NCBI RefSeq assembly: GCF_002095575.1
Contig: NZ_MLJJ01000011.1
Coordinates: 1 to 64,000, forward strand
DNA: 64,000 nucleotides
Direction of reading: 5' to 3'
Source: Pantoea septica
GTDB taxonomy: Bacteria > Pseudomonadota > Gammaproteobacteria > Enterobacterales > Enterobacteriaceae
In this document: in pieces, positions 1 through 64,000 of the stretch
Numbering within the stretch: the first letter of the stretch is position 1
Layout of the letters: every line of letters starts with the position of its first letter
Program-made: the position numbers and the translations under genes
The notes under the pieces: generated by a model
What the model was told of the DNA's origin: nothing
The model's database searches: none
The model's input: only the letters and a program-made list of their open reading frames with translations

Positions 1-59
1 GTTTTCAGGCGCGCAAAAAAATGCGCTGAAAGATCTCTCCTTCAGCACGTCGGCTCGCG

Positions 60-563
60 TTACGCTCTGCCTAACCACCCGGCGATGAAGGCGGTGATCT
101 CGTCGGGACGATTGAGATCCAGCAAGGGCAGATCTGTGTCAAAGCGGCTATCGCTGGCGACAGCAATAACGTACTCGTCCAGCAGCGGCAAATCCTCGCC
201 TTTTACGCCGGCGCGCCACAGAATAATTTTCGGCACCGGCTCATCTTTGAATCCTTCCACCAGCACCATATCCAGCAGCGTCGCATCCATACGACTGACC
301 AGATAGCGCAAATCCAGCCTGACGTCCGGCGTCTCGCACATCAGTGCCCAGCGCTGCGAACTGGCGACAATAACCTGCTCAGCACCCGCTTTTCGCAGCA
401 GATAACTGTCTTTTCCCGGCGTATCGATCTCCATCTGGTGATGAGTATGCTTTATCAAGCCGGGCCGAATGCCTCGCGCTTTCAGCTGCGGGATGACCTG
501 TTGCAAAAGCGTGGTTTTCCCGGTGCCGCTCCAGGCGGCGATAGCCAGTAACGGCAGCGTCAT
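60..563 (-). CDS. mobB: MobB, molybdopterin-guanine dinucleotide accessory GTPase
   Basis: A 167-aa P-loop protein. The Walker A motif WSGTGKTT is at residues 11-18, followed by a KHTHH segment typical of MobB. MobB binds GTP and assists MobA in attaching GMP to molybdopterin to make the MGD cofactor of molybdoenzymes in the cytoplasm; it is not strictly essential in E. coli. Its ATG overlaps the mobA stop (ATGA), so the two are translationally coupled. Length and order (mobA then mobB, minus strand) match E. coli. The 59 bases downstream hold only an imperfect GCGC-rich inverted repeat. Confidence 0.95.
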   Translation of the reverse strand: MTLPLLAIAAWSGTGKTTLLQQVIPQLKARGIRPGLIKHTHHQMEIDTPGKDSYLLRKAGAEQVIVASSQRWALMCETPDVRLDLRYLVSRMDATLLDMVLVEGFKDEPVPKIILWRAGVKGEDLPLLDEYVIAVASDSRFDTDLPLLDLNRPDEITAFIAGWLGRA

Positions 564-1129
564 AGCGCGTTATCCTCAAGATCGTCAGGCGTATTCACAT
601 TGCGAAACGCGGCGTCATCCTGGCTTATCGTCACCGCATGGCCGCCCTGTTCGCGTAGAAACTGCATCAGGCGTCGTTCTCCGCGCCGCAGATAATCAGC
701 CAGCGGTGCCTCCAGGCTGCGATGCAACAGCGCCAGTGCGGGATGATCGCGCTCGGCCGAGCGCGCCCACACGGCAGGCGCCTCTGCTCTGTGCTGTTCT
801 AGCTTTGCTACGTAATCTACGGGCACGAAGGGCGTGTCGCAGGAACAGAAGGCCACCCATTCCGTTTGCGCGGCTTGCAGGCCGCTCAGCATACCCGCCA
901 GCGGTCCCGGATAGTCAGGCAAGGTATCAGAGATCACCCTACAGCCGCTCGACTGATAACGATCAAGGTTACGGTTAGCGCTTATCATGACAATGTCGAC
1001 TTGCGGCCTGAGCCGTTGAAGAACATGCTGATAAAGCGGGATGCCGCGAAACAGCATCAGCCCTTTATCCTGACCGCCCATGCGACGCCCCTGTCCGCCG
1101 GCCAGAATAACGCCGGTTAATGCTGCCAT
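560..1129 (-). CDS. mobA: MobA, molybdenum cofactor guanylyltransferase
   Basis: A 189-aa nucleotidyltransferase. The N-terminal nucleotide-binding signature LAGGQGRRMGGQDKG (residues 9-23) is the MobA hallmark, and NTPDDL near the C-terminus is also typical. It transfers GMP from GTP to Mo-molybdopterin, forming Mo-MGD for DMSO-reductase-family enzymes. It is first in a two-gene operon with mobB, overlapping by 4 bases, and is divergent from yihD across about 50 bases. Full length for the family. Confidence 0.95.
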   Translation of the reverse strand: MAALTGVILAGGQGRRMGGQDKGLMLFRGIPLYQHVLQRLRPQVDIVMISANRNLDRYQSSGCRVISDTLPDYPGPLAGMLSGLQAAQTEWVAFCSCDTPFVPVDYVAKLEQHRAEAPAVWARSAERDHPALALLHRSLEAPLADYLRRGERRLMQFLREQGGHAVTISQDDAAFRNVNTPDDLEDNAL

Positions 1130-1181
1130 GCCGATACTCCTGTTTGAAGGCTTATAACAAAGCTGTTATGGGGACAAATAG

Positions 1182-1457
1182 ATGAAATACCATCGCCTGA
1201 ATGAATTGATTGAGCTGCTGCGTCCTGCGTGGCAACAGGAGCCTGACCTTAACCTGACGCAGTTTTTACAAAAGCTGGCGCAGGAATCGGGTTTCAGTGG
1301 CCCATTAAGTGAATTAACCGATGACGTATTGATTTACCATCTGAAAATGCGCAATGCCGATAAGTATGCGGAAATTCCCGGCCGACAAAAAGATTATGAA
1401 ACGGATTTTAAAACTGCGCTGCTGCGCGCGCGCGGTGTGATTAAGGATGATAACTAA
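1182..1457 (+). CDS. yihD: YihD, DUF1040 family protein
   Basis: A 91-aa acidic cytoplasmic protein beginning [13 protein letters not shown], recognisable as YihD (DUF1040). No catalytic motif, signal peptide or membrane segment is visible. It lies in the usual enterobacterial place between mobA and srkA, 45 bases before srkA, and may be cotranscribed with it. The molecular function is not established. The start is the only reasonable ATG; its upstream sequence (GGGGACA) is a weak ribosome site. Confidence 0.9.
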
Positions 1458-1502
1458 TGCTATGCTTGGCGGCTTCGAGTAAAGACTGTAACGGATAATC
1501 CT

Positions 1503-2486
1503 ATGGATGCCGCTTTTAATTTCCAGACGCTTGATCCCGACGCCATCCTCGATGCGTTATGGGAAACCGGACTTCGGGTTGAGTCTGGATTAACCGCGCT
1601 TAACAGCTATGAAAACCGCGTCTATCAGTTCAGTGATGAAGACCGGCGTCGCTATGTGGTGAAGTTTTATCGCCCGCAGCGCTGGAGCGCGGCGCAGATT
1701 GAAGAAGAGCATAGCTTCACGCGCGATCTGCAGGCGGATGAGGTGCCTGTTGCCGCGCCTCTGATCCTGCAGGGAAAAACCCTGCATACCCATGCTGGCT
1801 TCATGTTTACTGTGTTTCCCAGTCTTGGCGGTCGTCAGTATGAAACCGACAATGATGAGCATCTGGAGTGGGTCGGCCGCTTTCTGGGGCGCATACACCA
1901 GACCGGGCGCAAGCAGCGCTTTGAACACCGTCCTACCATGGACTTAGAGGAGTATCTGCATCAGCCGCGCGCCGAACTGGCGAGTAATGCCCTGGTGCCT
2001 GCTTCCCTGAAGCCGGCGCTGTTGCAGGCCGTAGATAAGCTTGGCGTCGCCTTACAGCAGCGCTGGCATCACAGCTGGCAGCCGCTGCGTCTCCATGGTG
2101 ATTGTCATCCTGGCAATATTCTGTGGCGCGACGGGCCGTTCTTTGTCGATCTCGACGATGCGCGTAATGGGCCGGCGGTGCAAGATCTCTGGATGCTGAT
2201 CAACGGCGATCGGCAGGAGCAGCGTATCCAGTGGGATATCCTGCTCGAGGCTTATACTGAGTTCAGCGATTTTGATATTAATGAATTGTCACTGATTGAG
2301 CCTTTACGCGCCATGCGCATGGTTTATTATCTGGCCTGGGTTGCGCGCCGCTGGCAGGATCCGGCTTTTCCCCGTGCGTTTCCATGGATGACGGACGAGG
2401 ATTTCTGGCGCAGACAGATTTCGCAATTTACCGAGCAGGAGAAGCTGTTGCAGGAACCGCCGCTGCAGCTGACCCCGCAATTTTAA
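1503..2486 (+). CDS. srkA: SrkA (YihE/RdoA), stress response serine/threonine kinase
   Basis: A 327-aa member of the APH/choline-kinase-like fold, equal in length to E. coli SrkA. The catalytic loop HGDCHPGNILW lies near residue 200, followed by FVDLDDA carrying the metal-binding Asp. SrkA is a protein kinase that in E. coli protects against stress-induced programmed death and is induced through the Cpx response. It is followed by dsbA after 27 bases; in E. coli the pair is cotranscribed, and the spacing here supports that. Confidence 0.93.
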   Translation: MDAAFNFQTLDPDAILDALWETGLRVESGLTALNSYENRVYQFSDEDRRRYVVKFYRPQRWSAAQIEEEHSFTRDLQADEVPVAAPLILQGKTLHTHAGFMFTVFPSLGGRQYETDNDEHLEWVGRFLGRIHQTGRKQRFEHRPTMDLEEYLHQPRAELASNALVPASLKPALLQAVDKLGVALQQRWHHSWQPLRLHGDCHPGNILWRDGPFFVDLDDARNGPAVQDLWMLINGDRQEQRIQWDILLEAYTEFSDFDINELSLIEPLRAMRMVYYLAWVARRWQDPAFPRAFPWMTDEDFWRRQISQFTEQEKLLQEPPLQLTPQF

Positions 2487-2513
2487 ATAGAGAAGTCAGG
2501 AGAATTTTTCACA

Positions 2514-3143
2514 ATGAAGAAAATTTGGTTTGCACTGGTTGGTTTAGTGCTGGCGTTCAGCGCCTCTGCTGCCCAGTTTACCGATGGTCAGCAATACGTC
2601 AGCCTGCCAAAACCCGTTGCTGGCGAACCGCAGGTGCTGGAGTTCTTCTCCTTCTTTTGTCCGCACTGCTATCAGTTCGAGCGCGTCTATCACATTGGCG
2701 AGGCCGTAAAAAAGAATCTGCCTGCTGATACCAAAGTGGTTAAATATCACGTCGACTTCCTGGGCGGCGATTTCGGTCCGATTGTGACGCATGCATGGGC
2801 GGTGGCAATGGCGCTGGGCGTCGAGGATAAAGTCACGGCGCCGCTTTTTGACGGCATTCAGAAAACCCAGACGATTACCGATGCCGACAGTCTGAAAGCC
2901 GCCTTTATCAATGCGGCAGGCATCTCTTCTCAGGAATATGACGCCGCCTGGAACAGCTTTGCCGTGAAAGCGCTGGTTGCGCAGCAGCAAAAGGCCGCTT
3001 CGGATGTCGATCTGCGCGGCGTGCCGGCGATGTTCGTCAACGGCAAATATATGGTCAACAATGGCGGTCTCGACACCAGTTCCATGGATAACTTTGTCGC
3101 GGAATACGCCAACGTGGTGAAATTTCTGGTCAGCCAGAAATAA
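2514..3143 (+). CDS. dsbA: DsbA, periplasmic thiol:disulfide oxidoreductase
   Basis: A 209-aa exported thioredoxin-fold protein. The signal peptide [19 protein letters not shown] is followed by cleavage before AQ. The redox site CPHC is at residues 49-52 and the cis-proline loop RGVPAMF near residue 170. DsbA donates disulfides to secreted proteins and is reoxidised by DsbB. The ribosome site is AGGAG about 10 bases before the ATG. It is second in the srkA-dsbA operon and ends at a strong intrinsic terminator. Confidence 0.97.
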
Positions 3144-3162
3144 TAAACGCGCATTACGTCTG

Positions 3163-3190
3163 AAAACGCCGACAGTGTCGGCGTTTTTTT
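3163..3190 (+). terminator. Intrinsic terminator of srkA-dsbA
   Basis: A perfect stem AACGCCGACA/TGTCGGCGTT with a very short loop is followed by a T7 run just after the dsbA stop. No yihF or yihG follows, unlike E. coli. Confidence 0.9.
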
Positions 3191-3520
3191 ATGATTGAAA
3201 TTATTTAGCTAAATAGTCCATCTGCACCCTTTCCAATTTAATATCCACATAAGCCTCTGCCTGTGTAGAAAGGTACACCCTGTCACAGTAATAACTTAAG
3301 ATTCTGATTTTATTTATATTTATAAAGCAAGCCGGTATTTTATACCGCTAACCCGAATACGTTATGATTTTTGCGCACAAAGTTATCCACAGAAAGATCC
3401 TTGCGATCCGCACCGTAAAAGCGCGAAAAAATTGCAGCATGGGCGGCCCGCGTTCAACATTCTGCTCAAGCTGTGGCATCCTTATAGTCCAATCCATGGC
3501 AACGAAGATTACACAGACTT
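3191..3520 (+). promoter_or_regulatory. polA upstream region with a consensus DnaA box
   Basis: This AT-rich 330-base gap carries the polA promoter. A perfect high-affinity DnaA box, TTATCCACA, is at 3383-3391, about 130 bases before the polA ATG. DnaA stimulation of polA has been reported in E. coli, so the box may be functional here (inference). I could not assign -35/-10 elements with confidence. A short ORF at 3364-3558 looks non-coding. Confidence 0.5.
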
Positions 3521-6307
3521 ATGGCGCAAATTGCAGAAAATCCCCTGATTCTGGTTGATGGCTCATCCTACCTTTACCGCGCTTATCATGCGTTTCCGCC
3601 GCTCACCAATAGCGCAGGCGAGCCTACCGGTGCGATGTATGGCGTGCTCAACATGTTGAAAAGTCTGCTGGCGCAATATAATCCAAGCCACGTTGCCGTG
3701 GTATTTGACGCCAAGGGCAAAACCTTCAGGGATGAGCTGTTCGAGCACTACAAGTCGCATCGCCCGCCGATGCCGGACGATCTGCGCGCGCAAACCGCGC
3801 CGTTGCACGAGATGGTGAAGGCGATGGGCCTGCCGCTGCTGGCGGTAAGCGGGGTCGAGGCGGACGACGTGATCGGTACGCTGGCGCTGCAGGCGGAGAA
3901 AGAGGGCCGTCCCGTGCTGATCAGCACCGGCGATAAAGATATGGCGCAGCTGGTGACGCCCAATATCACCCTGATCAACACCATGACCAATACGATCCTC
4001 GGCCCTGAAGAGGTCGAGCAGAAGTATGGCGTACCGCCAGCGCTGATTATCGACTTTCTGGCGATGATGGGCGACAGTTCGGATAACATTCCAGGCGTGC
4101 CGGGCGTGGGCGAAAAAACCGCGCAGGCGCTGCTGCAGGGATTGGGCGGCATGCGGTCGATTTATGACAATCTGGATAAGGTCGCGGAGCTCTCTTTCCG
4201 CGGCGCGAAAACCATGGCGGCCAGGCTGGAGCAGAATCGCGACGTCGCCTTTCTCTCTTATCAGCTGGCCACTATCAAAACCGACGTTGAGCTTGAGCTC
4301 AGCTGCAGCGAGCTGACGGTCGCGGAGCCGGACGTCGCCGCTTTGCAGGCGTTATTCAGCCGCTACGAATTTAAACGCTGGCTGGCCGATCTGCAGGACG
4401 GCAAATGGCTGCAGGGCAAAAAGAGCAATCTGAAGGCGCAGCAGACGCTGCCGGATGAAGCGCCGGCTAAGCCGGAGGCGACCAGCGTGCTCGCCTCTGA
4501 CGGTTACGTCACCATTCTTGATCAGGCGACGCTCGACGAATGGCTGGAGAAGCTGAAACAGAGCGATCTGTTTGCTTTTGATCTCGAAACCGACTCGCTT
4601 GATACGCTCAGCGCCAACATTGTCGGCATCGCGCTGGCCGTCGCGCCGGGCGAGGCCGCTTATCTGCCTGTAGGCCACGACTATCTTGATGCGCCGGATC
4701 AGCTCGATCGCCGCGAGGTGCTGGCGCAGCTTAAGCCAGTTCTTGAAGATGACAACGCGCTGAAGGTGGGTCAGAACCTCAAGTACGACCGGGGCGTCCT
4801 GAAAAACTATGATATCGAGCTGGGCGGCATTAAGTTCGATACCATGCTGGAGTCCTACATCCTTAACAGCGTGGTGGGCAAACACGATATGGACAGCCTG
4901 TCGGCGCGCTGGCTGAACCATAAAACCGTGACTTTCGAAGAGATCGCCGGCAAAGGAAAAAATCAGCTGACGTTCAACCAAATCGCGCTGGAGCAGGCGG
5001 CGCACTACGCGGCAGAAGATGCCGACGTTACGCTCCAGCTGCACCTGAAAATGTGGGCGGAGCTGGAAAAAGAGACGGGCCCGAAGCACGTCTTCGAAGA
5101 AATCGAAATGCCGCTGGTCACGGTGATCTCGCGCGTCGAGCGCAACGGCGTGCTGATCGATCAGGGCATTCTGGCGCAGCACTCTAAAGAGCTGACGCTC
5201 AGGCTGGCGGAGCTGGAGCAGAAGGCGCATGAGCTAGCGGGCGAGCCTTTTAATCTCTCCTCTACCAAGCAGCTGCAGACTATCCTGTTTGAAAAACAGG
5301 GCATCAAACCGACCAAGAAAACGCCGGGCGGCGCGCCTTCTACCAGCGAAGAGGTACTGGCGGAGCTGGCGCTCGATTATCCGTTGCCGAAAGTCATCCT
5401 GGAGCATCGAGGCCTGTCGAAGCTCAAGTCCACCTACACCGACAAGCTGCCGCAGATGATCAATCCGCTCACTGGCCGCGTTCATACCTCCTACCACCAG
5501 GCGGTAACCGCGACAGGGCGACTCTCCTCTACCGATCCAAATCTGCAGAACATTCCGGTGCGCAATGACGAGGGCCGCCGCATCCGTCAGGCCTTTATCG
5601 CAGGGAAAGGCAACCGCATCGTCGCGGCGGACTACTCGCAAATCGAGCTGCGCATTATGGCGCACCTGTCGCAGGATAAAGGCCTGCTGGACGCCTTCGC
5701 GCACGGGGAAGATATCCACCGAGCCACCGCGTCAGAAGTCTTCGGCGTCGCACTGGATAAAGTGAGCGGCGAACAGCGCCGCAGCGCGAAGGCAATTAAC
5801 TTCGGCCTGATTTACGGCATGAGCGCGTTTGGCCTGTCGCGTCAGCTCAATATCGGCGCGGGCGAAGCGAAGCGCTATATGGATCTCTACTTTGAACGCT
5901 ATCCCGGCGTGCTGCGCTATATGGAAAACACGCGCCAGCTGGCGGCCAGCAAAGGCTATGTCGAAACCCTGGACGGACGTCGCCTGTGGCTGCCAGACAT
6001 CAACTCCAGCAACGCTATTCGCCGCAAAGCGGCCGAGCGTGCGGCTATCAACGCGCCGATGCAGGGCACGGCGGCGGATATCATTAAGCGTGCAATGATT
6101 GCGGTGGATGACTGGCTGCAGCAGCGCAACGACGGCGCGATCAGGATGATCATGCAGGTCCATGATGAACTGGTGTTCGAAGTACAGGGCGATGAGGTTG
6201 AGTCCGCCAGCCAGCAGATCCGCGCGCTAATGGAAGGCAGCATGAAGCTGGACGTACCGCTGCAGGTTGAGGTCGGCGTCGGCGAAAACTGGGACGAGGC
6301 ACACTGA
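3521..6307 (+). CDS. polA: DNA polymerase I
   Basis: A 928-aa protein, the same length as E. coli Pol I. The N-terminal 5'-3' exonuclease (about 1-300) contains [18 protein letters not shown]. The 3'-5' proofreading domain has FDLETDSLD (Asp/Glu metal ligands). The polymerase domain has motif A DYSQIELR, motif [15 protein letters not shown] and motif C VHDE near the C-terminus. It acts in Okazaki-fragment processing and repair. The start at [14 protein letters not shown] matches E. coli [14 protein letters not shown]. Monocistronic, followed by the spf RNA gene. Confidence 0.98.
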
Positions 6308-6470
6308 CTGAGATCGCTCAGGCTGGCGATAACTCTTTGTTGCCAGCCTGCTCAGGATATAAGAAAAAAGTCTGTTTAACCGATTCAGCGTGAGACAAAA
6401 GCACGCGCTTTCTAACTGCTTCTCGGTTAAGCATTTTTTTAGTAATTAAACTACTGTCAGAGGCGATTTT

Positions 6471-6563
6471 TGTGACGAACGCATGAAAAATCATGTCGTT
6501 TGATGAAAGCTAACTACAAAAAACCCTTTGTCCGTCAGAAAAAATCAGGTAAAGTTCCAGGCG
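6471..6563 (+). promoter_or_regulatory. Probable spf (Spot 42) promoter
   Basis: TTTGTC (6527-6532) and TAAAGT (6551-6556) are separated by 18 bases, and the -10 sits 7 bases before the first base of Spot 42. A TGTGA half-site at 6471-6475 could be part of the CRP site that represses spf in E. coli, but its second half (CATGA) is poor, so the CRP assignment is weak. Confidence 0.45.
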
Positions 6564-6672
6564 TAGGGTACAGAGGTAAGATGTTCTATCTTTCAGACCT
6601 TTTACTTCACGTAATCGGATTTGGCTGAATATTAGCCGCCCCAGTCATTTATGACTGGGGCGTTTTTTATTG
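6564..6672 (+). ncRNA. spf: Spot 42 small RNA
   Basis: A 109-base stretch nearly identical to E. coli Spot 42: it starts GTAGGGTACAGAGGTAAG and ends with the terminator hairpin GCCCCAGTCATTTATGACTGGGGC plus a T6 run. It sits between polA and engB as in E. coli. Spot 42 is an Hfq-dependent regulator of galK and many catabolic genes, itself repressed by cAMP-CRP. The only visible changes from my memory of the E. coli RNA are in the short linker and loop before and within the terminator. Confidence 0.96.
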
Positions 6673-6698
6673 GGCTTTTGCTAAGTTTCGCAAGGCTG

Positions 6699-7331
6699 TT
6701 ACGCCTCAGCGGAGTCATCCTGCGCAGGCGCCAGTTCGTTAAACCAGACGTCCAGTTTTTGACGCAGCTTGTCGACGCCCATTTTTTTCAGGGAGGAGAA
6801 CATCTCCACCTGCACATCGCCCATAAAGGCCAGCGCCGCTTCGCGCACCATATTGAGCTGCGCTTTGCGCGCGCCGGAAGCGAGTTTATCCGCCTTAGTC
6901 AGCAGCACCATTACCGGGATCCCGCTCTCTACCGCCCACTGAATCATCTGCTGGTCGAGATCTTTTAACGGATGACGAATATCCATCAATACTACCAGGC
7001 CTTTCAGCGCTTCGCGCTTTTGCAGATATTCACCCAGCGCGCGCTGCCATTTGCGCTTCATCTCTTCCGGCACTTCGGCGTAGCCGTAGCCGGGCAAATC
7101 CACCAGGCGTTTGCCTTCAGTGACCTCAAACAAGTTAATCAGCTGCGTGCGTCCGGGTGTTTTACTGGTGCGCGCCAGGCTTTTTTGATTGGTCAGCGTA
7201 TTCAGCGCGCTGGATTTGCCCGCGTTGGAACGTCCGGCGAAAGCGACCTCAATACCGGTGTCGGCTGGCAGATGGCGGATATCCGGGGCGCTGAGGATGA
7301 AATGGGTAACGTGATAATTCAGTGCAGACAA
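6699..7331 (-). CDS. engB: EngB (YihA/YsxC), ribosome biogenesis GTPase
   Basis: A 210-aa TRAFAC-class GTPase. G1 is GRSNAGKSS (residues 33-41), G3 is DLPGYG, and G4 appears as TKAD. EngB is needed for late large-subunit assembly and is essential in E. coli. It is convergent with spf and followed upstream by the CsrC locus, the same neighbourhood as E. coli yihA. Full length. Confidence 0.95.
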
Positions 7332-7551
7332 AGTTTAACTCCAGAGACGAATGCGGGCATTGGCGCTGATTATACGCGTTATGGCGCAAAAGTGCCCGAG
7401 AGCATCGATCTGCTGGCTTTTGTAAGATATCAGCCATAAAAGCTGCCAGCGATTACTGTTTTTACTAAAAAATTTGAATATTTAAAACCTTTATAATCAT
7501 TAGCTTGAGAATAATGAGACGTTTAAATGTGCAAAAAACCCTGAAGTCAGG

Positions 7552-7579
7552 TTGTGGGTTCCGCAGGTTGGTCTACATT
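7552..7579 (+). promoter_or_regulatory. Candidate csrC promoter
   Basis: TTGTGG (7552-7557) and TACATT (7574-7579) with a 16-base spacer would start transcription near 7585, just ahead of the first GGA-rich segment of CsrC. This is assigned by sequence only. The remaining gap back to engB (7332-7551) shows no gene. Confidence 0.45.
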
Positions 7580-7584
7580 ATTGG

Positions 7585-7816
7585 GCAGTGCAGGGCAGCA
7601 CCCATCAGGATGATGTGCTCAGGAGCGTCGGGACGACCGCGAGCAAAGGAAAGGAGAGGGTCAGGGATAACAGGCCAGACAAGGACAGGGATTCGCTCAG
7701 GAGTTGAGCAGGCGCGGGATCGACCGGGACGTTGCGAGCCAAAAGGGAATAAAAATATGATTCCTTCTGCGGAAGGTGCGAAATAAGGCGACAGCATCAG
7801 GCTGTCGCCTTTTTTC
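7585..7816 (+). ncRNA. csrC: CsrC small RNA (CsrA-sequestering)
   Basis: About 230 bases between engB and yihI, exactly the csrC locus of E. coli. It contains 13 GGA motifs, many as AGGA, AGGGA or CGGGA, the binding signature of CsrA. It ends in the terminator GGCGACAGC-ATCAG-GCTGTCGCC with a T6 run and CTTTG, closely matching the E. coli CsrC end. CsrC titrates the translational regulator CsrA and is activated by UvrY/BarA in E. coli. The body has diverged strongly while motifs and terminator persist. The 5' end is inferred from the promoter call. Confidence 0.85.
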
Positions 7817-7980
7817 TTTGTCCGCTTTCTGCTAGATTTCGCCGCAATTCTGTCCCCTCTGTTGTCAGACGAGCTTGAGAAGAGGATACGTACGTTAAGG
7901 TGCGCATCGCCGACAAAAAAGCAGCGTCAGGAGTGAGAGGGTTATACTGATACTGATTAAAAACAGTGAGACCTGACATC

Positions 7981-8499
7981 ATGAAGCAACCTGTACGCGG
8001 CGCGCACGCTAAACCGGCAAGTAAAACCAAGCGTAAGTCGCGCGAAGAACTTAACGAGGCCGCACGCGATCGCAAGCGTGATAAAAAGCATCGCGGCAAT
8101 GCGTCCGGCAGCCGCGCCAATCCTGTGGCCAGCGCGGGAAAATCTGCTCAGGGCAATAAAGCAAAAGATCCGCGCATCGGCAGCAAAAAGCCGATCCCGC
8201 TGGTGGCGGATGGCGCAACAGCGAGCGCGCCGGTAAAAAAAGCGGCGAAGCCCGTCGCGAAAAAAGTGCGTCTCAGCCCGGAAGAGGAGCTGGCGCAGCT
8301 GGAAAACAGCGAGCGTCTCGACGCGCTGCTGGATCGCATGGAAAACGGCGACACGCTGTCGGCGGAAGAGCAGGCATGGCTGGATGAAACCCTGGACCGC
8401 ATCGATGAACTGATGGAGCAGCTCGGCATCAACATGGACGATGAAGCGGAAGATGAGCAGGCTGAAGAAGATATGTATCGTCTGCTGAAAGGCAACTAA
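7981..8499 (+). CDS. yihI: YihI, Der GTPase-activating protein
   Basis: A 172-aa protein. It has a Lys/Arg-rich N-terminus with [19 protein letters not shown], a [12 protein letters not shown] box, and an acidic C-terminal half with [20 protein letters not shown], all typical of YihI. YihI stimulates the GTPase Der (EngA) and tunes 50S ribosome assembly. I chose the ATG giving MKQPVRG, by analogy with E. coli MKPSSS, over an in-frame GTG 15 bases earlier at 7966. Confidence 0.9.
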
Positions 8500-8552
8500 G
8501 TTTTTGATCGGCATGCGCGCAGGCGCATGCCGCGCCAGACAGGTAAATCGTT

Positions 8553-8726
8553 ATGTTTTGGCCTGGATCAATTTTAGCGCTGCTGCTGTCATGTTATCTC
8601 ATCTGGTTATTGGCTAAACTACGCCGCCTGTCGCGTCTGAAGTCACGTTTACGTCGGGTTCAGTCCCGCACACCTTTCCTCTCTTCTGCATCGCGACCTT
8701 CTCTCAGACGTCACCGGAAGGAGTAA
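8553..8726 (+). CDS. Small putative membrane protein, 57 aa
   Basis: This ORF is not a shadow of another gene: it fills the yihI-hemN gap and stops 2 bases before the hemN ATG, so the hemN ribosome site AAGGAG lies inside its last codons. It starts MFWPGSILALLLSCYLIW, a single hydrophobic helix (about residues 6-20). The rest is a strongly basic tail rich in Arg and Ser ending RRHRKE. That is the shape of a small single-pass inner-membrane protein with a cytoplasmic cationic tail. I do not recognise a family. The tight spacing suggests translational coupling to hemN. Confidence 0.55.
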   Translation: MFWPGSILALLLSCYLIWLLAKLRRLSRLKSRLRRVQSRTPFLSSASRPSLRRHRKE

Positions 8727-8728
8727 GC

Positions 8729-10102
8729 ATGTCTTTGCAACCTGTCTCCTGGGACCAGCGGCTTATTGAAAAATACAATTACGCCGGTCCGCGCTATACC
8801 TCATACCCTACTGCGCTTGAATTCAGCGACAGCTACGGCGAGGCGGATTTTCTGCGTGCCGTGGCGCGCTATCCGGAGCGCCCGCTGTCGCTCTACGTTC
8901 ATATCCCGTTCTGCCATAAGCTCTGCTATTTCTGCGGCTGCAATAAGGTCGTGACGCGCCAGCTGCATAAAGCTGACCGCTATCTGGACGCGCTGGCGCA
9001 GGAGATTCGCCAGCGCGCGCCACTGTTCCGCGAGCGGCGCGTCACGCAGCTGCACTGGGGCGGCGGCACGCCGACCTTCCTGAATCATGACCAGCTTTCA
9101 CGCCTGGTGGCATTGCTGAGGGATCACTTCAGCCTGGCGGACGATCTGGAGATGTCGATCGAGGTCGATCCGCGTGAAATCGCTCCCGATACTATTTCGC
9201 ACCTGCGCCAGCTCGGCTTTAACCGGCTGAGCATGGGCGTGCAGGATTTCAATAAAGCGGTGCAGGAGCGCGTAAATCGGGTTCAGGACGAAGAGGCGAT
9301 CTTTGCGCTGATGGCGCGCGCGCGCGCGCAGGGCTTTCACTCTACCAGCATCGATCTTATCTACGGCTTGCCGCTGCAAACGCCGGAGAGCTTCGCCTAT
9401 ACCCTGCAGCGCGTGATTGCGCTTAACCCGGACCGCATGAGCGTGTTCAACTACGCGCATCTGCCGGCGCTGTTTGCGGCGCAGCGTAAAATCAAAGAGC
9501 AGGAGCTGCCGTCGGCGCAGCAGAAGCTGCAAATCCTGCAGCAGACCATCACGACGCTGACGCAGCAGGGCTATGACTTTATCGGCATGGATCACTTCGC
9601 GAAACCGCAGGACGAGCTGGCGCAGGCGCAGCGCGCCGGATTGCTGCATCGCAATTTCCAGGGCTACACCACTCAGGGCGATAGCGATCTGCTGGGGCTC
9701 GGCGTGTCCGCCATCAGCATGATTGGCGACAGCTACGCGCAGAACGAGAAAGAGCTGAATCGCTGGTACGACGCGGTAGCAACGCGCGGCGAGGCGCTGT
9801 GGCGCGGCGTAGCACTTAGCGCGGACGATTGCCTGCGGCGCGACGTCATCAAGCAGTTAATTTGCAACTTCTCGCTCGATTTCAGCGCCATTGAAGCGCA
9901 GCACGCGATTCGCTTCTGCGACTATTTCGCCGAGGATTTAACGCTGTTGCAGCCGCTGATCGACGATGGGCTGGTGGAGCGGCGCGCTGGCGGTTTGCAG
10001 GTCACCGGCGCAGGCCGTTTGCTGATCCGCAACATCTGCATGTGCTTTGACGTTTATCTGCGCCAGAAGGCGCGCCAGCAGCAGTTTTCGCGCGTGATTT
10101 AA
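8729..10102 (+). CDS. hemN: Oxygen-independent coproporphyrinogen III dehydrogenase
   Basis: A 457-aa radical-SAM enzyme, the same length as E. coli HemN. The cluster-binding cysteines are in FCHKLCYFCGC (C62, C66, C69, plus C71), followed by the SAM-contacting GGGTPTFL. It decarboxylates coproporphyrinogen III to protoporphyrinogen IX without O2 in anaerobic haem synthesis. The C-terminal HemN domain is intact. AAGGAG lies 8 bases before the ATG. The preceding 57-aa ORF may share its transcript. Confidence 0.97.
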   Translation: MSLQPVSWDQRLIEKYNYAGPRYTSYPTALEFSDSYGEADFLRAVARYPERPLSLYVHIPFCHKLCYFCGCNKVVTRQLHKADRYLDALAQEIRQRAPLFRERRVTQLHWGGGTPTFLNHDQLSRLVALLRDHFSLADDLEMSIEVDPREIAPDTISHLRQLGFNRLSMGVQDFNKAVQERVNRVQDEEAIFALMARARAQGFHSTSIDLIYGLPLQTPESFAYTLQRVIALNPDRMSVFNYAHLPALFAAQRKIKEQELPSAQQKLQILQQTITTLTQQGYDFIGMDHFAKPQDELAQAQRAGLLHRNFQGYTTQGDSDLLGLGVSAISMIGDSYAQNEKELNRWYDAVATRGEALWRGVALSADDCLRRDVIKQLICNFSLDFSAIEAQHAIRFCDYFAEDLTLLQPLIDDGLVERRAGGLQVTGAGRLLIRNICMCFDVYLRQKARQQQFSRVI

Positions 10103-10126
10103 GGCGAAAACGCGCTGGCGCGGAGT

Positions 10127-10252
10127 TTAGTTAAACAGGTTGACCATGATGGCGCACAGTACGGTCGCGAAGGCAGCCTGCGGCGAGTGACCCAGGGCGC
10201 TGCCGATAACGGCGACATTGTGCGAAATCATGTGAAGAAAGGAATCTAACAT
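10127..10252 (-). CDS. yshB: YshB, small membrane protein (41 aa)
   Basis: Translation gives a 41-residue hydrophobic protein starting MLDSFLHMISHNVAV and ending VLCAIMVNLFN. It resembles E. coli YshB (36 aa, MLESIINLVSS... AAVLCAAMIGLFS) in start, length, a central HSPQAAF-like segment and the hydrophobic end. The ribosome site GGGAGA is 8 bases before the ATG. It lies between hemN and glnG. The function is poorly known; the E. coli protein is membrane-associated, and a role in intracellular Salmonella has been proposed. Confidence 0.75.
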   Translation of the reverse strand: MLDSFLHMISHNVAVIGSALGHSPQAAFATVLCAIMVNLFN

Positions 10253-10308
10253 CGTTCATCTCCCGATAGCCGCACGTATGATACTGAACGGCATCGGCAT
10301 GTAAAGCG

Positions 10309-10346
10309 GGACAAGGCGACGCTTTGTGTAAAAAGTCGCCTTGCCC
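10309..10346 (-). terminator. Hairpin at the end of glnG
   Basis: An 11-base stem (GGCAAGGCGAC/GTCGCCTTGTC, one G-U pair) with a 14-base loop lies just after the glnG stop. There is no T run after it on the minus strand, so it may be an mRNA-end structure or a Rho-assisted stop rather than a strong intrinsic terminator. Confidence 0.45.
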
Positions 10347-10354
10347 CTCGCTCG

Positions 10355-11764
10355 TTACTCCATGCCCAGCTCTTTCAGCTTACGCGTGAGAGTATTGCGC
10401 CCCCAGCCCAGCAGCCTTGCCGCTTCCTGCTTGTGTCCCTGCGTATGACGCAGGGCGGTGGTCAGCAGGGTGCGCTCCATCTCCGGCTGCGCTTCGGAGA
10501 GCAGGTTTTGATGACCGGAACGCAGCGCGCGGTCGGCCCACTGCGCCAGCAGGGTTGCCCAGCTGTCCGGCAGCGACTGCACCGGATTGTCCGGCGTGCT
10601 GGACTCGAACAGCTCGGGAGGCAGATCCTGAATCAGCACCTCCTGACCGGCCGCCATCACCGTCAGCCAGCGGCAGGTGTTTTCCAGCTGGCGCACGTTG
10701 CCGGACCAGTGCAGACGCGTCAGCGCCGCTTCGGTTTCCGGATGGAGGATTTTCGCCTCGACGCCCAGCTCGCGGGCCGCTACCTGCAGGAAATAGCGCG
10801 CCAGGCGAGGAATATCTTCACGGCGCTCGCGCAGCGGCGGCAGATGGACGCGGATCACGTTCAGGCGGTGGAACAGATCTTCGCGGAATTTGCCTTCCTG
10901 CACCCGCAGCTCGAGATTCTGGTGCGTGGCCGCAATAATGCGCACGTCGACTTTGACCGGCGCATAGCCGCCGACGCGGTAAAACTGCCCGTCGGCCAGC
11001 ACGCGCAGCAGGCGCGTCTGCACGTCGAGCGGCATATCGCCAATCTCATCCAGAAACAGCGTGCCGCCGTCCGCCTGCTCGAAACGGCCCTGGCGAATCT
11101 GATTTGCGCCGGTAAACGCCCCTTTTTCATGACCGAACAGCTCTGACTCGATCAAATCTTTCGGGATAGCCGCCATATTAAGGGCGATAAAAGGCGCTTT
11201 GGCGCGCGGGCTGTGACGGTGCAGCGCATGCGCGACCAGCTCTTTCCCGGTTCCCGATTCGCCATTGATCAGCACGCTGATCGACGAGCGCGATAAACGG
11301 CCGATAATGCGGAAGACATCCTGCATCGCCGGCGCTTCGCCGATGATATCGGTGGTGGGGCCGCTGACCGGCTGATTGCGCGGCTGCTGCTGCTCCTGAT
11401 AGTGACTGATGGCGCGCTCGACCAGCGCTACCGCCTCATCAATATCGAAGGGTTTCGGCAGATAGTCGAACGCCCCTTGCTGATAAGCGCTGACGGCGGC
11501 GTCGAGATCGGAGTGCGCCGTCATAATGATGACCGGCAGCATCGGATGACGCTGTTTAATCTGTTTCAGCAGCGCCAGCCCATCCATGCCCGGCATGCGA
11601 ATATCTGACAGTAAAACGTCTGGGGTTTTGCTCGAGAGCGCGTCCAGCACCTCATTGCCGCTGTCGAAAGTGGCGCAGCTTAACCCGGCTCCAGTAAGCG
11701 CGCGTTCAAGCACCCAGCGGATGGAGCTATCGTCATCGACGATCCAGACTATCCCTCGTTGCAT
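10355..11764 (-). CDS. glnG: NtrC (GlnG), nitrogen response regulator
   Basis: A 469-aa sigma-54 activator. The receiver domain has phospho-acceptor D54 ([10 protein letters not shown]). The AAA+ domain has Walker A GESGTGKE and the sigma-54-contacting GAFTGA loop, and a C-terminal Fis-type helix-turn-helix ends RKLKELGME. Phosphorylated by NtrB under nitrogen limitation, it activates glnA and other promoters. The start [11 protein letters not shown] matches E. coli; a 30-codon upstream extension is non-homologous. It follows glnL by 7 bases. Confidence 0.97.
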
Positions 11765-11771
11765 AGAAACC

Positions 11772-12821
11772 TCACTGGCGAATAGGCAGATAAACCGAAA
11801 ATTCGGTGTGTCCAGGCCAACTGTTGAACTCAATTTTTCCTGAATGCTGATCAATCAGGCTACGGGCGATAGAGAGACCCAGGCCGGTGCCGCCTTCGCG
11901 CCCGCTCACCATCGGATAGAACAGGGTATCCTGCAGCTGCGCTGGAATGCCCGGGCCGTCATCCTCAACGTCGATGCGCGCCACCAGACGATAGCGCGTG
12001 CCGTGCAGGGTAAGCTGGAAGGCGGTGCGGGTGCGTAAAATAATGGTGCCGCCCTCGTCGCCTAGCGCCTGCAGCGCGTTGCGCACCACGTTCAGCAACA
12101 CCTGCTCAATCTGATCGGGATCGTGCGGCAGCTCCGGCAGGCTGGGATCGTAATCGCGCACCAGCGCGACATTCTCCGGCAGCTCCATCGACACCAGATT
12201 CACCACCCGTTCCGCAACCTGGTGAATGCTCTGCGTGATATGCATGCCAGGCTGCTGCGGACCGAGCAGACGATCCACCAGATTACGCAGGCGGTCCGCC
12301 TGCTCGATAATGACTTTGGTATATTCGTTCAGCGACGGATCGGGCAGCGCGCGCGACAGCAGCTGCGCCGCCCCGCGAAGCCCGCCCAGCGGATTTTTAA
12401 TTTCGTGTGCGAGTCCTCGCACCAGATCGCGCGCCGCCACCTGCTGCGCATGCTGAAGCTGCTCCTGGCTGAGGCGGCGTTGATTATCCATCGGCGCCAT
12501 CTCCAGCAGAATAAAACCGTCCGGCAGCCGTTGCGCCGTCAGCGCCATCACGTGCGCGCGGCCGTCGACCACCAGCGTCACTTCGCTATCGGTAAAGCCC
12601 TGGCCAGCCTCCAGACTCTCGCGCATCACCTCGATATTCAGCGAAAAGTAGCCGGTCAGATCGGGCAGCGGCGTGCCGAACAGTTTGCGTGAGCTTTGCG
12701 CCAGTAACTGCTGCGCCGCCGGGTTGGCGTAGTGGATGACCAGATCGACGTCCACCAGCAGAATACTGTTTATCAGGGAGTTGAGAATTTGCCCCGCGTC
12801 GGGCAGGGAGCCAGTTGCCAT
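11772..12821 (-). CDS. glnL: NtrB (GlnL), nitrogen sensor histidine kinase
   Basis: A 349-aa cytoplasmic kinase/phosphatase, the same length as E. coli NtrB. An N-terminal PAS domain is followed by the H-box [10 protein letters not shown] with phospho-acceptor H139. N, G1 and G2 boxes follow ([24 protein letters not shown]). Its activity is set by PII protein GlnB. It is cotranscribed with glnG and also has its own NtrC-controlled promoter upstream. Confidence 0.97.
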
Positions 12822-12833
12822 ACAGCGTTCCTC

Positions 12834-12855
12834 TGCACTTATTTAGTGCATTATA
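12834..12855 (-). promoter_or_regulatory. glnL promoter with NtrC operator
   Basis: The palindrome TGCACTTATTTAGTGCA (12834-12850) matches the NtrC consensus TGCAC-N7-GTGCA. A perfect -10 TATAAT on the minus strand (12850-12855) abuts it, placing the start of transcription inside the box. This is the arrangement at E. coli glnLp, where NtrC represses. Confidence 0.8.
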
Positions 12856-12901
12856 CTCTTCCGCGCCTGTTTCCAGACGGCTGAACGATGATTTCGCGGC
12901 G

Positions 12902-13042
12902 AAAAAAGCCCATCCGGAGATGGGCTAAAGTTTCCACGGCAACAAAAATCTTCTGCGCCTTGCGCGTCGCCGCTGCGTTAGCAGCCTCGGGATCTATCCT
13001 GTTGCCGCCTGGGACGGCAACGCGACCGGTGCAGAATAAAGA
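12902..13042 (-). ncRNA. glnA 3'-UTR with terminator; candidate GlnZ sRNA
   Basis: Downstream of glnA, a 140-base leaderless stretch ends in the intrinsic terminator AGCCCATC-TCCG-GATGGGCT with a T6 run (12902-12926). In E. coli and Salmonella the glnA 3'-UTR is processed into the sRNA GlnZ, which uses this terminator. The position fits, but I have no sequence match beyond the terminator position. The terminator call is strong; the sRNA call is inference. Confidence 0.5.
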
Positions 13043-14452
13043 TTAAACGCTGTAGTAAAGTTCGAACTCAACCGGGTGCGGCGTCATGCGGATACGGTCG
13101 TTTTCGACTTTACGCAGTTCGATGTAGGCATCGATGGCGTCGTCGGTGAACACGCCGCCGCGGGTCAGGAACTCGCGATCTTCGTTCAGTGCGTTCAGCG
13201 CTTCTTCCAGTGAACCAGCAACTTTTGGAATCTCCGCTTCTTCTTCCGGCGGCAGATCGTACAGGTTCTTGTCCATTGCATCGCCCGGGTGGATCTTGTT
13301 GATCACGCCGTCCAGGCCAGCCATCAGCAGCGCGGTGAATGCCAGGTACGGGTTAGCGGCCGGATCCGGGAAGCGCGCTTCGATACGGCGTGCTTTCGGG
13401 CTGGCAACAACTGGGATACGGATAGAGGCGGAGCGGTTACGGGCAGAGTAAGCCAGCATAACCGGCGCTTCGTAGCCAGGTACCAGACGCTTGTAGGAGT
13501 TGGTGGTCGGGTTCGCCAGCGCGTTGATCGCTTTCGCGTGCTTGATGATGCCGCCGATGTAGAACAGAGCGGTTTCAGACAGGCCGCCGTATTTGTCGCC
13601 TGCGAACAGGTTTACGCCGCCTTTGGAGAGCGACATATGGCAGTGCATGCCTGAACCGTTGTCGCCGAACATCGGCTTCGGCATAAAGGTCGCGGTTTTG
13701 CCGTAGGCGTGCGCGACGTTGTGCACCACATATTTGTAGATCTGAATTTCGTCCGCTTTCTTGGTCATGGTGTTGAAGCGGGTCGCCACTTCGTTCTGAC
13801 CAGCAGTCGCCACTTCGTGGTGGTGCGCTTCAACCACCAGGCCCATCTGCTCCATGGTCAGACACATGGCGGAGCGAATGTCCTGCGCGGAGTCAACCGG
13901 CGGAACCGGGAAATAGCCGCCTTTCAGGCCCGGACGGTGGCCTTTGTTGCCGCCTTCGTACTCTTTGCCGGTGTTCCAGGCCGCTTCGATATCGTCGATA
14001 GCGACGTGCGAGCCGGAAGTTGAAGAGCCGAAACGAATATCGTCGAACAGGAAGAATTCCGGCTCCGGTCCAAACAGCACGGTGTCGGCGATGCCGGACG
14101 CGCGCAGATACTCTTCAGCGCGTTTGGCGATAGAGCGCGGGTCGCGATCGTAGCCCTGCATGGTGCCTGGCTCGAGGATGTCACAACGGATGATCAGCGT
14201 CGGGTCTTCGAAGAACGGATCCAGAACGGCGGTCGTCGCGTCCGGCATCAGCACCATGTCTGATTCGTTAATGCCTTTCCAGCCGCCGATAGAGGAGCCG
14301 TCAAACATTTTGCCTTCTTCGAAGAAGTCAGCGTTAACCTGGTGAGCAGGGATAGTAACGTGCTGTTCTTTACCTTTGGTATCGGTAAAACGCAGGTCAA
14401 CAAACTTAACTTCGTGCTCGTTCATCATCGAGAGAACGTGTTCAGCGGACAT
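13043..14452 (-). CDS. glnA: Glutamine synthetase type I
   Basis: A 469-aa GS-I beta subunit, the same length as E. coli GlnA. The ATP-binding [16 protein letters not shown] and [17 protein letters not shown] segments are intact, as is the adenylylation-site loop [10 protein letters not shown] (Tyr near 397). It makes glutamine from glutamate and ammonia as a dodecamer, regulated by GlnE adenylylation. I chose the second Met of MSMSAEH; the upstream codon is TTG, and AGGAGAG precedes the ATG. It heads the glnALG operon. Confidence 0.98.
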
Positions 14453-14598
14453 ACTCAACTCTCCTGGAAATGGTCATTGTCATCGTGGTGAGTGGCTGCG
14501 TCGTCTGAAACCTGAAGTGTCTGACCGCCATTCCCAACCAACCGATCTCGGCAAGCTCTGCAACCGTCGTGCAACTGCTGTTTTCGCTTGAAAGAGAT

Positions 14599-14617
14599 AA
14601 AGCGAATTCTGTGCCAA
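14599..14617 (-). promoter_or_regulatory. Sigma-54 promoter glnAp2
   Basis: On the minus strand TTGGCACAGAATTCGCTTT has the GG-N10-GC spacing required by RpoN and is almost the E. coli glnAp2 sequence. Transcription would start about 12 bases downstream, near 14590, giving a leader of about 138 bases before glnA. Confidence 0.85.
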
Positions 14618-14691
14618 CTTTCTTTTTTGCGGCTAAATCCCGCCTGCGCGCACCCTTTTGTTGCCAGCGCGCTGCACCAGACTGGCGAATT

Positions 14692-14767
14692 TGCACCAAA
14701 ATTGTGCTTTGCATGCTTTTTGCGGCACCAAAATGGTGCGAACCTCCAACTTAGTGCATTAAGTGCA
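14692..14767 (-). promoter_or_regulatory. NtrC enhancer boxes upstream of glnA
   Basis: Two strong boxes, TGCACCAAAATTGTGC (14692-14707) and GCACCAAAATGGTGC (14725-14739), lie about 108 and 140 bases before the predicted sigma-54 start, like NtrC sites 1 and 2 of E. coli. A third partial dyad, TGCATTAAGTGCA (14755-14767), is adjacent. Paired sites allow NtrC-P oligomers to loop to RpoN polymerase. Confidence 0.82.
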
Positions 14768-14826
14768 CCGCATCCAGCGCAAATTTCCGCCAGTGCAATA
14801 AACTTCAGGTGAAAAGTGTGATCGTG

Positions 14827-14855
14827 TTCAGTATCCCGCTTAATCCGTGTACAAT
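14827..14855 (+). promoter_or_regulatory. Candidate typA promoter
   Basis: TACAAT at 14850-14855 is a good -10. The -35 position 17 bases upstream reads TTCAGT, a poor match. It would start transcription about 25 bases before the typA GTG. The divergent glnA control region lies upstream. Confidence 0.5.
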
Positions 14856-14887
14856 AGCGCGCTATTTCTAATGCCTGAGGCAAAGTT

Positions 14888-16708
14888 GTGATCGAAAATT
14901 TGCGTAACATCGCCATCATCGCGCACGTAGACCATGGTAAGACCACCCTGGTTGATAAGCTGCTGCAACAGTCCGGTACCTTTGACGCGCGTACCGAAGC
15001 GACTGAGCGTGTGATGGACTCCAACGATTTGGAGAAAGAGCGTGGAATTACCATCCTCGCTAAAAACACCGCTATCAAATGGAATGACTACCGTATCAAC
15101 ATCGTTGATACCCCAGGACACGCCGACTTCGGCGGTGAGGTAGAGCGCGTCATGTCCATGGTTGATTCGGTGCTGCTGGTTGTTGATGCGATGGATGGCC
15201 CTATGCCGCAAACTCGCTTCGTGACCAAAAAAGCCTTTGCCCATGGTTTGAAGCCGATCGTTGTAATCAACAAGATTGACCGTCCAGGCGCGCGTCCTGA
15301 CTGGGTTGTTGACCAGGTATTCGACCTGTTCGTCAACCTGGACGCTACCGACGAGCAGCTTGATTTCCCGATCATTTACGCATCTGCGCTGCAGGGCATC
15401 GCCGGTCTGGATCACACCGACATGGCTGAAGATATGACCCCGCTGTATCAGGCAATCGTCGAGCATGTTTCTCCGCCGCAGGTGGAAGTTGACGCGCCGC
15501 TGCAGATGCAGATCTCGCAGCTGGACTACAACAACTACCTGGGCGTAATCGGCATCGGCCGCATCAAGCGCGGCAAAATCAAGCCGAACCAGCAGGTTAC
15601 CGTTATCGACAGCGAAGGCAAAACGCGTAACGGCAAAGTCGGTAAAGTGCTGGGCCACCTGGGCCTGGAGCGTATCGATACCGACCTGGCGGAAGCGGGC
15701 GATATCGTCGCGATCACCGGTCTGGGCGAGCTGAACATCTCCGATACCATCTGCGATCCGCAGAATGTAGAGGCGCTGCCGGCGCTGAGCGTCGACGAAC
15801 CGACCGTGACCATGTTCTTCAACGTCAACACCTCGCCGTTCTGCGGTCAGGAAGGCAAGTATGTGACCTCGCGTCAGATCCTTGAGCGCCTGAACAAAGA
15901 GCTGGTGCACAACGTTGCGCTGCGCGTAGAAGAAACAGAAGACGCGGACGCGTTCCGCGTATCGGGCCGTGGCGAACTGCACCTGTCGGTGCTGATCGAA
16001 AACATGCGTCGCGAAGGCTTCGAACTGGCGGTTTCCCGTCCGAAAGTTATCTTCCGTGAAATCGACGGCCGTAAACAAGAGCCGTTCGAGAACGTTACGC
16101 TGGATATCGAAGAGAACAATCAGGGCGCGGTTATGCAAGCCATGGGCGAGCGTAAAGGCGATCTGAAAAACATGGATCCGGATGGCAAAGGCCGCGTACG
16201 TCTTGACTACGTTATTCCGAGCCGTGGTCTGATCGGCTTCCGTAACGAATTCATGACCATGACTTCAGGTACCGGTCTGCTCTATTCCACCTTCAGCCAC
16301 TACGACGATATTCGTCCGGGCGAAGTGGGCCAGCGTCAGAACGGCGTGCTGATCTCTAACGGCCAGGGCAAAGCAGTTGCCTTCGCCCTGTTCGGTCTGC
16401 AGGATCGCGGCAAGCTGTTCCTGGGCCACGGCGCGGAAGTCTATGAAGGCCAGATCATCGGTATTCACAGCCGCTCCAACGACCTGACCGTTAACTGCCT
16501 GACCGGTAAGAAGCTGACCAACATGCGTGCTTCCGGTACGGATGAAGCGACAACTCTGGTACCGCCGGTGAAGATGACCCTTGAGCAGGCCATCGAATTC
16601 ATCGATGACGACGAGCTGGTTGAAGTCACGCCGCAGTCGGTCCGTATCCGTAAACGTCACCTGACCGAAAACGACCGCAAACGCGCGTCGCGCGGTCCGA
16701 AAGAGTAA
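14888..16708 (+). CDS. typA: TypA/BipA, ribosome-associated GTPase
   Basis: A 606-aa translational GTPase. G1 is HVDHGKTT, G3 is DTPGH, and G4 is NKID, followed by EF-G-like domains II, III and V and the BipA-specific C-terminal domain. BipA binds ribosomes and helps 50S assembly and stress or cold adaptation. The start is GTG ([17 protein letters not shown]), the same unusual start codon E. coli uses. It is divergent from glnA and ends at a strong terminator. Confidence 0.97.
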
Positions 16709-16724
16709 GACGTTTCGATCTGAT

Positions 16725-16754
16725 AAAAAGCCCCGCTTAGCGGGGCTTTTTTTA
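16725..16754 (+). terminator. Intrinsic terminator of typA
   Basis: A perfect stem AAAGCCCCGCTTAGCGGGGCTTT followed by a T run, 17 bases after the typA stop. Confidence 0.92.
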
Positions 16755-16928
16755 TTCCTGCCTCCTTTCTGACGCGTGTTGTCCCGCCGCGATGGAGCCG
16801 CCCGCCGCCCATGCGCCTTAAGCCCGCATGCGCCAGCTTCCATAACGGATTTTCTCCTGCCTGTTACCTGTTCAGCCCCTGGTTTTGCCGCTAGAGTGAA
16901 TGATCCAGGGAACCAGAGGAGTAACGAC

Positions 16929-17525
16929 ATGTTGTACATTTTTGATTTAGGCAATGTGATTGTTGATATCGATTTTAATCGCGTGCTGGGCGTCTGGAGC
17001 GATCTCGGCCGCGTACCGCTGGCGCTGCTGCAAAGCCGCTTCCAGATGGATGAGGCGTTTGAACAACACGAGCGCGGCGAGATCAGCGACGAACATTTCG
17101 CCGCAGAGTTATGCGAGCGGCTCGACATTGCGCTGAGCTACGAGCAGTTCGTGGCGGGCTGGCAAGCGGTATTTATGGGCGCGCGCGCCGATACGCTGGC
17201 GCTGATGAACCAGCTCCGCGCCGACGGGCATCGCGTGGTGATCCTTTCCAACACCAATAAGCTGCACACCGAATTCTGGCCGACGCAGTATCCGGAAGTG
17301 CGCGCTGCAGCGGACGCCATCTATCTGTCGCAGGAACTGGGAATGCGCAAGCCTGAAGCGCGCATCTTCGAGCACGTGCTGCAGCAAGAGGGCTATCGCG
17401 CCGATCAGGCGATCTTCTTTGACGATAACGCGGACAACATCGCAGGCGCGGAGGCGCTGGGCATCAGAAGCGTACTGGTCGCCGACAGCAAAACCGTGCC
17501 GACCTGGCTGGCAAGCCATCGCTGA
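16929..17525 (+). CDS. yihX: YihX, HAD-family alpha-D-glucose-1-phosphate phosphatase
   Basis: A 198-aa HAD hydrolase. Motif I is FDLGNVIVD (nucleophile D6), motif II LSNTN, motif III MRKPEARI, and motif IV FFDDNADN. E. coli YihX dephosphorylates glucose-1-phosphate. The ATG at 16929 (MLYIFDLGNV) has AGAGGAG upstream and matches E. coli; earlier in-frame codons lie in terminator-proximal sequence. It stops immediately before the yihY ATG, suggesting a yihX-yihY-dtd-fabY transcript. Confidence 0.95.
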   Translation: MLYIFDLGNVIVDIDFNRVLGVWSDLGRVPLALLQSRFQMDEAFEQHERGEISDEHFAAELCERLDIALSYEQFVAGWQAVFMGARADTLALMNQLRADGHRVVILSNTNKLHTEFWPTQYPEVRAAADAIYLSQELGMRKPEARIFEHVLQQEGYRADQAIFFDDNADNIAGAEALGIRSVLVADSKTVPTWLASHR

Positions 17526-18398
17526 ATGATGACGTCGCGCCCTTTTATCTCAACCTGCCACGCGTTCTGGCTGTGGCTCAGGCTGCTGTGGAAACGCATC
17601 GACGAAGACAACATGACGACGCAGGCCGGCAATCTGGCTTTTGTCTCGCTGCTGGCGCTGGTGCCGTTGATCGCCGTGGTGTTCGCGCTTTTCTCCGCGT
17701 TTCCTGTCTTTTCTGAAGTCAGCGTTCAGCTGAAAAATTTCATCTTCGCCAATTTTGTGCCGGCGACCGGCAACGTGGTGGAGCGCTATCTGGATCAGTT
17801 CGTGGCCAACGTCCACCGTATGACGGCGCTGGGCGCGATAGGACTGATTGTCACCGCGCTGCTGCTGATGCATTCGGTCGATACCGCGCTTAACACCATC
17901 TGGCGCAGCCATAAGAAGCGCCCACTGGTTTACTCTTTCGCCGTCTACTGGATGATCCTGACGCTGGGCCCGCTGCTGGCCGGCGCCAGCCTGGCGATCA
18001 GCTCCTATCTGCTCTCGCTGCGCTGGATAAGCGACAGCGGGGTGTACGGCGTTATCGATCAGGTCCTGAGGGTGTTCCCTTTGCTGCTCTCCTGGCTCGC
18101 GTTCTGGCTGCTTTACAGCATTGTGCCGACGCGCAGCGTGCCGTCGCGCGACGCCTTAATCGGTGCGCTGGTGGCGGGCGCGCTGTTCGAGCTGGGTAAA
18201 AAGGGCTTTGCCCTCTATGTTACGATGTTTCCTTCATACCAGCTGATTTATGGCGTGCTGGCGGTTATTCCAATCCTGTTTCTCTGGGTCTACTGGACCT
18301 GGTGTATTGTGTTGTTAGGCGCGGAAATTACCGTGACGCAGGGCGATTATCGCCAGTTAAAACAGCAGGAAGGCGAAAAAGAACGAGAGGTTGCATGA
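17526..18398 (+). CDS. yihY: YihY, UPF0761 inner-membrane protein
   Basis: A 290-aa polytopic membrane protein of the YihY/BrkB family with about six hydrophobic segments and the conserved [19 protein letters not shown] near the N-terminus. It was once misnamed RNase BN; its real function is unknown. It starts directly after the yihX stop and its stop overlaps the dtd start as ATGA. Confidence 0.93.
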
Positions 18399-18832
18399 TT
18401 GCGTTGATTCAACGAGTACTTAGCGCCAGCGTCAGCGTGGACCGCGCGGTGGTAGGCGAAATCGGTCCGGGCCTGCTGGTGCTGCTAGGCGTAGAAAAAG
18501 AGGACGATGAGAAGCGCGCCGAGCGGCTGGCGGAGAAAGTGCTGGGCTATCGTATTTTCGGCGACGAGCAGGGAAAAATGAACCTTAACGTCCAGCAGGC
18601 AGGCGGCAGCGTGCTGGTGGTGTCGCAGTTTACGCTGGCGGCGGACACGCAAAAAGGCATGCGTCCCTCTTTTTCCGGCGGCGCGGCGCCCGCCGAGGCG
18701 AACCGCCTGTATGAATATTTCAGCGACTGCTGCCGTCGACAGGGCGTGACTACCGCCAACGGACGTTTCGCCGCCGACATGCAGGTGGCGCTGGTCAACG
18801 ATGGTCCTGTGACCTTCTGGTTGCAGGTGTGA
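18395..18832 (+). CDS. dtd: D-aminoacyl-tRNA deacylase
   Basis: A 145-aa DTD. The two signature motifs are SQFTL (catalytic Ser/Thr region) and NDGPVTF (Gly-cisPro motif that excludes L-amino acids). It hydrolyses D-aminoacyl-tRNAs (D-Tyr and others) as a homodimer, protecting translation. Its ATG overlaps the yihY TGA, showing translational coupling. Full length. Confidence 0.96.
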
Positions 18833-18891
18833 GTCTGGCAGCCGAGCGGCACGGGATCGGCCACGCAAGCTCTGAACGAGAGAACCACTTT

Positions 18892-19839
18892 ATGTATCAT
18901 CTTCGGGTACCGCAAACTGCGGAAGAACTGGATATGTACTACCAGTTCCGCTGGGAAATGCTACGCAAGCCGCTGCGCCAGCCGCAGGGCTCGGAGCGGG
19001 ACGGCTGGGACGCGCTGGCGCATCATCAGATGGTGGTGGACGAGCATGGCCAGCCGGTGGCCGCCGGGCGTCTCTATATTAATGCCGACAACGAAGCGTC
19101 AATTCGCTTCCTCGCCGTGCATCCCTCGGTGCAGGGGAAAGGGCTGGGCACGCTGGTGGCGATGACGCTGGAATCGGTGGCGCGGCAGGAAGGCGTTAAG
19201 CGCGTGACCTGCGCCGCGCGCGAAGACGCGGTTGAGTTCTTCGCCAAGCTGGGCTACCTCAATCAGGGAGAGATCACCGCGCCGCAGACCACGCCGGTGC
19301 GCCACTTCCTGATGATCAAGCCGGTGGTGACGCTGGACGATATTCTGCATCGCGCCGACTGGTGCGGTCAGCTGCAGCAGGCCTGGTACGACAACATTCC
19401 GCTCAGCGAGAAGATGGGCGTGCGTATTTTGCAGTTCACTGGGCAGAAATTTATCACCACCATGCCGGAAACCGGCAACCAGAATCCGCACCACACCCTG
19501 TTTGCCGGCAGCCTCTTCTCCCTGGCGACCCTGACCGGCTGGGGGTTAATCTGGCTGCTGCTGCGCGAGCGCCATCTTGGCGGCACCATCATCCTGGCGG
19601 ATGCCCATATTCGCTACAGCAAGCCGATCGCCGGACGTCCCGGCGCAATTGCCGATATCGGTTCGATGAGCGGGGATCTGGATCGGCTGGCGCGCGGTCG
19701 CAAAGCGCGCGTGCGTCTTGAAGTCGAGCTGTACGGTAATGAGGAGCCGGGCGCGGTGTTTGAAGGGGTCTATATCGTGCTACCCGCCGATCCTGACGAG
19801 CCGCTAGAAGAGGGCGGTTCCGGCGCGCGTATCAACTAA
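18892..19839 (+). CDS. fabY: FabY (YiiD), bifunctional GNAT/thioesterase-fold protein
   Basis: A two-domain protein of 315 aa from the ATG I chose. The N-terminal GNAT acetyltransferase has [15 protein letters not shown] (acetyl-CoA loop). A C-terminal hot-dog thioesterase-like YiiD_C domain contains [21 protein letters not shown]. In E. coli and Pseudomonas the family is linked to initiation of fatty acid synthesis (FabY-type ketosynthase activity has been proposed). Homology starts at MYHLRVPQ (18892). An in-frame GTG at 18829, overlapping the dtd stop, would add 21 residues and is a realistic alternative. Confidence 0.9.
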
Positions 19840-19841
19840 AA

Positions 19842-19869
19842 CGCCAGGACCGATGATACGGTCCTGGCG
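19842..19869. terminator. Bidirectional terminator between fabY and yicH
   Basis: A perfect 11-base stem CGCCAGGACCG/CGGTCCTGGCG with loop ATGATA lies between the convergent genes. CTCTCTTT follows on the plus strand and TTTTA on the minus strand. Confidence 0.85.
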
Positions 19870-19875
19870 CTCTCT

Positions 19876-21555
19876 TTATCTGACTTCGCCCGCCTGCATC
19901 TGCTGCTGAACCTGCTCTGTATCGGTGCGCAGCGAGAGCGAGCCGTTCGCCGAGGATTTCAGCGGCGCATCCGCCCTGAGCGCGGCGTTAAGCTGAAGCT
20001 GGAAATTGCTCGGGCCGCTCGCCGGCAGCGCAGGCCAGCCCCAGTGTTGCAGCACCTCTGCGGGAACCGCCTGGCCTTTCAGCGTCAGCGCCGCCGGCCT
20101 ATCCGGCTGCTGGCCGACGCTGGCTGACCCTTCCAGCAGTCCATTGCCGCTAAAGGCGCTCATCTCCGTAACCTGAATCTGCCGATCGTCGGCGATAAGA
20201 GACAGCGACGGATGGCGCAGATCGACGCGGTTAAACGTCGCTTCGGCGGCGTTGAGACTCATCTTGCCTGACCAGATCCCCCACTGATGCTGACGCGCCA
20301 GCAGCAGATTTTCGCCGTTGCCTTCCAGCGAGGTCATCTGAAACGGAAACGCCGGGTTGATATCGATGATCAGGTTGCGATTAGAGGTGAAACGTCGCAC
20401 CTCCAGCGAATCGAGCCAGGTCGGCAGCGCCGCCTGCCAGCGATCGCGCCAGTTCTGCGGCAGGGTATATTCCAGCCCGGCAGCCGCCAGATTGTTCAGC
20501 GTCAGGCGCTTGTCGCTGCGGCTCCAGCTGCCGTCGGCGCGGATCACGCCGTTGGCCCAGCGCGAGCTGAACTGGGTCAGCGCGATGCCTTGCGGCGACA
20601 GGTCGAGATTGAGGATCGGATCGTTAAGCTCGAAGCGTCCGTTGATAAAGTTGCTGGCGTTCAGCGAGAGCGAACCGTCGTCGCTGCGCCAGTCGTCGCC
20701 TTGCCAGGTCAGGTTTTTCAGCGTCAGATCGAGATCGGTGACCGCCCAGTCCGGGCCCTGAAGGCGCGCGTCGGTCATATCCAGACGGTTAATGGTGACG
20801 GAAGGCAGCGCCTGAATCGGCCGCAGAAAGTCCGCCAGGCTTTGGGCGGTTTGCAGGCGAATATCGTTGAGGCGAAGCTGGCGGATCAGCCAGTTGCCCT
20901 GCGCGTCACGCTCGGCGCTGCCGGTCATTGAACCACGCGCCAGATCGGCGCCAACATTGCTGAACAGCATACGACCCTGCGATACGCTGCCCTGAATCAG
21001 GACGTTTGCGCCTGACACCTTGTTCAGCGTCAGGTCGCCAGCGCTCATCTGAAACTGCGCGTCGCTGCCCAGCATGCTCTTCGTCGTGGGTCTCCACGGC
21101 ATAACGCCACCGTTTACCTGCCGAGCCGCAAGCGGCAGAGGCGTGTCTGGACTGTCGATGCGCATGTTGTTCAGCTGCAGGCGTCCCGCCTGGAAAGGCA
21201 GGGCGTCGCCAGGCGTCAGGTTGGCCAGGTTCACCACGCCGTCACGCAGCTCGATGCTGCCGAAGTTCAGCGGATCGCTGAACTGCAGCAGCGCAAATCC
21301 GAGATCGACGCGCTTCGCCACAACGGCGGCCGGCTGGCCGTCATGACCAAAAGTGAAGTTGTCGAGAATGATGTGTGAAGGCGAGGAGAAGTTGTGCTCT
21401 ATCTTGCTGAGGGAGAGATGCCAGTCAGTTTTATCGCTCACGTAGCGGCTGAACCAGCCTGCGCCCCACTGCGTCTGCAGCAGAACGTAGATCACCACCA
21501 GGCTCAGCACCAGCAGCAACAGCACCGTAAGAAAAAATTTTCCAAGAAATTTCAT
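19876..21555 (-). CDS. yicH: YicH, AsmA-family inner-membrane protein
   Basis: A 559-aa protein with one N-terminal membrane anchor (about residues 7-27) and a large periplasmic AsmA-like beta-rich region, about the size of E. coli YicH. The segment LQTQWGAGWFSRYVSDKTDWHL and the conserved GPDWAVTDLDL support the assignment. AsmA-like proteins are implicated in phospholipid transport to the outer membrane; YicH itself is little studied. The start MKFLGKFF matches E. coli MKFIGKLL; an ATG three codons earlier is also possible. It lies beside xanP as in E. coli. Confidence 0.9.
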   Translation of the reverse strand: MKFLGKFFLTVLLLLVLSLVVIYVLLQTQWGAGWFSRYVSDKTDWHLSLSKIEHNFSSPSHIILDNFTFGHDGQPAAVVAKRVDLGFALLQFSDPLNFGSIELRDGVVNLANLTPGDALPFQAGRLQLNNMRIDSPDTPLPLAARQVNGGVMPWRPTTKSMLGSDAQFQMSAGDLTLNKVSGANVLIQGSVSQGRMLFSNVGADLARGSMTGSAERDAQGNWLIRQLRLNDIRLQTAQSLADFLRPIQALPSVTINRLDMTDARLQGPDWAVTDLDLTLKNLTWQGDDWRSDDGSLSLNASNFINGRFELNDPILNLDLSPQGIALTQFSSRWANGVIRADGSWSRSDKRLTLNNLAAAGLEYTLPQNWRDRWQAALPTWLDSLEVRRFTSNRNLIIDINPAFPFQMTSLEGNGENLLLARQHQWGIWSGKMSLNAAEATFNRVDLRHPSLSLIADDRQIQVTEMSAFSGNGLLEGSASVGQQPDRPAALTLKGQAVPAEVLQHWGWPALPASGPSNFQLQLNAALRADAPLKSSANGSLSLRTDTEQVQQQMQAGEVR

Positions 21556-21675
21556 TGTATCCATCCCGCCATCTTTCCGGTCAGTGCTTGTTATGCCTGA
21601 ATTACCGTTGTAGCTCAACAGCCTGGATGTAAATACGAATAAATAGCAGAGGCGGGCCGCAGCCCGCCGGAGAGG

Positions 21676-23061
21676 TTACTTTTCCTGCGGAAAGATCAGG
21701 TTCAGCACGATGGCGGTGATTCCGCCTGCGGCGATGCCGGAAGAGAGCAGGGTCTTCAGCCAGTCTGGCGCGAACTGCAGGATCAGCGGCTGCTGCGATA
21801 CGCCCAGCCCCACCGCCAGCGACAGGGCGATAATCATAATCGCGCGGCGGTTGAGCGGCTCGCGCGACACGATGCGCACGCCGGAGGCGGCGATGGTGCC
21901 GAACATGACGATGGTGGCGCCGCCCAGCACCGGTTCCGGAATATGCTGTACAAAACCGCTCACTGCCGGAAACAGACCCAGCACAATCAGCATCAGCGCC
22001 ACGACAAAGCCGACGTAGCGGCTGGCGACGCCGGTAAGCTGGATAACGCCGTTGTTCTGGCCGAAGCAGGAGTTGGGAAAGGTGTTGAACAGCGCGGAGA
22101 CAAAGGAATTCAGCCCGTTAGCCAGCACGCCTCCTTTCAGGCGCTGCATATAGAGCGGACCGCTAACCGGTTGCTCTGACACGTCCGAGGTCGCGGTAAT
22201 ATCGCCGATCGTCTCCAGCGAGGTGACCATAAACACCAGCATCAGCGGGACCAGCAGGTTCCAGTCAAAGCCCAGTCCATAGTAAAGGGGCGTCGGCACC
22301 GCGACCAGCGGCTGACTGGCCGGCGCGGCGGTTTGCGGCAGCATATCCATCAGCCAGGCGGCGAGATAGCCGATCGCCATGGCGATCACCAGCGACGCGA
22401 CGCGCAAATAAGGATTACGCTGACGGTTGAGCACGATGATCACCGCCAGCACCACCCCCGCCAGCAGCAGGTTTTTCGGCGCGCCGAAGCTGTGATCGTT
22501 CATCGCGGCAAAGCCGCCGCCAATCGAGGTCAGGCCGACCTGAATCAGCGACAGGCCGATAATCATCACCACGATGCCAGAGACCAGCGGGGTGATAATG
22601 CGGCGCGCCAGGTGCAGAACGCGCGACAGCACCATCTCGGTACAGGAGGCCACCATCAGCGTGCCGAACAGCGCTGCCATCATGGTCGGCACGTCGGCGC
22701 CGCCGTTTTTCAGCGCCATGCCGCCCATAATCAGAGGCGTCACAAAGTTGAAGCTGGTGCCCTGAATCGACAGCAGGCCCGAGCCGACCGGACCCCAGGT
22801 TTTAATCTGCAGCACCGAGGCGACGCCGGAGGCGAACAGCGACATGCTGATAATGTGCTGCGTATCCTGCGCAGGCAGGCCCAGCGCCTGACAAATCAGC
22901 AGCGCGGGCGTGATCACCGCCACGAACATCGCCAGCAGATGCTGACCGGCGGCAAACAGGGTTTGCGGCAGCGGCGGACGATCTTCAAGGCGGTAAATCA
23001 GTTCGCTCTGGCGCGGCGTCGTCGATTTATGGCGTGTGGCGTCTGGTTGATTAACGGACAT
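21676..23061 (-). CDS. xanP: XanP (YicE), xanthine permease
   Basis: A 461-aa NCS2/NAT-family transporter with 14 predicted membrane segments. The family signature is [11 protein letters not shown], and other conserved blocks are GQHLLAMF and [13 protein letters not shown]. It imports xanthine with protons. The start MSVNQPDA aligns with E. coli MSVSTLES. A consensus-like promoter overlapped by a PurR-like box lies upstream. gltS, which separates it from recG in E. coli, is absent. Confidence 0.95.
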
Positions 23062-23091
23062 AAAGTGGCTTCCCAATCTGTGAAGAGGGGG

Positions 23092-23129
23092 ATTTTAAAC
23101 CGCTGATGAATGAAAGCAATCGTTTGCCA
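23092..23129 (-). promoter_or_regulatory. xanP promoter with PurR-like operator
   Basis: On the minus strand a -35 TTGCTT (23114-23119) and -10 TAAAAT (23092-23097) are 16 bases apart. AAGCAATCGTTTGCCA (23114-23129) matches the PurR consensus ANGCAANCGNTTNCNT at every fixed position but the last, and it overlaps the -35. Repression by PurR with hypoxanthine or guanine would suit a purine importer (inference). Confidence 0.6.
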
Positions 23130-23186
23130 GCCTTTATCTTGTGCGCGTCTGGGCACAGGCGCAGTCAGGTCGGAGCAAAGAGAGAA

Positions 23187-25265
23187 TTAGACGTTGGTAT
23201 AACGGGCGGTTTCCGGCAGCCAGCGCTCGATCAGCGCCTTCGCCTGTTCCGGATAGTGCTGGTGGATATGGCGCGCTACGCGCTGTACTTCCGGCACCAT
23301 CGCCTGATCGCGCAGCAGATCCGCTACCTTAAACTCGGCGTTGCCGGTCTGGCGCGTGCCCAGCAGCTCGCCCGGACCGCGGATCTCCAGATCGTGCTGG
23401 GCGATGACGAAGCCGTCGTTACTGTCGCGCAGCACCTGCAAACGACGCTGCGCGGTTTTGCTCAGCGGCGCCTTGTAGAGCAGCACGCAGTGCGATGCCA
23501 CCGCGCCGCGCCCGACGCGTCCGCGCAGCTGATGCAGCTGCGCCAGCCCCAGGCGTTCCGGGTTTTCGATAATCATCAGGCTGGCGTTAGGCACGTCGAC
23601 CCCGACTTCGATCACCGTGGTCGCCACCAGCAGCTGCATCTCGTTGGCCTTGAAGGCCGCCATTACCGCCTGCTTCTCCGCAGGCTTCATGCGGCCGTGC
23701 ACCAGACCGATATTGAGGTCGGGCAGCGCGATTTTCAGGGCTTCCCAGCTCGCTTCCGCCGCCTGCGCCTCCAGCAGATCGGACTCTTCGATCAGCGTGC
23801 AGACCCAGTAAGCCTGTCTGCCCTCCTGGCAGGCGTGCCGCACGCGGGCGATGATGTCGTCGCGGCGGCTGTCGGGGATGGCGACGGTAGTAACCGGCGT
23901 ACGTCCCGGCGGCAGCTCGTCAATGGTCGAGGTATCGAGATCGGCATAGGCGGTCATCGCCAGGGTGCGCGGAATCGGCGTCGCGGTCATAATCAGCTGA
24001 TGCGGATGGAAGCCCTGCTCTTCGCCTTTCTCCCACAGCGCCAGCCGCTGATGTACGCCAAAGCGATGCTGCTCGTCGATAATCACCAGCGCCAGCCCGT
24101 TGAACTGCACCTGCTCCTGGAACAGCGCATGCGTGCCGACCACCATCGCCACCTGTCCGCTGGCGATCGCCTCCTGCTGCGCCTGTCGCGCTTTGCCTTT
24201 CTGCTTGCCGGCCAGCCAGCCGACTTCGATGCCCAGCGGCGCGAACCAGCTGCGGAAGTTGTTCGCGTGCTGCTCTGCCAGCAGCTCGGTAGGCGCCATC
24301 AGCGCCACCTGTTTGCCGTGCGCAATCACGTCAAGCGCCGCCAGCGCCGCGACCAGGGTTTTACCGGATCCGACGTCGCCCTGCACCAGACGCATCATTG
24401 GGAAATCTTTGGCCAGATCGCGCTCAATCTCCTGCACCACGCGTTTTTGCGCGTTGGTCGGGGAGAAGGGCAGCGCCGCCAGCAGTTTGTCGCTCAGCGT
24501 ATGGCGCGGCGCCATCGGCAGCGCGTAATAACGCTGCGCGCCGGCGCGTACCGCCAGCATGCTGAGGTTGTGCGCCAGCAGCTCTTCAAGGATCAGACGA
24601 CGCTGCGCCGGATGGCGGCCATGCTCCAGCTCGCTCAGGCGCAGGTCCGGCGGCGGGCGATGCAGCGTGCGCAGCGCCTCCGGCAGGCTAATCAATCCCT
24701 GCGCCAGTTCCTGCGGCAGCAGTTCGGCAATCGGCACGCTCTCCAGCAGCGTCAGCGCCTGATCGGTAAGGCTGCGCAGCGTGGCCTGACGAATGCCTTC
24801 GGTAGTGGGATAGACCGGCGTCAGCGTCTCTTCCAGCGTAACCGGGCTCTGCTCGCCCTGAACGCGATACTCGGGGTGAATAATTTCCGCGCCGCGCTGG
24901 CCGCGCTTGATTTCGCCATAGGCGGTCACGCGGCGGCCCGGCGCCAGGCTGTTCTTCATCCCGGCATTGAAGTTGAAGAAACGCATGGTGAGCACGCCGC
25001 TACCATCGCTGATCTGACACACCAGCATGCGGCGTCGGCCAAAGGAGATATCGGACTGCAAAACCTCGCCCTCTACCGTGGCCCAGATGCCAGGCAGCAA
25101 ATCGTTAATGGCGTAGAGCTGAGTGCGGTCTTCGTAGCGTAGCGGGAGATGAAGCAGGAGATCCTGAATGGTATGGAGGCCGAGCTTAGCCAGCTTCGCC
25201 GCCTGACTGGCGCCGACGCCGGTCAGGGTACTGAGCGGAATGGCATCCAGCAGGCGGCCCTTCAT
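23187..25265 (-). CDS. recG: RecG, ATP-dependent DNA helicase
   Basis: A 692-aa SF2 helicase. An N-terminal wedge domain with an OB fold precedes Walker A GDVGSGKT, the DEQH box (IIDEQHRFG), motif III TATPIPRT, and motif VI QLRGRVGRG. It remodels stalled forks and branch-migrates Holliday junctions. The start MKGRLLDAIPL matches E. coli; it overlaps the trmH stop (ATGA). It is last in gmk-rpoZ-spoT-trmH-recG. Confidence 0.97.
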   Translation of the reverse strand: MKGRLLDAIPLSTLTGVGASQAAKLAKLGLHTIQDLLLHLPLRYEDRTQLYAINDLLPGIWATVEGEVLQSDISFGRRRMLVCQISDGSGVLTMRFFNFNAGMKNSLAPGRRVTAYGEIKRGQRGAEIIHPEYRVQGEQSPVTLEETLTPVYPTTEGIRQATLRSLTDQALTLLESVPIAELLPQELAQGLISLPEALRTLHRPPPDLRLSELEHGRHPAQRRLILEELLAHNLSMLAVRAGAQRYYALPMAPRHTLSDKLLAALPFSPTNAQKRVVQEIERDLAKDFPMMRLVQGDVGSGKTLVAALAALDVIAHGKQVALMAPTELLAEQHANNFRSWFAPLGIEVGWLAGKQKGKARQAQQEAIASGQVAMVVGTHALFQEQVQFNGLALVIIDEQHRFGVHQRLALWEKGEEQGFHPHQLIMTATPIPRTLAMTAYADLDTSTIDELPPGRTPVTTVAIPDSRRDDIIARVRHACQEGRQAYWVCTLIEESDLLEAQAAEASWEALKIALPDLNIGLVHGRMKPAEKQAVMAAFKANEMQLLVATTVIEVGVDVPNASLMIIENPERLGLAQLHQLRGRVGRGAVASHCVLLYKAPLSKTAQRRLQVLRDSNDGFVIAQHDLEIRGPGELLGTRQTGNAEFKVADLLRDQAMVPEVQRVARHIHQHYPEQAKALIERWLPETARYTNV

Positions 25266-25960
25266 TTCTTTTTCCCCGTGGCCTGCATGCTGGCCCACCA
25301 GTCGGCGTCAGCTTCCACTTCGCCCTGGGCGTTGATATGCGGATAGGGCAGACCTTTCTGCTTCGCCACGCGCGCCAGCACCGGATAGCCGCCTTCGAAC
25401 AGCAGGCGCTGCTGCTCCTCTTCGTCCAGCAGGCTGTGCCGACGCTGATAGAGTCCGGCGTTCTGCCGCTGGCGCTGCGCTTCGTAAAGGATCAGCGCGG
25501 AGGCCACGGAAACGTTCAGCGACTGCACCATGCCTACCATGGGAATAATGATGTCGCAATCGGCCAGCGCCAGCGCTTCGGCGGTGATGCCGGTTTTTTC
25601 CTGGCCCATCAGAATGCAGGTCGGGCGGGTGTAATCTATTTCGCGAAAATCGACCGCTCTGGCCGACAGGTTGGTCGCCAGCACCTGCATGCCGCGATCT
25701 TTCAGATGGGCAACCGCCTGGGCGATATTGCGATGGGTTTTGACCTTCACCCAGCTGTTGCTGCCGGCGGAAGCGGAGACCATGGTGCGCATCCGTTCGC
25801 TGGGCCAGACGGCGTGCACTTCGTGAATGCCCACCGCATCCGCCGTGCGGATCACCGCCGAGACGTTGTGCGGCTTATGCACCTGTTCCATACAGACGGT
25901 GAGGTCGTGCTGGCGAAGCGCCAGCATCTCCTGAATACGAGCGAAGCGTTGGGCGTTCAT
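25262..25960 (-). CDS. trmH: TrmH (SpoU), tRNA Gm18 2'-O-methyltransferase
   Basis: A 232-aa SPOUT methyltransferase. Motif 1 is NVSAVIRTADA with the catalytic Arg, motif 2 is ILMGQEKTGI, and motif 3 is IIIPMVGMVQSLNVSVASALILYE forming the knot. It methylates the ribose of G18 in tRNA. Three bases separate it from spoT, and its end overlaps recG, consistent with one transcript. Confidence 0.96.
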   Translation of the reverse strand: MNAQRFARIQEMLALRQHDLTVCMEQVHKPHNVSAVIRTADAVGIHEVHAVWPSERMRTMVSASAGSNSWVKVKTHRNIAQAVAHLKDRGMQVLATNLSARAVDFREIDYTRPTCILMGQEKTGITAEALALADCDIIIPMVGMVQSLNVSVASALILYEAQRQRQNAGLYQRRHSLLDEEEQQRLLFEGGYPVLARVAKQKGLPYPHINAQGEVEADADWWASMQATGKKK

Positions 25961-25963
25961 GCG

Positions 25964-28072
25964 CTAGTTACGGTTACGGTGAACTTTGATCACATCCGGC
26001 ATCACGCGAATTTTACGCATAATGTTCGCCAGATGGACGCGATCGCGCGCGGTCAGGCGGATGAACGCGCTGTAAACCCGGCCGTCGCGCTCTTCGGTAT
26101 TGAGACTCTGGATATTCGAGCCTGCGGTATTGATCGCCGCCGTCAGGTTCGCCAGCGCGCCCTGATGGTTGAACATGTCGACTTTAATTTCCGCCACGAA
26201 CTCCTGATCGGTGACCTTATCCCATTCCACCGGCATGAATTTTTCCGGCTCTTTCTGGTAGCCGCGGATATTACGACAGGATTCGTGATGCACCACCAGC
26301 CCCTTGCCGGGACTGACGTGGGCCACGATGGGATCGCCGGGAATCGGACGGCAGCATTTGGCGAAGGTGATCAGGACGCCGTCTGCGCCTTTGATCGGCA
26401 GCTTGCCGCGTTTGCTGCTGCTCGGCGGCGTCGCATTGCTCGACTGCAGCAGGTTCTTCGCCACCACCACGCTCATGGCGTTGCCGAGGCCGATCTCCGC
26501 CAGCAGGTCGTCCAGCGACGTCAGCTTCATGCGATCCAGCTCTTGCTTGATGTTCGCGGGCGAGATCTCCGCCAGCTTGCGGCTGCCGCCGAGCGCGTGG
26601 CTCAGCAGGCGACGGCCAAGATTGACCGAGTCTTCGCGCTTGAGGTTTTTCAGCAGCTGACGAATTTTGGCGCGCGCTTTGGAGCTGACGACGAAGTTGA
26701 GCCAGGCGGCGTTGGGACGCGCGCCCGGCGCGGTAATGATCTCTACCGTCTGGCCGCTGGTCAACGGCTGCGAGAGCGGATAGGGCTGGCGATCGACGCG
26801 CGCGCCGACGCAGGCATGGCCGATATCGGTATGCACCGCATAGGCGAAATCGACCGGCGTCGCGCCGGCCGGCAGTTCGACGATGCGTCCTTCCGGCGTA
26901 AAGACGTAAATCTCGTCAGGGAAGAGATCGGACTTCACGCTCTCGATAAATTCAAAAGAACTGCCCGCGCTCTGCTGCAGCTCCAGCAGGCTTTGCAGCC
27001 AGCGCTGGGCGCGAATCTGCGCGGTAGTGCCGCTTTCGCCCGCCTGTTTATAAGCCCAGTGCGCGGCGACCCCCATTTCTGCCATCTGATCCATATCTTC
27101 GGTACGGATCTGCACCTCGACCGGCACGCCGTGCGGACCGATCATCGAGGTATGCAGCGACTGATAGCCGTTGGCTTTGGGGATAGCGATGTAATCTTTC
27201 ATACGGCCTGGACGCGGTTTGTACAGGCTGTGCATCTGACCGAGCACGCGATAGCAGGTGTCCACGTCCTTCACGATCACGCGGAAGGCGTAGATATCCA
27301 TGATGGAGTGAAAACGCTGCTCTTTCAGCGTCATTTTGCGGTAGATAGAGTAGAGATGTTTTTCACGGCCGCTGACGCGGCAGGGAATGCCCGCTTCCTG
27401 CAGACGCCCGTCGATTTCCGACAGTATCTTCTGAATCATCTCTTTGCGGTTGCCGCGCGCCGCTTTTACGACCTCTTTAATCACGCGATAGCGATTAGGG
27501 TAGAGCGCCTCAAAGCCCAGCTCTTCCAGCTCGATTTTCAGGTGATGAATACCCAGGCGATGCGCCAGCGGACTGTAGATCTCCAGGGTTTCCAGCGCGA
27601 TGCGACGACGCTTGTCTGGACGCAGCGAGCCCAGCGTCCGCATATTGTGGGTGCGGTCGGCCAGCTTGATGAGGATGACGCGGATATCCTGCACCATCGC
27701 CATGATCATCTTGCGAAAGTTCTCAGCCTGCGCCTCTTTCTTGTCGCGGAAGGTCAGCTTATCCAGCTTGGATACGCCTTCCACCAGCTCCGCCACGCTT
27801 TTGCCGAACAGCTGCTCCATATCCTGGTAGGTTGCCGGCGTGTCTTCAATCACGTCGTGCAGCAGCGCGGCCATGAGCGTTTCATGATCGAGCTTCATTT
27901 CCGCCAGAATGCAGGCGACGGCAACAGGATGGGTAATATAGGGCTCGCCGCTGGAGCGTGTCTGTCCCTCGTGAGCATCACGTGCGACAAGATACGCTTG
28001 CTGGAGGCGCTTGATTTGCTCCTCCGGCAGGTATTTTTCAATCAGCTGATTGAGACTTTCAAACAGATACAA
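25964..28072 (-). CDS. spoT: SpoT, bifunctional (p)ppGpp synthase/hydrolase
   Basis: A 702-aa protein, the same length as E. coli SpoT. The HD hydrolase has LLHDVIEDT (H72, D73). The RelA/SpoT synthetase domain has REKHLYSIYRKM. TGS (PEGRIVELPAGATPVDFAYAVH), helical and C-terminal ACT domains follow. It controls the alarmone pool under carbon, iron, fatty acid and phosphate stress. It lies 20 bases after rpoZ. Confidence 0.97.
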   Translation of the reverse strand: MYLFESLNQLIEKYLPEEQIKRLQQAYLVARDAHEGQTRSSGEPYITHPVAVACILAEMKLDHETLMAALLHDVIEDTPATYQDMEQLFGKSVAELVEGVSKLDKLTFRDKKEAQAENFRKMIMAMVQDIRVILIKLADRTHNMRTLGSLRPDKRRRIALETLEIYSPLAHRLGIHHLKIELEELGFEALYPNRYRVIKEVVKAARGNRKEMIQKILSEIDGRLQEAGIPCRVSGREKHLYSIYRKMTLKEQRFHSIMDIYAFRVIVKDVDTCYRVLGQMHSLYKPRPGRMKDYIAIPKANGYQSLHTSMIGPHGVPVEVQIRTEDMDQMAEMGVAAHWAYKQAGESGTTAQIRAQRWLQSLLELQQSAGSSFEFIESVKSDLFPDEIYVFTPEGRIVELPAGATPVDFAYAVHTDIGHACVGARVDRQPYPLSQPLTSGQTVEIITAPGARPNAAWLNFVVSSKARAKIRQLLKNLKREDSVNLGRRLLSHALGGSRKLAEISPANIKQELDRMKLTSLDDLLAEIGLGNAMSVVVAKNLLQSSNATPPSSSKRGKLPIKGADGVLITFAKCCRPIPGDPIVAHVSPGKGLVVHHESCRNIRGYQKEPEKFMPVEWDKVTDQEFVAEIKVDMFNHQGALANLTAAINTAGSNIQSLNTEERDGRVYSAFIRLTARDRVHLANIMRKIRVMPDVIKVHRNRN

Positions 28073-28092
28073 GGTTGGCCTGCAGGTTGCTG

Positions 28093-28368
28093 TTAACGAC
28101 GGCCTTCAGCGATAGCGGTAACGGCTTGCAATTCAGCGGCTTCCTGCTCTTGCTGCTCCTGACGATCGCGCACGTCGAGGATCTGGTTGGTGATCAGGCC
28201 TTCTTCGATTTCGCGCAGGGCGATAACGGTGGCTTTATCGTTCTCTTCCGGAACCAGCGGATCTTTGCCGCCTACCTGCATCTGACGTGCACGACGTGCA
28301 GCGACCAACACCAGGTCAAAACGGTTACCAATTTTTTCTACTGCGTCCTGAACGGTTACGCGTGCCAT
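28093..28368 (-). CDS. rpoZ: RNA polymerase omega subunit
   Basis: A 91-aa protein starting [20 protein letters not shown], the standard omega N-terminus. Omega wraps the beta-prime C-terminus, aids polymerase assembly and forms part of ppGpp site 1, fitting its place directly before spoT. Full length, between gmk (54 bases upstream) and spoT. Confidence 0.98.
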
Positions 28369-28422
28369 AGGTGTGCTACTCCACAGATGAAGAAATGACT
28401 GGGCATAATACTGAAACTGACT

Positions 28423-31590
<3,168 letters not shown>

Positions 31591-31879
31591 AGCTGGCTCC
31601 AGAAGGTGGGCGGCAAGGCTACGGGGTGAGTAAAATATCAGCAACTGAGAATTTCTCAGGCGATCGCTTCGCATCAGTTTAACTTATGACGGCCTGCGGA
31701 AAAACGCCGACGTAGCGGGAAAGCGAGTGCAGCGCTGCGACTGCTGGATAAGAAAAACGAATTATCGATACAGCAAGAGATGAAGCGAAGCGCCATTGAA
31801 ACGAGGCTATCAGGGAAGACGAGAAAGAAGCCGCTTAGTCAGTAATCCCTGAGTAAGAAATAAAAATATAGCGTAGATA
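31591..31879. other. Gap at the start of the accessory region
   Basis: About 290 bases hold the yicG upstream region (a purine-rich stretch with no clear promoter) and no supportable gene. Base composition becomes more AT-rich toward 31.9 kb. Confidence 0.4.
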
Positions 31880-31910
31880 AAAAGAAAAATGCGTGCTGTC
31901 GCCAGCACGC
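31880..31910 (-). terminator. Terminator after the flippase fragment
   Basis: On the minus strand a stem GCGTGCTG/CAGCACGC with loop GCGA is followed by ATTTTTCTTTTT, about 50 bases after the stop of the truncated flippase gene. Confidence 0.75.
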
Positions 31911-31959
31911 GAATGCATCTTGTCAGATGCCCAGAGCCCACCATACAGACTTGTTTTTA

Positions 31960-32604
31960 TTATGCGATTCTTGCGCGGATGCGACTGTAATCTTTGAGAT
32001 TAAAACGATATTCCGGCTGAAAGCTCGAGCGGCCATAATAGCAATAGATCAGCATCCTAATAGAGGCCATTGCCAGATAACCCCAGATGGCGCACAGTAC
32101 CGAAGGCGTCAGCCAGACGGTAAATAGCGTTACGCCAAGTCCAAAAAGCACAGACAGCGTTTCAGTAAATGCGATGCGGGTATATTGCTTTTCGCGCTGT
32201 AAAATAGCGCGATAATGCTGTCCCTGCGGGATAATAATAAAAATAACAGAGACCATTTCCAGCATAATGGCTATTTCAGGCTGCTGCAGGTAGTTGCCGA
32301 TAAGATCGCTGCCGGTAAACAGTACGGCGAAAATAACCAGGCTCAGCAGCATATTGCCCCAGTAAAGCATCGACTGATCGCGTACCGACAGCGTGCCGCT
32401 GCGGATCAGCGCATTGGAATAGCTGCGGTCAGCCAGCGTATCAATGACCAGCAGCCCGATGATGGCGATCGCCAGCAGGTTCAGCTCGTTAGCCTGCAGT
32501 ATTTGCGCCAGTAAAGAGAGCTGAAGTACCCCAATGCCGATGATTTTAATCGATGAAAGAATCGACCACTTTGCGCCGGTAAAGCTTCGTTCACGTATCG
32601 CCAT
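31960..32604 (-). pseudogene. Truncated polysaccharide flippase (WzxC-like), N-terminal half
   Basis: A 214-aa ORF resembling the first ~210 residues of MOP-family flippases such as WzxC (about 490 aa): an N-terminal FTGAKWSILSSIKIIGIGVLQ block, then LYWGNMLLSLVI and IIPQGQHYRAIL. It has about six hydrophobic segments and then stops at RIRARIA, so more than half of the 12-helix transporter is missing, and no remainder lies downstream before the terminator. It is therefore probably a non-functional remnant. No polysaccharide genes are adjacent, so it may be left from a lost surface-polysaccharide island. Confidence 0.65.
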
Positions 32605-32675
32605 GATATGCTCGTTAGGTACAGGTACCGAGTAAAATGTGACGTATGAAATAGCAGGCTATTTCACATCAATAA

Positions 32676-32942
32676 TTAATGCCATTCGCCTGCGCGAAGT
32701 CCAGACGCAGTACGCCAGGCTTCACCAGTTATTATTGATTCAATGCGATGGATTTCGGAAACGTAAATAATTTCCCCACTATTATTATTATCCCGGGACA
32801 GGGCCGTCTTTTCTGTGGTTAACAGAAAAGCGGCCAGGTCCTGGGCAAATCCCTTTATATTTTTATATTCTCCAGCCAGCATCCTACCGGCGATCTCAAC
32901 AAGTTCTTCTTCTGACAGCAGAGCCGTAGTTGAGCAATCCAT
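32676..32942 (-). CDS. Hypothetical protein, 88 aa
   Basis: An 88-aa acidic cytoplasmic protein starting MDCSTTALLSEEEL, with AGGAAA 8 bases before the ATG. It has no signal peptide, membrane segment or motif I recognise; the N-terminal half is probably helical (EELVEIAGRMLAGEY). It could share a transcript with the flippase fragment, 71 bases downstream. It may be a small regulatory or accessory protein, but nothing in the sequence decides this. Confidence 0.5.
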   Translation of the reverse strand: MDCSTTALLSEEELVEIAGRMLAGEYKNIKGFAQDLAAFLLTTEKTALSRDNNNSGEIIYVSEIHRIESIITGEAWRTASGLRAGEWH

Positions 32943-33374
32943 TTTTATTTCCTGGTGTTGTTATTTTTAAGTGTTGCTGTGTGTGGCTAATTTATACCTC
33001 GTTTTTTTTAATTCCACACCATAAGAAAAGTCTGATAACTTCGCTGCAGAAATAAATGGATTCACTCTTTGCATGAAATTTTTTTAACTTCCGTTCTAAA
33101 GGTTTATTAATCGTTGTGCAGTAAAAAGGGTAAACCGCGGGTATAAAAAATGCGCACGCGCAGAGAATGCATGTATTTCAGGCGTTACAGCGAAACGGCA
33201 GGGTTCGCTACCCAGGACTTTTCCCGGATAGCGGGCTTTAATGAAACTGTTGTGAATCGAGAAGATGGCTTATGAAAAAGGTGAAAGCGCTTATGCGTTT
33301 TTACTGAACTTTTTTCACTTTTCTGAGCCGTAAGGCCCAGCCATGACTAAAGATCGGCGGCTTCTTCGCCGGTT
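32943..33374. other. AT-rich intergenic stretch
   Basis: About 430 bases without a convincing gene; the longest stop-free pieces are very short. It holds the 88-aa gene's promoter region and the 3' end of the SRPBCC gene, where a short GC-rich repeat (CGGCGAAGAAGCCG) could be a weak terminator. Confidence 0.4.
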
Positions 33375-33770
33375 TTACTGGGTGAGCAGCCGGTTGAGAC
33401 GCGCGAGATCGCTTCTTACCCATTCAATATCCTGAGAAAACTTCCCGTCAGACATAAGTGGCTGGCGATAAACCACCATCACGACTTCCGCGCCCTGTTC
33501 ATTGGCGACCACGCGCATCGGCATATAAATCTCTTTACCAAAGCCGCTGTCAATCCAGTGATCCATGACGCCAAAGGGATTATGCGGGGTAAAGCGAAGC
33601 TTTAGTGAACCTTCCGGCCCGCGAGCGCGCCAGTAACTGCCTTCCTGCTCCAGCGTGCTGCTGCTCAGCCCAGAGGCCCATTTGGCGAAGTATTCCGGCT
33701 TCCAGATCGTTTCATATAAATCTAACCAGTTACGCGCAATGGTCTGACTGACAACCTGGGACAACAACAT
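33375..33770 (-). CDS. SRPBCC-family protein
   Basis: A 131-aa protein that looks like a START/SRPBCC-fold ligand-binding domain: an N-terminal strand-helix (TIARNWLDLYETIWKPEYFAKWASGL) followed by beta strands with LRFTPHNPFGVMDHWI and a long C-terminal helix. No signal peptide. Members often bind hydrophobic ligands; no substrate can be inferred. It stands alone, 126 bases from the upstream D-amino acid enzyme gene. Confidence 0.65.
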   Translation of the reverse strand: MLLSQVVSQTIARNWLDLYETIWKPEYFAKWASGLSSSTLEQEGSYWRARGPEGSLKLRFTPHNPFGVMDHWIDSGFGKEIYMPMRVVANEQGAEVVMVVYRQPLMSDGKFSQDIEWVRSDLARLNRLLTQ

Positions 33771-33866
33771 GCTACCTCCGGAACCGGGTTAAAAAGGCAT
33801 TAAAGCATGTTGGGCGCAGGGGGAGAATCGCGCGCAGCCAGAAGTGTGGCGCAGACAGGGTTTCAT

Positions 33867-33890
33867 CCGGCAGGCCGGGCGGCCTGCCGG
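33867..33890 (-). terminator. Hairpin after the D-serine dehydratase-like gene
   Basis: A perfect 10-base stem CCGGCAGGCC/GGCCTGCCGG with a 4-base loop lies 7 bases beyond the stop. No T run follows on the minus strand, so it may be a weak terminator or an mRNA 3'-end protector. Confidence 0.5.
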
Positions 33891-33896
33891 GAACGA

Positions 33897-35033
33897 TCAG
33901 AGGAAACGTCCGCGCGCGTCAATCGACTGGCGCTCTGCGCGACCATCGGCGTGACGCAGCACATAACTATCCGACTGCGCCATAACCGCACAGCTGTGAT
34001 TGGGGTAAATACGGAGCAGGGTGCCAACGCGGGGCGCGCTGTCCTGCCTGGCGATAAAGCCATGCTCCTCCGACAGCTTGCTAATCTCATAGCAGGTGCC
34101 GCTCTCATCGACGGCGACGCCGAAGCCGCTGGCGCTGGTGCCGTGCGGCCCTTTATCGGAACTCAACATTTTAGAACCCGCATCGATAATGATGAAATGG
34201 CGGTTTACCGCAACCACGCGAGCGATCACGCTCAGCGCCAGCTCGTCAACACGGCTCAGGCCTAGGCGGCAGGCGGTCAGATCGAGCAGGGCGTAGTTTC
34301 CCGGACGGATCTCATCGGTTCCGTCGGCCACCGGCGCGGCGAGCGCTGTAGGCGTCGCGCCAACGGAAACAGGGCAGTAGGCGAAACCCGCTGCGCGCAG
34401 CTGGCCTTGTACCTGCTGCATCAGTCGCGCCTCTTGCTGAGCGATCTCCGCAATGGCGTCGCGGTTCCCCGCGCCGTAGGCGTGCCCGGCGTGCGAGACC
34501 AGACCGGCAAAACGTAGCCGCGCCGCCTGCATTGCCTGCGCCAGCCTTACCGCGTCGTCGCGATGCGGATCGACGCCGATACGGTGGAGTCCGACATCTA
34601 CCTTAATCGCCACCCCAACGTCGGCATCAGGCTGCTGGCGTAGCGCCTCGGCAATAGCGGCTATGCCATATGGCGCATCGACAATTAAGGTAACTTTCGC
34701 CTGATGCTGCGCCGCCAGCGTCAGCAGCTGCGCAATGCTGTCGGCGCGAATCACCGGATAGGCCAGCAGGATGTCGCGCTCGCCGCCGTGAATAAAGACT
34801 TCGCCTTCGCCTGGTTTGGAGACGGTGATGCCGCAGGCGCCCAGCGAACGCTGGCGGCGGGCAATATAGAGGCTTTTATGCGTTTTGATATGGGGACGAA
34901 GCGCGACGCCTGCGCGACTGGCTTTCTCCTGCATAGTCTGCAGATTGCTTTCCAGCCTGTCGGCGTCGATTTCAATATAGGGCGTGAGGCGATCGTCAGG
35001 CAGAGGACGTTGCCAGCGTTGGTTCATATCCAT
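33897..35033 (-). CDS. DSD1-family PLP enzyme (D-serine dehydratase / D-threonine aldolase-like)
   Basis: A 378-aa fold-type III PLP protein. An alanine-racemase-like N-terminal barrel has LRPHIKTHK, whose lysine holds PLP. The C-terminal D-serine dehydratase-like domain ends with YPNHSCAVM, whose His and Cys bind zinc in eukaryotic DSD1. It probably cleaves or deaminates a D-3-hydroxy amino acid; family alone does not say whether D-Ser dehydration or D-Thr aldol cleavage. I chose the ATG giving MDMNQRW, with AGGAAC upstream, over one 12 codons earlier. Confidence 0.8.
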   Translation of the reverse strand: MDMNQRWQRPLPDDRLTPYIEIDADRLESNLQTMQEKASRAGVALRPHIKTHKSLYIARRQRSLGACGITVSKPGEGEVFIHGGERDILLAYPVIRADSIAQLLTLAAQHQAKVTLIVDAPYGIAAIAEALRQQPDADVGVAIKVDVGLHRIGVDPHRDDAVRLAQAMQAARLRFAGLVSHAGHAYGAGNRDAIAEIAQQEARLMQQVQGQLRAAGFAYCPVSVGATPTALAAPVADGTDEIRPGNYALLDLTACRLGLSRVDELALSVIARVVAVNRHFIIIDAGSKMLSSDKGPHGTSASGFGVAVDESGTCYEISKLSEEHGFIARQDSAPRVGTLLRIYPNHSCAVMAQSDSYVLRHADGRAERQSIDARGRFL

Positions 35034-35102
35034 ACGAGGTTCCTGCACAAACAGAGAGAGCCTCATCATTCAGCAATCTGCTGCGAGATGCCAGCCGCAG
35101 AA

Positions 35103-35138
35103 AGCGAAAACCGCATCATGATGGTCGTCATGATGCGG
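35103..35138 (-). terminator. Intrinsic terminator of lpxP
   Basis: On the minus strand an 11-base stem CCGCATCATGA/TCATGATGCGG with a 6-base loop is followed by TTTTCGCTTT, just after the lpxP stop. Confidence 0.85.
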
Positions 35139-35150
35139 CTGCGGAACAGA

Positions 35151-36074
35151 CTAAACGTAGAGCGATGCTTCACCCGGCGGGCGGGTTTTGAAGCGGCGGT
35201 GCAGCCACAGATACTGCTCCGGCGCACGCAGAATCTGGCTTTCGATCACCTTGTTCATATAGGCGGCGGCGGCGGCTTCATCGGTATGCGGGTAGTTTTC
35301 CAGCTCGGGATCGATAATCAGCTGATAGCCGTAATTATCGGGATTGCGGATCAGCGAGATGGTCAGCATCGCCGGATTGGCCAGGCGCGACAGAACAAAG
35401 GTGCCGTTGGTGGTCGCGGCTTTCTCAACGGCGAACAGTGGAGCGAAGACGCTGCCTTTCGGACCGTAATCCTGATCCGGCGCAAACCACACTGATTCGC
35501 CTTTCTTCAGCGCATGCACCATACCGCGCAAATCGCGTCGATCGATCATTGCCTTGTTGGATCGCATACGGCCTTTGGTCTGCGCCCACTCCATCGCCCG
35601 GTTGTTGTGTGGGCGGTACATCGCCATCATCGGCTGACATAAACCACTGATGCGGCCGCCCAGCTCCAGCGACATAAAGTGCACGCCGATAACCATTACG
35701 CCGCGCTTCTGCTCCATGGCGGACCGCAGATGGTGCAAGCCTGACACCTCAAACAGTTTTTTCACCGCGCGATCGGACCAGAACCATGCGATGCCGGTTT
35801 CCATCAGCGCCATGCCCAGCGAAGCGAAGTTGCCCGCGATCATGCGCTCTATATCGTGTTCGGCAATGCCGGGAAAGCAGAGTTCGATGTTGCGTCGCGT
35901 AATACGTTCCCGACGCTTAAGGAAATGACGAGAAAGCGTGCCGGCGTTGGCGCCGAGACGCATCAGAAGAGGATAAGGAAGCTGAACCAGCAGCCACAGG
36001 ATGCCCAGACCTAACCAGGTTAACCAGTAACGCGGATGCAGCATTGAACGGCAGAAAGCTCCGGTCTTTTTCAT
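35151..36074 (-). CDS. lpxP: LpxP-like lipid A secondary acyltransferase
   Basis: A 307-aa LpxL/LpxM/LpxP-family enzyme with one N-terminal membrane anchor and the catalytic H-X4-E motif in GVHFMSLELGGR. LHPRYWLTWLGLGILWLLVQLPYP and the end FKTRPPGEASLYV are closest, from memory, to E. coli LpxP, the cold-induced palmitoleoyltransferase that acts on Kdo2-lipid IVA at the inner membrane. LpxL (lauroyl) cannot be excluded by sequence reading alone. It sits in the accessory region rather than next to its E. coli neighbours. Confidence 0.85.
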   Translation of the reverse strand: MKKTGAFCRSMLHPRYWLTWLGLGILWLLVQLPYPLLMRLGANAGTLSRHFLKRRERITRRNIELCFPGIAEHDIERMIAGNFASLGMALMETGIAWFWSDRAVKKLFEVSGLHHLRSAMEQKRGVMVIGVHFMSLELGGRISGLCQPMMAMYRPHNNRAMEWAQTKGRMRSNKAMIDRRDLRGMVHALKKGESVWFAPDQDYGPKGSVFAPLFAVEKAATTNGTFVLSRLANPAMLTISLIRNPDNYGYQLIIDPELENYPHTDEAAAAAYMNKVIESQILRAPEQYLWLHRRFKTRPPGEASLYV

Positions 36075-36598
36075 AGCGCACCTTTATGTGATGAATGTAT
36101 GTATCGCATAAAGAAGCACTTCCCTAAGTTCCCCAGGCGCTACAGCTTGTAGTCAATCGGACCGGCACATTAGCAAAAAGTGCCGCGAAAGAAAGTGAAA
36201 CTGCGGAATCATATGGAGATGAATGTTTCATTGAACGGGTGATTATCGTTAAGAGAAAGAATGTTGTCGATAGAATAAACATTAAAAACAGTGTGTTAGT
36301 TAGATTCCGAAGCGGCAGCCTATAGCAGAAGCACTAACATTAAGAGTGGTCTGGAAATGAATGCTTATGTTTATTTACGCAGAATTTACGCTAGCGGAGA
36401 GAGAAAACGGCCAAAAGCTCGCCCAGAGGCGAGCCTTTCGTATAGCAGATGTCGCCTGTCACTCGATGATCTGAAGCTGAATGTTGATTACAATAAAATA
36501 AATAATATTTATCAACATTTTAATGGATGATTCTTGTGACAGTTTCATATTTGTAAAAAAGTTCTAAATGCAAATTTTTCCTATCGTTGGAGCAAAAA
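36075..36598. other. Gap upstream of lpxP
   Basis: About 520 AT-rich bases with no supportable gene. It carries the lpxP promoter region. At 36411-36434 it has a hairpin GCTCGCC/GGCGAGC followed by TTTTGG on the minus strand, a candidate terminator for transcripts coming down from the DUF3289/DUF943 array. Confidence 0.45.
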
Positions 36599-37060
36599 TC
36601 AGGTGCGGAATGCCCTAATGTAGTGAAACTTCATATTCATAACGTCAGTTTTGCGTGGTAAGGCTAAATTAGAGCGGCAAGTATCAAAATTGACGAGATC
36701 ATCCCGGTATTTTCTGCCTGTTTTCGTGTTCTCCAGGATAACCGCGCCAATTTCTATAATATCCATCTGTTCCCACTCGATAAGGTGAGTAGGATCAGGT
36801 TACTTATAGAAGATGATCATTCCCGCATGAGCAAGCAGAAGTAACTCTGCTTCTTCACAATCGAGATGTTTGGTTGCCAGCGGTAGGGGGTAATAATCAA
36901 ATAGTGCGATAAAATCACTCATCTGCTACGTTCTCCATCCACGCAATCGCTTTACTGAAAGGAGCTTGAGGCAGGCGGTAAGGCGTTGCCGCTTTTCTCT
37001 CCGTCGAGATAGGCTCCCGGCCATTTTGCTGCTTCCACAGATCTGGTGCAAGTAGGTTAG
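36599..37060 (-). pseudogene. Degraded small ORFs downstream of the array
   Basis: Three minus-strand coding-like pieces lie head to tail. One frame ends ...SKAIAWMENVADE at 36919. A 40-aa ORF (36800-36922), MSDFIALFDYYPLPLATK, overlaps that stop as ATGA. A 55-aa ORF (36599-36766), MDIIEIGAVILENTKTG, follows. The ATGA overlap argues they were real genes; the short lengths and lack of an intact start for the first argue decay. I do not recognise them; phage tail or effector-island genes are possible. Confidence 0.35.
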
Positions 37061-37123
37061 AGCGGATGATTTTATTGCTGTCCCCATACGAGGGAGAGGG
37101 ATTCTATTCGTCTTTAAGTTTTA

Positions 37124-37570
37124 TTATATTACCGTTTTTTTTATATGGTATTCGCCATCATTTACTGTAAATATAGCGCCTCTGTTTTTGCTGTAACTGA
37201 TTGAAAAAACCCTATCTTTTTCGATGCAGTTTATAGGGGGAGGCATATCAATAAAGCAAAGCCTGTCATATTTCCCTTCCTCTTTATAACCCTCTCCAAA
37301 TAACCAGACGGTCAGATAAAAATAGCCATTTTTATCAGGTTTAGGAATGCCATATTTATCTTTTAGTATATCCTTATTTTTTAGCCACCAGTTAATTTTT
37401 CCTTTATCAGTCGGCGGGAAACTGTTGACCAAAAGATCACTAAAACCACTACTTCTGTGATGAACGGCTATGATCTCCACGGGACGAAGAGACAACCAAA
37501 GCCAATAGCTAATTAGCACGCAGCCAGCCAGAAAGAGCAGAACAATAGTTTTCTTGTTTTTCACTCTCAT
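37124..37570 (-). CDS. DUF943-type single-pass membrane protein, copy A
   Basis: A 148-aa protein of the enterobacterial DUF943 type. It starts with a basic MRVKNKK, has one hydrophobic helix (about residues 8-27) leading into WLSLRPVEIIAVH, then a presumably periplasmic domain with GKINWWLKNKDILKDKYGIPKPDKNGYF, FGEGYKEEGKYDRLCFIDMPPPINCI and an ending with SKNRGAIF. Its ATG overlaps the DUF3289-A stop (ATGA), so the pair is coupled. Its C-terminus differs from the other copies (ends HIKKTVI rather than VKNKSD). Function is unknown; a membrane immunity protein is one possibility. Confidence 0.8.
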   Translation of the reverse strand: MRVKNKKTIVLLFLAGCVLISYWLWLSLRPVEIIAVHHRSSGFSDLLVNSFPPTDKGKINWWLKNKDILKDKYGIPKPDKNGYFYLTVWLFGEGYKEEGKYDRLCFIDMPPPINCIEKDRVFSISYSKNRGAIFTVNDGEYHIKKTVI

Positions 37571-38409
37571 TTGCGAGTTCCTGTAATTTCTATGGTGGCT
37601 TCCATATTGGTCATGAATGGCTTGAAGCAAAACTGATTGTACCGCTGGAGAACAAACCAAATGCGGAAGAAATGGAGCTGGCTGAATTTTGTTTTCAGAA
37701 TATCATCGCTATCCAGACCAAAATGATCCTGGACTTTATAATGTACCACTGCGCGGAAACGGCCATTATCAAGATGTAGCGATTTTATGGCGATATGCGT
37801 TGCCCAGGTATCATGGACGGTAATACCCATGCCGTTATAATTATCCTGGAATCTGTCGAATTTTGGCAACCTTCCACCAGATAAGGCTTCATACAACTTT
37901 GCCTTTTCAATAGATGGATAAATATTATTTTCCCAGTCTATATTGTCTTCAAACGCTTTCTGCAATAACAAGCGTGTACTATTTTCCTTTGAGTTATCCC
38001 TGATAATATGCTCTTTCAATGCTCTGTCCAGCGAAACATCGCGGAAGGGCGTACCATTGCCGTGCTGCATGTGAGTGATCATCTTTTCGATCAGGTGGCT
38101 GTACGGCCCGTAAAAGGAAAACTTGCGGGATAACGAGCGAAATTCATCAAACAGCATTGCGGCGCACTGCCGTCGGGTAATCTTTTCACCCTGGCCGCGC
38201 AGATTACAGCAGAACATGGACTGGGGACGATCCATTGAGGAACGCCGGGTAAGCGTCCAGGGATCAACCCGGTCAGAAATGTAATCCAGCCGGTAATGGG
38301 ATTTTAACTGTGCTTCGGTTAAGTCGCCGCAGCGCATATCTTTAGCGCCGTAGTCGTCCATCCGGTTTTGGGTTTTGAATAGGGTGCAGGGTAACTGTAG
38401 TGCAGCCAT
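37567..38409 (-). CDS. DUF3289-type protein, copy A
   Basis: A 280-aa cytoplasmic-looking protein (no signal peptide or membrane helix) of the DUF3289 type. Residues 1-124 (from MAALQLPCTLFKTQNRMDDYG to GNGTPFRD) and 181-280 (from LPKFDRFQDN) are nearly identical to the other three copies. Residues 125-180 differ, here with NIDWENNIYPSIEKAKL. DUF3289 domains, as I recall, also occur as C-terminal extensions of type VI Hcp proteins in related genera, hinting at an effector role; no Hcp or VgrG is in this window. Confidence 0.8.
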   Translation of the reverse strand: MAALQLPCTLFKTQNRMDDYGAKDMRCGDLTEAQLKSHYRLDYISDRVDPWTLTRRSSMDRPQSMFCCNLRGQGEKITRRQCAAMLFDEFRSLSRKFSFYGPYSHLIEKMITHMQHGNGTPFRDVSLDRALKEHIIRDNSKENSTRLLLQKAFEDNIDWENNIYPSIEKAKLYEALSGGRLPKFDRFQDNYNGMGITVHDTWATHIAIKSLHLDNGRFRAVVHYKVQDHFGLDSDDILKTKFSQLHFFRIWFVLQRYNQFCFKPFMTNMEATIEITGTRK

Positions 38410-38427
38410 CGTGACACATTCCTTGTG

Positions 38428-38522
38428 TTATCGTCCTTTGAGGTCTTCACAGAGAATAATACGCGGTGAAAGGTCAGAGTGTAAATATTGTACAGCCTCT
38501 GCCCGTAAATTTTTGCGGATTC
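38428..38522 (-). pseudogene. Tail of the 58-aa ORF, copy A
   Basis: Upstream of DUF3289-A only the last ~30 codons of the 58-aa ORF survive, reading ...LRAEAVQYLHSDLSPRI then ILCEDLKGR and a stop. The sequence then jumps at a GGGGCAGGGGG run (38523-38533) straight into the 3' flank of DUF943-B. The start and the primase-like fragment seen in units B and C are deleted. Confidence 0.6.
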
Positions 38523-38571
38523 GGGGCAGGGGGAATGATTTTATTGCTGTTTCTACGCGAGAGGAGCGGTT

Positions 38572-39035
38572 CTAATCTGATTTATTTTTTATCATCTTAC
38601 CGCTGTCGTTTAGACGATATGTACCGCTATCCAAAGAGAAATAAGTCCCGGTATTCTTACTGCTATTCACCATTAGAACAGAATTTTTATCGATGCAATT
38701 TATTGGTGGTTTCATATCAGTAAAACAACGTCTATCATATTTGCCTTGTTCCTTGTATCCATCGCCAAAATCCCAAAAAATAACAGCAAAATAGCCAGAG
38801 GATGATGGTTTAGGAATGTTATATTTTTTTTCAACATATCTTTATTTTTTAGCCACCAGTTGATTTTACCCCTATCCGTAAATGGGAAAGCTTTAACTAA
38901 AACAGAAGCATGGCTACCATCCTCATGAACGGCGACAATCGCCACCGGACGCAGTGATAACCAAAGCCAGTAACCTGGCAGAACACAGGCAGTCAGGAAA
39001 ACCAGAATCAAGATTTTTTTATTTTTTACTGTCAT
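38572..39035 (-). pseudogene. DUF943-type gene, copy B, frameshifted in an A8 tract
   Basis: Starts MTVKNKKILILVFL with the usual membrane helix and RPVAIVAVH and reads in frame to KNKDMLKK. At the A8 run (38824-38831) the frame is lost. One more A would restore KYNIPKP and continue in frame to GTYRLNDSG, ending KNKSD at 38574. As written, the product is a 107-aa protein with a wrong tail. Either a true loss, a slippage-prone (phase-variable) tract, or a sequencing error. It overlaps the DUF3289-B 3' end by 17 bases. Confidence 0.7.
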
Positions 39036-39873
39036 TACGCCCTCCAGTGATTTCTGCGGTAGCTTCCATGTTGCTTATAAAAGGTTTAAAACCAAACTGA
39101 TTGTATCGCTGGAGAACAAACCAGATGCGGAAGAAATGGAACTGGCTGAATTTTGTTTTCAGTATATCGTCGCTGTCAAGGCCAAAGTGATCCTGTACTT
39201 TGTAGTGCACAACTGCCCGGTATCGATCATTTTCAATATGTAGTGATTTTATGGTGATATGTGTTGCCCAGGTGTCATGGACGGTGATCCCCATGCCGTT
39301 GAAATTATCCTGGAAGCGGTCAAATTTAGGGAGTTTTCCATCCAGGATGGCATCCATTAGTTGATATTTTTCACTTTCCGGAAAATACTTGTTTTCCCAG
39401 ACGATGCCTGTTTTTAAGGCTTTTGATAACAGAATGCGTGTACTGTTCTTCTCTGACGAATCCCTGATAATATGCTCTTTCAATGCCCTGTCCAGCGCCA
39501 TATCGCGGAAGGGCGTACCATTGCCGTTCTGCATATGAGTGATCATCTTTTCGATCAGGTGGCTGTAGGGCCCGTAAAGGGAAAACTTGCGGGATAACGA
39601 GCGGAACTCGTCAAACAGCATTGCTGCGCACTGCCGTCGGGTAATCTTTTCACCCTGGCCGCGCAGATTACAGCAGAACATGGACTGGGGACGATCCATT
39701 GAGGAACGCCGGGTAAGCGTCCAGGGATCAACCCGGTCAGAAATGTAATCCAGCCGGTAATGGGATTTTAACTGTGCTTCGGTTAAGTCGCCGCAGCGCA
39801 TATCTTTAGCGCCGTAGTCGTCCATCCGGTTTTGGGTTTTGAATAGGGTGCAGGGAAACTGTAGTGCGGCCAT
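39019..39873 (-). CDS. DUF3289-type protein, copy B
   Basis: A 284-aa homologue of the other array copies with the same conserved ends. The variable patch reads GIVWENKYFPESEKYQLMDAI before the shared KLPKFDRFQDN. It starts MAALQFPCTLF; a start five codons upstream (MECVTM) is possible but absent from other units. The paired DUF943 gene is frameshifted, so if the pair is a toxin/antidote this unit would be unprotected unless the partner is still made. Confidence 0.8.
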   Translation of the reverse strand: MAALQFPCTLFKTQNRMDDYGAKDMRCGDLTEAQLKSHYRLDYISDRVDPWTLTRRSSMDRPQSMFCCNLRGQGEKITRRQCAAMLFDEFRSLSRKFSLYGPYSHLIEKMITHMQNGNGTPFRDMALDRALKEHIIRDSSEKNSTRILLSKALKTGIVWENKYFPESEKYQLMDAILDGKLPKFDRFQDNFNGMGITVHDTWATHITIKSLHIENDRYRAVVHYKVQDHFGLDSDDILKTKFSQFHFFRIWFVLQRYNQFGFKPFISNMEATAEITGGRNDSKK

Positions 39874-40451
39874 CGTGACACATTCCATGTGTTATCGCCC
39901 TTTGAGGTCTTCACAGGGAATAATACGCGGTGAAAGGTCAGAGTGTAAATATTGTACAGCCTCTGCATGTAATTTTTTGCAGATTCCGGGCAGGTGTAAT
40001 AAATCGTGCGCCGTGGCACCGACAAAATCAGTCTTTCTGGTGGAGCTCTGCATGGACCGTTTACCCATCGGGATACATCGCCGTCAATGCTGGCAATCGT
40101 AAAGCCTGCTTCCTGCATCAGTAACATATCTACAGCCTCGCCAGTTGCCTGGCGTTCTTTCGGTTCCACCAGCCGGGAGTATTCAGGCACGATGCGCAGG
40201 CGTGGATTTTCAGCTGTATGGCTTGCAGTCTGGTACACCAGCATCGAATAGCGCTTTAAAACAGGCATCAGCATCTGGATTGCACCGGGGGTGCTGTCGT
40301 CAATATCAGTGCCACCAAACGCACACGCCGCCATATTTGACACAATACGCCGCAGCCTGGCTTCTTTCGTCGGAAGTGAGAACCATCGTAGTTTTTCATT
40401 CTCTTTGCGGCGCTCTGCCTTTGTCATTTCTGGTGTGATGGAAATTTGCAC
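39783..40451 (-). pseudogene. Phage-primase-like N-terminal fragment, copy B
   Basis: An open frame of 222 codons (GTG start). Its first ~125 codons look coding: MTKAERRKENEKLRWFSLP, AFGGTDIDDSTPGAIQ, LVYQTASHTAENPRLRIV. These resemble the N-terminal primase-like region of phage or plasmid replication proteins (from memory, moderate). Past codon ~130 the frame overlaps the better-supported 58-aa ORF and then 91 bases of DUF3289-B, so the true gene is probably broken near 40068. It is 97% or so identical to copy C. Confidence 0.4.
39892..40068 (-). CDS. 58-aa ORF preceding DUF3289, copy B
   Basis: Reads MGKRSMQSSTRKTDFVGATA, DLLHLPGICKKLHAEAV, HSDLSPRIIPCEDLKGR and stops 18 bases before the DUF3289-B ATG. 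Differences among the four copies are often silent in this frame (GGG/GGA Gly, CGT/CGG Arg) but change residues in the competing 222-codon frame, which supports this one. No known family recognised; it could be a real small gene or the tail of a lost larger one. No strong ribosome site precedes it. Confidence 0.45.
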   Translation of the reverse strand: MGKRSMQSSTRKTDFVGATAHDLLHLPGICKKLHAEAVQYLHSDLSPRIIPCEDLKGR

Positions 40452-40553
40452 ACATTTAGATAAAATTGCCTTGCTGAGGTCAGAAAAGCAGTTAGCGGTA
40501 AACCGGGCAGGGGATGATTTTTTGCTGTCTCTACGCGAGGGAAAAACCTAATC

Positions 40554-41016
40554 TGTATTAGTCGCGACTTGATCTGACATATGGCCTTGAAAGGTTGAGA
40601 GTTACCGGTTTGATATGGGTATCGAATCCTTATACAAAATACGGGGTAATTCTCATCCTTCATACTGCCAATCCCGTTATCAAACACAAAGCCGGTTTGC
40701 TTAATCTGGCGGAAGAACTCAGCAATGTATCGAAAACCTGTAAAATCATGGCCGTTTCACGTGATACATTTTATCGTTACTGCGAACTGGCCGATGAAGG
40801 TGGCGTGGATGCTTTGATAAACCGGAGTCGCCGCGCACCAAACCTTAAGAACCGTACCGATGATGCTACTGAGCGGTCTGTTATTGATTATGCCGCCAAT
40901 GGAAACGTTACTTGATGGAAAGCGCATCTGGGCTGAGAAAAATTTAAGCCAGATGTAATCTAACAGATACCTGTATAAATAACCGATAACTGTCAGATCA
41001 GGCCTGAGCTAATACA
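40554..41016. mobile_element. Miniature IS481-family element with intact ends
   Basis: Terminal inverted repeats of 26 bases: the left end is TGTATTAG...TTGATCTGACA (40554-40579) and the right end TGTCAGATCAGG...CTAATACA (40991-41016). They are flanked by a 6-base direct repeat CTAATC (40548-40553 and 41017-41022), a target-site duplication. At 463 bases it is under half the ~1.1 kb of full IS481 members and keeps only part of the transposase. The right junction falls exactly on the DUF943-C stop codon, which survives as part of the duplication. Confidence 0.85.
40655..40915 (+). pseudogene. IS481-family transposase, N-terminal fragment
   Basis: The frame from about 40655 reads ILHTANPVIKHKAGLLNLAE, then SRDTFYRYCELADEGG and INRSRRAPNLKNRTDDA, which is the N-terminal helix-turn-helix region of IS481 transposases. 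It ends at a stop after ANGNVT, without the rve catalytic DDE domain, and its native start is not preserved. It cannot encode an active transposase but could be mobilised in trans through the intact ends. Confidence 0.8.
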
Positions 41017-41481
41017 CTAATCTGACTTATTTTTTACTATATTACCGCTGTCATTTATACGATATGTTCCGCTATCTAAAATGAAATAAAGCCCGGTATT
41101 CTTACTGTTGTTCACCATAATGAGCGAATCTTTATCAATGCAATTTATTGGTGGTTTCATATCATCAAAACAGAGTCTGTCATACCCATCAGTTTCTTTA
41201 TATCCATCACCAAAATACCAAAAAATGACGCTAAAAAAACCATCTTGGGCAGGTTTGGGAATGTTATACATGTCCTTGAGCATTTTCTTGTTTTTCAACC
41301 ACCAATTTATTTTCCCTTGTTCGGTCAGTGGGAAATTTTTTACCAAAACATCGCTATAGTTACGTCTTTGATGAACGGCTACGATCTCTACGGGGCGCAA
41401 CGATAACCAGAGGAAGTAACTCAGCAGGGCGCAAATAACCAGTAATAAAGCACAAATAAATTTTTTATTTTTAGATTTCAT
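41017..41481 (-). CDS. DUF943-type single-pass membrane protein, copy C
   Basis: A 154-aa protein with a basic MKSKNKK start, one membrane helix (about residues 7-25), WLSLRPVEIVAVH, then the outer domain with GKINWWLKNKKMLKDMYNIPKP, FGDGYKETDGYDRLCF and DMKPPINCI, ending VKNKSD. The start lies within the 3' end of DUF3289-C (11-base overlap). Its stop codon is formed by the target duplication of the adjacent IS481 element. Closest to copy D at the C-terminus (GYKETDGYD shared). Confidence 0.8.
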   Translation of the reverse strand: MKSKNKKFICALLLVICALLSYFLWLSLRPVEIVAVHQRRNYSDVLVKNFPLTEQGKINWWLKNKKMLKDMYNIPKPAQDGFFSVIFWYFGDGYKETDGYDRLCFDDMKPPINCIDKDSLIMVNNSKNTGLYFILDSGTYRINDSGNIVKNKSD

Positions 41482-42319
41482 AACGGCCACCGGTAATCTC
41501 TACAGTGGCTTCCATATTGGTCATAAATGGTTTAAAGCCAAACTGATTGTAGCGCTGGAGAACAAACCAGATGCGGAAGAAATGGAACTGGCTGAATTTT
41601 GTTTTCAGTATATCGTCGCTGTCAAGGCCAAAGTGATCCTGTACTTTGTAATGCACCACTGCTCGGTATCGGTCATTTTCAATATGCAGTGATTTTATGG
41701 TGATATGTGTTGCCCAAGTGTCATGGACAGTGATCCCCATCCCGTTAAAGTTATCCTGGAATCTGTCGAACTTTGGTAATTTACCACTTAGCACTGCATC
41801 TCTTAATCTGTCTCGGTTTTCTACTGGAAAATGCTTGCTTTCCCAGTCTATGTTTGTTCTAAAGGCTTTCGATAACAAAATGCGTGTACTGTTTCTCTCC
41901 GAAATGTCTTTAACTATGTTTTCTTTCATTGCACTGTCCAGCGACATATCCCTGAAAGGCGTACCATTGCCGTGCTGCATGTGAGTGATCATCTTTTCGA
42001 TCAGGTGGCTGTAGGGCCCGTAAAGGGAAAACTTGCGGGATAGCGAGCGGAACTCGTCAAACAGCATTGCTGCGCACTGCTGTCGGGTAATCTTTTCACC
42101 CTGGCCGCGCAGATTACAGCAGAACATGGACTGGGGACGATCCATTGAGGAACGCCGGGTAAGCGTCCAGGGATCAACCCGGTCAGAAATGTAATCCAGC
42201 CGGTACTGGGATTTTAACTGTGCTTCGGTTAAGTCGCCGCAGCGCATATCTTTAGCGCCGTAGTCGTCCATCCGGTTTTGGGTTTTGAATAGGGTGCAGG
42301 GTAACTGTAGTGCAGCCAT
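41471..42319 (-). CDS. DUF3289-type protein, copy C
   Basis: A 282-aa array member. Conserved ends as in the other copies; variable patch SAMKENIVKDISERNSTRIL with NIDWESKHFPVENRDRL. C-terminus ITGGRYEI differs from the others. Overlaps DUF943-C by 11 bases, so the two are probably cotranslated. The upstream 58-aa ORF and primase-like fragment are complete here. Confidence 0.8.
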   Translation of the reverse strand: MAALQLPCTLFKTQNRMDDYGAKDMRCGDLTEAQLKSQYRLDYISDRVDPWTLTRRSSMDRPQSMFCCNLRGQGEKITRQQCAAMLFDEFRSLSRKFSLYGPYSHLIEKMITHMQHGNGTPFRDMSLDSAMKENIVKDISERNSTRILLSKAFRTNIDWESKHFPVENRDRLRDAVLSGKLPKFDRFQDNFNGMGITVHDTWATHITIKSLHIENDRYRAVVHYKVQDHFGLDSDDILKTKFSQFHFFRIWFVLQRYNQFGFKPFMTNMEATVEITGGRYEI

Positions 42320-42897
42320 CGTGACACATTCCTTGTGTTATCGTCCTTTGAGGTCTTCACAGAGAATAATACGCGGTGAAAGGTCAGAGTGTAAATATTG
42401 TACAGCCTCTGCATGTAATTTTTTGCAGATTCCGGGCAGGTGTAATAAATCGTGCGCCGTGGCACCGACAAAATCAGTCTTTCTGGTGGAGCTCTGCATG
42501 GACCGTTTACCCATCGGGATACATCGCCGTCAATGCTGGCAATCGTAAAGCCTGCTTCCTGCATCAGTAACATTTCTACAGCCTCGCCAGTTGCCCGGCG
42601 TTCTTTCGGTTCCACCAGCCGGGAGTATTCAGGCACGATGCGCAGGCGTGGATTTTCAGCTGTATGGCTTGCAGTCTGGTACACCAGCATCGAATAGCGC
42701 TTTAAAACAGGCATCAGCATCTGGATTGCACCGGGGGTGTTGTCGTCAATATCAGTGCCACCAAACGCACACGCCGCCATATTTGACACAATACGCCGCA
42801 GCCTGGCTTCTTTCGTCGGAAGTGAGAACCATCGTAGTTTTTCATTTTCTTTGCGGCGCTCTGCCTTTGTCATTTCTGGTGTGATGGAAATTTGCAC
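42229..42897 (-). pseudogene. Phage-primase-like N-terminal fragment, copy C
   Basis: Second, almost identical copy of the 222-codon frame (differences such as DDSTPG/DDNTPG and RQATGEAVD/RRATGEAVE). The same coding-like first half and the same overlap with the 58-aa ORF and with the 5' end of DUF3289-C. Being copied in the same broken form shows that the break predates the duplication of the unit. Confidence 0.4.
42338..42514 (-). CDS. 58-aa ORF preceding DUF3289, copy C
   Basis: Same 58-codon ORF as in unit B, MGKRSMQSSTRKTDF to CEDLKGR, ending 18 bases before the DUF3289-C ATG. Conservation of the full frame in two units and of its tail in the other two suggests it belongs to the unit. 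Function unknown. Confidence 0.45.
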   Translation of the reverse strand: MGKRSMQSSTRKTDFVGATAHDLLHLPGICKKLHAEAVQYLHSDLSPRIILCEDLKGR

Positions 42898-42954
42898 ACA
42901 TTTAGATAAAATTGCCTTGCTGAGGTCAGAAAAGCAGTTAGCGGTAAACCGGGC

Positions 42955-42995
42955 AGGGGATGATTTTTTGCTGTCTCTACGCGAGGGGAGCGGAT
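42955..42995 (-). repeat. Conserved junction element at the 3' end of each DUF943 gene
   Basis: GGATGATTTTTTGCTGTC, then TCTACGCGAGGGGAGCGG, lies directly beyond the DUF943-D stop. Related copies follow the other DUF943 genes at about 37067-37100, 38533-38570 and 40508-40545. It marks where one unit joins the next. No strong hairpin is visible, so it looks like a recombination junction or inherited 3' flank rather than a terminator. Confidence 0.6.
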
Positions 42996-43460
42996 CTAAT
43001 CCGATTTGTTCTTTACTATATCCCCTTTATTACTTATACGATATGTTCCACTATCCAGAACAAAATAACTCCCTGTATTTTCACTGTTCCTCACCATAAG
43101 GAGAGAGTTTTTTTCTATACAATTCATCGGTGGTTTCATATCTTTGAAACAAAGGTTGTCATATCCATCTGTTTCTTTATAACCATCGCCAAAATCCCAA
43201 AATACAACTACGAAAGATCCATCTGAGCTATGCTTTGGAATACCATATTTTTCTTCTAACATGTTTTTATTTTCTAGCCACCAAATTATTTTCCCCTTAT
43301 CTGTAGGTGGGAAGCTTCTAACTAAAATATCACTATAGTTATTTTCCTGATGTAGCGCGACAATCTCTACAGGACGTAAACACAGCCAAATCCAGTAACC
43401 TAGTAAAACGCAAGCAGTCAAGAAAAATAGAATCAAGATTTTTTTATTTATTACTTTCAT
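42996..43460 (-). CDS. DUF943-type single-pass membrane protein, copy D
   Basis: A 154-aa protein: MKVINKK, one membrane helix (about residues 8-26), WLCLRPVEIVALH, outer domain with GKIIWWLENKNMLEEKYGIPK, FGDGYKETDGYDNLCFKDMKPPMNCI, ending VKNKSD. Its start overlaps the 3' end of DUF3289-D by 17 bases. Conserved Cys pair (LCF and NCI) in all copies could form a disulfide if the domain is periplasmic. Confidence 0.8.
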   Translation of the reverse strand: MKVINKKILILFFLTACVLLGYWIWLCLRPVEIVALHQENNYSDILVRSFPPTDKGKIIWWLENKNMLEEKYGIPKHSSDGSFVVVFWDFGDGYKETDGYDNLCFKDMKPPMNCIEKNSLLMVRNSENTGSYFVLDSGTYRISNKGDIVKNKSD

Positions 43461-44298
43461 TGCGACTCCCTGTGATTTCTACGGTTGCTTCCATATTGGT
43501 CATAAATGGCTTGAAACCAAACTGATTGTATCGCTGGAGAACAAACCAGATGCGGAAGAAATGGAACTGGCTGAATTTTGTTTTCAGTATATCGTCGCTG
43601 TCAAGGCCAAAGTGATCCTGTACTTTGTAGTGCACAACTGCCCGGTATCGATCATTTTCAATATGTAGTGATTGTAATATGATATGTGTTGCCCAGGTAT
43701 CATGCACGGTGATTCCCATACCGTTAAAATTATCCTGAAAGCGGTCAAATTTAGGGAGTTTTCCACGAGATATAGCAGTCCTTAAATCATCTTTTTGAGC
43801 AACAGGATAAATTCTATTTTTCCAGTCATTTTTTTCTTGAAATACTTTTTCTAACAAAATACGAGTACTATTTTTTTCAGACCTATCATTAAGAATATGC
43901 TCTTTCAATGCCCTGTCCAGCGCCACATCGCGGAAAGGCGTACCATTGCCGTTCTGCATATGAGTGATCATCTTTTCGATCAGGTGGCTGTAGGGCCCGT
44001 AAAGGGAAAACTTGTGGGATAACGAGCGAAATTCATCAAACAGCATTGCTGCGCACTGCTGTCGGGTAATCTTTTCACCCTGGCCGCGCAGATTACAGCA
44101 GAACATGGACTGGGGACGATCCATTGAGGAACGCCGGGTAAGCGTCCAGGGATCAACCCGGTCAGAAATGTAATCCAGCCGGTACTGGGATTTTAACTGT
44201 GCTTCGGTTAAGTCGCCGCAGCGCATATCTTTAGCGCCGTAGTCGTCCATCCGGTTTTGGGTTTTGAATAGGGTACAGGGAAACTGTAGTGCGGCCAT
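43444..44298 (-). CDS. DUF3289-type protein, copy D
   Basis: A 284-aa array member and the first in transcription order. Variable patch KEHILNDRSEKNSTRIL with KNDWKNRIYPVAQKDDL, then HIILQSLHIE where B and C have HITIKSLHIE; this middle stretch is more AT-rich than its flanks. C-terminus ITGSRNESNK. Only a truncated unit tail lies upstream, so its native promoter is not obvious. Confidence 0.8.
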   Translation of the reverse strand: MAALQFPCTLFKTQNRMDDYGAKDMRCGDLTEAQLKSQYRLDYISDRVDPWTLTRRSSMDRPQSMFCCNLRGQGEKITRQQCAAMLFDEFRSLSHKFSLYGPYSHLIEKMITHMQNGNGTPFRDVALDRALKEHILNDRSEKNSTRILLEKVFQEKNDWKNRIYPVAQKDDLRTAISRGKLPKFDRFQDNFNGMGITVHDTWATHIILQSLHIENDRYRAVVHYKVQDHFGLDSDDILKTKFSQFHFFRIWFVLQRYNQFGFKPFMTNMEATVEITGSRNESNK

Positions 44299-44316
44299 CG
44301 TGACACATTCCTTGTG

Positions 44317-44412
44317 TTATCGTCCTTTGAGGTCTTCACAGGGAATAATACGCGGTGAAAGGTCAGAGTGTAAATATTGTACAGCCTCTGCACGTAATTT
44401 TTTGCAGATTCA
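44317..44412 (-). pseudogene. Tail of the 58-aa ORF, copy D; upstream edge of the array
   Basis: The last ~30 codons of the 58-aa ORF (ICKKLRAEAVQYLHSDLSPR to EDLKGR) precede DUF3289-D. Homology to the other units stops abruptly near 44412, where unrelated phage-like sequence begins, marking the array boundary. Confidence 0.55.
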
Positions 44413-44523
44413 GGCAATCAGAATTTTTCTCACGGGTACCGGGCGCGAGCTGATGCTCCCGTCTAATCGTCGGGATTTAGCAAAGTAATTAGTTACTAAC
44501 GCTTACCGGGTGAGGGTTGAATA

Positions 44524-44586
44524 ATGCGCGATATACGGGCAGTGCTGAAACGCTGGGGAGAGTGGACGGCACATGAAGATATCTGA
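44524..44586 (+). pseudogene. Phage antiterminator Q-like N-terminal fragment
   Basis: Reads MRDIRAVLKRWGEWTAHEDI then stop. This is the characteristic N-terminus of lambdoid phage 82-type Q antiterminators (MRDIQ.VLERWGAWAA...). Only 20 codons remain. It suggests a prophage once occupied the yicC-proximal site. The sequence beyond (44587-44710) has no gene but carries a perfect 10-base inverted repeat CTTTGTACCC/GGGTACAAAG (44632-44641, 44678-44687). Confidence 0.6.
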
Positions 44587-44713
44587 ATATCTGCTAGCTT
44601 TGTCATAGTGCCACCTGAGCATTGAATAGCGCTTTGTACCCAAGCTGGATCGTGACAAGTGCTTTGGATACAACCATGGGTACAAAGAAAATGCGCGATG
44701 TTATGCAATCATA

Positions 44714-44789
44714 TGCGACAGTATGGAAATTAAAAAAGCCCGCATTTAGCGGGCTGGGTTGGTTATCTGCTACTGAGTGCGACAGTATG
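44714..44789. repeat. 12-base direct repeat flanking the yicC terminator
   Basis: TGCGACAGTATG occurs at 44714-44725 and 44778-44789, on either side of the terminator and touching the yicC 3' end. It could be a small duplication or a relic of an integration site. Confidence 0.5.
44732..44755 (-). terminator. Intrinsic terminator of yicC
   Basis: On the minus strand the stem AGCCCGC/GCGGGCT with loop TAAAT is followed by a T6 run (AAAAAA on plus at 44732-44737), 40 bases after the yicC stop. Confidence 0.88.
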
Positions 44790-44794
44790 CAATG

Positions 44795-45658
44795 TTACTC
44801 GATGTTCTGAATCTGCTCGCGCATCTGTTCGATTAACACCTTCAGCTCAATCGCCGATGCGGTCACGTCCGCATTGATCGATTTCGACCCCAGCGTGTTC
44901 GATTCGCGGTTGAACTCCTGCATCATGAAGTCGAGGCGGCGGCCGACGGCCTCTTTTTTGCCGAGGATGTTATAGGTCTCTTTGACATGGGCTTCCAGGC
45001 GATCCAGCTCTTCCGCGACGTCGATGCGCTGCGCCATCATCACCAGCTCCTGCTCGAGACGATTGTTTTCCAGCTGCACTTCTGCTTCTTCCAGCTTCGC
45101 CACCAGACGCTCGCGCTGCCATTTCAGGATCTCAGGCATCTGGGCGCGCACTTTCGCCACTTCCTGCTTCACGCCTTCGAGTCGCTGTTCGATCATGCCT
45201 TTCAGCGCTGCGCCTTCGCTTTCGCGCGCGACGATGAAGTCATCCAGCGCGCCGTCCAGCGCGCTCAGCAGCTGGGCGTTAATCGCATCGAGATCCTGTT
45301 CCTGCGCGGACATCACGCCAGGCCAGCGCAGAATGTCCATCGGATTGATGGCGCCTTCATCGCTCTGCATCTTCACCCAGTTGGCGGCCTGCACCAGCTG
45401 CTTCGCCAGGGTTTCATTCAGCATCAGTTCGCCCTGCGCGCTGGGATCGGCGTCGAAACGCAGGTTGCACTCGATTTTGCCGCGCGTCAGGCGCTGACGA
45501 ATGCGTTCGCGGATAACCGGCTCCAGGCTGCGAAACTGCTCCGGCAGACGGATATAGGTTTCAAGATAACGCTGGTTAACGGAGCGGAGCTCCCAGGCGG
45601 CGCTGCCCCAGGTGCCTTTGGCTTCGCGGCGGGCGTAAGCGGTCATACTGCGGATCAT
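44795..45658 (-). CDS. yicC: YicC, endoribonuclease family protein
   Basis: A 287-aa protein, the same length as E. coli YicC. The N-terminus MIRSMTAYARREAKG and the C-terminal DUF1732 domain with EELDRLEAHVKETYNIL and GRRLDFMMQEFNRE(S)NTLGSK are family signatures. YicC has been described as an RNase that contributes to decay of sRNA RyhB in E. coli. It marks the return to core synteny, but a lipoprotein and a transporter gene are inserted between it and rph. Confidence 0.95.
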   Translation of the reverse strand: MIRSMTAYARREAKGTWGSAAWELRSVNQRYLETYIRLPEQFRSLEPVIRERIRQRLTRGKIECNLRFDADPSAQGELMLNETLAKQLVQAANWVKMQSDEGAINPMDILRWPGVMSAQEQDLDAINAQLLSALDGALDDFIVARESEGAALKGMIEQRLEGVKQEVAKVRAQMPEILKWQRERLVAKLEEAEVQLENNRLEQELVMMAQRIDVAEELDRLEAHVKETYNILGKKEAVGRRLDFMMQEFNRESNTLGSKSINADVTASAIELKVLIEQMREQIQNIE

Positions 45659-45816
45659 AATCGGCTACTCTTTGTCAGAAATTATGCAGCAAGTATAGCG
45701 ACACCCGCCGCGCGCTAACAGGCATAAGCGCAGGTGCTTGCGAATAACGAAACATTTCCGCTTTTGCGGACAGGCACTTATGATGGTCGCTGACCGTTTT
45801 AATGAGGATTCTGCCG

Positions 45817-46248
45817 ATGTTCCGCTCTGTAGCCCTTTCCGTGGCGCTCGCCGCGCTGCTGGCCGGTTGCCAGGCGCCGCGTCCGCTCCCGCCGCCGACC
45901 AAACCCATTGCCGTGTGCGCCGGCGGCGAAATGATGATGCAGACCACGCTCTGGTTCGGCCTCAGCAAACCGCAGGGCGGGATGGTGAGCCGCGACGACT
46001 GGCAGCAGTTCCTTGATAAAGAGGTGACGCCGCGCTTCAAAGCGGGACTCAGCGTCTACGACGCCAGCGGTCAGTGGCTGGAGAAAAGCGGCAAGCTGGC
46101 GCGCGAGCCGAGCAAGGCGCTGATGCTTATTCACGGCGCGGAAAACGGAGTTAACGACGATATCGAAGCGCTGCGCACGCTTTACAAGCAACGCTTCGGC
46201 CAGGAGTCGGTGATGCGCGTCGACGCGCCGGTGTGCGTGGGATTCTGA
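45817..46248 (+). CDS. DUF3574-type lipoprotein
   Basis: A 143-aa predicted lipoprotein: MFRSVALSVALAALLAGC with lipobox LAGC (Cys18). The mature part matches the DUF3574 pattern (ETTLWFGLSKP-like QTTLWFGLSKPQGG, then DEVTPRF-like KEVTPRFKAGLSVYD and YKQRFGQESVMRV). Function unknown. I chose the ATG 9 bases after AGGA; an ATG five codons earlier has no ribosome site. Convergent with the transporter gene. Confidence 0.78.
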   Translation: MFRSVALSVALAALLAGCQAPRPLPPPTKPIAVCAGGEMMMQTTLWFGLSKPQGGMVSRDDWQQFLDKEVTPRFKAGLSVYDASGQWLEKSGKLAREPSKALMLIHGAENGVNDDIEALRTLYKQRFGQESVMRVDAPVCVGF

Positions 46249-46250
46249 AT

Positions 46251-46275
46251 AAAAACGGCGGCTGGAAGGCCGCCG
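46251..46275 (-). terminator. Terminator of the nupC-like gene
   Basis: The stem CGGCGGC/GCCGCCG with loop TGGAAG has a T5 run on the minus-strand side, between two convergent genes; it probably also slows plus-strand transcription. Confidence 0.8.
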
Positions 46276-46283
46276 TATAGCGA

Positions 46284-47468
46284 TCAGATAAACAGACCGG
46301 CGAAGGCGGCCGACAGCAGGCTCACCAGCGTGGAGCCGTAGACCAGCTTCCAGCCGAACCGGGAGACCACATTGCCCTGCTGTTCGTTCAGTCCTTTGAT
46401 TGCGCCGGCGACGATGCCGATCGAGGCGACGTTGGCGAACGACACCAGGAACACTGAGAGAATGCCCAGCCCGCGCGGGGTCATGTTGGCCGCCACCTTT
46501 TGCAGCTCAATCATCGCCACGAACTCGTTCGCCACCAGCTTGGTCGCCATAATGCTGGCGGCCTGCAGCGCGTCGGCGGCGGGAATACCGATCAGCCAGG
46601 CGAACGGATAGAAGAGATAGCCGAGAATCTGCTGAAAGCTGTAGCCGAACAGCGCGCTGAATAGCGCATTGACCGCGGCGATCAGCGCGATAAAGCCGAT
46701 CAGCATCGCCAGGATAATCATCGCCACTTTAAAGCCCGCCAGAATGTACTCGCCCAGCATCTCGAAAAAGCTTTGCTCTTCATGAAGCTTGTCGAGCGGG
46801 ATCGCCGCTTCATCTTGCGCTTTGCCGGGATTGATAATCGAGAGAATAATAAAGGTGCTGAACATATTGAGCAGCAGCGCGGCGACCACATATTTCGGCT
46901 CGATCATCGACATATAGGCGCCGACGATAGAGAGCGACACGGTGGACATCGCCGTGGCGGCCATGGTGTAAAGGCGCTTCGGCGGGATATCGCCCAGAAT
47001 GCCTTTATAGGCGATAAAGTTCTCCGACTGGCCGAGGACCAGCGTGCTGACGGCGTTGAACGACTCGAGTTTGCCCATGCCGTTAACTTTTGACAGCAGC
47101 GTGCCCACCAGCCGAATCAGCAGCGGCAGAATGCGCCAGTGCTGCAGAATGCCGATTAGCGCCGAGATAAACACAATGGGGCAGAGCACGCCAAGAAAGA
47201 TAAAGGCCAGCCCTTGCTTGCTCATATTGCCGAACACGAAGTCTGTGCCCTGCGCGGCGAAGGTCAGCAGTTTCTCAAAAAAGCCGCTGAAGGCACCAAC
47301 CGCCGCCTGTCCGCTGGCGGAGTGCAGGAAAAACCAGCCCAGCGCGGCTTCCACCACGATAAGCTGCACGATATAACGCAGGCGTATCTGTTTGCGGTCA
47401 TGACTGACCAGCAGCGCAAGGGCAAAAATCACCGCCAGCGCCAGCAGGAAATGAAGAATTGAGGTCAT
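46284..47468 (-). CDS. nupC: NupC-type concentrative nucleoside transporter
   Basis: A 394-aa CNT-family symporter with about ten membrane segments. It is clearly closer to E. coli NupC than to NupX/Yei[57 protein letters not shown] and [15 protein letters not shown]. It takes up pyrimidine nucleosides and adenosine with protons. The start [12 protein letters not shown] is aligned to NupC. In E. coli nupC lies elsewhere, so this may be the orthologue moved or a second copy; the window cannot tell. Confidence 0.85.
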
Positions 47469-47552
47469 ACTTTTTATTTTCAGTGAGTGAGGAAGGCGCA
47501 TTTAGCCACAGACCGCGCGGAAATTCATCCGCCGATGCGTCATCCCGTCAGC

Positions 47553-47581
47553 AAGACAGGCGACGAGGAAGTCCGTATAAT
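47553..47581 (+). promoter_or_regulatory. rph-pyrE promoter
   Basis: A perfect -10 TATAAT (47576-47581) is preceded, after 17 bases, by AAGACA (47553-47558), a 4/6 match to TTGACA. It would start transcription about 25 bases before the rph ATG. Confidence 0.75.
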
Positions 47582-47613
47582 GCGCAGCCAATTCATTTCA
47601 GCCGGAGATTACC

Positions 47614-48330
47614 ATGCGTCCAGCAGGCCGAAGCGCACAGCAGGTGCGTCCCGTCACCCTGACCCGAAACTACACCAAACATGCCGAGGGCTCAGTACTG
47701 GTGGAGTTCGGCGAAACTAAAGTGCTTTGCACTGCTACCGTGGAAGAGAGCGTCCCGCGGTTCCTGAAAGGGCAGGGGCAAGGCTGGGTAACCGCCGAAT
47801 ATGGCATGCTGCCGCGCTCCACCCATAGCCGTATGGCGCGTGAAGCGGCCAAAGGCAAACAGGGCGGACGTACGCTGGAAATCCAGCGCCTTATCGCCCG
47901 CTCGCTGCGCGCGGCGGTCGATCTCAAAGCGCTGGGCGAATTTACCATCACGCTGGACTGCGACGTGATTCAGGCTGACGGCGGCACCCGTACCGCGTCG
48001 ATTACCGGCGCCTGCGTGGCGCTGGCCGATGCGCTGAACAAGCTGGTGGCCGACGGCAAGCTGAAAGCGAACCCGATGAAAGGCATGGTGGCGGCGATCT
48101 CCGTCGGCATCGTCGAAGGCGAAGCGCGCTGCGATCTGGAGTATGTAGAAGACTCCGCCGCTGAAACCGACATGAACGTGGTCATGCTGGAAGATGGCCG
48201 CATGATCGAAGTGCAGGGCACGGCGGAAGGCGAGCCGTTCAGCCATGAGGAGCTGCTGTCGCTGCTCGCGCTGGCGCGCGGCGGCATCGAGGAACTGATT
48301 CAAGCGCAGAAAGCGGCGCTGAACAACTGA
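47614..48330 (+). CDS. rph: RNase PH
   Basis: A 238-aa phosphorolytic 3'-5' exoribonuclease acting in tRNA 3' maturation as a hexamer. [39 protein letters not shown] and [17 protein letters not shown] are family blocks. The C-terminus is intact ([17 protein letters not shown]), unlike E. coli K-12 where rph-1 is frameshifted and lowers pyrE. Its translation up to the terminator is part of pyrE attenuation. Confidence 0.97.
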
Positions 48331-48336
48331 TTTACC

Positions 48337-48363
48337 AGGCGACCAGAGAGTCGCCTTTTTTTT
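48337..48363 (+). terminator. pyrE attenuator
   Basis: The stem AGGCGAC/GTCGCCT with loop CAGAGA is followed by a T8 run between rph and pyrE. In E. coli UTP-dependent coupling of rph translation with transcription sets read-through here. The rph stop is 6 bases before the stem, as that mechanism needs. Confidence 0.9.
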
Positions 48364-48379
48364 GCGAGAGGAGTGAGAG

Positions 48380-49021
48380 ATGAAAGCCTGGCAGCGTCAG
48401 TTTATTGAATTCGCCCTGAACAAGCAGGTGCTGAAGTTCGGCGAATTTACCCTGAAGTCTGGCCGTAAAAGCCCCTATTTTTTCAATGCCGGCCTGTTCA
48501 ACAGCGGTCGCGATTTGGCGCTGCTGGGCCGTTTCTACGCGCAGGCGTTAGTGGACGGCGGCGTCGACTTCGATCTGCTGTTCGGGCCTGCCTATAAAGG
48601 CATTCCTATCGCCACCACTACCGCCGTGGCGCTGGCCGATCACCATGACCGCGACGTGCCTTACTGCTTCAACCGCAAAGAGGCGAAAGATCATGGCGAA
48701 GGCGGTCTGCTGGTTGGCAGCCCGCTGGCGGGCCGCGTTATGCTGGTGGATGACGTCATCACCGCCGGCACGGCGATACGCGAATCGATGGACATTATCA
48801 ACGCGCATAACGCCACGCTGGCGGGCGTGCTGATTTCCCTGGATCGACAGGAGCGCGGACGCGGCGATATTTCAGCGATTCAGGAGGTGGAGCGCGACTA
48901 TAAATGTCAGGTTACCGCCATCATTACCCTGAAGGATCTGATTAGCTATTTGGAAGAGAAGCCTGAAATGGCGGATCATCTGGCGAAAGTGCGCGCCTAT
49001 CAGAAAGAGTACGGCATTTAA
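48380..49021 (+). CDS. pyrE: Orotate phosphoribosyltransferase
   Basis: A 213-aa enzyme of de novo pyrimidine synthesis converting orotate and PRPP to OMP. The PRPP loop is [13 protein letters not shown], and the N-terminus [13 protein letters not shown] and [13 protein letters not shown] loop are conserved. GAGGAG precedes the ATG. Its expression is set by the attenuator upstream. Confidence 0.98.
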
Positions 49022-49028
49022 TGCCGAT

Positions 49029-49060
49029 GGCTTCCCTTTCCCGCCCGGGAAAGGGAAGCC
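49029..49060. terminator. Perfect 15-base-stem hairpin between pyrE and slmA
   Basis: GGCTTCCCTTTCCCG pairs fully with CGGGAAAGGGAAGCC across a 2-base loop, between two convergent genes. There is no T run, but the polypurine/polypyrimidine arms may still end both transcripts. It is an unusually long perfect palindrome (32 bases). Confidence 0.6.
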
Positions 49061-49081
49061 AGTCCGGCTGACGTGCGCGGA

Positions 49082-49678
49082 CTACACCAGCTGCGCGGCC
49101 AGCAGCGGCCAGCGGATATCGAAGTCGGCGGTCGGCCGAAAACGGAATTCCGAGCGCACGTAACGCGACAGGATGCCTTCGCAAAACGCCAGCAGCTGGC
49201 TCGCCAGCAGCGCCTCGTCCGTTTCGAAGCCTTCGCCTTCACGCATTTTGCGTTCGCGCATCACCTGACGCAGCTGCACTTCAATACGCTCAAACAGCTG
49301 ATTAATGCGCCCCTGCAGGCGATCCTGCTCAAACATCAGCGCGTGACCGGTCAAAATGCGAGTCAGCCCCGGATTACGCTCACCAAATCCCAGAATCAGC
49401 TGCACGATAAGACGCAGGCGCGCCATCGTCTCTTTTTCATCTTTCAGGATCAGATTGATGCGGGTAATCAGACTGTCTTCAATAAACTCAATCAGGCTGT
49501 CGAACATGCGCGTTTTGCTGGGAAAGTGGCGGTAAAGCGCCGCTTCAGAAACACCGACGCTGGCCGCCAGCTTGGCGGTGGTGATGCGCTGGCTACCGTC
49601 ACTGGATTCCAGCATTTGCGCCAACGCCTGCAAAATTTCTTCGCGACGGTTCCGTTTGGCGAGTTTTTTTTCTGCCAT
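49082..49678 (-). CDS. slmA: SlmA, nucleoid occlusion protein
   Basis: A 198-aa TetR-family protein starting [21 protein letters not shown]. The helix-turn-helix is around [31 protein letters not shown]. SlmA binds specific DNA sites and blocks FtsZ ring assembly over the nucleoid. It lies between pyrE and dut as in E. coli. Full length. Confidence 0.96.
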
Positions 49679-49789
49679 GACCTTAAAAACCCCTGAAATT
49701 TACCTTAAACAGGCACACCTTCCTGTCAGCCTTAAGCGCGAGGCTTAAGGCTGAGTGGAAATAAACAGATGGTTAAGCAAAAATGGGCG

Positions 49790-50248
49790 TTACTGACGGC
49801 CTGAATGGCCGAAACCGCCTTCCCCACGGGCGCTGGCGTCGAAATCTTCCACCAGGTTGAACTCCGCCTGAACGACCGGCACGAAGACCAGCTGTGCAAG
49901 ACGATCCCCTGGCTGCAGCGTAAAGCTCTCCTGGCCGCGGTTCCAGACCGATACCATCAGCTGGCCCTGATAGTCGGAATCGATCAGGCCCACCAGATTG
50001 CCCAGCACGATGCCGTGCTTATGGCCCAGGCCGGAGCGCGGCAGGATAACCGCCGCCAGGCCGGGATCGCCGATGTGTATCGCCAGGCCGGTCGGCACCA
50101 GCGTGGTCATACCGGGCGTGATTTCCAGCGCGCTCTCCAGGCAGGCGCGCAAATCGAGCCCGGCGGAGCCAGAGGTCGCGTAGGTCGGCAGCGGAAACTC
50201 CGCGCCCACGCGCGCATCAAGAATCTTTACGTCGATTTTTTTCATCAT
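49790..50248 (-). CDS. dut: dUTPase
   Basis: A 152-aa trimeric dUTP pyrophosphatase. Motif 1 SAGLDLRA, motif 2 [10 protein letters not shown], motif 3 [11 protein letters not shown], motif 4 GDRLAQLVF, and the C-terminal P-loop-like motif 5 [11 protein letters not shown] are all present. It keeps dUTP low and supplies dUMP. The start [10 protein letters not shown] lies inside the 3' end of coaBC (32-base overlap), as in E. coli. Confidence 0.97.
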
Positions 50249-51449
50249 AAAGGCGGACAATCTCGTCTAATAAATGTTGGCCAAGGAGCGTCTTATCGCT
50301 GAGCGGTAAGCGTTTTTCTCCCTCCTGCCAAAAGAGGTGAAGCGCGTTGGTATCGCTGTTAAATCCCTGTCCGGCTTTTGCTACGTCGTTAGCGCAGATC
50401 AGGTCCAGATTTTTTCTTACCCGTTTTTGTCGTGCGTATTCTTCCACATTCTGGGTTTCTGCGGCAAATCCAACCACGTAGGGCCGGTTCTGCGGCATCG
50501 CGGCGACGCCCGCCACAATATCCGGGTTTTTCACCAGCTGGAGCGTGACGGCATCATCTTCGCCGCCCTGCTTTTTCATCTTTTCCGCCGCGATCGTCGC
50601 GGCGCGATAGTCCGCTACCGCGGCGCTGGCGATAAAAATGTGCTGTTTCGCTGCGTCAGCCATGACGGCGGCCTCCATCTCCAGTGCGGAGGTCACGTCG
50701 ATACGGCGAACCGCCGGCGGCGTTGGCAGGCTAACCGGGCCGCTCACCAGCGTTACGCTGGCGCCGCGGCTGGCGGCGGCGGCGGCAATGGCGAAGCCCA
50801 TCTTGCCGGAGCTGTGGTTGCTGATATAGCGCACCGGGTCGAGCGCTTCGCGCGTTGGACCGGCGGTGATCATAATGTTGAGATGTTGCAAATCGTTGAT
50901 GGGCGAGGCCCACTGCACCGCATGGTCGACAATCACCAGTGGGTCGAGCATGCGGCCAGGGCCCACGTCGCCGCACGCCTGGCTGCCGCTGTCGGGCCCC
51001 CAAATCAGCAGGCCGCGCGCCGCAAGCTGCTGCAAATTATGCTGCGTGACGGCGGCGCGATACATCTGCTGATTCATCGCCGGCACCACGGCCACGGGCG
51101 CGGCGGTGGCGAGACAGGCGGTGGTCACCAAATCGTTGGCCATGCCGGCATTCAGACGGGCGATAAGGTCGGCAGACGCCGGCGCCAGTACGATTAAATC
51201 GGCCCATTTCGCCAGTTCGATATGGCCCATCGCCGCTTCGGCTGCGGGATCGAGCAGATCTTCGAACACCGGATGGCCGGAAACGGCCTGCAGGCTGAGC
51301 GGCGTAATAAAGGCTTTGGCGGCGGGCGTCATCATAACGCGTACTTCGGCGCCGCGATCGCGCAGACGACGCACCAGCTCGGGCGCTTTATACGCCGCGA
51401 TGCCGCCGCTCACGCCAAGCAGAATTTTTTTTCCGGCTAATCCCATCAT
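50217..51449 (-). CDS. coaBC: CoaBC (Dfp), bifunctional CoA biosynthesis flavoprotein
   Basis: A 410-aa fusion. The N-terminal PPC decarboxylase has [14 protein letters not shown], the active-site region [10 protein letters not shown] and the PAMNQQMY motif. The C-terminal PPC synthetase has [21 protein letters not shown]. It makes 4'-phosphopantetheine from 4'-phosphopantothenate in two steps. It overlaps dut and is divergent from radC. Confidence 0.97.
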
Positions 51450-51630
51450 GCTATAGGCCTCATTTCGCTGGATGCCGCGTCAGACGCGGCCGGGTGGCAG
51501 GAATGTATCATAAAGCCGACCCCGCGCCTTTTCACCTTCTGCGTTTGCGAGCCGCCTCGTAAACCCGGCAGAGGGTACTGGTTAAGTATACAGTAATTGG
51601 CCATGATGTCGTCAATGGCAGGAGGCATTT

Positions 51631-52287
51631 ATGGACGATATAACACCACGAGAAAAATTGCGGTTGATGGGCGCAGAGGCGTTAAGTGACGTCGAACTGC
51701 TGGCGATCTTTCTGCGCACCGGCACGGTCGGCGCGAATGTCATCACGCTGGCGCAGCAGATGCTGCAGCGGTTCGGCTCCCTTTATCACATCATGACCGC
51801 GTCGCCGGCGGAGTTCGAGGAGATAAAAGGCGTCGGCGCCGCCAAGCTGGCGCAGCTGCACGCCATCGCTGAACTGGCGCGGCGCTTTTTCGCCAGCCAG
51901 ATGGCGCGGGAAGATGTCATGGCGAACCCGCAGGTCACGCGGCAATATCTGCAAAGCGTGCTGGCGCATCAGGAGCGGGAAATCTTTATGGCGCTGTTTC
52001 TGGATAACCAGCATCGCGTATTACAGGCGCAGAAGATATTTATGGGCTCTATCAACAGCGTCGAGGTGCATCCGCGTGAAATCGTGCGCGAGGCGCTGAA
52101 GCTTAACGCGGCGGCGATTATTCTCGCGCACAATCATCCTTCCGGCATGGCGGAGCCGAGCCGCGCCGATCGACATATTACGCATAAGGTCAGCGCGGCC
52201 TGCACCCTGCTGAATATACGCCTGCTCGATCATCTGGTGATCGGTCACGGCGAATATGTCTCTTTTGCAGAGCGCGGCTGGCTGTAA
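51631..52287 (+). CDS. radC: RadC-family (YicR/UPF0758) JAMM-domain protein
   Basis: A 218-aa protein: helix-hairpin-helix (EIKGVGAAKLAQL) followed by an MPN+/JAMM domain with the metal-binding motif H-X-H in HNHPSG plus a downstream Asp (ADRHI). The RadC name is historical; no DNA repair activity is proven. AGGAGG lies before the ATG. Located just upstream of rpmB as in E. coli. Confidence 0.93.
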   Translation: MDDITPREKLRLMGAEALSDVELLAIFLRTGTVGANVITLAQQMLQRFGSLYHIMTASPAEFEEIKGVGAAKLAQLHAIAELARRFFASQMAREDVMANPQVTRQYLQSVLAHQEREIFMALFLDNQHRVLQAQKIFMGSINSVEVHPREIVREALKLNAAAIILAHNHPSGMAEPSRADRHITHKVSAACTLLNIRLLDHLVIGHGEYVSFAERGWL

Positions 52288-52357
52288 AAAGCCAGGGCCG
52301 GCAGGTGCAGATGGCGGGTTTTTGCACGATCTTCAGGGATCTTTATCTGTTCGGGAC

Positions 52358-52386
52358 TTGAGCACTTGCGCTGAGCGGCGTATACT
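52358..52386 (+). promoter_or_regulatory. rpmB-rpmG promoter
   Basis: TTGAGC (52358-52363) and TATACT (52381-52386) with a 17-base spacer. A leader of about 135 bases with several inverted GC-rich segments follows before rpmB; a regulatory role for it is possible but not shown. Confidence 0.7.
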
Positions 52387-52509
52387 ACGCCACCTTTGAG
52401 AATCTCGGGTTTGGCGTTTGGGCCAGCTTAGCGGGTTCACATGGAACTCGCCTGGCGGGCTATGAGCCTGACGAGGCGGCCAAGACCTAGTTTTTAAAGC
52501 TCGAGCTGA

Positions 52510-52767
<258 letters not shown>

Positions 52768-52775
52768 GGAACTGA

Positions 52776-52946
<171 letters not shown>

Positions 52947-52961
52947 TTTTGGTGTTCTGTG

Positions 52962-52988
52962 AAAAACCCGGCTTCGGCCGGGTTTTTT
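52962..52988 (+). terminator. Intrinsic terminator of rpmB-rpmG
   Basis: The stem AACCCGGC/GCCGGGTT with tetraloop TTCG is followed by T6, between rpmG and mutM. Confidence 0.9.
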
Positions 52989-53015
52989 GTTTTTGCCGCT
53001 TTTTGAGGAGAGAAC

Positions 53016-53825
53016 ATGCCGGAATTACCCGAGGTCGAAACCAGCCGACGCGGCATAGAACCGCATCTGGTGGGCGAAAAAATTTTACATGCGGTGGTGC
53101 GCAACGGCCGCCTGCGTTGGCCGGTGTCGCAGGAGATCCATGCGCTCAGCGACCAGCCTGTGCTGAGCGTGCAGCGCCGCGCCAAATATCTGCTGCTGGA
53201 GCTGCCGCACGGCTGGATCATTATCCACCTCGGCATGTCTGGCAGCCTGCGCGTGCTGCCGGAAGAGCAGCCCGCTGCGAAACACGATCATGTCGATTTA
53301 GTGATGAGCAACGGCAAAGTGCTGCGCTACACCGATCCGCGCCGCTTCGGCGCCTGGCTGTGGAGCACCGATCCTGAAGGCAGCAACGTGCTGGCGCACC
53401 TGGGGCCTGAACCGCTCGGCGACGCCTTTAGCGGCGACTATCTCTATGAGAAGTCGCGCGGCAAGCGTACGGCGGTTAAACAGTGGCTGATGGACAACAA
53501 GGTGGTGGTCGGCGTCGGCAATATCTACGCCAGCGAATCGCTGTTCACGGCCGGGATCCTGCCCGATCGTCCGGCGATGAGCCTGAGCGATGAAGAGGCG
53601 CAGCGTCTGGTCGCGACCATTAAGGCGGTGCTGCTGCGTTCGATAGAGCAGGGCGGCACCACGCTGCGCGACTTTTTACAGAGCGACGGCAAGCCCGGGT
53701 ATTTCGCTCAGGAGCTGCAGGTTTACGGCCGCGCCGGCGAACCTTGTCGCGCCTGCGGCACGCCCATCGTCAGCGGCAAGCATGGGCAGCGCAGCACCTT
53801 CTGGTGCCCCAACTGCCAGTGTTAA
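53016..53825 (+). CDS. mutM: Formamidopyrimidine-DNA glycosylase (MutM/Fpg)
   Basis: A 269-aa bifunctional glycosylase/AP lyase. The catalytic N-terminus is PELPEVET (Pro2, Glu3), with a helix-two-turn-helix in the middle and a C-terminal zinc finger CRACGTPI...CPNCQ. It removes 8-oxoguanine and Fapy lesions. It stops immediately before the coaD stop on the other strand. Confidence 0.98.
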
Positions 53826-55077
<1,252 letters not shown>

Positions 55078-55078
<1 letters not shown>

Positions 55079-56352
55079 CAGTGGGCCCGCGGCGGTAAAT
55101 GGGGTTCAAGCAACTGCAGCAAACGCTGCAGCGCGCCCTGATTCTGGTGCAGCACCTCGACCGCGTGGCGGCCGTAATAAAGACGGTAATCTTCGTCCTG
55201 CAGCAGGTTGGTCACCTCTTTCTCCAGCGATACCACGTCGGTAACGGTAATCAGACCCTGCGCCTGCTGCAGCCTGGCGCAGATATCCTTGAAGTTCCAG
55301 ATATGGGGGCCCATTAGCACCGGAATGGCGTGAGCGGCAGGCTCCAGCGGATTGTGTCCGCCGCGCTCTACCAGGCTGCCGCCGACGAAAGCGAGGTCGG
55401 CGATGCCATAAAGCAGCATCAGCTCGCCCATGGTGTCGCCGATCACCACCTGGGTCGAACCGGAAGGAATTTCGCCGCTGCTGCGCAGGATAAAGCTGAA
55501 GTTGCGTTTCTGCGTCAGGTTGCGCGCATCGGTGAAGCGCTCCGGATGGCGAGGCACCAGAATCAGCAGCAGATCGGGAAAGGTTTGCAGCAGGCGGCGA
55601 TGGGCGTCCAGCACGATCGCCTCTTCCCCTTCGTGCGTGCTGGTGGCGATCCAGACCGGACGGCGCGGCGCCCACTGACGACGCAGCGTTATCGCTCTGG
55701 CGGCCAGTTCAGGCGTTACGGAAATATCGAATTTCAGGCTGCCGGTCACCGCCAGCTGCGAGCGCTTTAGCCCCAGCGCAAGAAAACGGTCGGCATCTTC
55801 CGTATTCTGCGCGGCAATCAGGGTAATGCGCTGCAGCAGGTCGCGCATAAAGCCGCCCAGCTTGCGATAGCCTTTAGCGGAACGCTCCGACAGGCGCGCA
55901 TTGGCGATGACCAGCGGGATCTGACGCTGATGAAGGATGCGGATAATATTGGGCCACAGCTCGGTTTCCATGATGATCACCAGCCGCGGATTGACCGTAT
56001 CGAGAAAACGGTTGATGGCGCCGGGCAGATCGTAAGGCAGATAAACGTGATGCACATCTTTGCCGAACGCCGACTGCGCGCGCTCAGAGCCGGTCGGCGT
56101 CATGGTGGTCACGGTAATCGGCAAGGTCGGATAACGATGACGCAGCGCGCGCACCAGGGGAACAGCTGCCAGGGTTTCGCCCACGGAGACCGAATGCAGC
56201 ACGATACCGTCCGGCTCCACTTTTCCCGTGCAGTAGCCGTAGCGCTCTGCCCAGCGTTTACGGTACGCCGGCGCTTTACGGCCGCGCAGCCAGAGGCGCA
56301 GCCAGATGAGCGGCTGGATGAGGTAGAGCAGAACGGTATAGAGGGTTGTCAT
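55078..56352 (-). CDS. waaA: WaaA (KdtA), Kdo transferase
   Basis: A 424-aa GT30 enzyme with one N-terminal membrane anchor. [19 protein letters not shown] (with the catalytic Glu), [10 protein letters not shown] and [15 protein letters not shown] are family blocks. It adds two Kdo residues to lipid IVA, an essential step of LPS synthesis. First of the waaA-waaE-coaD set. Confidence 0.97.
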
Positions 56353-56437
56353 AGTTATCGTTTCGACAGCCGGGCAGAAAAAATTTCACATAAATCAATC
56401 TATGTTACCAGAAAGCCCAGATACGCTCACCACTTTG

Positions 56438-57571
56438 TCAGGGCCGCAGCAGGACCTGCTGATAAAGGGAAGTCAGCGACTGCGCCAGACGCTGAGGACC
56501 GTAAGGCTCGATTCTGCGCCTTGCGGCTTCGCCTAAACGCGAATCAACCGAAAGCGCCGGTATCGACATAATAGCCTGGTTCAACGCCTTGATATCTAAC
56601 GCATCGCAAACGAACCCTTCCTGACCAGCGCTAATGAATTCCGCGCCGCCGCAGCCGGTGCTGGTGATCACCGGCAAGCCGCAGGCCATCGCCTCCAGCA
56701 CGACATTCGGAAAGGGATCGTAGAGCGTCGGCAGCAGCAGGCCGTCGGCGGCGTGGTAGAAGGGCTGCACATCCTGCTGCACGCCGACGAACCGCAGCCT
56801 GTCGAGGCAGTTCAGCTGATTGGCGAGCTGCTGATAGCGCGACAGCTGCTTGTCCTGGCCGACCACAATCAGATAGCGGTCGCTGTTCGCCAGCGCCTCG
56901 ATCGCGGCCTTTAACCCTTTACGCTCGAAGCCGGAGCCGACGTAGATGAGTACCGTGGCGTTCTCCGGCAGCTGCAGCTGCTGACGCGTCGCACGGCGGC
57001 TCGCCTCGCTGGCGGGCTGAAAGCGCTGAGCGTCGATTGCGTTATGGATAACGTGAATTTTCTCCGCACTCAGCGAAAAGCAGCGCAGGATGTCGCGCTT
57101 CACCATTTCTGAGTTGCAGATGACCGCCTTCAGGGACGCGGCGTTGAACATTTCCGCTTCCGCCCGCAGCACGTAGCGATGATAGGGGCTCAGGGCGGCG
57201 CTCATGCGCTGCCACGGCGAGACGATGCGCGCCCGCTGCTCCAGCCAGACGCGATGCACGCCGTCGCCGGCGCGAAAAATATCACAGCCCGCGATGCGCT
57301 CGTGGCTCTGAACAATATCGAACCGCTCTTTTTCCCAGCAGGCGCGCGCCGCGCGGGCAAAGCCGCGCTCGCGCGAAATCCGTCCCAGCTTCGGCGGATT
57401 GCAGATGTGCAGATGCCAGTCGGGATTCGGCGTGCCCTGCCAGCTGCGCGTGATGATGTTGAGATCCAGCTGCTCGCTGCCGAGCGCTTCCAGCGCGCGC
57501 GAGATAAAGCGTTCGGCGCCGCCGTCGGGGCGATACTTCTGTCGGACGATCGCCAGGCGTAATTTAGTCAT
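56438..57571 (-). CDS. wabG: WabG-like LPS core glycosyltransferase (GT4)
   Basis: A 377-aa GT4 enzyme. From memory it matches Klebsiella WabG along its length: LAIVRQKYRPDGGAERFISR, SHERI.GCDI(F/Y)RAGDGVHR, IYVGSGFERKGL, LLPTLYDPFPNVVLEAMACG. WabG transfers galacturonic acid to heptose II of the inner core and is needed for outer core and capsule attachment in Klebsiella. Its start overlaps the waaQ end by 8 bases, the same waaQ-wabG order as in Klebsiella. Confidence 0.85.
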   Translation of the reverse strand: MTKLRLAIVRQKYRPDGGAERFISRALEALGSEQLDLNIITRSWQGTPNPDWHLHICNPPKLGRISRERGFARAARACWEKERFDIVQSHERIAGCDIFRAGDGVHRVWLEQRARIVSPWQRMSAALSPYHRYVLRAEAEMFNAASLKAVICNSEMVKRDILRCFSLSAEKIHVIHNAIDAQRFQPASEASRRATRQQLQLPENATVLIYVGSGFERKGLKAAIEALANSDRYLIVVGQDKQLSRYQQLANQLNCLDRLRFVGVQQDVQPFYHAADGLLLPTLYDPFPNVVLEAMACGLPVITSTGCGGAEFISAGQEGFVCDALDIKALNQAIMSIPALSVDSRLGEAARRRIEPYGPQRLAQSLTSLYQQVLLRP

Positions 57572-58640
57572 GCAGAAAATCCCTTGCGGCTTCGACCACA
57601 TCGTCGACTGGAATGGCGCTCAGATAGCGCTCGCGGGTGTTGGTATCGATGGCGTCGGGGTTAGGCAGTGGGCCGTAATCGCCTGCCCAGATAACGCGAT
57701 TATGGTCGCCCCATGGCCGCCAGAACTGCAGCTTGGTCGGTCCGAACAGTGCGATGCAGGGTGTGTCGAGCGCGGCGGCCATATGCATGGGCGCGGAGTC
57801 GACGCCGATAAAGAGTCGGGCGCGATCGATCAGCGCCGCCAGCTGCGGCAGCGTGAGCTGGCCCGCCAGCGTCACCAGATGCGGCGTCGTGCAGAGCGCC
57901 TGGATGCGCGCGATCATCGCCATCTCATGCTTGTCGGGCGCGGCGGTCAATACCACTTTGCGGTTGGCCTGCGCTAGCTGGTCGATGGTCACGGCGACCT
58001 TCTCTTCTTCCCAGCACTTAAAATTCCAGCGCGAGGTGGGCTGAAAGACGATAAACGCCGAGTCGACTCCTTGTTCAGCCAGCAGCGCATCGACTTTTTG
58101 TCCGTCGACGGCGCTGTAGTGCATAGAGGCGCGCGCGCCCTGCGGCGAGATGCCGAGCGGCGTCAGCGCCGTCATATTCTGCTCTACCGTATGCAGCTGA
58201 TTATGGTTGCTGGTCGGCACCAGACAGTTGTGGCAGCGTCGCCAGAAGGCGTTGTTGCGCTTATTGAATGCGAAGCCGATACGCAGCGGCGCGCCGCTAG
58301 CCAGGGTAATCAGCGCGCTGCGCCACTGGTCGGCGAGATTGATAACGATATCGTAACGGCTGGCGCGCACGGCGGCGAGCAGGTCGCGCTCGTGGCGCAG
58401 TTTGCGCCAGCTTCCTTCCTGCTTCCACTTGCGGTCGATAACGTGCAGCTGGCGAATCGCCGGATGTGCCTCCAGCATCGGCCGCGTCTCTTTGTAGAGC
58501 AGCACGTCGATATTGGCCTGCGGATAGCGCTGGCGCAGCGCGTTGATAACCGGCGTGGTAAGCAGCATATCGCCGTGGTGGCGCAGCTTGATTAGCAAAA
58601 TATTGTGTGGGGTGACGTCTGCGTGAGTCGGGTTTGCCAT
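57564..58640 (-). CDS. waaQ: WaaQ-like heptosyltransferase III (GT9)
   Basis: A 358-aa GT9 enzyme: ILLIKLRHHGDMLLTTPVI at the N-terminus and GVDSAPMHMAAALDTPCIALFG at the C-terminus. WaaQ adds the branch heptose III to heptose II of the inner core from ADP-heptose. I chose the ATG giving MANPTHAD; an in-frame TTG two codons earlier is unlikely. Overlaps wabG. Confidence 0.9.
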   Translation of the reverse strand: MANPTHADVTPHNILLIKLRHHGDMLLTTPVINALRQRYPQANIDVLLYKETRPMLEAHPAIRQLHVIDRKWKQEGSWRKLRHERDLLAAVRASRYDIVINLADQWRSALITLASGAPLRIGFAFNKRNNAFWRRCHNCLVPTSNHNQLHTVEQNMTALTPLGISPQGARASMHYSAVDGQKVDALLAEQGVDSAFIVFQPTSRWNFKCWEEEKVAVTIDQLAQANRKVVLTAAPDKHEMAMIARIQALCTTPHLVTLAGQLTLPQLAALIDRARLFIGVDSAPMHMAAALDTPCIALFGPTKLQFWRPWGDHNRVIWAGDYGPLPNPDAIDTNTRERYLSAIPVDDVVEAARDFLHD

Positions 58641-58712
58641 ACACAAATGCTCTTAATTTTCAGTGAGGCGATTGTAGGGCAAACCCTTCGGAGGGGAAAC
58701 CTGCGGCGGCGG

Positions 58713-59711
58713 TTATTTGTCTCGCCAGCGCCAGAGGCGACTCAGCCACAGCAGCAGCTGATACCACTGTTTAACGCCGCGCGCGTTGCGCAGCATACGC
58801 AGATGCGTTTTGCTGGCGAATATATCCTGGATAATCGCCTGTTTCGCGGCCGGGTCGGGCTCGCGGCGCACGCAGTGGCAGACGCTCAACGCTTCGTGTG
58901 TAATCTGCGCATGAAAAGCCGGATAGATGGTCACGCTCTCTTTGTAGCGCGCGTTGATCTCCTCCAGCATGCGGGCGATCTTCAGGTAGTGGCGCTGATA
59001 CTCCACGTTGCGCTGGCCGGTACGCTTGCGGTTGCTGATCGAGGCGTCGTGCATGTAGTAGCGATAGAGCACCTGTTCGGTATAGCGTACGCGCTGCGCG
59101 TTGAGCATAAATTCGGTGGTCCAGGGAATATCCTGATGATGCAACCCTGGTTCGAACCAGAGCTGCTTCTGCTCGATCAGCGACCGGCGGTAGATGCCCA
59201 GCCAGACCACGTGCAGGTAACGCCGGGTTTTCAGCGCGGTATTGAGCCAGGCGGCGCCGCCCAGCACCGGCGTGCTGCGCAGGCGCTCCAGCGGGATCAT
59301 CGGCCTGGTGCGCTGGTCGCGCTGGAAAAACCATTCGGCGTTGCACTGCGCGGCGTCGAGATCGTCCTGTTCCGCCATCTCTACCAGCGTTTTATACATC
59401 TCGGGCCGCATGGTGTCGTCTGAATCGGGAAAGGTGACGTATTTGCCGCGCGCGACGCGCAGTCCAGCATTGCGCGCGCGCGATACGCCGCCGTTTTCCT
59501 GATGAATAACCCTGATATGGGGATGCTGCGCCGCCCAGGCGTCGGCGCGCGCGCCGGAATCGTCGGTAGAGCCGTCGTCGACGATAATGATTTCCAGCGA
59601 GGTCAGAGTCTGCGCCAGCAGCGACTGCATAAAGGCATCAAACATCTCGCCCGCGTTGTACATGGGAGAGATGATGCTGAGCAAAGGGGAAGAATCAGGC
59701 TGTCCTGTCAT
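58713..59711 (-). CDS. waaH: WaaH (YibD)-like LPS glucuronosyltransferase (GT2)
   Basis: A 332-aa GT2 enzyme: SIISPMYNAGEMFDAFMQSL, VDDGSTDDSG, PDSDDTM. It resembles E. coli YibD/WaaH through the C-terminal half (LRSTPVLGGAAWL, HVVWLGIYRRSLIEQKQ, GLHHQDIPWTTEFMLNA, ending WRDK). E. coli WaaH adds glucuronic acid to heptose III, which WaaQ next door would provide. Its ATG overlaps the upstream GT9 gene's stop (ATGA). Confidence 0.8.
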   Translation of the reverse strand: MTGQPDSSPLLSIISPMYNAGEMFDAFMQSLLAQTLTSLEIIIVDDGSTDDSGARADAWAAQHPHIRVIHQENGGVSRARNAGLRVARGKYVTFPDSDDTMRPEMYKTLVEMAEQDDLDAAQCNAEWFFQRDQRTRPMIPLERLRSTPVLGGAAWLNTALKTRRYLHVVWLGIYRRSLIEQKQLWFEPGLHHQDIPWTTEFMLNAQRVRYTEQVLYRYYMHDASISNRKRTGQRNVEYQRHYLKIARMLEEINARYKESVTIYPAFHAQITHEALSVCHCVRREPDPAAKQAIIQDIFASKTHLRMLRNARGVKQWYQLLLWLSRLWRWRDK

Positions 59712-60817
59712 ATTTTCTGTTTGTTTTTCCGTCGCGCCAGCTGCTTGTCCAGCCTGGCGGAAATAAAATCATGGATATCGTTAAGCTTGCGTGCATCCAG
59801 CTTATAAAGCTGTTCAGCTGGATGATGAAACTGGTAGAGCGCCTCAAAGACGAACGAGGAGGGCGCGATGTGGTCTGGGCCAATCAACAGCACGTCGCCA
59901 AGAGGACGTTGCTCCTCAACGCTGCACGGCCCGTATATCAGGATCACCGGCACCTGCTGCGCGTCCGCGATATAGACATTCCCGGAGTCAGAGGCGACGT
60001 AAAAGTCCATTTCGCCAATGGCGGCCGGCAGGCTCTCTAGCGGAAGCTTACCGATGAGATTAACAATATTCTCTCGCTCGCCGGTTACCTTGAAAAGCTC
60101 CTGCAGGCGGGTCTGCTCATTGGGGGCGCCAAAGGCGTAAAAAGTGCAGGATAAATCGTCCAGGCTATCGAACAGCGTTTTCCAGATGGCGGGTGGAATG
60201 GTTTTGGCCTGGTTGCCTGCGGTAATGCTAAAGCCGATCCTGACGCCCTGACCCGAATAAATCTCTTCCGGCAGATTCTCTGGTTGCCAGAGCGGGCGGG
60301 TAGCGTGAGTCGGGTAGCTCTCTTTAGTAAAAGAACGATCGGCCAGTTTCAAATAGTTCTCGACCGTTAGCGTGTTTTTTTCATGGCTGACCACGCCGCT
60401 GGCGGTCAGGTAAAAAATGTCCTGATAGGCTTTGCGCTTATAGGTGGTTAAAAATTGCTTATTGCTGGCGTTGCAGCAGGCGGCGATAAATAAATTCAGG
60501 TTGTTGGGATGCAGCAGATAGATATTGTCGTAACGATTTAGAAGCCGCCATATCAGCCTGAACTTCTTTATCAGGCTGCTTTTGTGATCTTCGATATACC
60601 AGAGGGTGTCCAGCGTATCATCGCGCTCCGCCAGCGGTGCAACGCTGCGGCTTAGCAGCGCATCGCTTTTTTGCAGATGGGCAAGCAGCGGCGTGATATT
60701 CACGAAATCGCCGATTTTTGCTGTCTGAATCACAAGGTTTTTACCCGTGCGGGGATGCAGCAGCTTCATCATCCACTTGACCGGCAGAAACAGCAGAAAA
60801 AGTATTACGTAATTCAA
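59708..60817 (-). CDS. GT9-type glycosyltransferase (heptosyltransferase-like)
   Basis: A 369-aa protein with a hydrophobic N-terminus (MNYVILFLLFLPVKWMMK), the GT9 features NLVIQTAKIGDFVNITPLLAHL and YVASDSGNVYIADAQQVPVILIYG (cf. GxDSGxxHxA in heptosyltransferases, here with Asn in place of the usual His). It probably transfers a heptose or hexose to the outer core; donor not deducible. Very basic C-terminus. Coupled to waaH by a 4-base overlap. Confidence 0.75.
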   Translation of the reverse strand: MNYVILFLLFLPVKWMMKLLHPRTGKNLVIQTAKIGDFVNITPLLAHLQKSDALLSRSVAPLAERDDTLDTLWYIEDHKSSLIKKFRLIWRLLNRYDNIYLLHPNNLNLFIAACCNASNKQFLTTYKRKAYQDIFYLTASGVVSHEKNTLTVENYLKLADRSFTKESYPTHATRPLWQPENLPEEIYSGQGVRIGFSITAGNQAKTIPPAIWKTLFDSLDDLSCTFYAFGAPNEQTRLQELFKVTGERENIVNLIGKLPLESLPAAIGEMDFYVASDSGNVYIADAQQVPVILIYGPCSVEEQRPLGDVLLIGPDHIAPSSFVFEALYQFHHPAEQLYKLDARKLNDIHDFISARLDKQLARRKNKQKI

Positions 60818-60859
60818 AATATTTTCCCTTTATCCGGTCACGCCGAAAGGGAGACCTTT

Positions 60860-62002
60860 TTAGCTCGTAAGCTGCGGAGCGGCAGATAATTCCGTATGCG
60901 ACCGCTGCGCAAGCTGTAGATACTGTTCGCAAATAACGGAGAGACTATAAATGCTTAGGTCGAGATGTTGCAACTCGGGCGGACAATGATAGATTTCACG
61001 CATTTTCTCCGCCAGAGAGGCGGCGTTCATCTCAGCGAGCCCGCGCGCCAAATCGTGCGTCAGGATCGTTGCCGGCCCGCCCGGGCAGCGCGTGCTGACG
61101 ACCGGCGTCTGGCAGATCAAGGCTTCGACCAGCACATTGCCGAATCCTTCGCTATCGGAGCTGACGACCAGCAGCCGGGCATGGCGTATCCAGGGATAGG
61201 GATTCGCCTGAAATCCCTGAAAGATCAACCGTTCTGCAATACCCAGGCTATCCGCCAGGCGGCGCAGCTGCGCCGTGCGTTCAGGGCTGCCCTGGCCAAG
61301 CAGCACCAGCGGAGCCTGAATACCGCTTTGCGCATAGGCTTCAAGCAGCCTGTCGTGGCGTTTGGTTTCGTGGAAGCGACCCACATGGAGAATAAAATCG
61401 GTGCCGGCCAGCGGGCAGGGTTTCGCCGCTAGCTGTATGATCTGTTCGAAATCGAATGGATTGGCGATCACCTGGGTACGGCTCGGTCGTACGCCAACGT
61501 TTTCAATTAAATCCTCAAGCACATAGGGCGAGACGGCGATCAGCTGGCTGTCCTGGTAGACATGGCGTATTTTTAAGCGTTTCAGCCATAGAGAGAATCC
61601 CGTCTTACGCGCCAGGTAAGAGGCTGAAAAGACGCCGTGCAGGCAGTACCAGGTTTTATCAGGATCCAGCACGCGCGAGTGCTTGACGATACGATCGGTT
61701 TTATGGAGATGTGAAAGCGCCAGGTCGAACGCGCCCTCAGCCTTTTGCGCCTGGTTAACGGCCTGATCGAGCAGGCGCGCGCGACGATGCGTTTCGGTGA
61801 GTTTACGCCAGGGCAGTTTACAGCGATCTTTAATCACCTTGTAATCGACGCCTTCAGGAATAGGGTAGTCGCATACGCTACGTAAAGAGAAGAGCGAGAC
61901 GCGATGTCCCAGCGCCGCCATCCCTTCCGCCAGCGTCAGCACGACTTTTTCAGCGCCTCCGCCAGGCAAGCCATCAATGATCATCAGTATGCGTTTCGAC
62001 AA
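60860..62002 (-). CDS. WabH-like GlcNAc transferase (GT4)
   Basis: A 380-aa GT4 enzyme. MIIDGLPGGGAEKVVLTLAE, LHKTDRIVKHSRVLD, FILHVGRFHETKRHDRLLEA and SSDSEGFGNVLVEALICQTP follow the Klebsiella WabH pattern as I recall it. WabH adds GlcNAc to the core galacturonic acid placed by WabG. Both WabG-like and WabN-like genes are here, which strengthens the call. First gene of the minus-strand run ending at coaD. Confidence 0.78.
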   Translation of the reverse strand: MSKRILMIIDGLPGGGAEKVVLTLAEGMAALGHRVSLFSLRSVCDYPIPEGVDYKVIKDRCKLPWRKLTETHRRARLLDQAVNQAQKAEGAFDLALSHLHKTDRIVKHSRVLDPDKTWYCLHGVFSASYLARKTGFSLWLKRLKIRHVYQDSQLIAVSPYVLEDLIENVGVRPSRTQVIANPFDFEQIIQLAAKPCPLAGTDFILHVGRFHETKRHDRLLEAYAQSGIQAPLVLLGQGSPERTAQLRRLADSLGIAERLIFQGFQANPYPWIRHARLLVVSSDSEGFGNVLVEALICQTPVVSTRCPGGPATILTHDLARGLAEMNAASLAEKMREIYHCPPELQHLDLSIYSLSVICEQYLQLAQRSHTELSAAPQLTS

Positions 62003-62314
62003 AATACCTACCTCAACATGCCAGCCTGTATAGAGTGAAACCTAAGGCTGTCTCGACCTGGCAGCAAAAAAGTGTATAAAACTAATCTCGTTATCGCGCA
62101 ATTTTAAAGGAGTCGCGACAGAAAATCCTAACCTTGCTTTTCATAACCTTAACTTAACAACACGTAAGAAATTACAGTGTAAATAAGTTTAGTTTAACCA
62201 AACATGCTCTGCTTTAAGAGAAGCAAGGAGGGGCCGCGGTTAAATTTTTTGCGACTTGTGCTCAGCCTGCGTAACATAACGCTTTATAGCGACACCTCGT
62301 ATTACGGATAAGTC
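62003..62314. promoter_or_regulatory. Divergent promoter region of the LPS genes
   Basis: A 312-base AT-rich gap between the wabH-like and wabN-like genes, so it must hold both promoters. No JUMPstart/ops element (GGCGGTAGC) is present. I see no confident -35/-10 pair or operator. Confidence 0.45.
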
Positions 62315-63292
62315 ATGGAAAAACCAGCTTTTTTAATTACGCTTGATACTGAAGGCGATAACCTGTGGCGCAACCGCAGCGGCCAGGTCACGACGCATAA
62401 CGTCCGTTTTCTGCCGCGTTTTCAGTCGCTTTGTGAAAAATATGATTTTAAACCGACCTGGCTGACCAATTACGAGATGGCGAGCGATCCCGACTATGTC
62501 GATTTTGCCCGCGATTTTCTGGCGCGCGGACAAGGTGAAGTGGGTATGCACCTGCACGCCTGGCATAGTCCGCCCGCTCACGCGCTGACCGATGATGACT
62601 GGCGCTATCAACCCTACCTTATCGAATATCCTGAGCAGATCCTGCGCGACAAGGTCGCCTTTATGACCGATCTGCTGGAGGAGACGTTTCAGACCAAAAT
62701 GCGCAGCCATCGCGCAGGCCGTTGGGCGTTCAACGAAATCTACGCGCAGGCGCTGGTGGATAACGGCTACCTTGTCGACTGTTCCGTCACGCCGCGCGTC
62801 GACTGGCGCGCCTCTGCCGGCGCGCCGCAGGGAAAGGGCGGCACCGATTACAGCCGTTTCCCTGACCACGCCTATTTTCTCGATCTCAACGATATCTCGC
62901 AGCCTGGCCAGTCAGACCTGCTGGAAGTGCCTATGAGCATCCAGTATCGGCACGGGATTTTTGCCAGCCGATTGAAAAAAACCTGGGATAGCCTGCGCGG
63001 CAAGCGGCGGGGTCCTTCCGTAAACTGGCTCCGGCCGGTCGACGGCAACGTCGCGCAGATGAAGCGAGTGGCAGAGCAGTGCTTGAGCCAGGGCAGCGAC
63101 TACGTAGAGTTTATGCTGCACTCTTCCGAATTCATGCCCGACGGCAGCCCGACCTTTAAAAATGAGGCGGATATTGAGCGTTTGTATGACGATCTGGAGC
63201 AACTGTTTAGCTGGCTGCAGAGCCGCACTCAGGGCCTGACGCTGACCGAGTTTGCCGTGCAGAAAAAGCAGCAGTTACTCCTCGCGGTATAG
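62315..63292 (+). CDS. WabN-like LPS core polysaccharide deacetylase
   Basis: A 325-aa polysaccharide-deacetylase-like protein: LITLDTEGDNLW at the N-terminus (catalytic Asp pair), GEVGMHLHAW (metal-binding His-X-His), SHRAGRWAFNEIYA and MLHSSEFMPDGSPTF. It matches Klebsiella WabN, which deacetylates the core GlcNAc to GlcN after WabH. It faces away from the wabH-like gene. Its 3' end overlaps the next convergent gene by 18 bases. Confidence 0.8.
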   Translation: MEKPAFLITLDTEGDNLWRNRSGQVTTHNVRFLPRFQSLCEKYDFKPTWLTNYEMASDPDYVDFARDFLARGQGEVGMHLHAWHSPPAHALTDDDWRYQPYLIEYPEQILRDKVAFMTDLLEETFQTKMRSHRAGRWAFNEIYAQALVDNGYLVDCSVTPRVDWRASAGAPQGKGGTDYSRFPDHAYFLDLNDISQPGQSDLLEVPMSIQYRHGIFASRLKKTWDSLRGKRRGPSVNWLRPVDGNVAQMKRVAEQCLSQGSDYVEFMLHSSEFMPDGSPTFKNEADIERLYDDLEQLFSWLQSRTQGLTLTEFAVQKKQQLLLAV

Positions 63293-64000
63293 CGCCGCAG
63301 CAGGCTTTTTTTTGCCAATGCGGCGTAGTGAAGAAAAAAAGGTATCCAGACCGGGATAGCGCATCTGCCAGTACTTCTTCGGTCTGCAGTAGCCTCGACA
63401 CAGCACGGCGGCGGCTTTCAGCGCTTTTCGGGTATCGGCGGAGTAGTAGTAGTAGCCATGCAGCGCCTTTGACATGCTTTTTACTTCGCTAAAGCAGTTC
63501 AGCATCATGCCCGTCGCCAGCCTTTGAAAATCAGGCTCACTGCGTCTCGCTTCAGCCATCGTCCTTATTTTTTCCAGCGCGAACAGCATGTCGCTGATAT
63601 CGCCTGGACGAACGTTGCGCGTTATGCCGCGGCGGTTGTCGCGGTAGTAATAAAGCGTGTTCTCCAGATGGCTAATCCGGCGCGTTTTGAAGTACTGAAA
63701 GGGCGTAAAAATAACATCTTCATAGCGACGGCCATCTTCGAAACGCTCATCAGCCAGCAGGGTATGGCGATAGATGCGGTTCCACAAGTGCCACATTGCG
63801 CGTTGAAACAGCGGTTGCAAGCAGGCGAGCCCCTGCGAAGAAAAATCATAGGGCGTTCGCTGCGCCGTTTCGCTCTGCGGCGCGACAGGCGGCGTCTCAT
63901 CAAAGCGTGCATAGTTGAAATCAATCAGGTCATCGCTGCCTGCAAGCAGCACGGGCTTAATGACCGCATAGTAGTTGCTGCTTACCAGGTCGTCGCCGTC
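63275..64000 (-). CDS. GT2 glycosyltransferase, partial at window end
   Basis: The frame stays open to the window edge. The first visible residues DGDDLVSSNYYAVIKP include the GT2 DXD-type motif (DGDD), so about 90 N-terminal residues lie outside. The C-terminal part has LWNRIYRHTLLADERFEDG, RYEDVIFTPFQYF and YYYRDNRRGITRNV, typical of WaaH/EpsE-like GT2 enzymes. Likely another LPS core or O-unit transferase. Confidence 0.75.
   Translation of the reverse strand, partial: DGDDLVSSNYYAVIKPVLLAGSDDLIDFNYARFDETPPVAPQSETAQRTPYDFSSQGLACLQPLFQRAMWHLWNRIYRHTLLADERFEDGRRYEDVIFTPFQYFKTRRISHLENTLYYYRDNRRGITRNVRPGDISDMLFALEKIRTMAEARRSEPDFQRLATGMMLNCFSEVKSMSKALHGYYYYSADTRKALKAAAVLCRGYCRPKKYWQMRYPGLDTFFSSLRRIGKKKPAAALYREE

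What the first reader, a model, noticed from the sequence alone, without database searches (positions are those of the whole stretch)
37124..44412. Four-fold tandem array of DUF3289-type/DUF943-type gene pairs
Seen: four minus-strand units, each a DUF3289-type gene overlapping (4-17 bases) a DUF943-type gene whose product has one membrane helix and a conserved Cys pair. Known: both families are of unknown function; I recall DUF3289 domains fused to Hcp in type VI secretion loci of related genera (not verified). Inference: an array of orphan effector tips with membrane immunity partners, or a store of immunity variants. Roles could be reversed (DUF943 as membrane toxin).
Basis: partly seen in the sequence, partly recalled or inferred. 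Interest (0 to 1): 0.82.

Follow-up and report, generated by a model that had tools for sequence, protein, structure and literature searches.

The report
Swappable-lock toxin and immunity gene array
Four neighbouring copies of a gene for a predicted cell-wall-attacking toxin share almost identical front halves, while their rear halves and partner immunity genes differ and, in three of the four, match copies from other bacterial genera better than each other, so the array likely collects different lock-and-key versions of one predicted weapon against rival bacteria.

Summary
The array is real: four minus-strand DUF3289 genes, each followed by an overlapping DUF943 gene, between yicC and an lpxP-like gene. 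All four DUF3289 genes are intact; the third DUF943 gene is frameshifted. The families are no longer of unknown function: DUF3289 is published as a colicin-M-like type VI secretion effector, DUF943 as its immunity protein (PMC11148199, PMC12135965), and my fold matches agree. New is the architecture. A promoter-like box plus codons 1-120 are 96-98% identical among siblings (dS 0-0.19). From codon ~121 through the immunity gene the siblings are anciently diverged, and units 1, 2 and 4 match Rosenbergiella or Kosakonia copies better (88-95% DNA). Over 82 intact pairs from 24 genomes, residues 121-180 name the nearest immunity relative in 42, residues 1-65 in 5; 21 added, more divergent pairs do not show this. 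Residues ~121-190 are therefore probably the immunity-recognition segment, exchanged with the immunity gene, while the homogenised front half serves as recombination anchor. The yicC address recurs in several genera and is empty in the closest relative examined. A new variant of polymorphic effector-immunity systems; secretion, toxicity and specificity of these copies are untested.

The parts
43444..44298 (-). Unit 1 toxin gene (DUF3289, 284 aa), intact
   Evidence: PF11692 E 1.9e-113; 29 of 29 family-invariant residues kept
42996..43460 (-). Unit 1 immunity gene (DUF943, 154 aa), intact, overlaps the toxin by 17 nt
   Evidence: PF06092 E 6e-58; overlap
41471..42319 (-). Unit 2 toxin gene (DUF3289, 282 aa), intact
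   Evidence: 29 of 29 invariant residues
41017..41481 (-). Unit 2 immunity gene (DUF943), intact, overlaps by 11 nt (a GTG start at 41490 is also possible)
   Evidence: PF06092 E 6.6e-64
39019..39873 (-). Unit 3 toxin gene (DUF3289, 284 aa; possible earlier ATG at 39888), intact
   Evidence: PF11692 E 3.1e-111
38581..39035 (-). Unit 3 immunity gene (DUF943), frameshifted near a run of eight A
   Evidence: two HMM pieces in different frames; sequence
37567..38409 (-). Unit 4 toxin gene (DUF3289, 280 aa), intact
   Evidence: PF11692 E 5e-112
37124..37570 (-). Unit 4 immunity gene (DUF943), intact, overlaps by 4 nt
   Evidence: PF06092 E 2.8e-52
43939..44423 (-). Constant block of unit 1 (about 115-125 nt upstream plus codons 1-120); the same block starts units 2, 3 and 4
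   Evidence: sliding identity 90-100% among siblings; dS 0-0.19
43759..43938 (-). Variable segment of unit 1 (codons 121-180), inferred immunity-recognition segment
   Evidence: nearest-neighbour agreement with DUF943 peaks here
44345..44374 (-). Promoter-like box TTTACA-18-TATTAT, first base 76 nt upstream of the ATG; identical boxes at 42366-42395, 39920-39949 and 38456-38485
   Evidence: consensus match only
36551..36652 (-). Remnant of a fifth DUF3289 gene (C-terminal piece with stops)
39783..40451 (-). 222-aa open frame upstream of unit 3; near-identical copy upstream of unit 2 at 42229-42897, sign of a duplication that included units 2 and 3
   Evidence: four relatives besides itself
40548..41020 (+). 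Insertion-element-like fragment with an HTH_29 domain, between units 2 and 3
44795..45658 (-). yicC, upstream boundary and recurrent chromosomal address
   Evidence: TIGR00255; same neighbourhood in other genera
35151..36074 (-). lpxP-like acyltransferase gene, downstream boundary
   Evidence: NF005952; empty site in G022

Best explanation
This is an array of four orphan DUF3289 genes, predicted to encode colicin-M-like toxins delivered by the genome's type VI secretion system, each followed by a DUF943 gene (frameshifted in unit 3) whose product would neutralise its own toxin in the periplasm. Shown here: every unit starts with a nearly identical block (a promoter-like box and codons 1-120) and continues with an old, strongly diverged block (codons 121-280 and the immunity gene); in units 1, 2 and 4 the second block is closest to a copy in another genus while the first is closest to the siblings. 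Inferred: the second block arrives by horizontal transfer; the shared front half is kept alike by recombination inside the array and is where new rear halves are joined on; residues ~121-190 carry the recognition of the immunity protein, so the copies are one enzyme with different locks. A cell would thus carry several non-cross-protecting versions of one weapon next to yicC, and injure neighbours that lack any one of the matching immunity genes. Untested: secretion, toxicity and cross-immunity of these four copies.
Confidence: 0.72

Rival explanations
1. Plain tandem duplication followed by drift: one pair was copied three times in place and the rear halves diverged by point mutation.
For: Units 2 and 3 also share several hundred nt further upstream at 98-100% identity, so at least one local duplication happened.
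Against: Within one gene dS jumps from 0-0.19 (codons 1-120) to 0.2-2.3 or saturation (codons 121-278), and 2.6-3.0 or saturation in DUF943; rear blocks of units 1, 2 and 4 match other genera better than siblings.
Confidence: 0.06
2. Immunity bank: the array mainly stores immunity genes against rivals' toxins, and the toxin genes are passengers on the way to decay.
For: Elsewhere 65 intact DUF943 genes sit beside a broken or missing toxin against 1 intact toxin with a broken DUF943; runs of DUF943 behind one toxin exist (L104, L112); orphan immunity arrays are published for Vibrio cholerae (PMC5361080, passages).
Against: In this window all four toxin genes are intact and keep 29 of 29 family-invariant residues, while the only broken gene of the four units is an immunity gene.
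Confidence: 0.17
3. Roles reversed: DUF943 is a membrane toxin and DUF3289 its antidote.
For: One-helix membrane proteins can be toxic (general knowledge).
Against: Published expression tests in E. coli, Aeromonas competition data for a DUF3289 effector, fold matches of DUF3289 to colicin M toxins and of DUF943 to an immunity protein, and loss of toxin with retention of DUF943.
Confidence: 0.02
4. The toxins are delivered by another route (contact-dependent inhibition or release as bacteriocins) and not by T6SS.
For: No Hcp or VgrG near the pairs; colicin M relatives are diffusible bacteriocins (general knowledge); one array contig of this genome also has a CdiA-like protein.
Against: A T6SS-dependent orphan DUF3289 effector is published, PAAR-fused or PAAR-linked relatives exist, and all 16 DUF3289-bearing genomes of the genus have VipB.
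Confidence: 0.1

Closest known systems
DUF3289 / DUF943 effector-immunity pair T6EC1-T6IC1 (PMC11148199)
   Same: Same two Pfam families, immunity protein with an N-terminal membrane helix
   Different: In the passages read the published pair is a single pair in a T6SS operon; the words tandem and array do not occur in that text. Here several orphan pairs form an array with a homogenised front half and exchanged rear halves
BtpeA CTD-BtpiA, Bacteroides fragilis T6SS effector-immunity complex (PDB 9jdi)
   Different: The crystallised part is residues 252-608 of a longer protein (a 608-residue DUF3289 chain is in 9jg8), so it has an extra N-terminal region of about 250 residues; the window proteins consist of the toxin domain alone
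Colicin M family (colicin M, PaeM, syringacin M, pectocins M1 and M2)
   Different: Diffusible bacteriocins with import domains (recalled); modest structural scores; active-site equivalence untested
Rhs/CDI C-terminal displacement (for example PMC5727410, passages)
   Same: Constant 5' part, exchangeable 3' part with its immunity gene; orphan 3' modules at related loci
   Different: There the tips carry different toxin activities and downstream copies are truncated; here all four copies stay full-length and keep one enzyme fold, and the segment that tracks immunity is internal
Vibrio cholerae T6SS immunity gene arrays (PMC5361080, passages)
   Same: Orphan immunity genes retained after loss of the toxin (at related loci), horizontal acquisition, recombination in a constant 5' region
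   Different: Those lie in T6SS clusters behind vgrG; here the address is yicC, with no T6SS gene found nearby, and the toxin genes of the window are retained

Membership tests
DUF3289 (PF11692 / TIGR03034) | Profile score above the curated cut-off | tested here: met
   371-379 bits against 25; unit 1 only: 400.8 against 156.45
DUF943 (PF06092) | Profile score above the cut-off, full length | tested here: met
   units 1, 2 and 4 met (unit 4 covers profile 3-143 of 151); unit 3 frameshifted
Colicin M-like toxins | Colicin M catalytic fold | tested here: met
Colicin M-like toxins | Catalytic residues of colicin M (recalled, from no call) | not tested
   an invariant block DHFGLD..D and W251..Q255 R256 exists, but residue-level equivalence was not computed
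Colicin M-like toxins | Lipid II hydrolysis | not testable with these tools
   needs biochemistry
T6SS effectors | Functional T6SS in the same genome | tested here: inconclusive
   VipB, Hcp and VgrG on C58; completeness and activity not tested
T6SS effectors | Linkage or fusion to Hcp, VgrG or PAAR (supporting feature, not a defining one) | tested here: not met
   none near the window array; 2 of 74 stretches have PAAR. The published Aeromonas effector is also orphan
T6SS effectors | T6SS-dependent secretion | not testable with these tools
   needs experiment
C-terminal displacement loci (Rhs/CDI type) | Constant 5' part and variable 3' part with its immunity gene | tested here: met
C-terminal displacement loci (Rhs/CDI type) | One complete gene followed by truncated orphan toxin tips | tested here: not met
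   all four toxin genes in the window are full-length; truncated tips occur at other loci
Immunity gene array (V. cholerae type) | Run of immunity genes without their toxins | tested here: not met
   not in the window; runs of DUF943 behind one toxin at L044, L047, L104 and L112

The most novel reading that the evidence does not exclude
The array is a specificity library: one colicin-M-like enzyme kept in several intact copies whose internal ~70-residue lock segment and matching immunity gene are imported from other genera, while a shared promoter-plus-front-half block is held identical by gene conversion so that any newly captured lock is at once expressed and exported. The set of locks at the yicC address would act as a multi-locus kin-recognition barcode.
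Probability: 0.38. Interest if true: 0.74.

Novelty: new variant of a known kind. Interest (0 to 1): 0.57.

Why it matters
It places a testable immunity-specificity segment (about residues 121-190) in a widespread toxin family whose pairing was reported in 2024, and suggests how a bacterium can accumulate intact copies of one weapon with different locks. It links two patterns known apart, C-terminal displacement in Rhs/CDI loci and immunity gene arrays in Vibrio, at a recurrent chromosomal address with no secretion genes nearby. Genome surveys that look only beside VgrG, Hcp or PAAR would miss these arrays.

Tried and rejected
Plain duplication with drift was rejected by the dS jump and the reciprocal best matches. 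A simple mirror-tree correlation did not separate the segments well (rho 0.32-0.36 for all three, partial values 0.21-0.28); neighbour agreement did. Mean distances among pairs with close immunity genes also separated them only slightly (ratios 0.50-0.61). The 21 added pairs did not reproduce the V excess. A transfer reading of the 98% DUF943 match to Pantoea septica was dropped, because the window's genome may itself be P. septica or close to it. The 222-aa frame upstream of units 2 and 3 found no Pfam, NCBIfam or plasmid match and four relatives besides itself; a source calls one of them a partial DNA primase, which I do not rely on. DUF943 found no significant PDB relative by sequence (best E 0.41). 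Searches for BtpeA and related terms gave only unrelated papers or none, so the published interface could not be read. PDB matches not listed by VIA-align exclude nothing. An inverted and direct repeat scan of the downstream flank and of the empty site found only short matches, no insertion-site repeat that I would rely on.
Full report
THE OBSERVATION. Four minus-strand DUF3289 genes, each followed by an overlapping DUF943 gene, lie at 37124-44298. Overlaps are 17, 11, 17 and 4 nt. All four toxin genes are intact and keep 29 of 29 residues that are invariant in a 49-sequence family alignment which includes them. Three DUF943 genes are intact; that of unit 3 is frameshifted near a run of eight A. 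A decayed fifth toxin remnant sits at 36551-36652. The flanks are yicC and an lpxP-like gene. In G022, whose YicC is the most similar (97%) among the 19 other genomes searched, the same gap is 482 bp and holds no such pair, against 8720 bp here.

THE GENOME. The window's genome (4.3 Mb, 89 contigs) has 14 DUF3289 and 15 DUF943 HMM matches, pieces included, on contigs C28, C7, C11 and C2; 8 toxin and 12 immunity genes are intact by my criteria. It has one VipB and an Hcp and a VgrG on the same contig C58. P. septica or a near relative is my guess: named P. septica proteins are among the best hits, while no P. septica contig is among the 69 loci (80 of 83 relatives kept), a tool that may leave out the window's own or near genomes.

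KNOWN FUNCTION. Two searches found 7 papers naming DUF3289 and 3 naming DUF943, seven distinct papers in all; I read passages of each. PMC11148199 (abstract and passages) reports DUF3289 as a colicin M homologue toxic in the periplasm and DUF943 as its immunity protein; it says that T6SS-dependent secretion remained to be shown. PMC12135965 (passages) shows an orphan DUF3289 protein of Aeromonas jandaei as a T6SS effector, with an immunity protein of another kind (95 residues, three predicted membrane helices). PMC12469244 (passage) finds the two families linked in Klebsiella T6SS loci. None of the passages describes arrays of such pairs; only these two searches of this library support that absence.

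THE MOSAIC. Among the four units, from about 115-125 nt upstream to about nt 360-380 of the toxin gene identity is 90-100% in 60-nt steps; it then falls to 53-85% in the steps that start at nt 380, 440 and 500, recovers in part over the catalytic region and falls again in the DUF943 gene. Synonymous divergence shows that this is history and not constraint: dS is 0-0.19 for codons 1-120, 0.34-2.3 or saturated for 121-180, 0.21-1.7 or saturated for 181-278, and 2.6-3.0 or saturated for DUF943 (three intact genes). dN/dS stays below 1, highest in residues 146-180 (0.24-0.48) apart from tiny counts in codons 1-65. Between genomes the front is less conserved than the rear core (mean distance 0.35 for residues 1-65 against 0.14 for 181-210), so its near identity inside the array is not due to strong constraint.

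EXTERNAL MATCHES. In units 1, 2 and 4 the front block is 96-98% identical to siblings but 86, 90 and 88% to the chosen best external unit, whereas the immunity block is 63-73% identical to siblings and 94, 95 and 88% to the external unit (Rosenbergiella gaditana L019 for units 1 and 4, Kosakonia oryziphila L016 for unit 2). Over whole units, unit 1 is 92.3% identical to R. gaditana over 1447 nt, while yicC, rph and nupC of another Rosenbergiella (R. epipactidis, L076) are 73, 78 and 70% identical to the window; core genes of R. gaditana and K. oryziphila themselves were not compared. Unit 3 has no such close named match: rear 84% and immunity 76% to its best external unit against 76-84% and 65-73% to siblings.

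ACROSS RELATIVES. The 69 named loci, seven stretches of the own genome and the window (77 sequences) gave 88 intact toxin genes; 87 have a DUF943 directly downstream, 82 of them intact by the stricter criterion, and the exception (L062) ends at a contig end. On these 82 pairs from 24 genomes, the ratio of same-locus to other-genome distance is 0.61 for residues 1-65, 0.94 for residues 146-180 and 0.96 for DUF943 31-150; 13 of 14 loci with two or more pairs have a lower ratio for residues 1-65 than for 146-180, but for 181-210 against 146-180 it is only 8 of 14. In 1000 permutations of locus labels none reached the observed ratio of residues 1-65, and 21 reached that of 146-180. The nearest relative by residues 121-180 is also the nearest by DUF943 in 42 of 82, by residues 1-65 in 5 and by 211-278 in 12. 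The four sliding windows that cover residues 121-195 agree in 26.5-39.7 of 82, all others in 4.5-14.1. With neighbours limited to other genomes the counts are 46.6 (121-180), 13.5 (1-120) and 15.3 (181-278) of 82; bootstrapping genomes gives a V-N difference of 0.40 (0.24-0.54) and a V-C difference of 0.38 (0.25-0.49). Thinning columns to equal information keeps about a two-fold excess on 103 pairs; shuffled labels give 1.1 on average, at most 5.5. Mirror-tree correlations do not separate the segments.

A CHECK THAT FAILED. Further loci gave 24 toxin copies not seen before, besides 34 duplicates; 21 had an intact DUF943, two (L085) had DUF943 hits only beyond my distance limit, and one was partial. 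In these 21 all three segments score 9.0 of 21. The signal therefore belongs to the array-forming group and not to every lineage.

DECAY PATTERN. Of 178 DUF943 hits, 65 intact ones away from a locus edge stand beside a broken toxin, a C-terminal toxin piece or no toxin, 83 beside an intact toxin, and 1 intact toxin away from an edge has a broken DUF943: unit 3 of this window. The loci were fetched by toxin matches, which biases towards intact toxins and so makes the asymmetry conservative. Unit 3 is thus an outlier; a sequencing slip in the A run is possible.

THE ADDRESS. Of the 69 named loci, 8 also contain yicC (Erwinia phyllosphaerae, Erwinia sp. 198, Tatumella ptyseos, [Erwinia] mediterraneensis, Erwinia sp. 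ErVv1, Pseudescherichia vulneris, Rosenbergiella epipactidis, Mixta theicola); in 5 the first DUF3289 starts 192-527 nt after yicC, in 3 it is 3.1-6.4 kb away. Of 14 DUF3289 stretches fetched from the genus, 4 contain yicC: L105, L106, L109, and L110, which is the same stretch as L039. Of ten other same-genus yicC sites fetched (9-14.5 kb each), 0 show DUF3289 and 1 (L126) has a lone DUF943.

SECRETION LINK. With queries for Hcp, VgrG, TssC, TssK and PAAR, 2 of 74 stretches (69 named loci, 4 own stretches, the window) have a hit, both PAAR (L077, L080). A Klebsiella record has a PAAR-annotated gene holding the DUF3289 match, followed by DUF943. So the pairs are orphans. In the genus 16 of 16 genomes with DUF3289 have VipB, against 35 of 45 without (one-sided p 0.035). 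Pairs also occur on Pantoea agglomerans plasmids (2 of 11 plasmid-collection records with a DUF3289 hit), a possible vehicle.

EXPRESSION. All four units carry the same promoter-like box TTTACA-18-TATTAT with its first base 76 nt upstream of the ATG; a terminator-like hairpin follows yicC at 44737-44755. These are consensus matches only (32 promoter-like sites found against 18.1 expected in shuffles; 12 terminator-like against 9.0).

CONCLUSION. The array is best read as a set of colicin-M-like, T6SS-type effectors with one conserved enzyme and exchanged immunity specificity. Closest known patterns are C-terminal displacement (PMC5727410, passages) and Vibrio immunity gene arrays (PMC5361080, passages); the difference is that full-length copies are kept and that the segment tracking immunity is internal to a shared enzyme fold.

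Noticed in passing
G332:C1:3952003-3952764 (unnamed family member): A DUF3289 match (profile 2-255) lies inside an open frame of 10979 aa, a possible giant protein carrying this toxin domain.
   Followed up: no
window 40548-41020: Insertion-element-like fragment with HTH_29 between units 2 and 3; the 18 Salmonella plasmid rows listed match it at 91% identity.
   Followed up: partly
window 39783-40451 and 42229-42897: Duplicated 222-aa open frame upstream of units 3 and 2, with four relatives besides itself in the protein database; origin unclear.
   Followed up: partly
L112 and L104: One DUF3289 followed by six DUF943 hits, two of them partial (L112), or three (L104): candidate immunity banks.
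   Followed up: no
L126:2423-2854: Lone DUF943 at the yicC site of another genome of the genus, with no toxin found.
   Followed up: no
L010:11655-15986: CdiA-like protein with haemagglutinin repeats and a PT-VENN domain a few kb beyond one of the genome's other arrays.
   Followed up: no
G000:C25:65-277 and C12:50217-50453: Truncated or decayed Hcp matches, each within about 1 kb of a 173-175 aa open frame that may be an effector.
   Followed up: no
CP125156.1 in the plasmid collection: A 5.37 Mb record labelled as a Klebsiella plasmid, probably a mislabelled chromosome.
   Followed up: no
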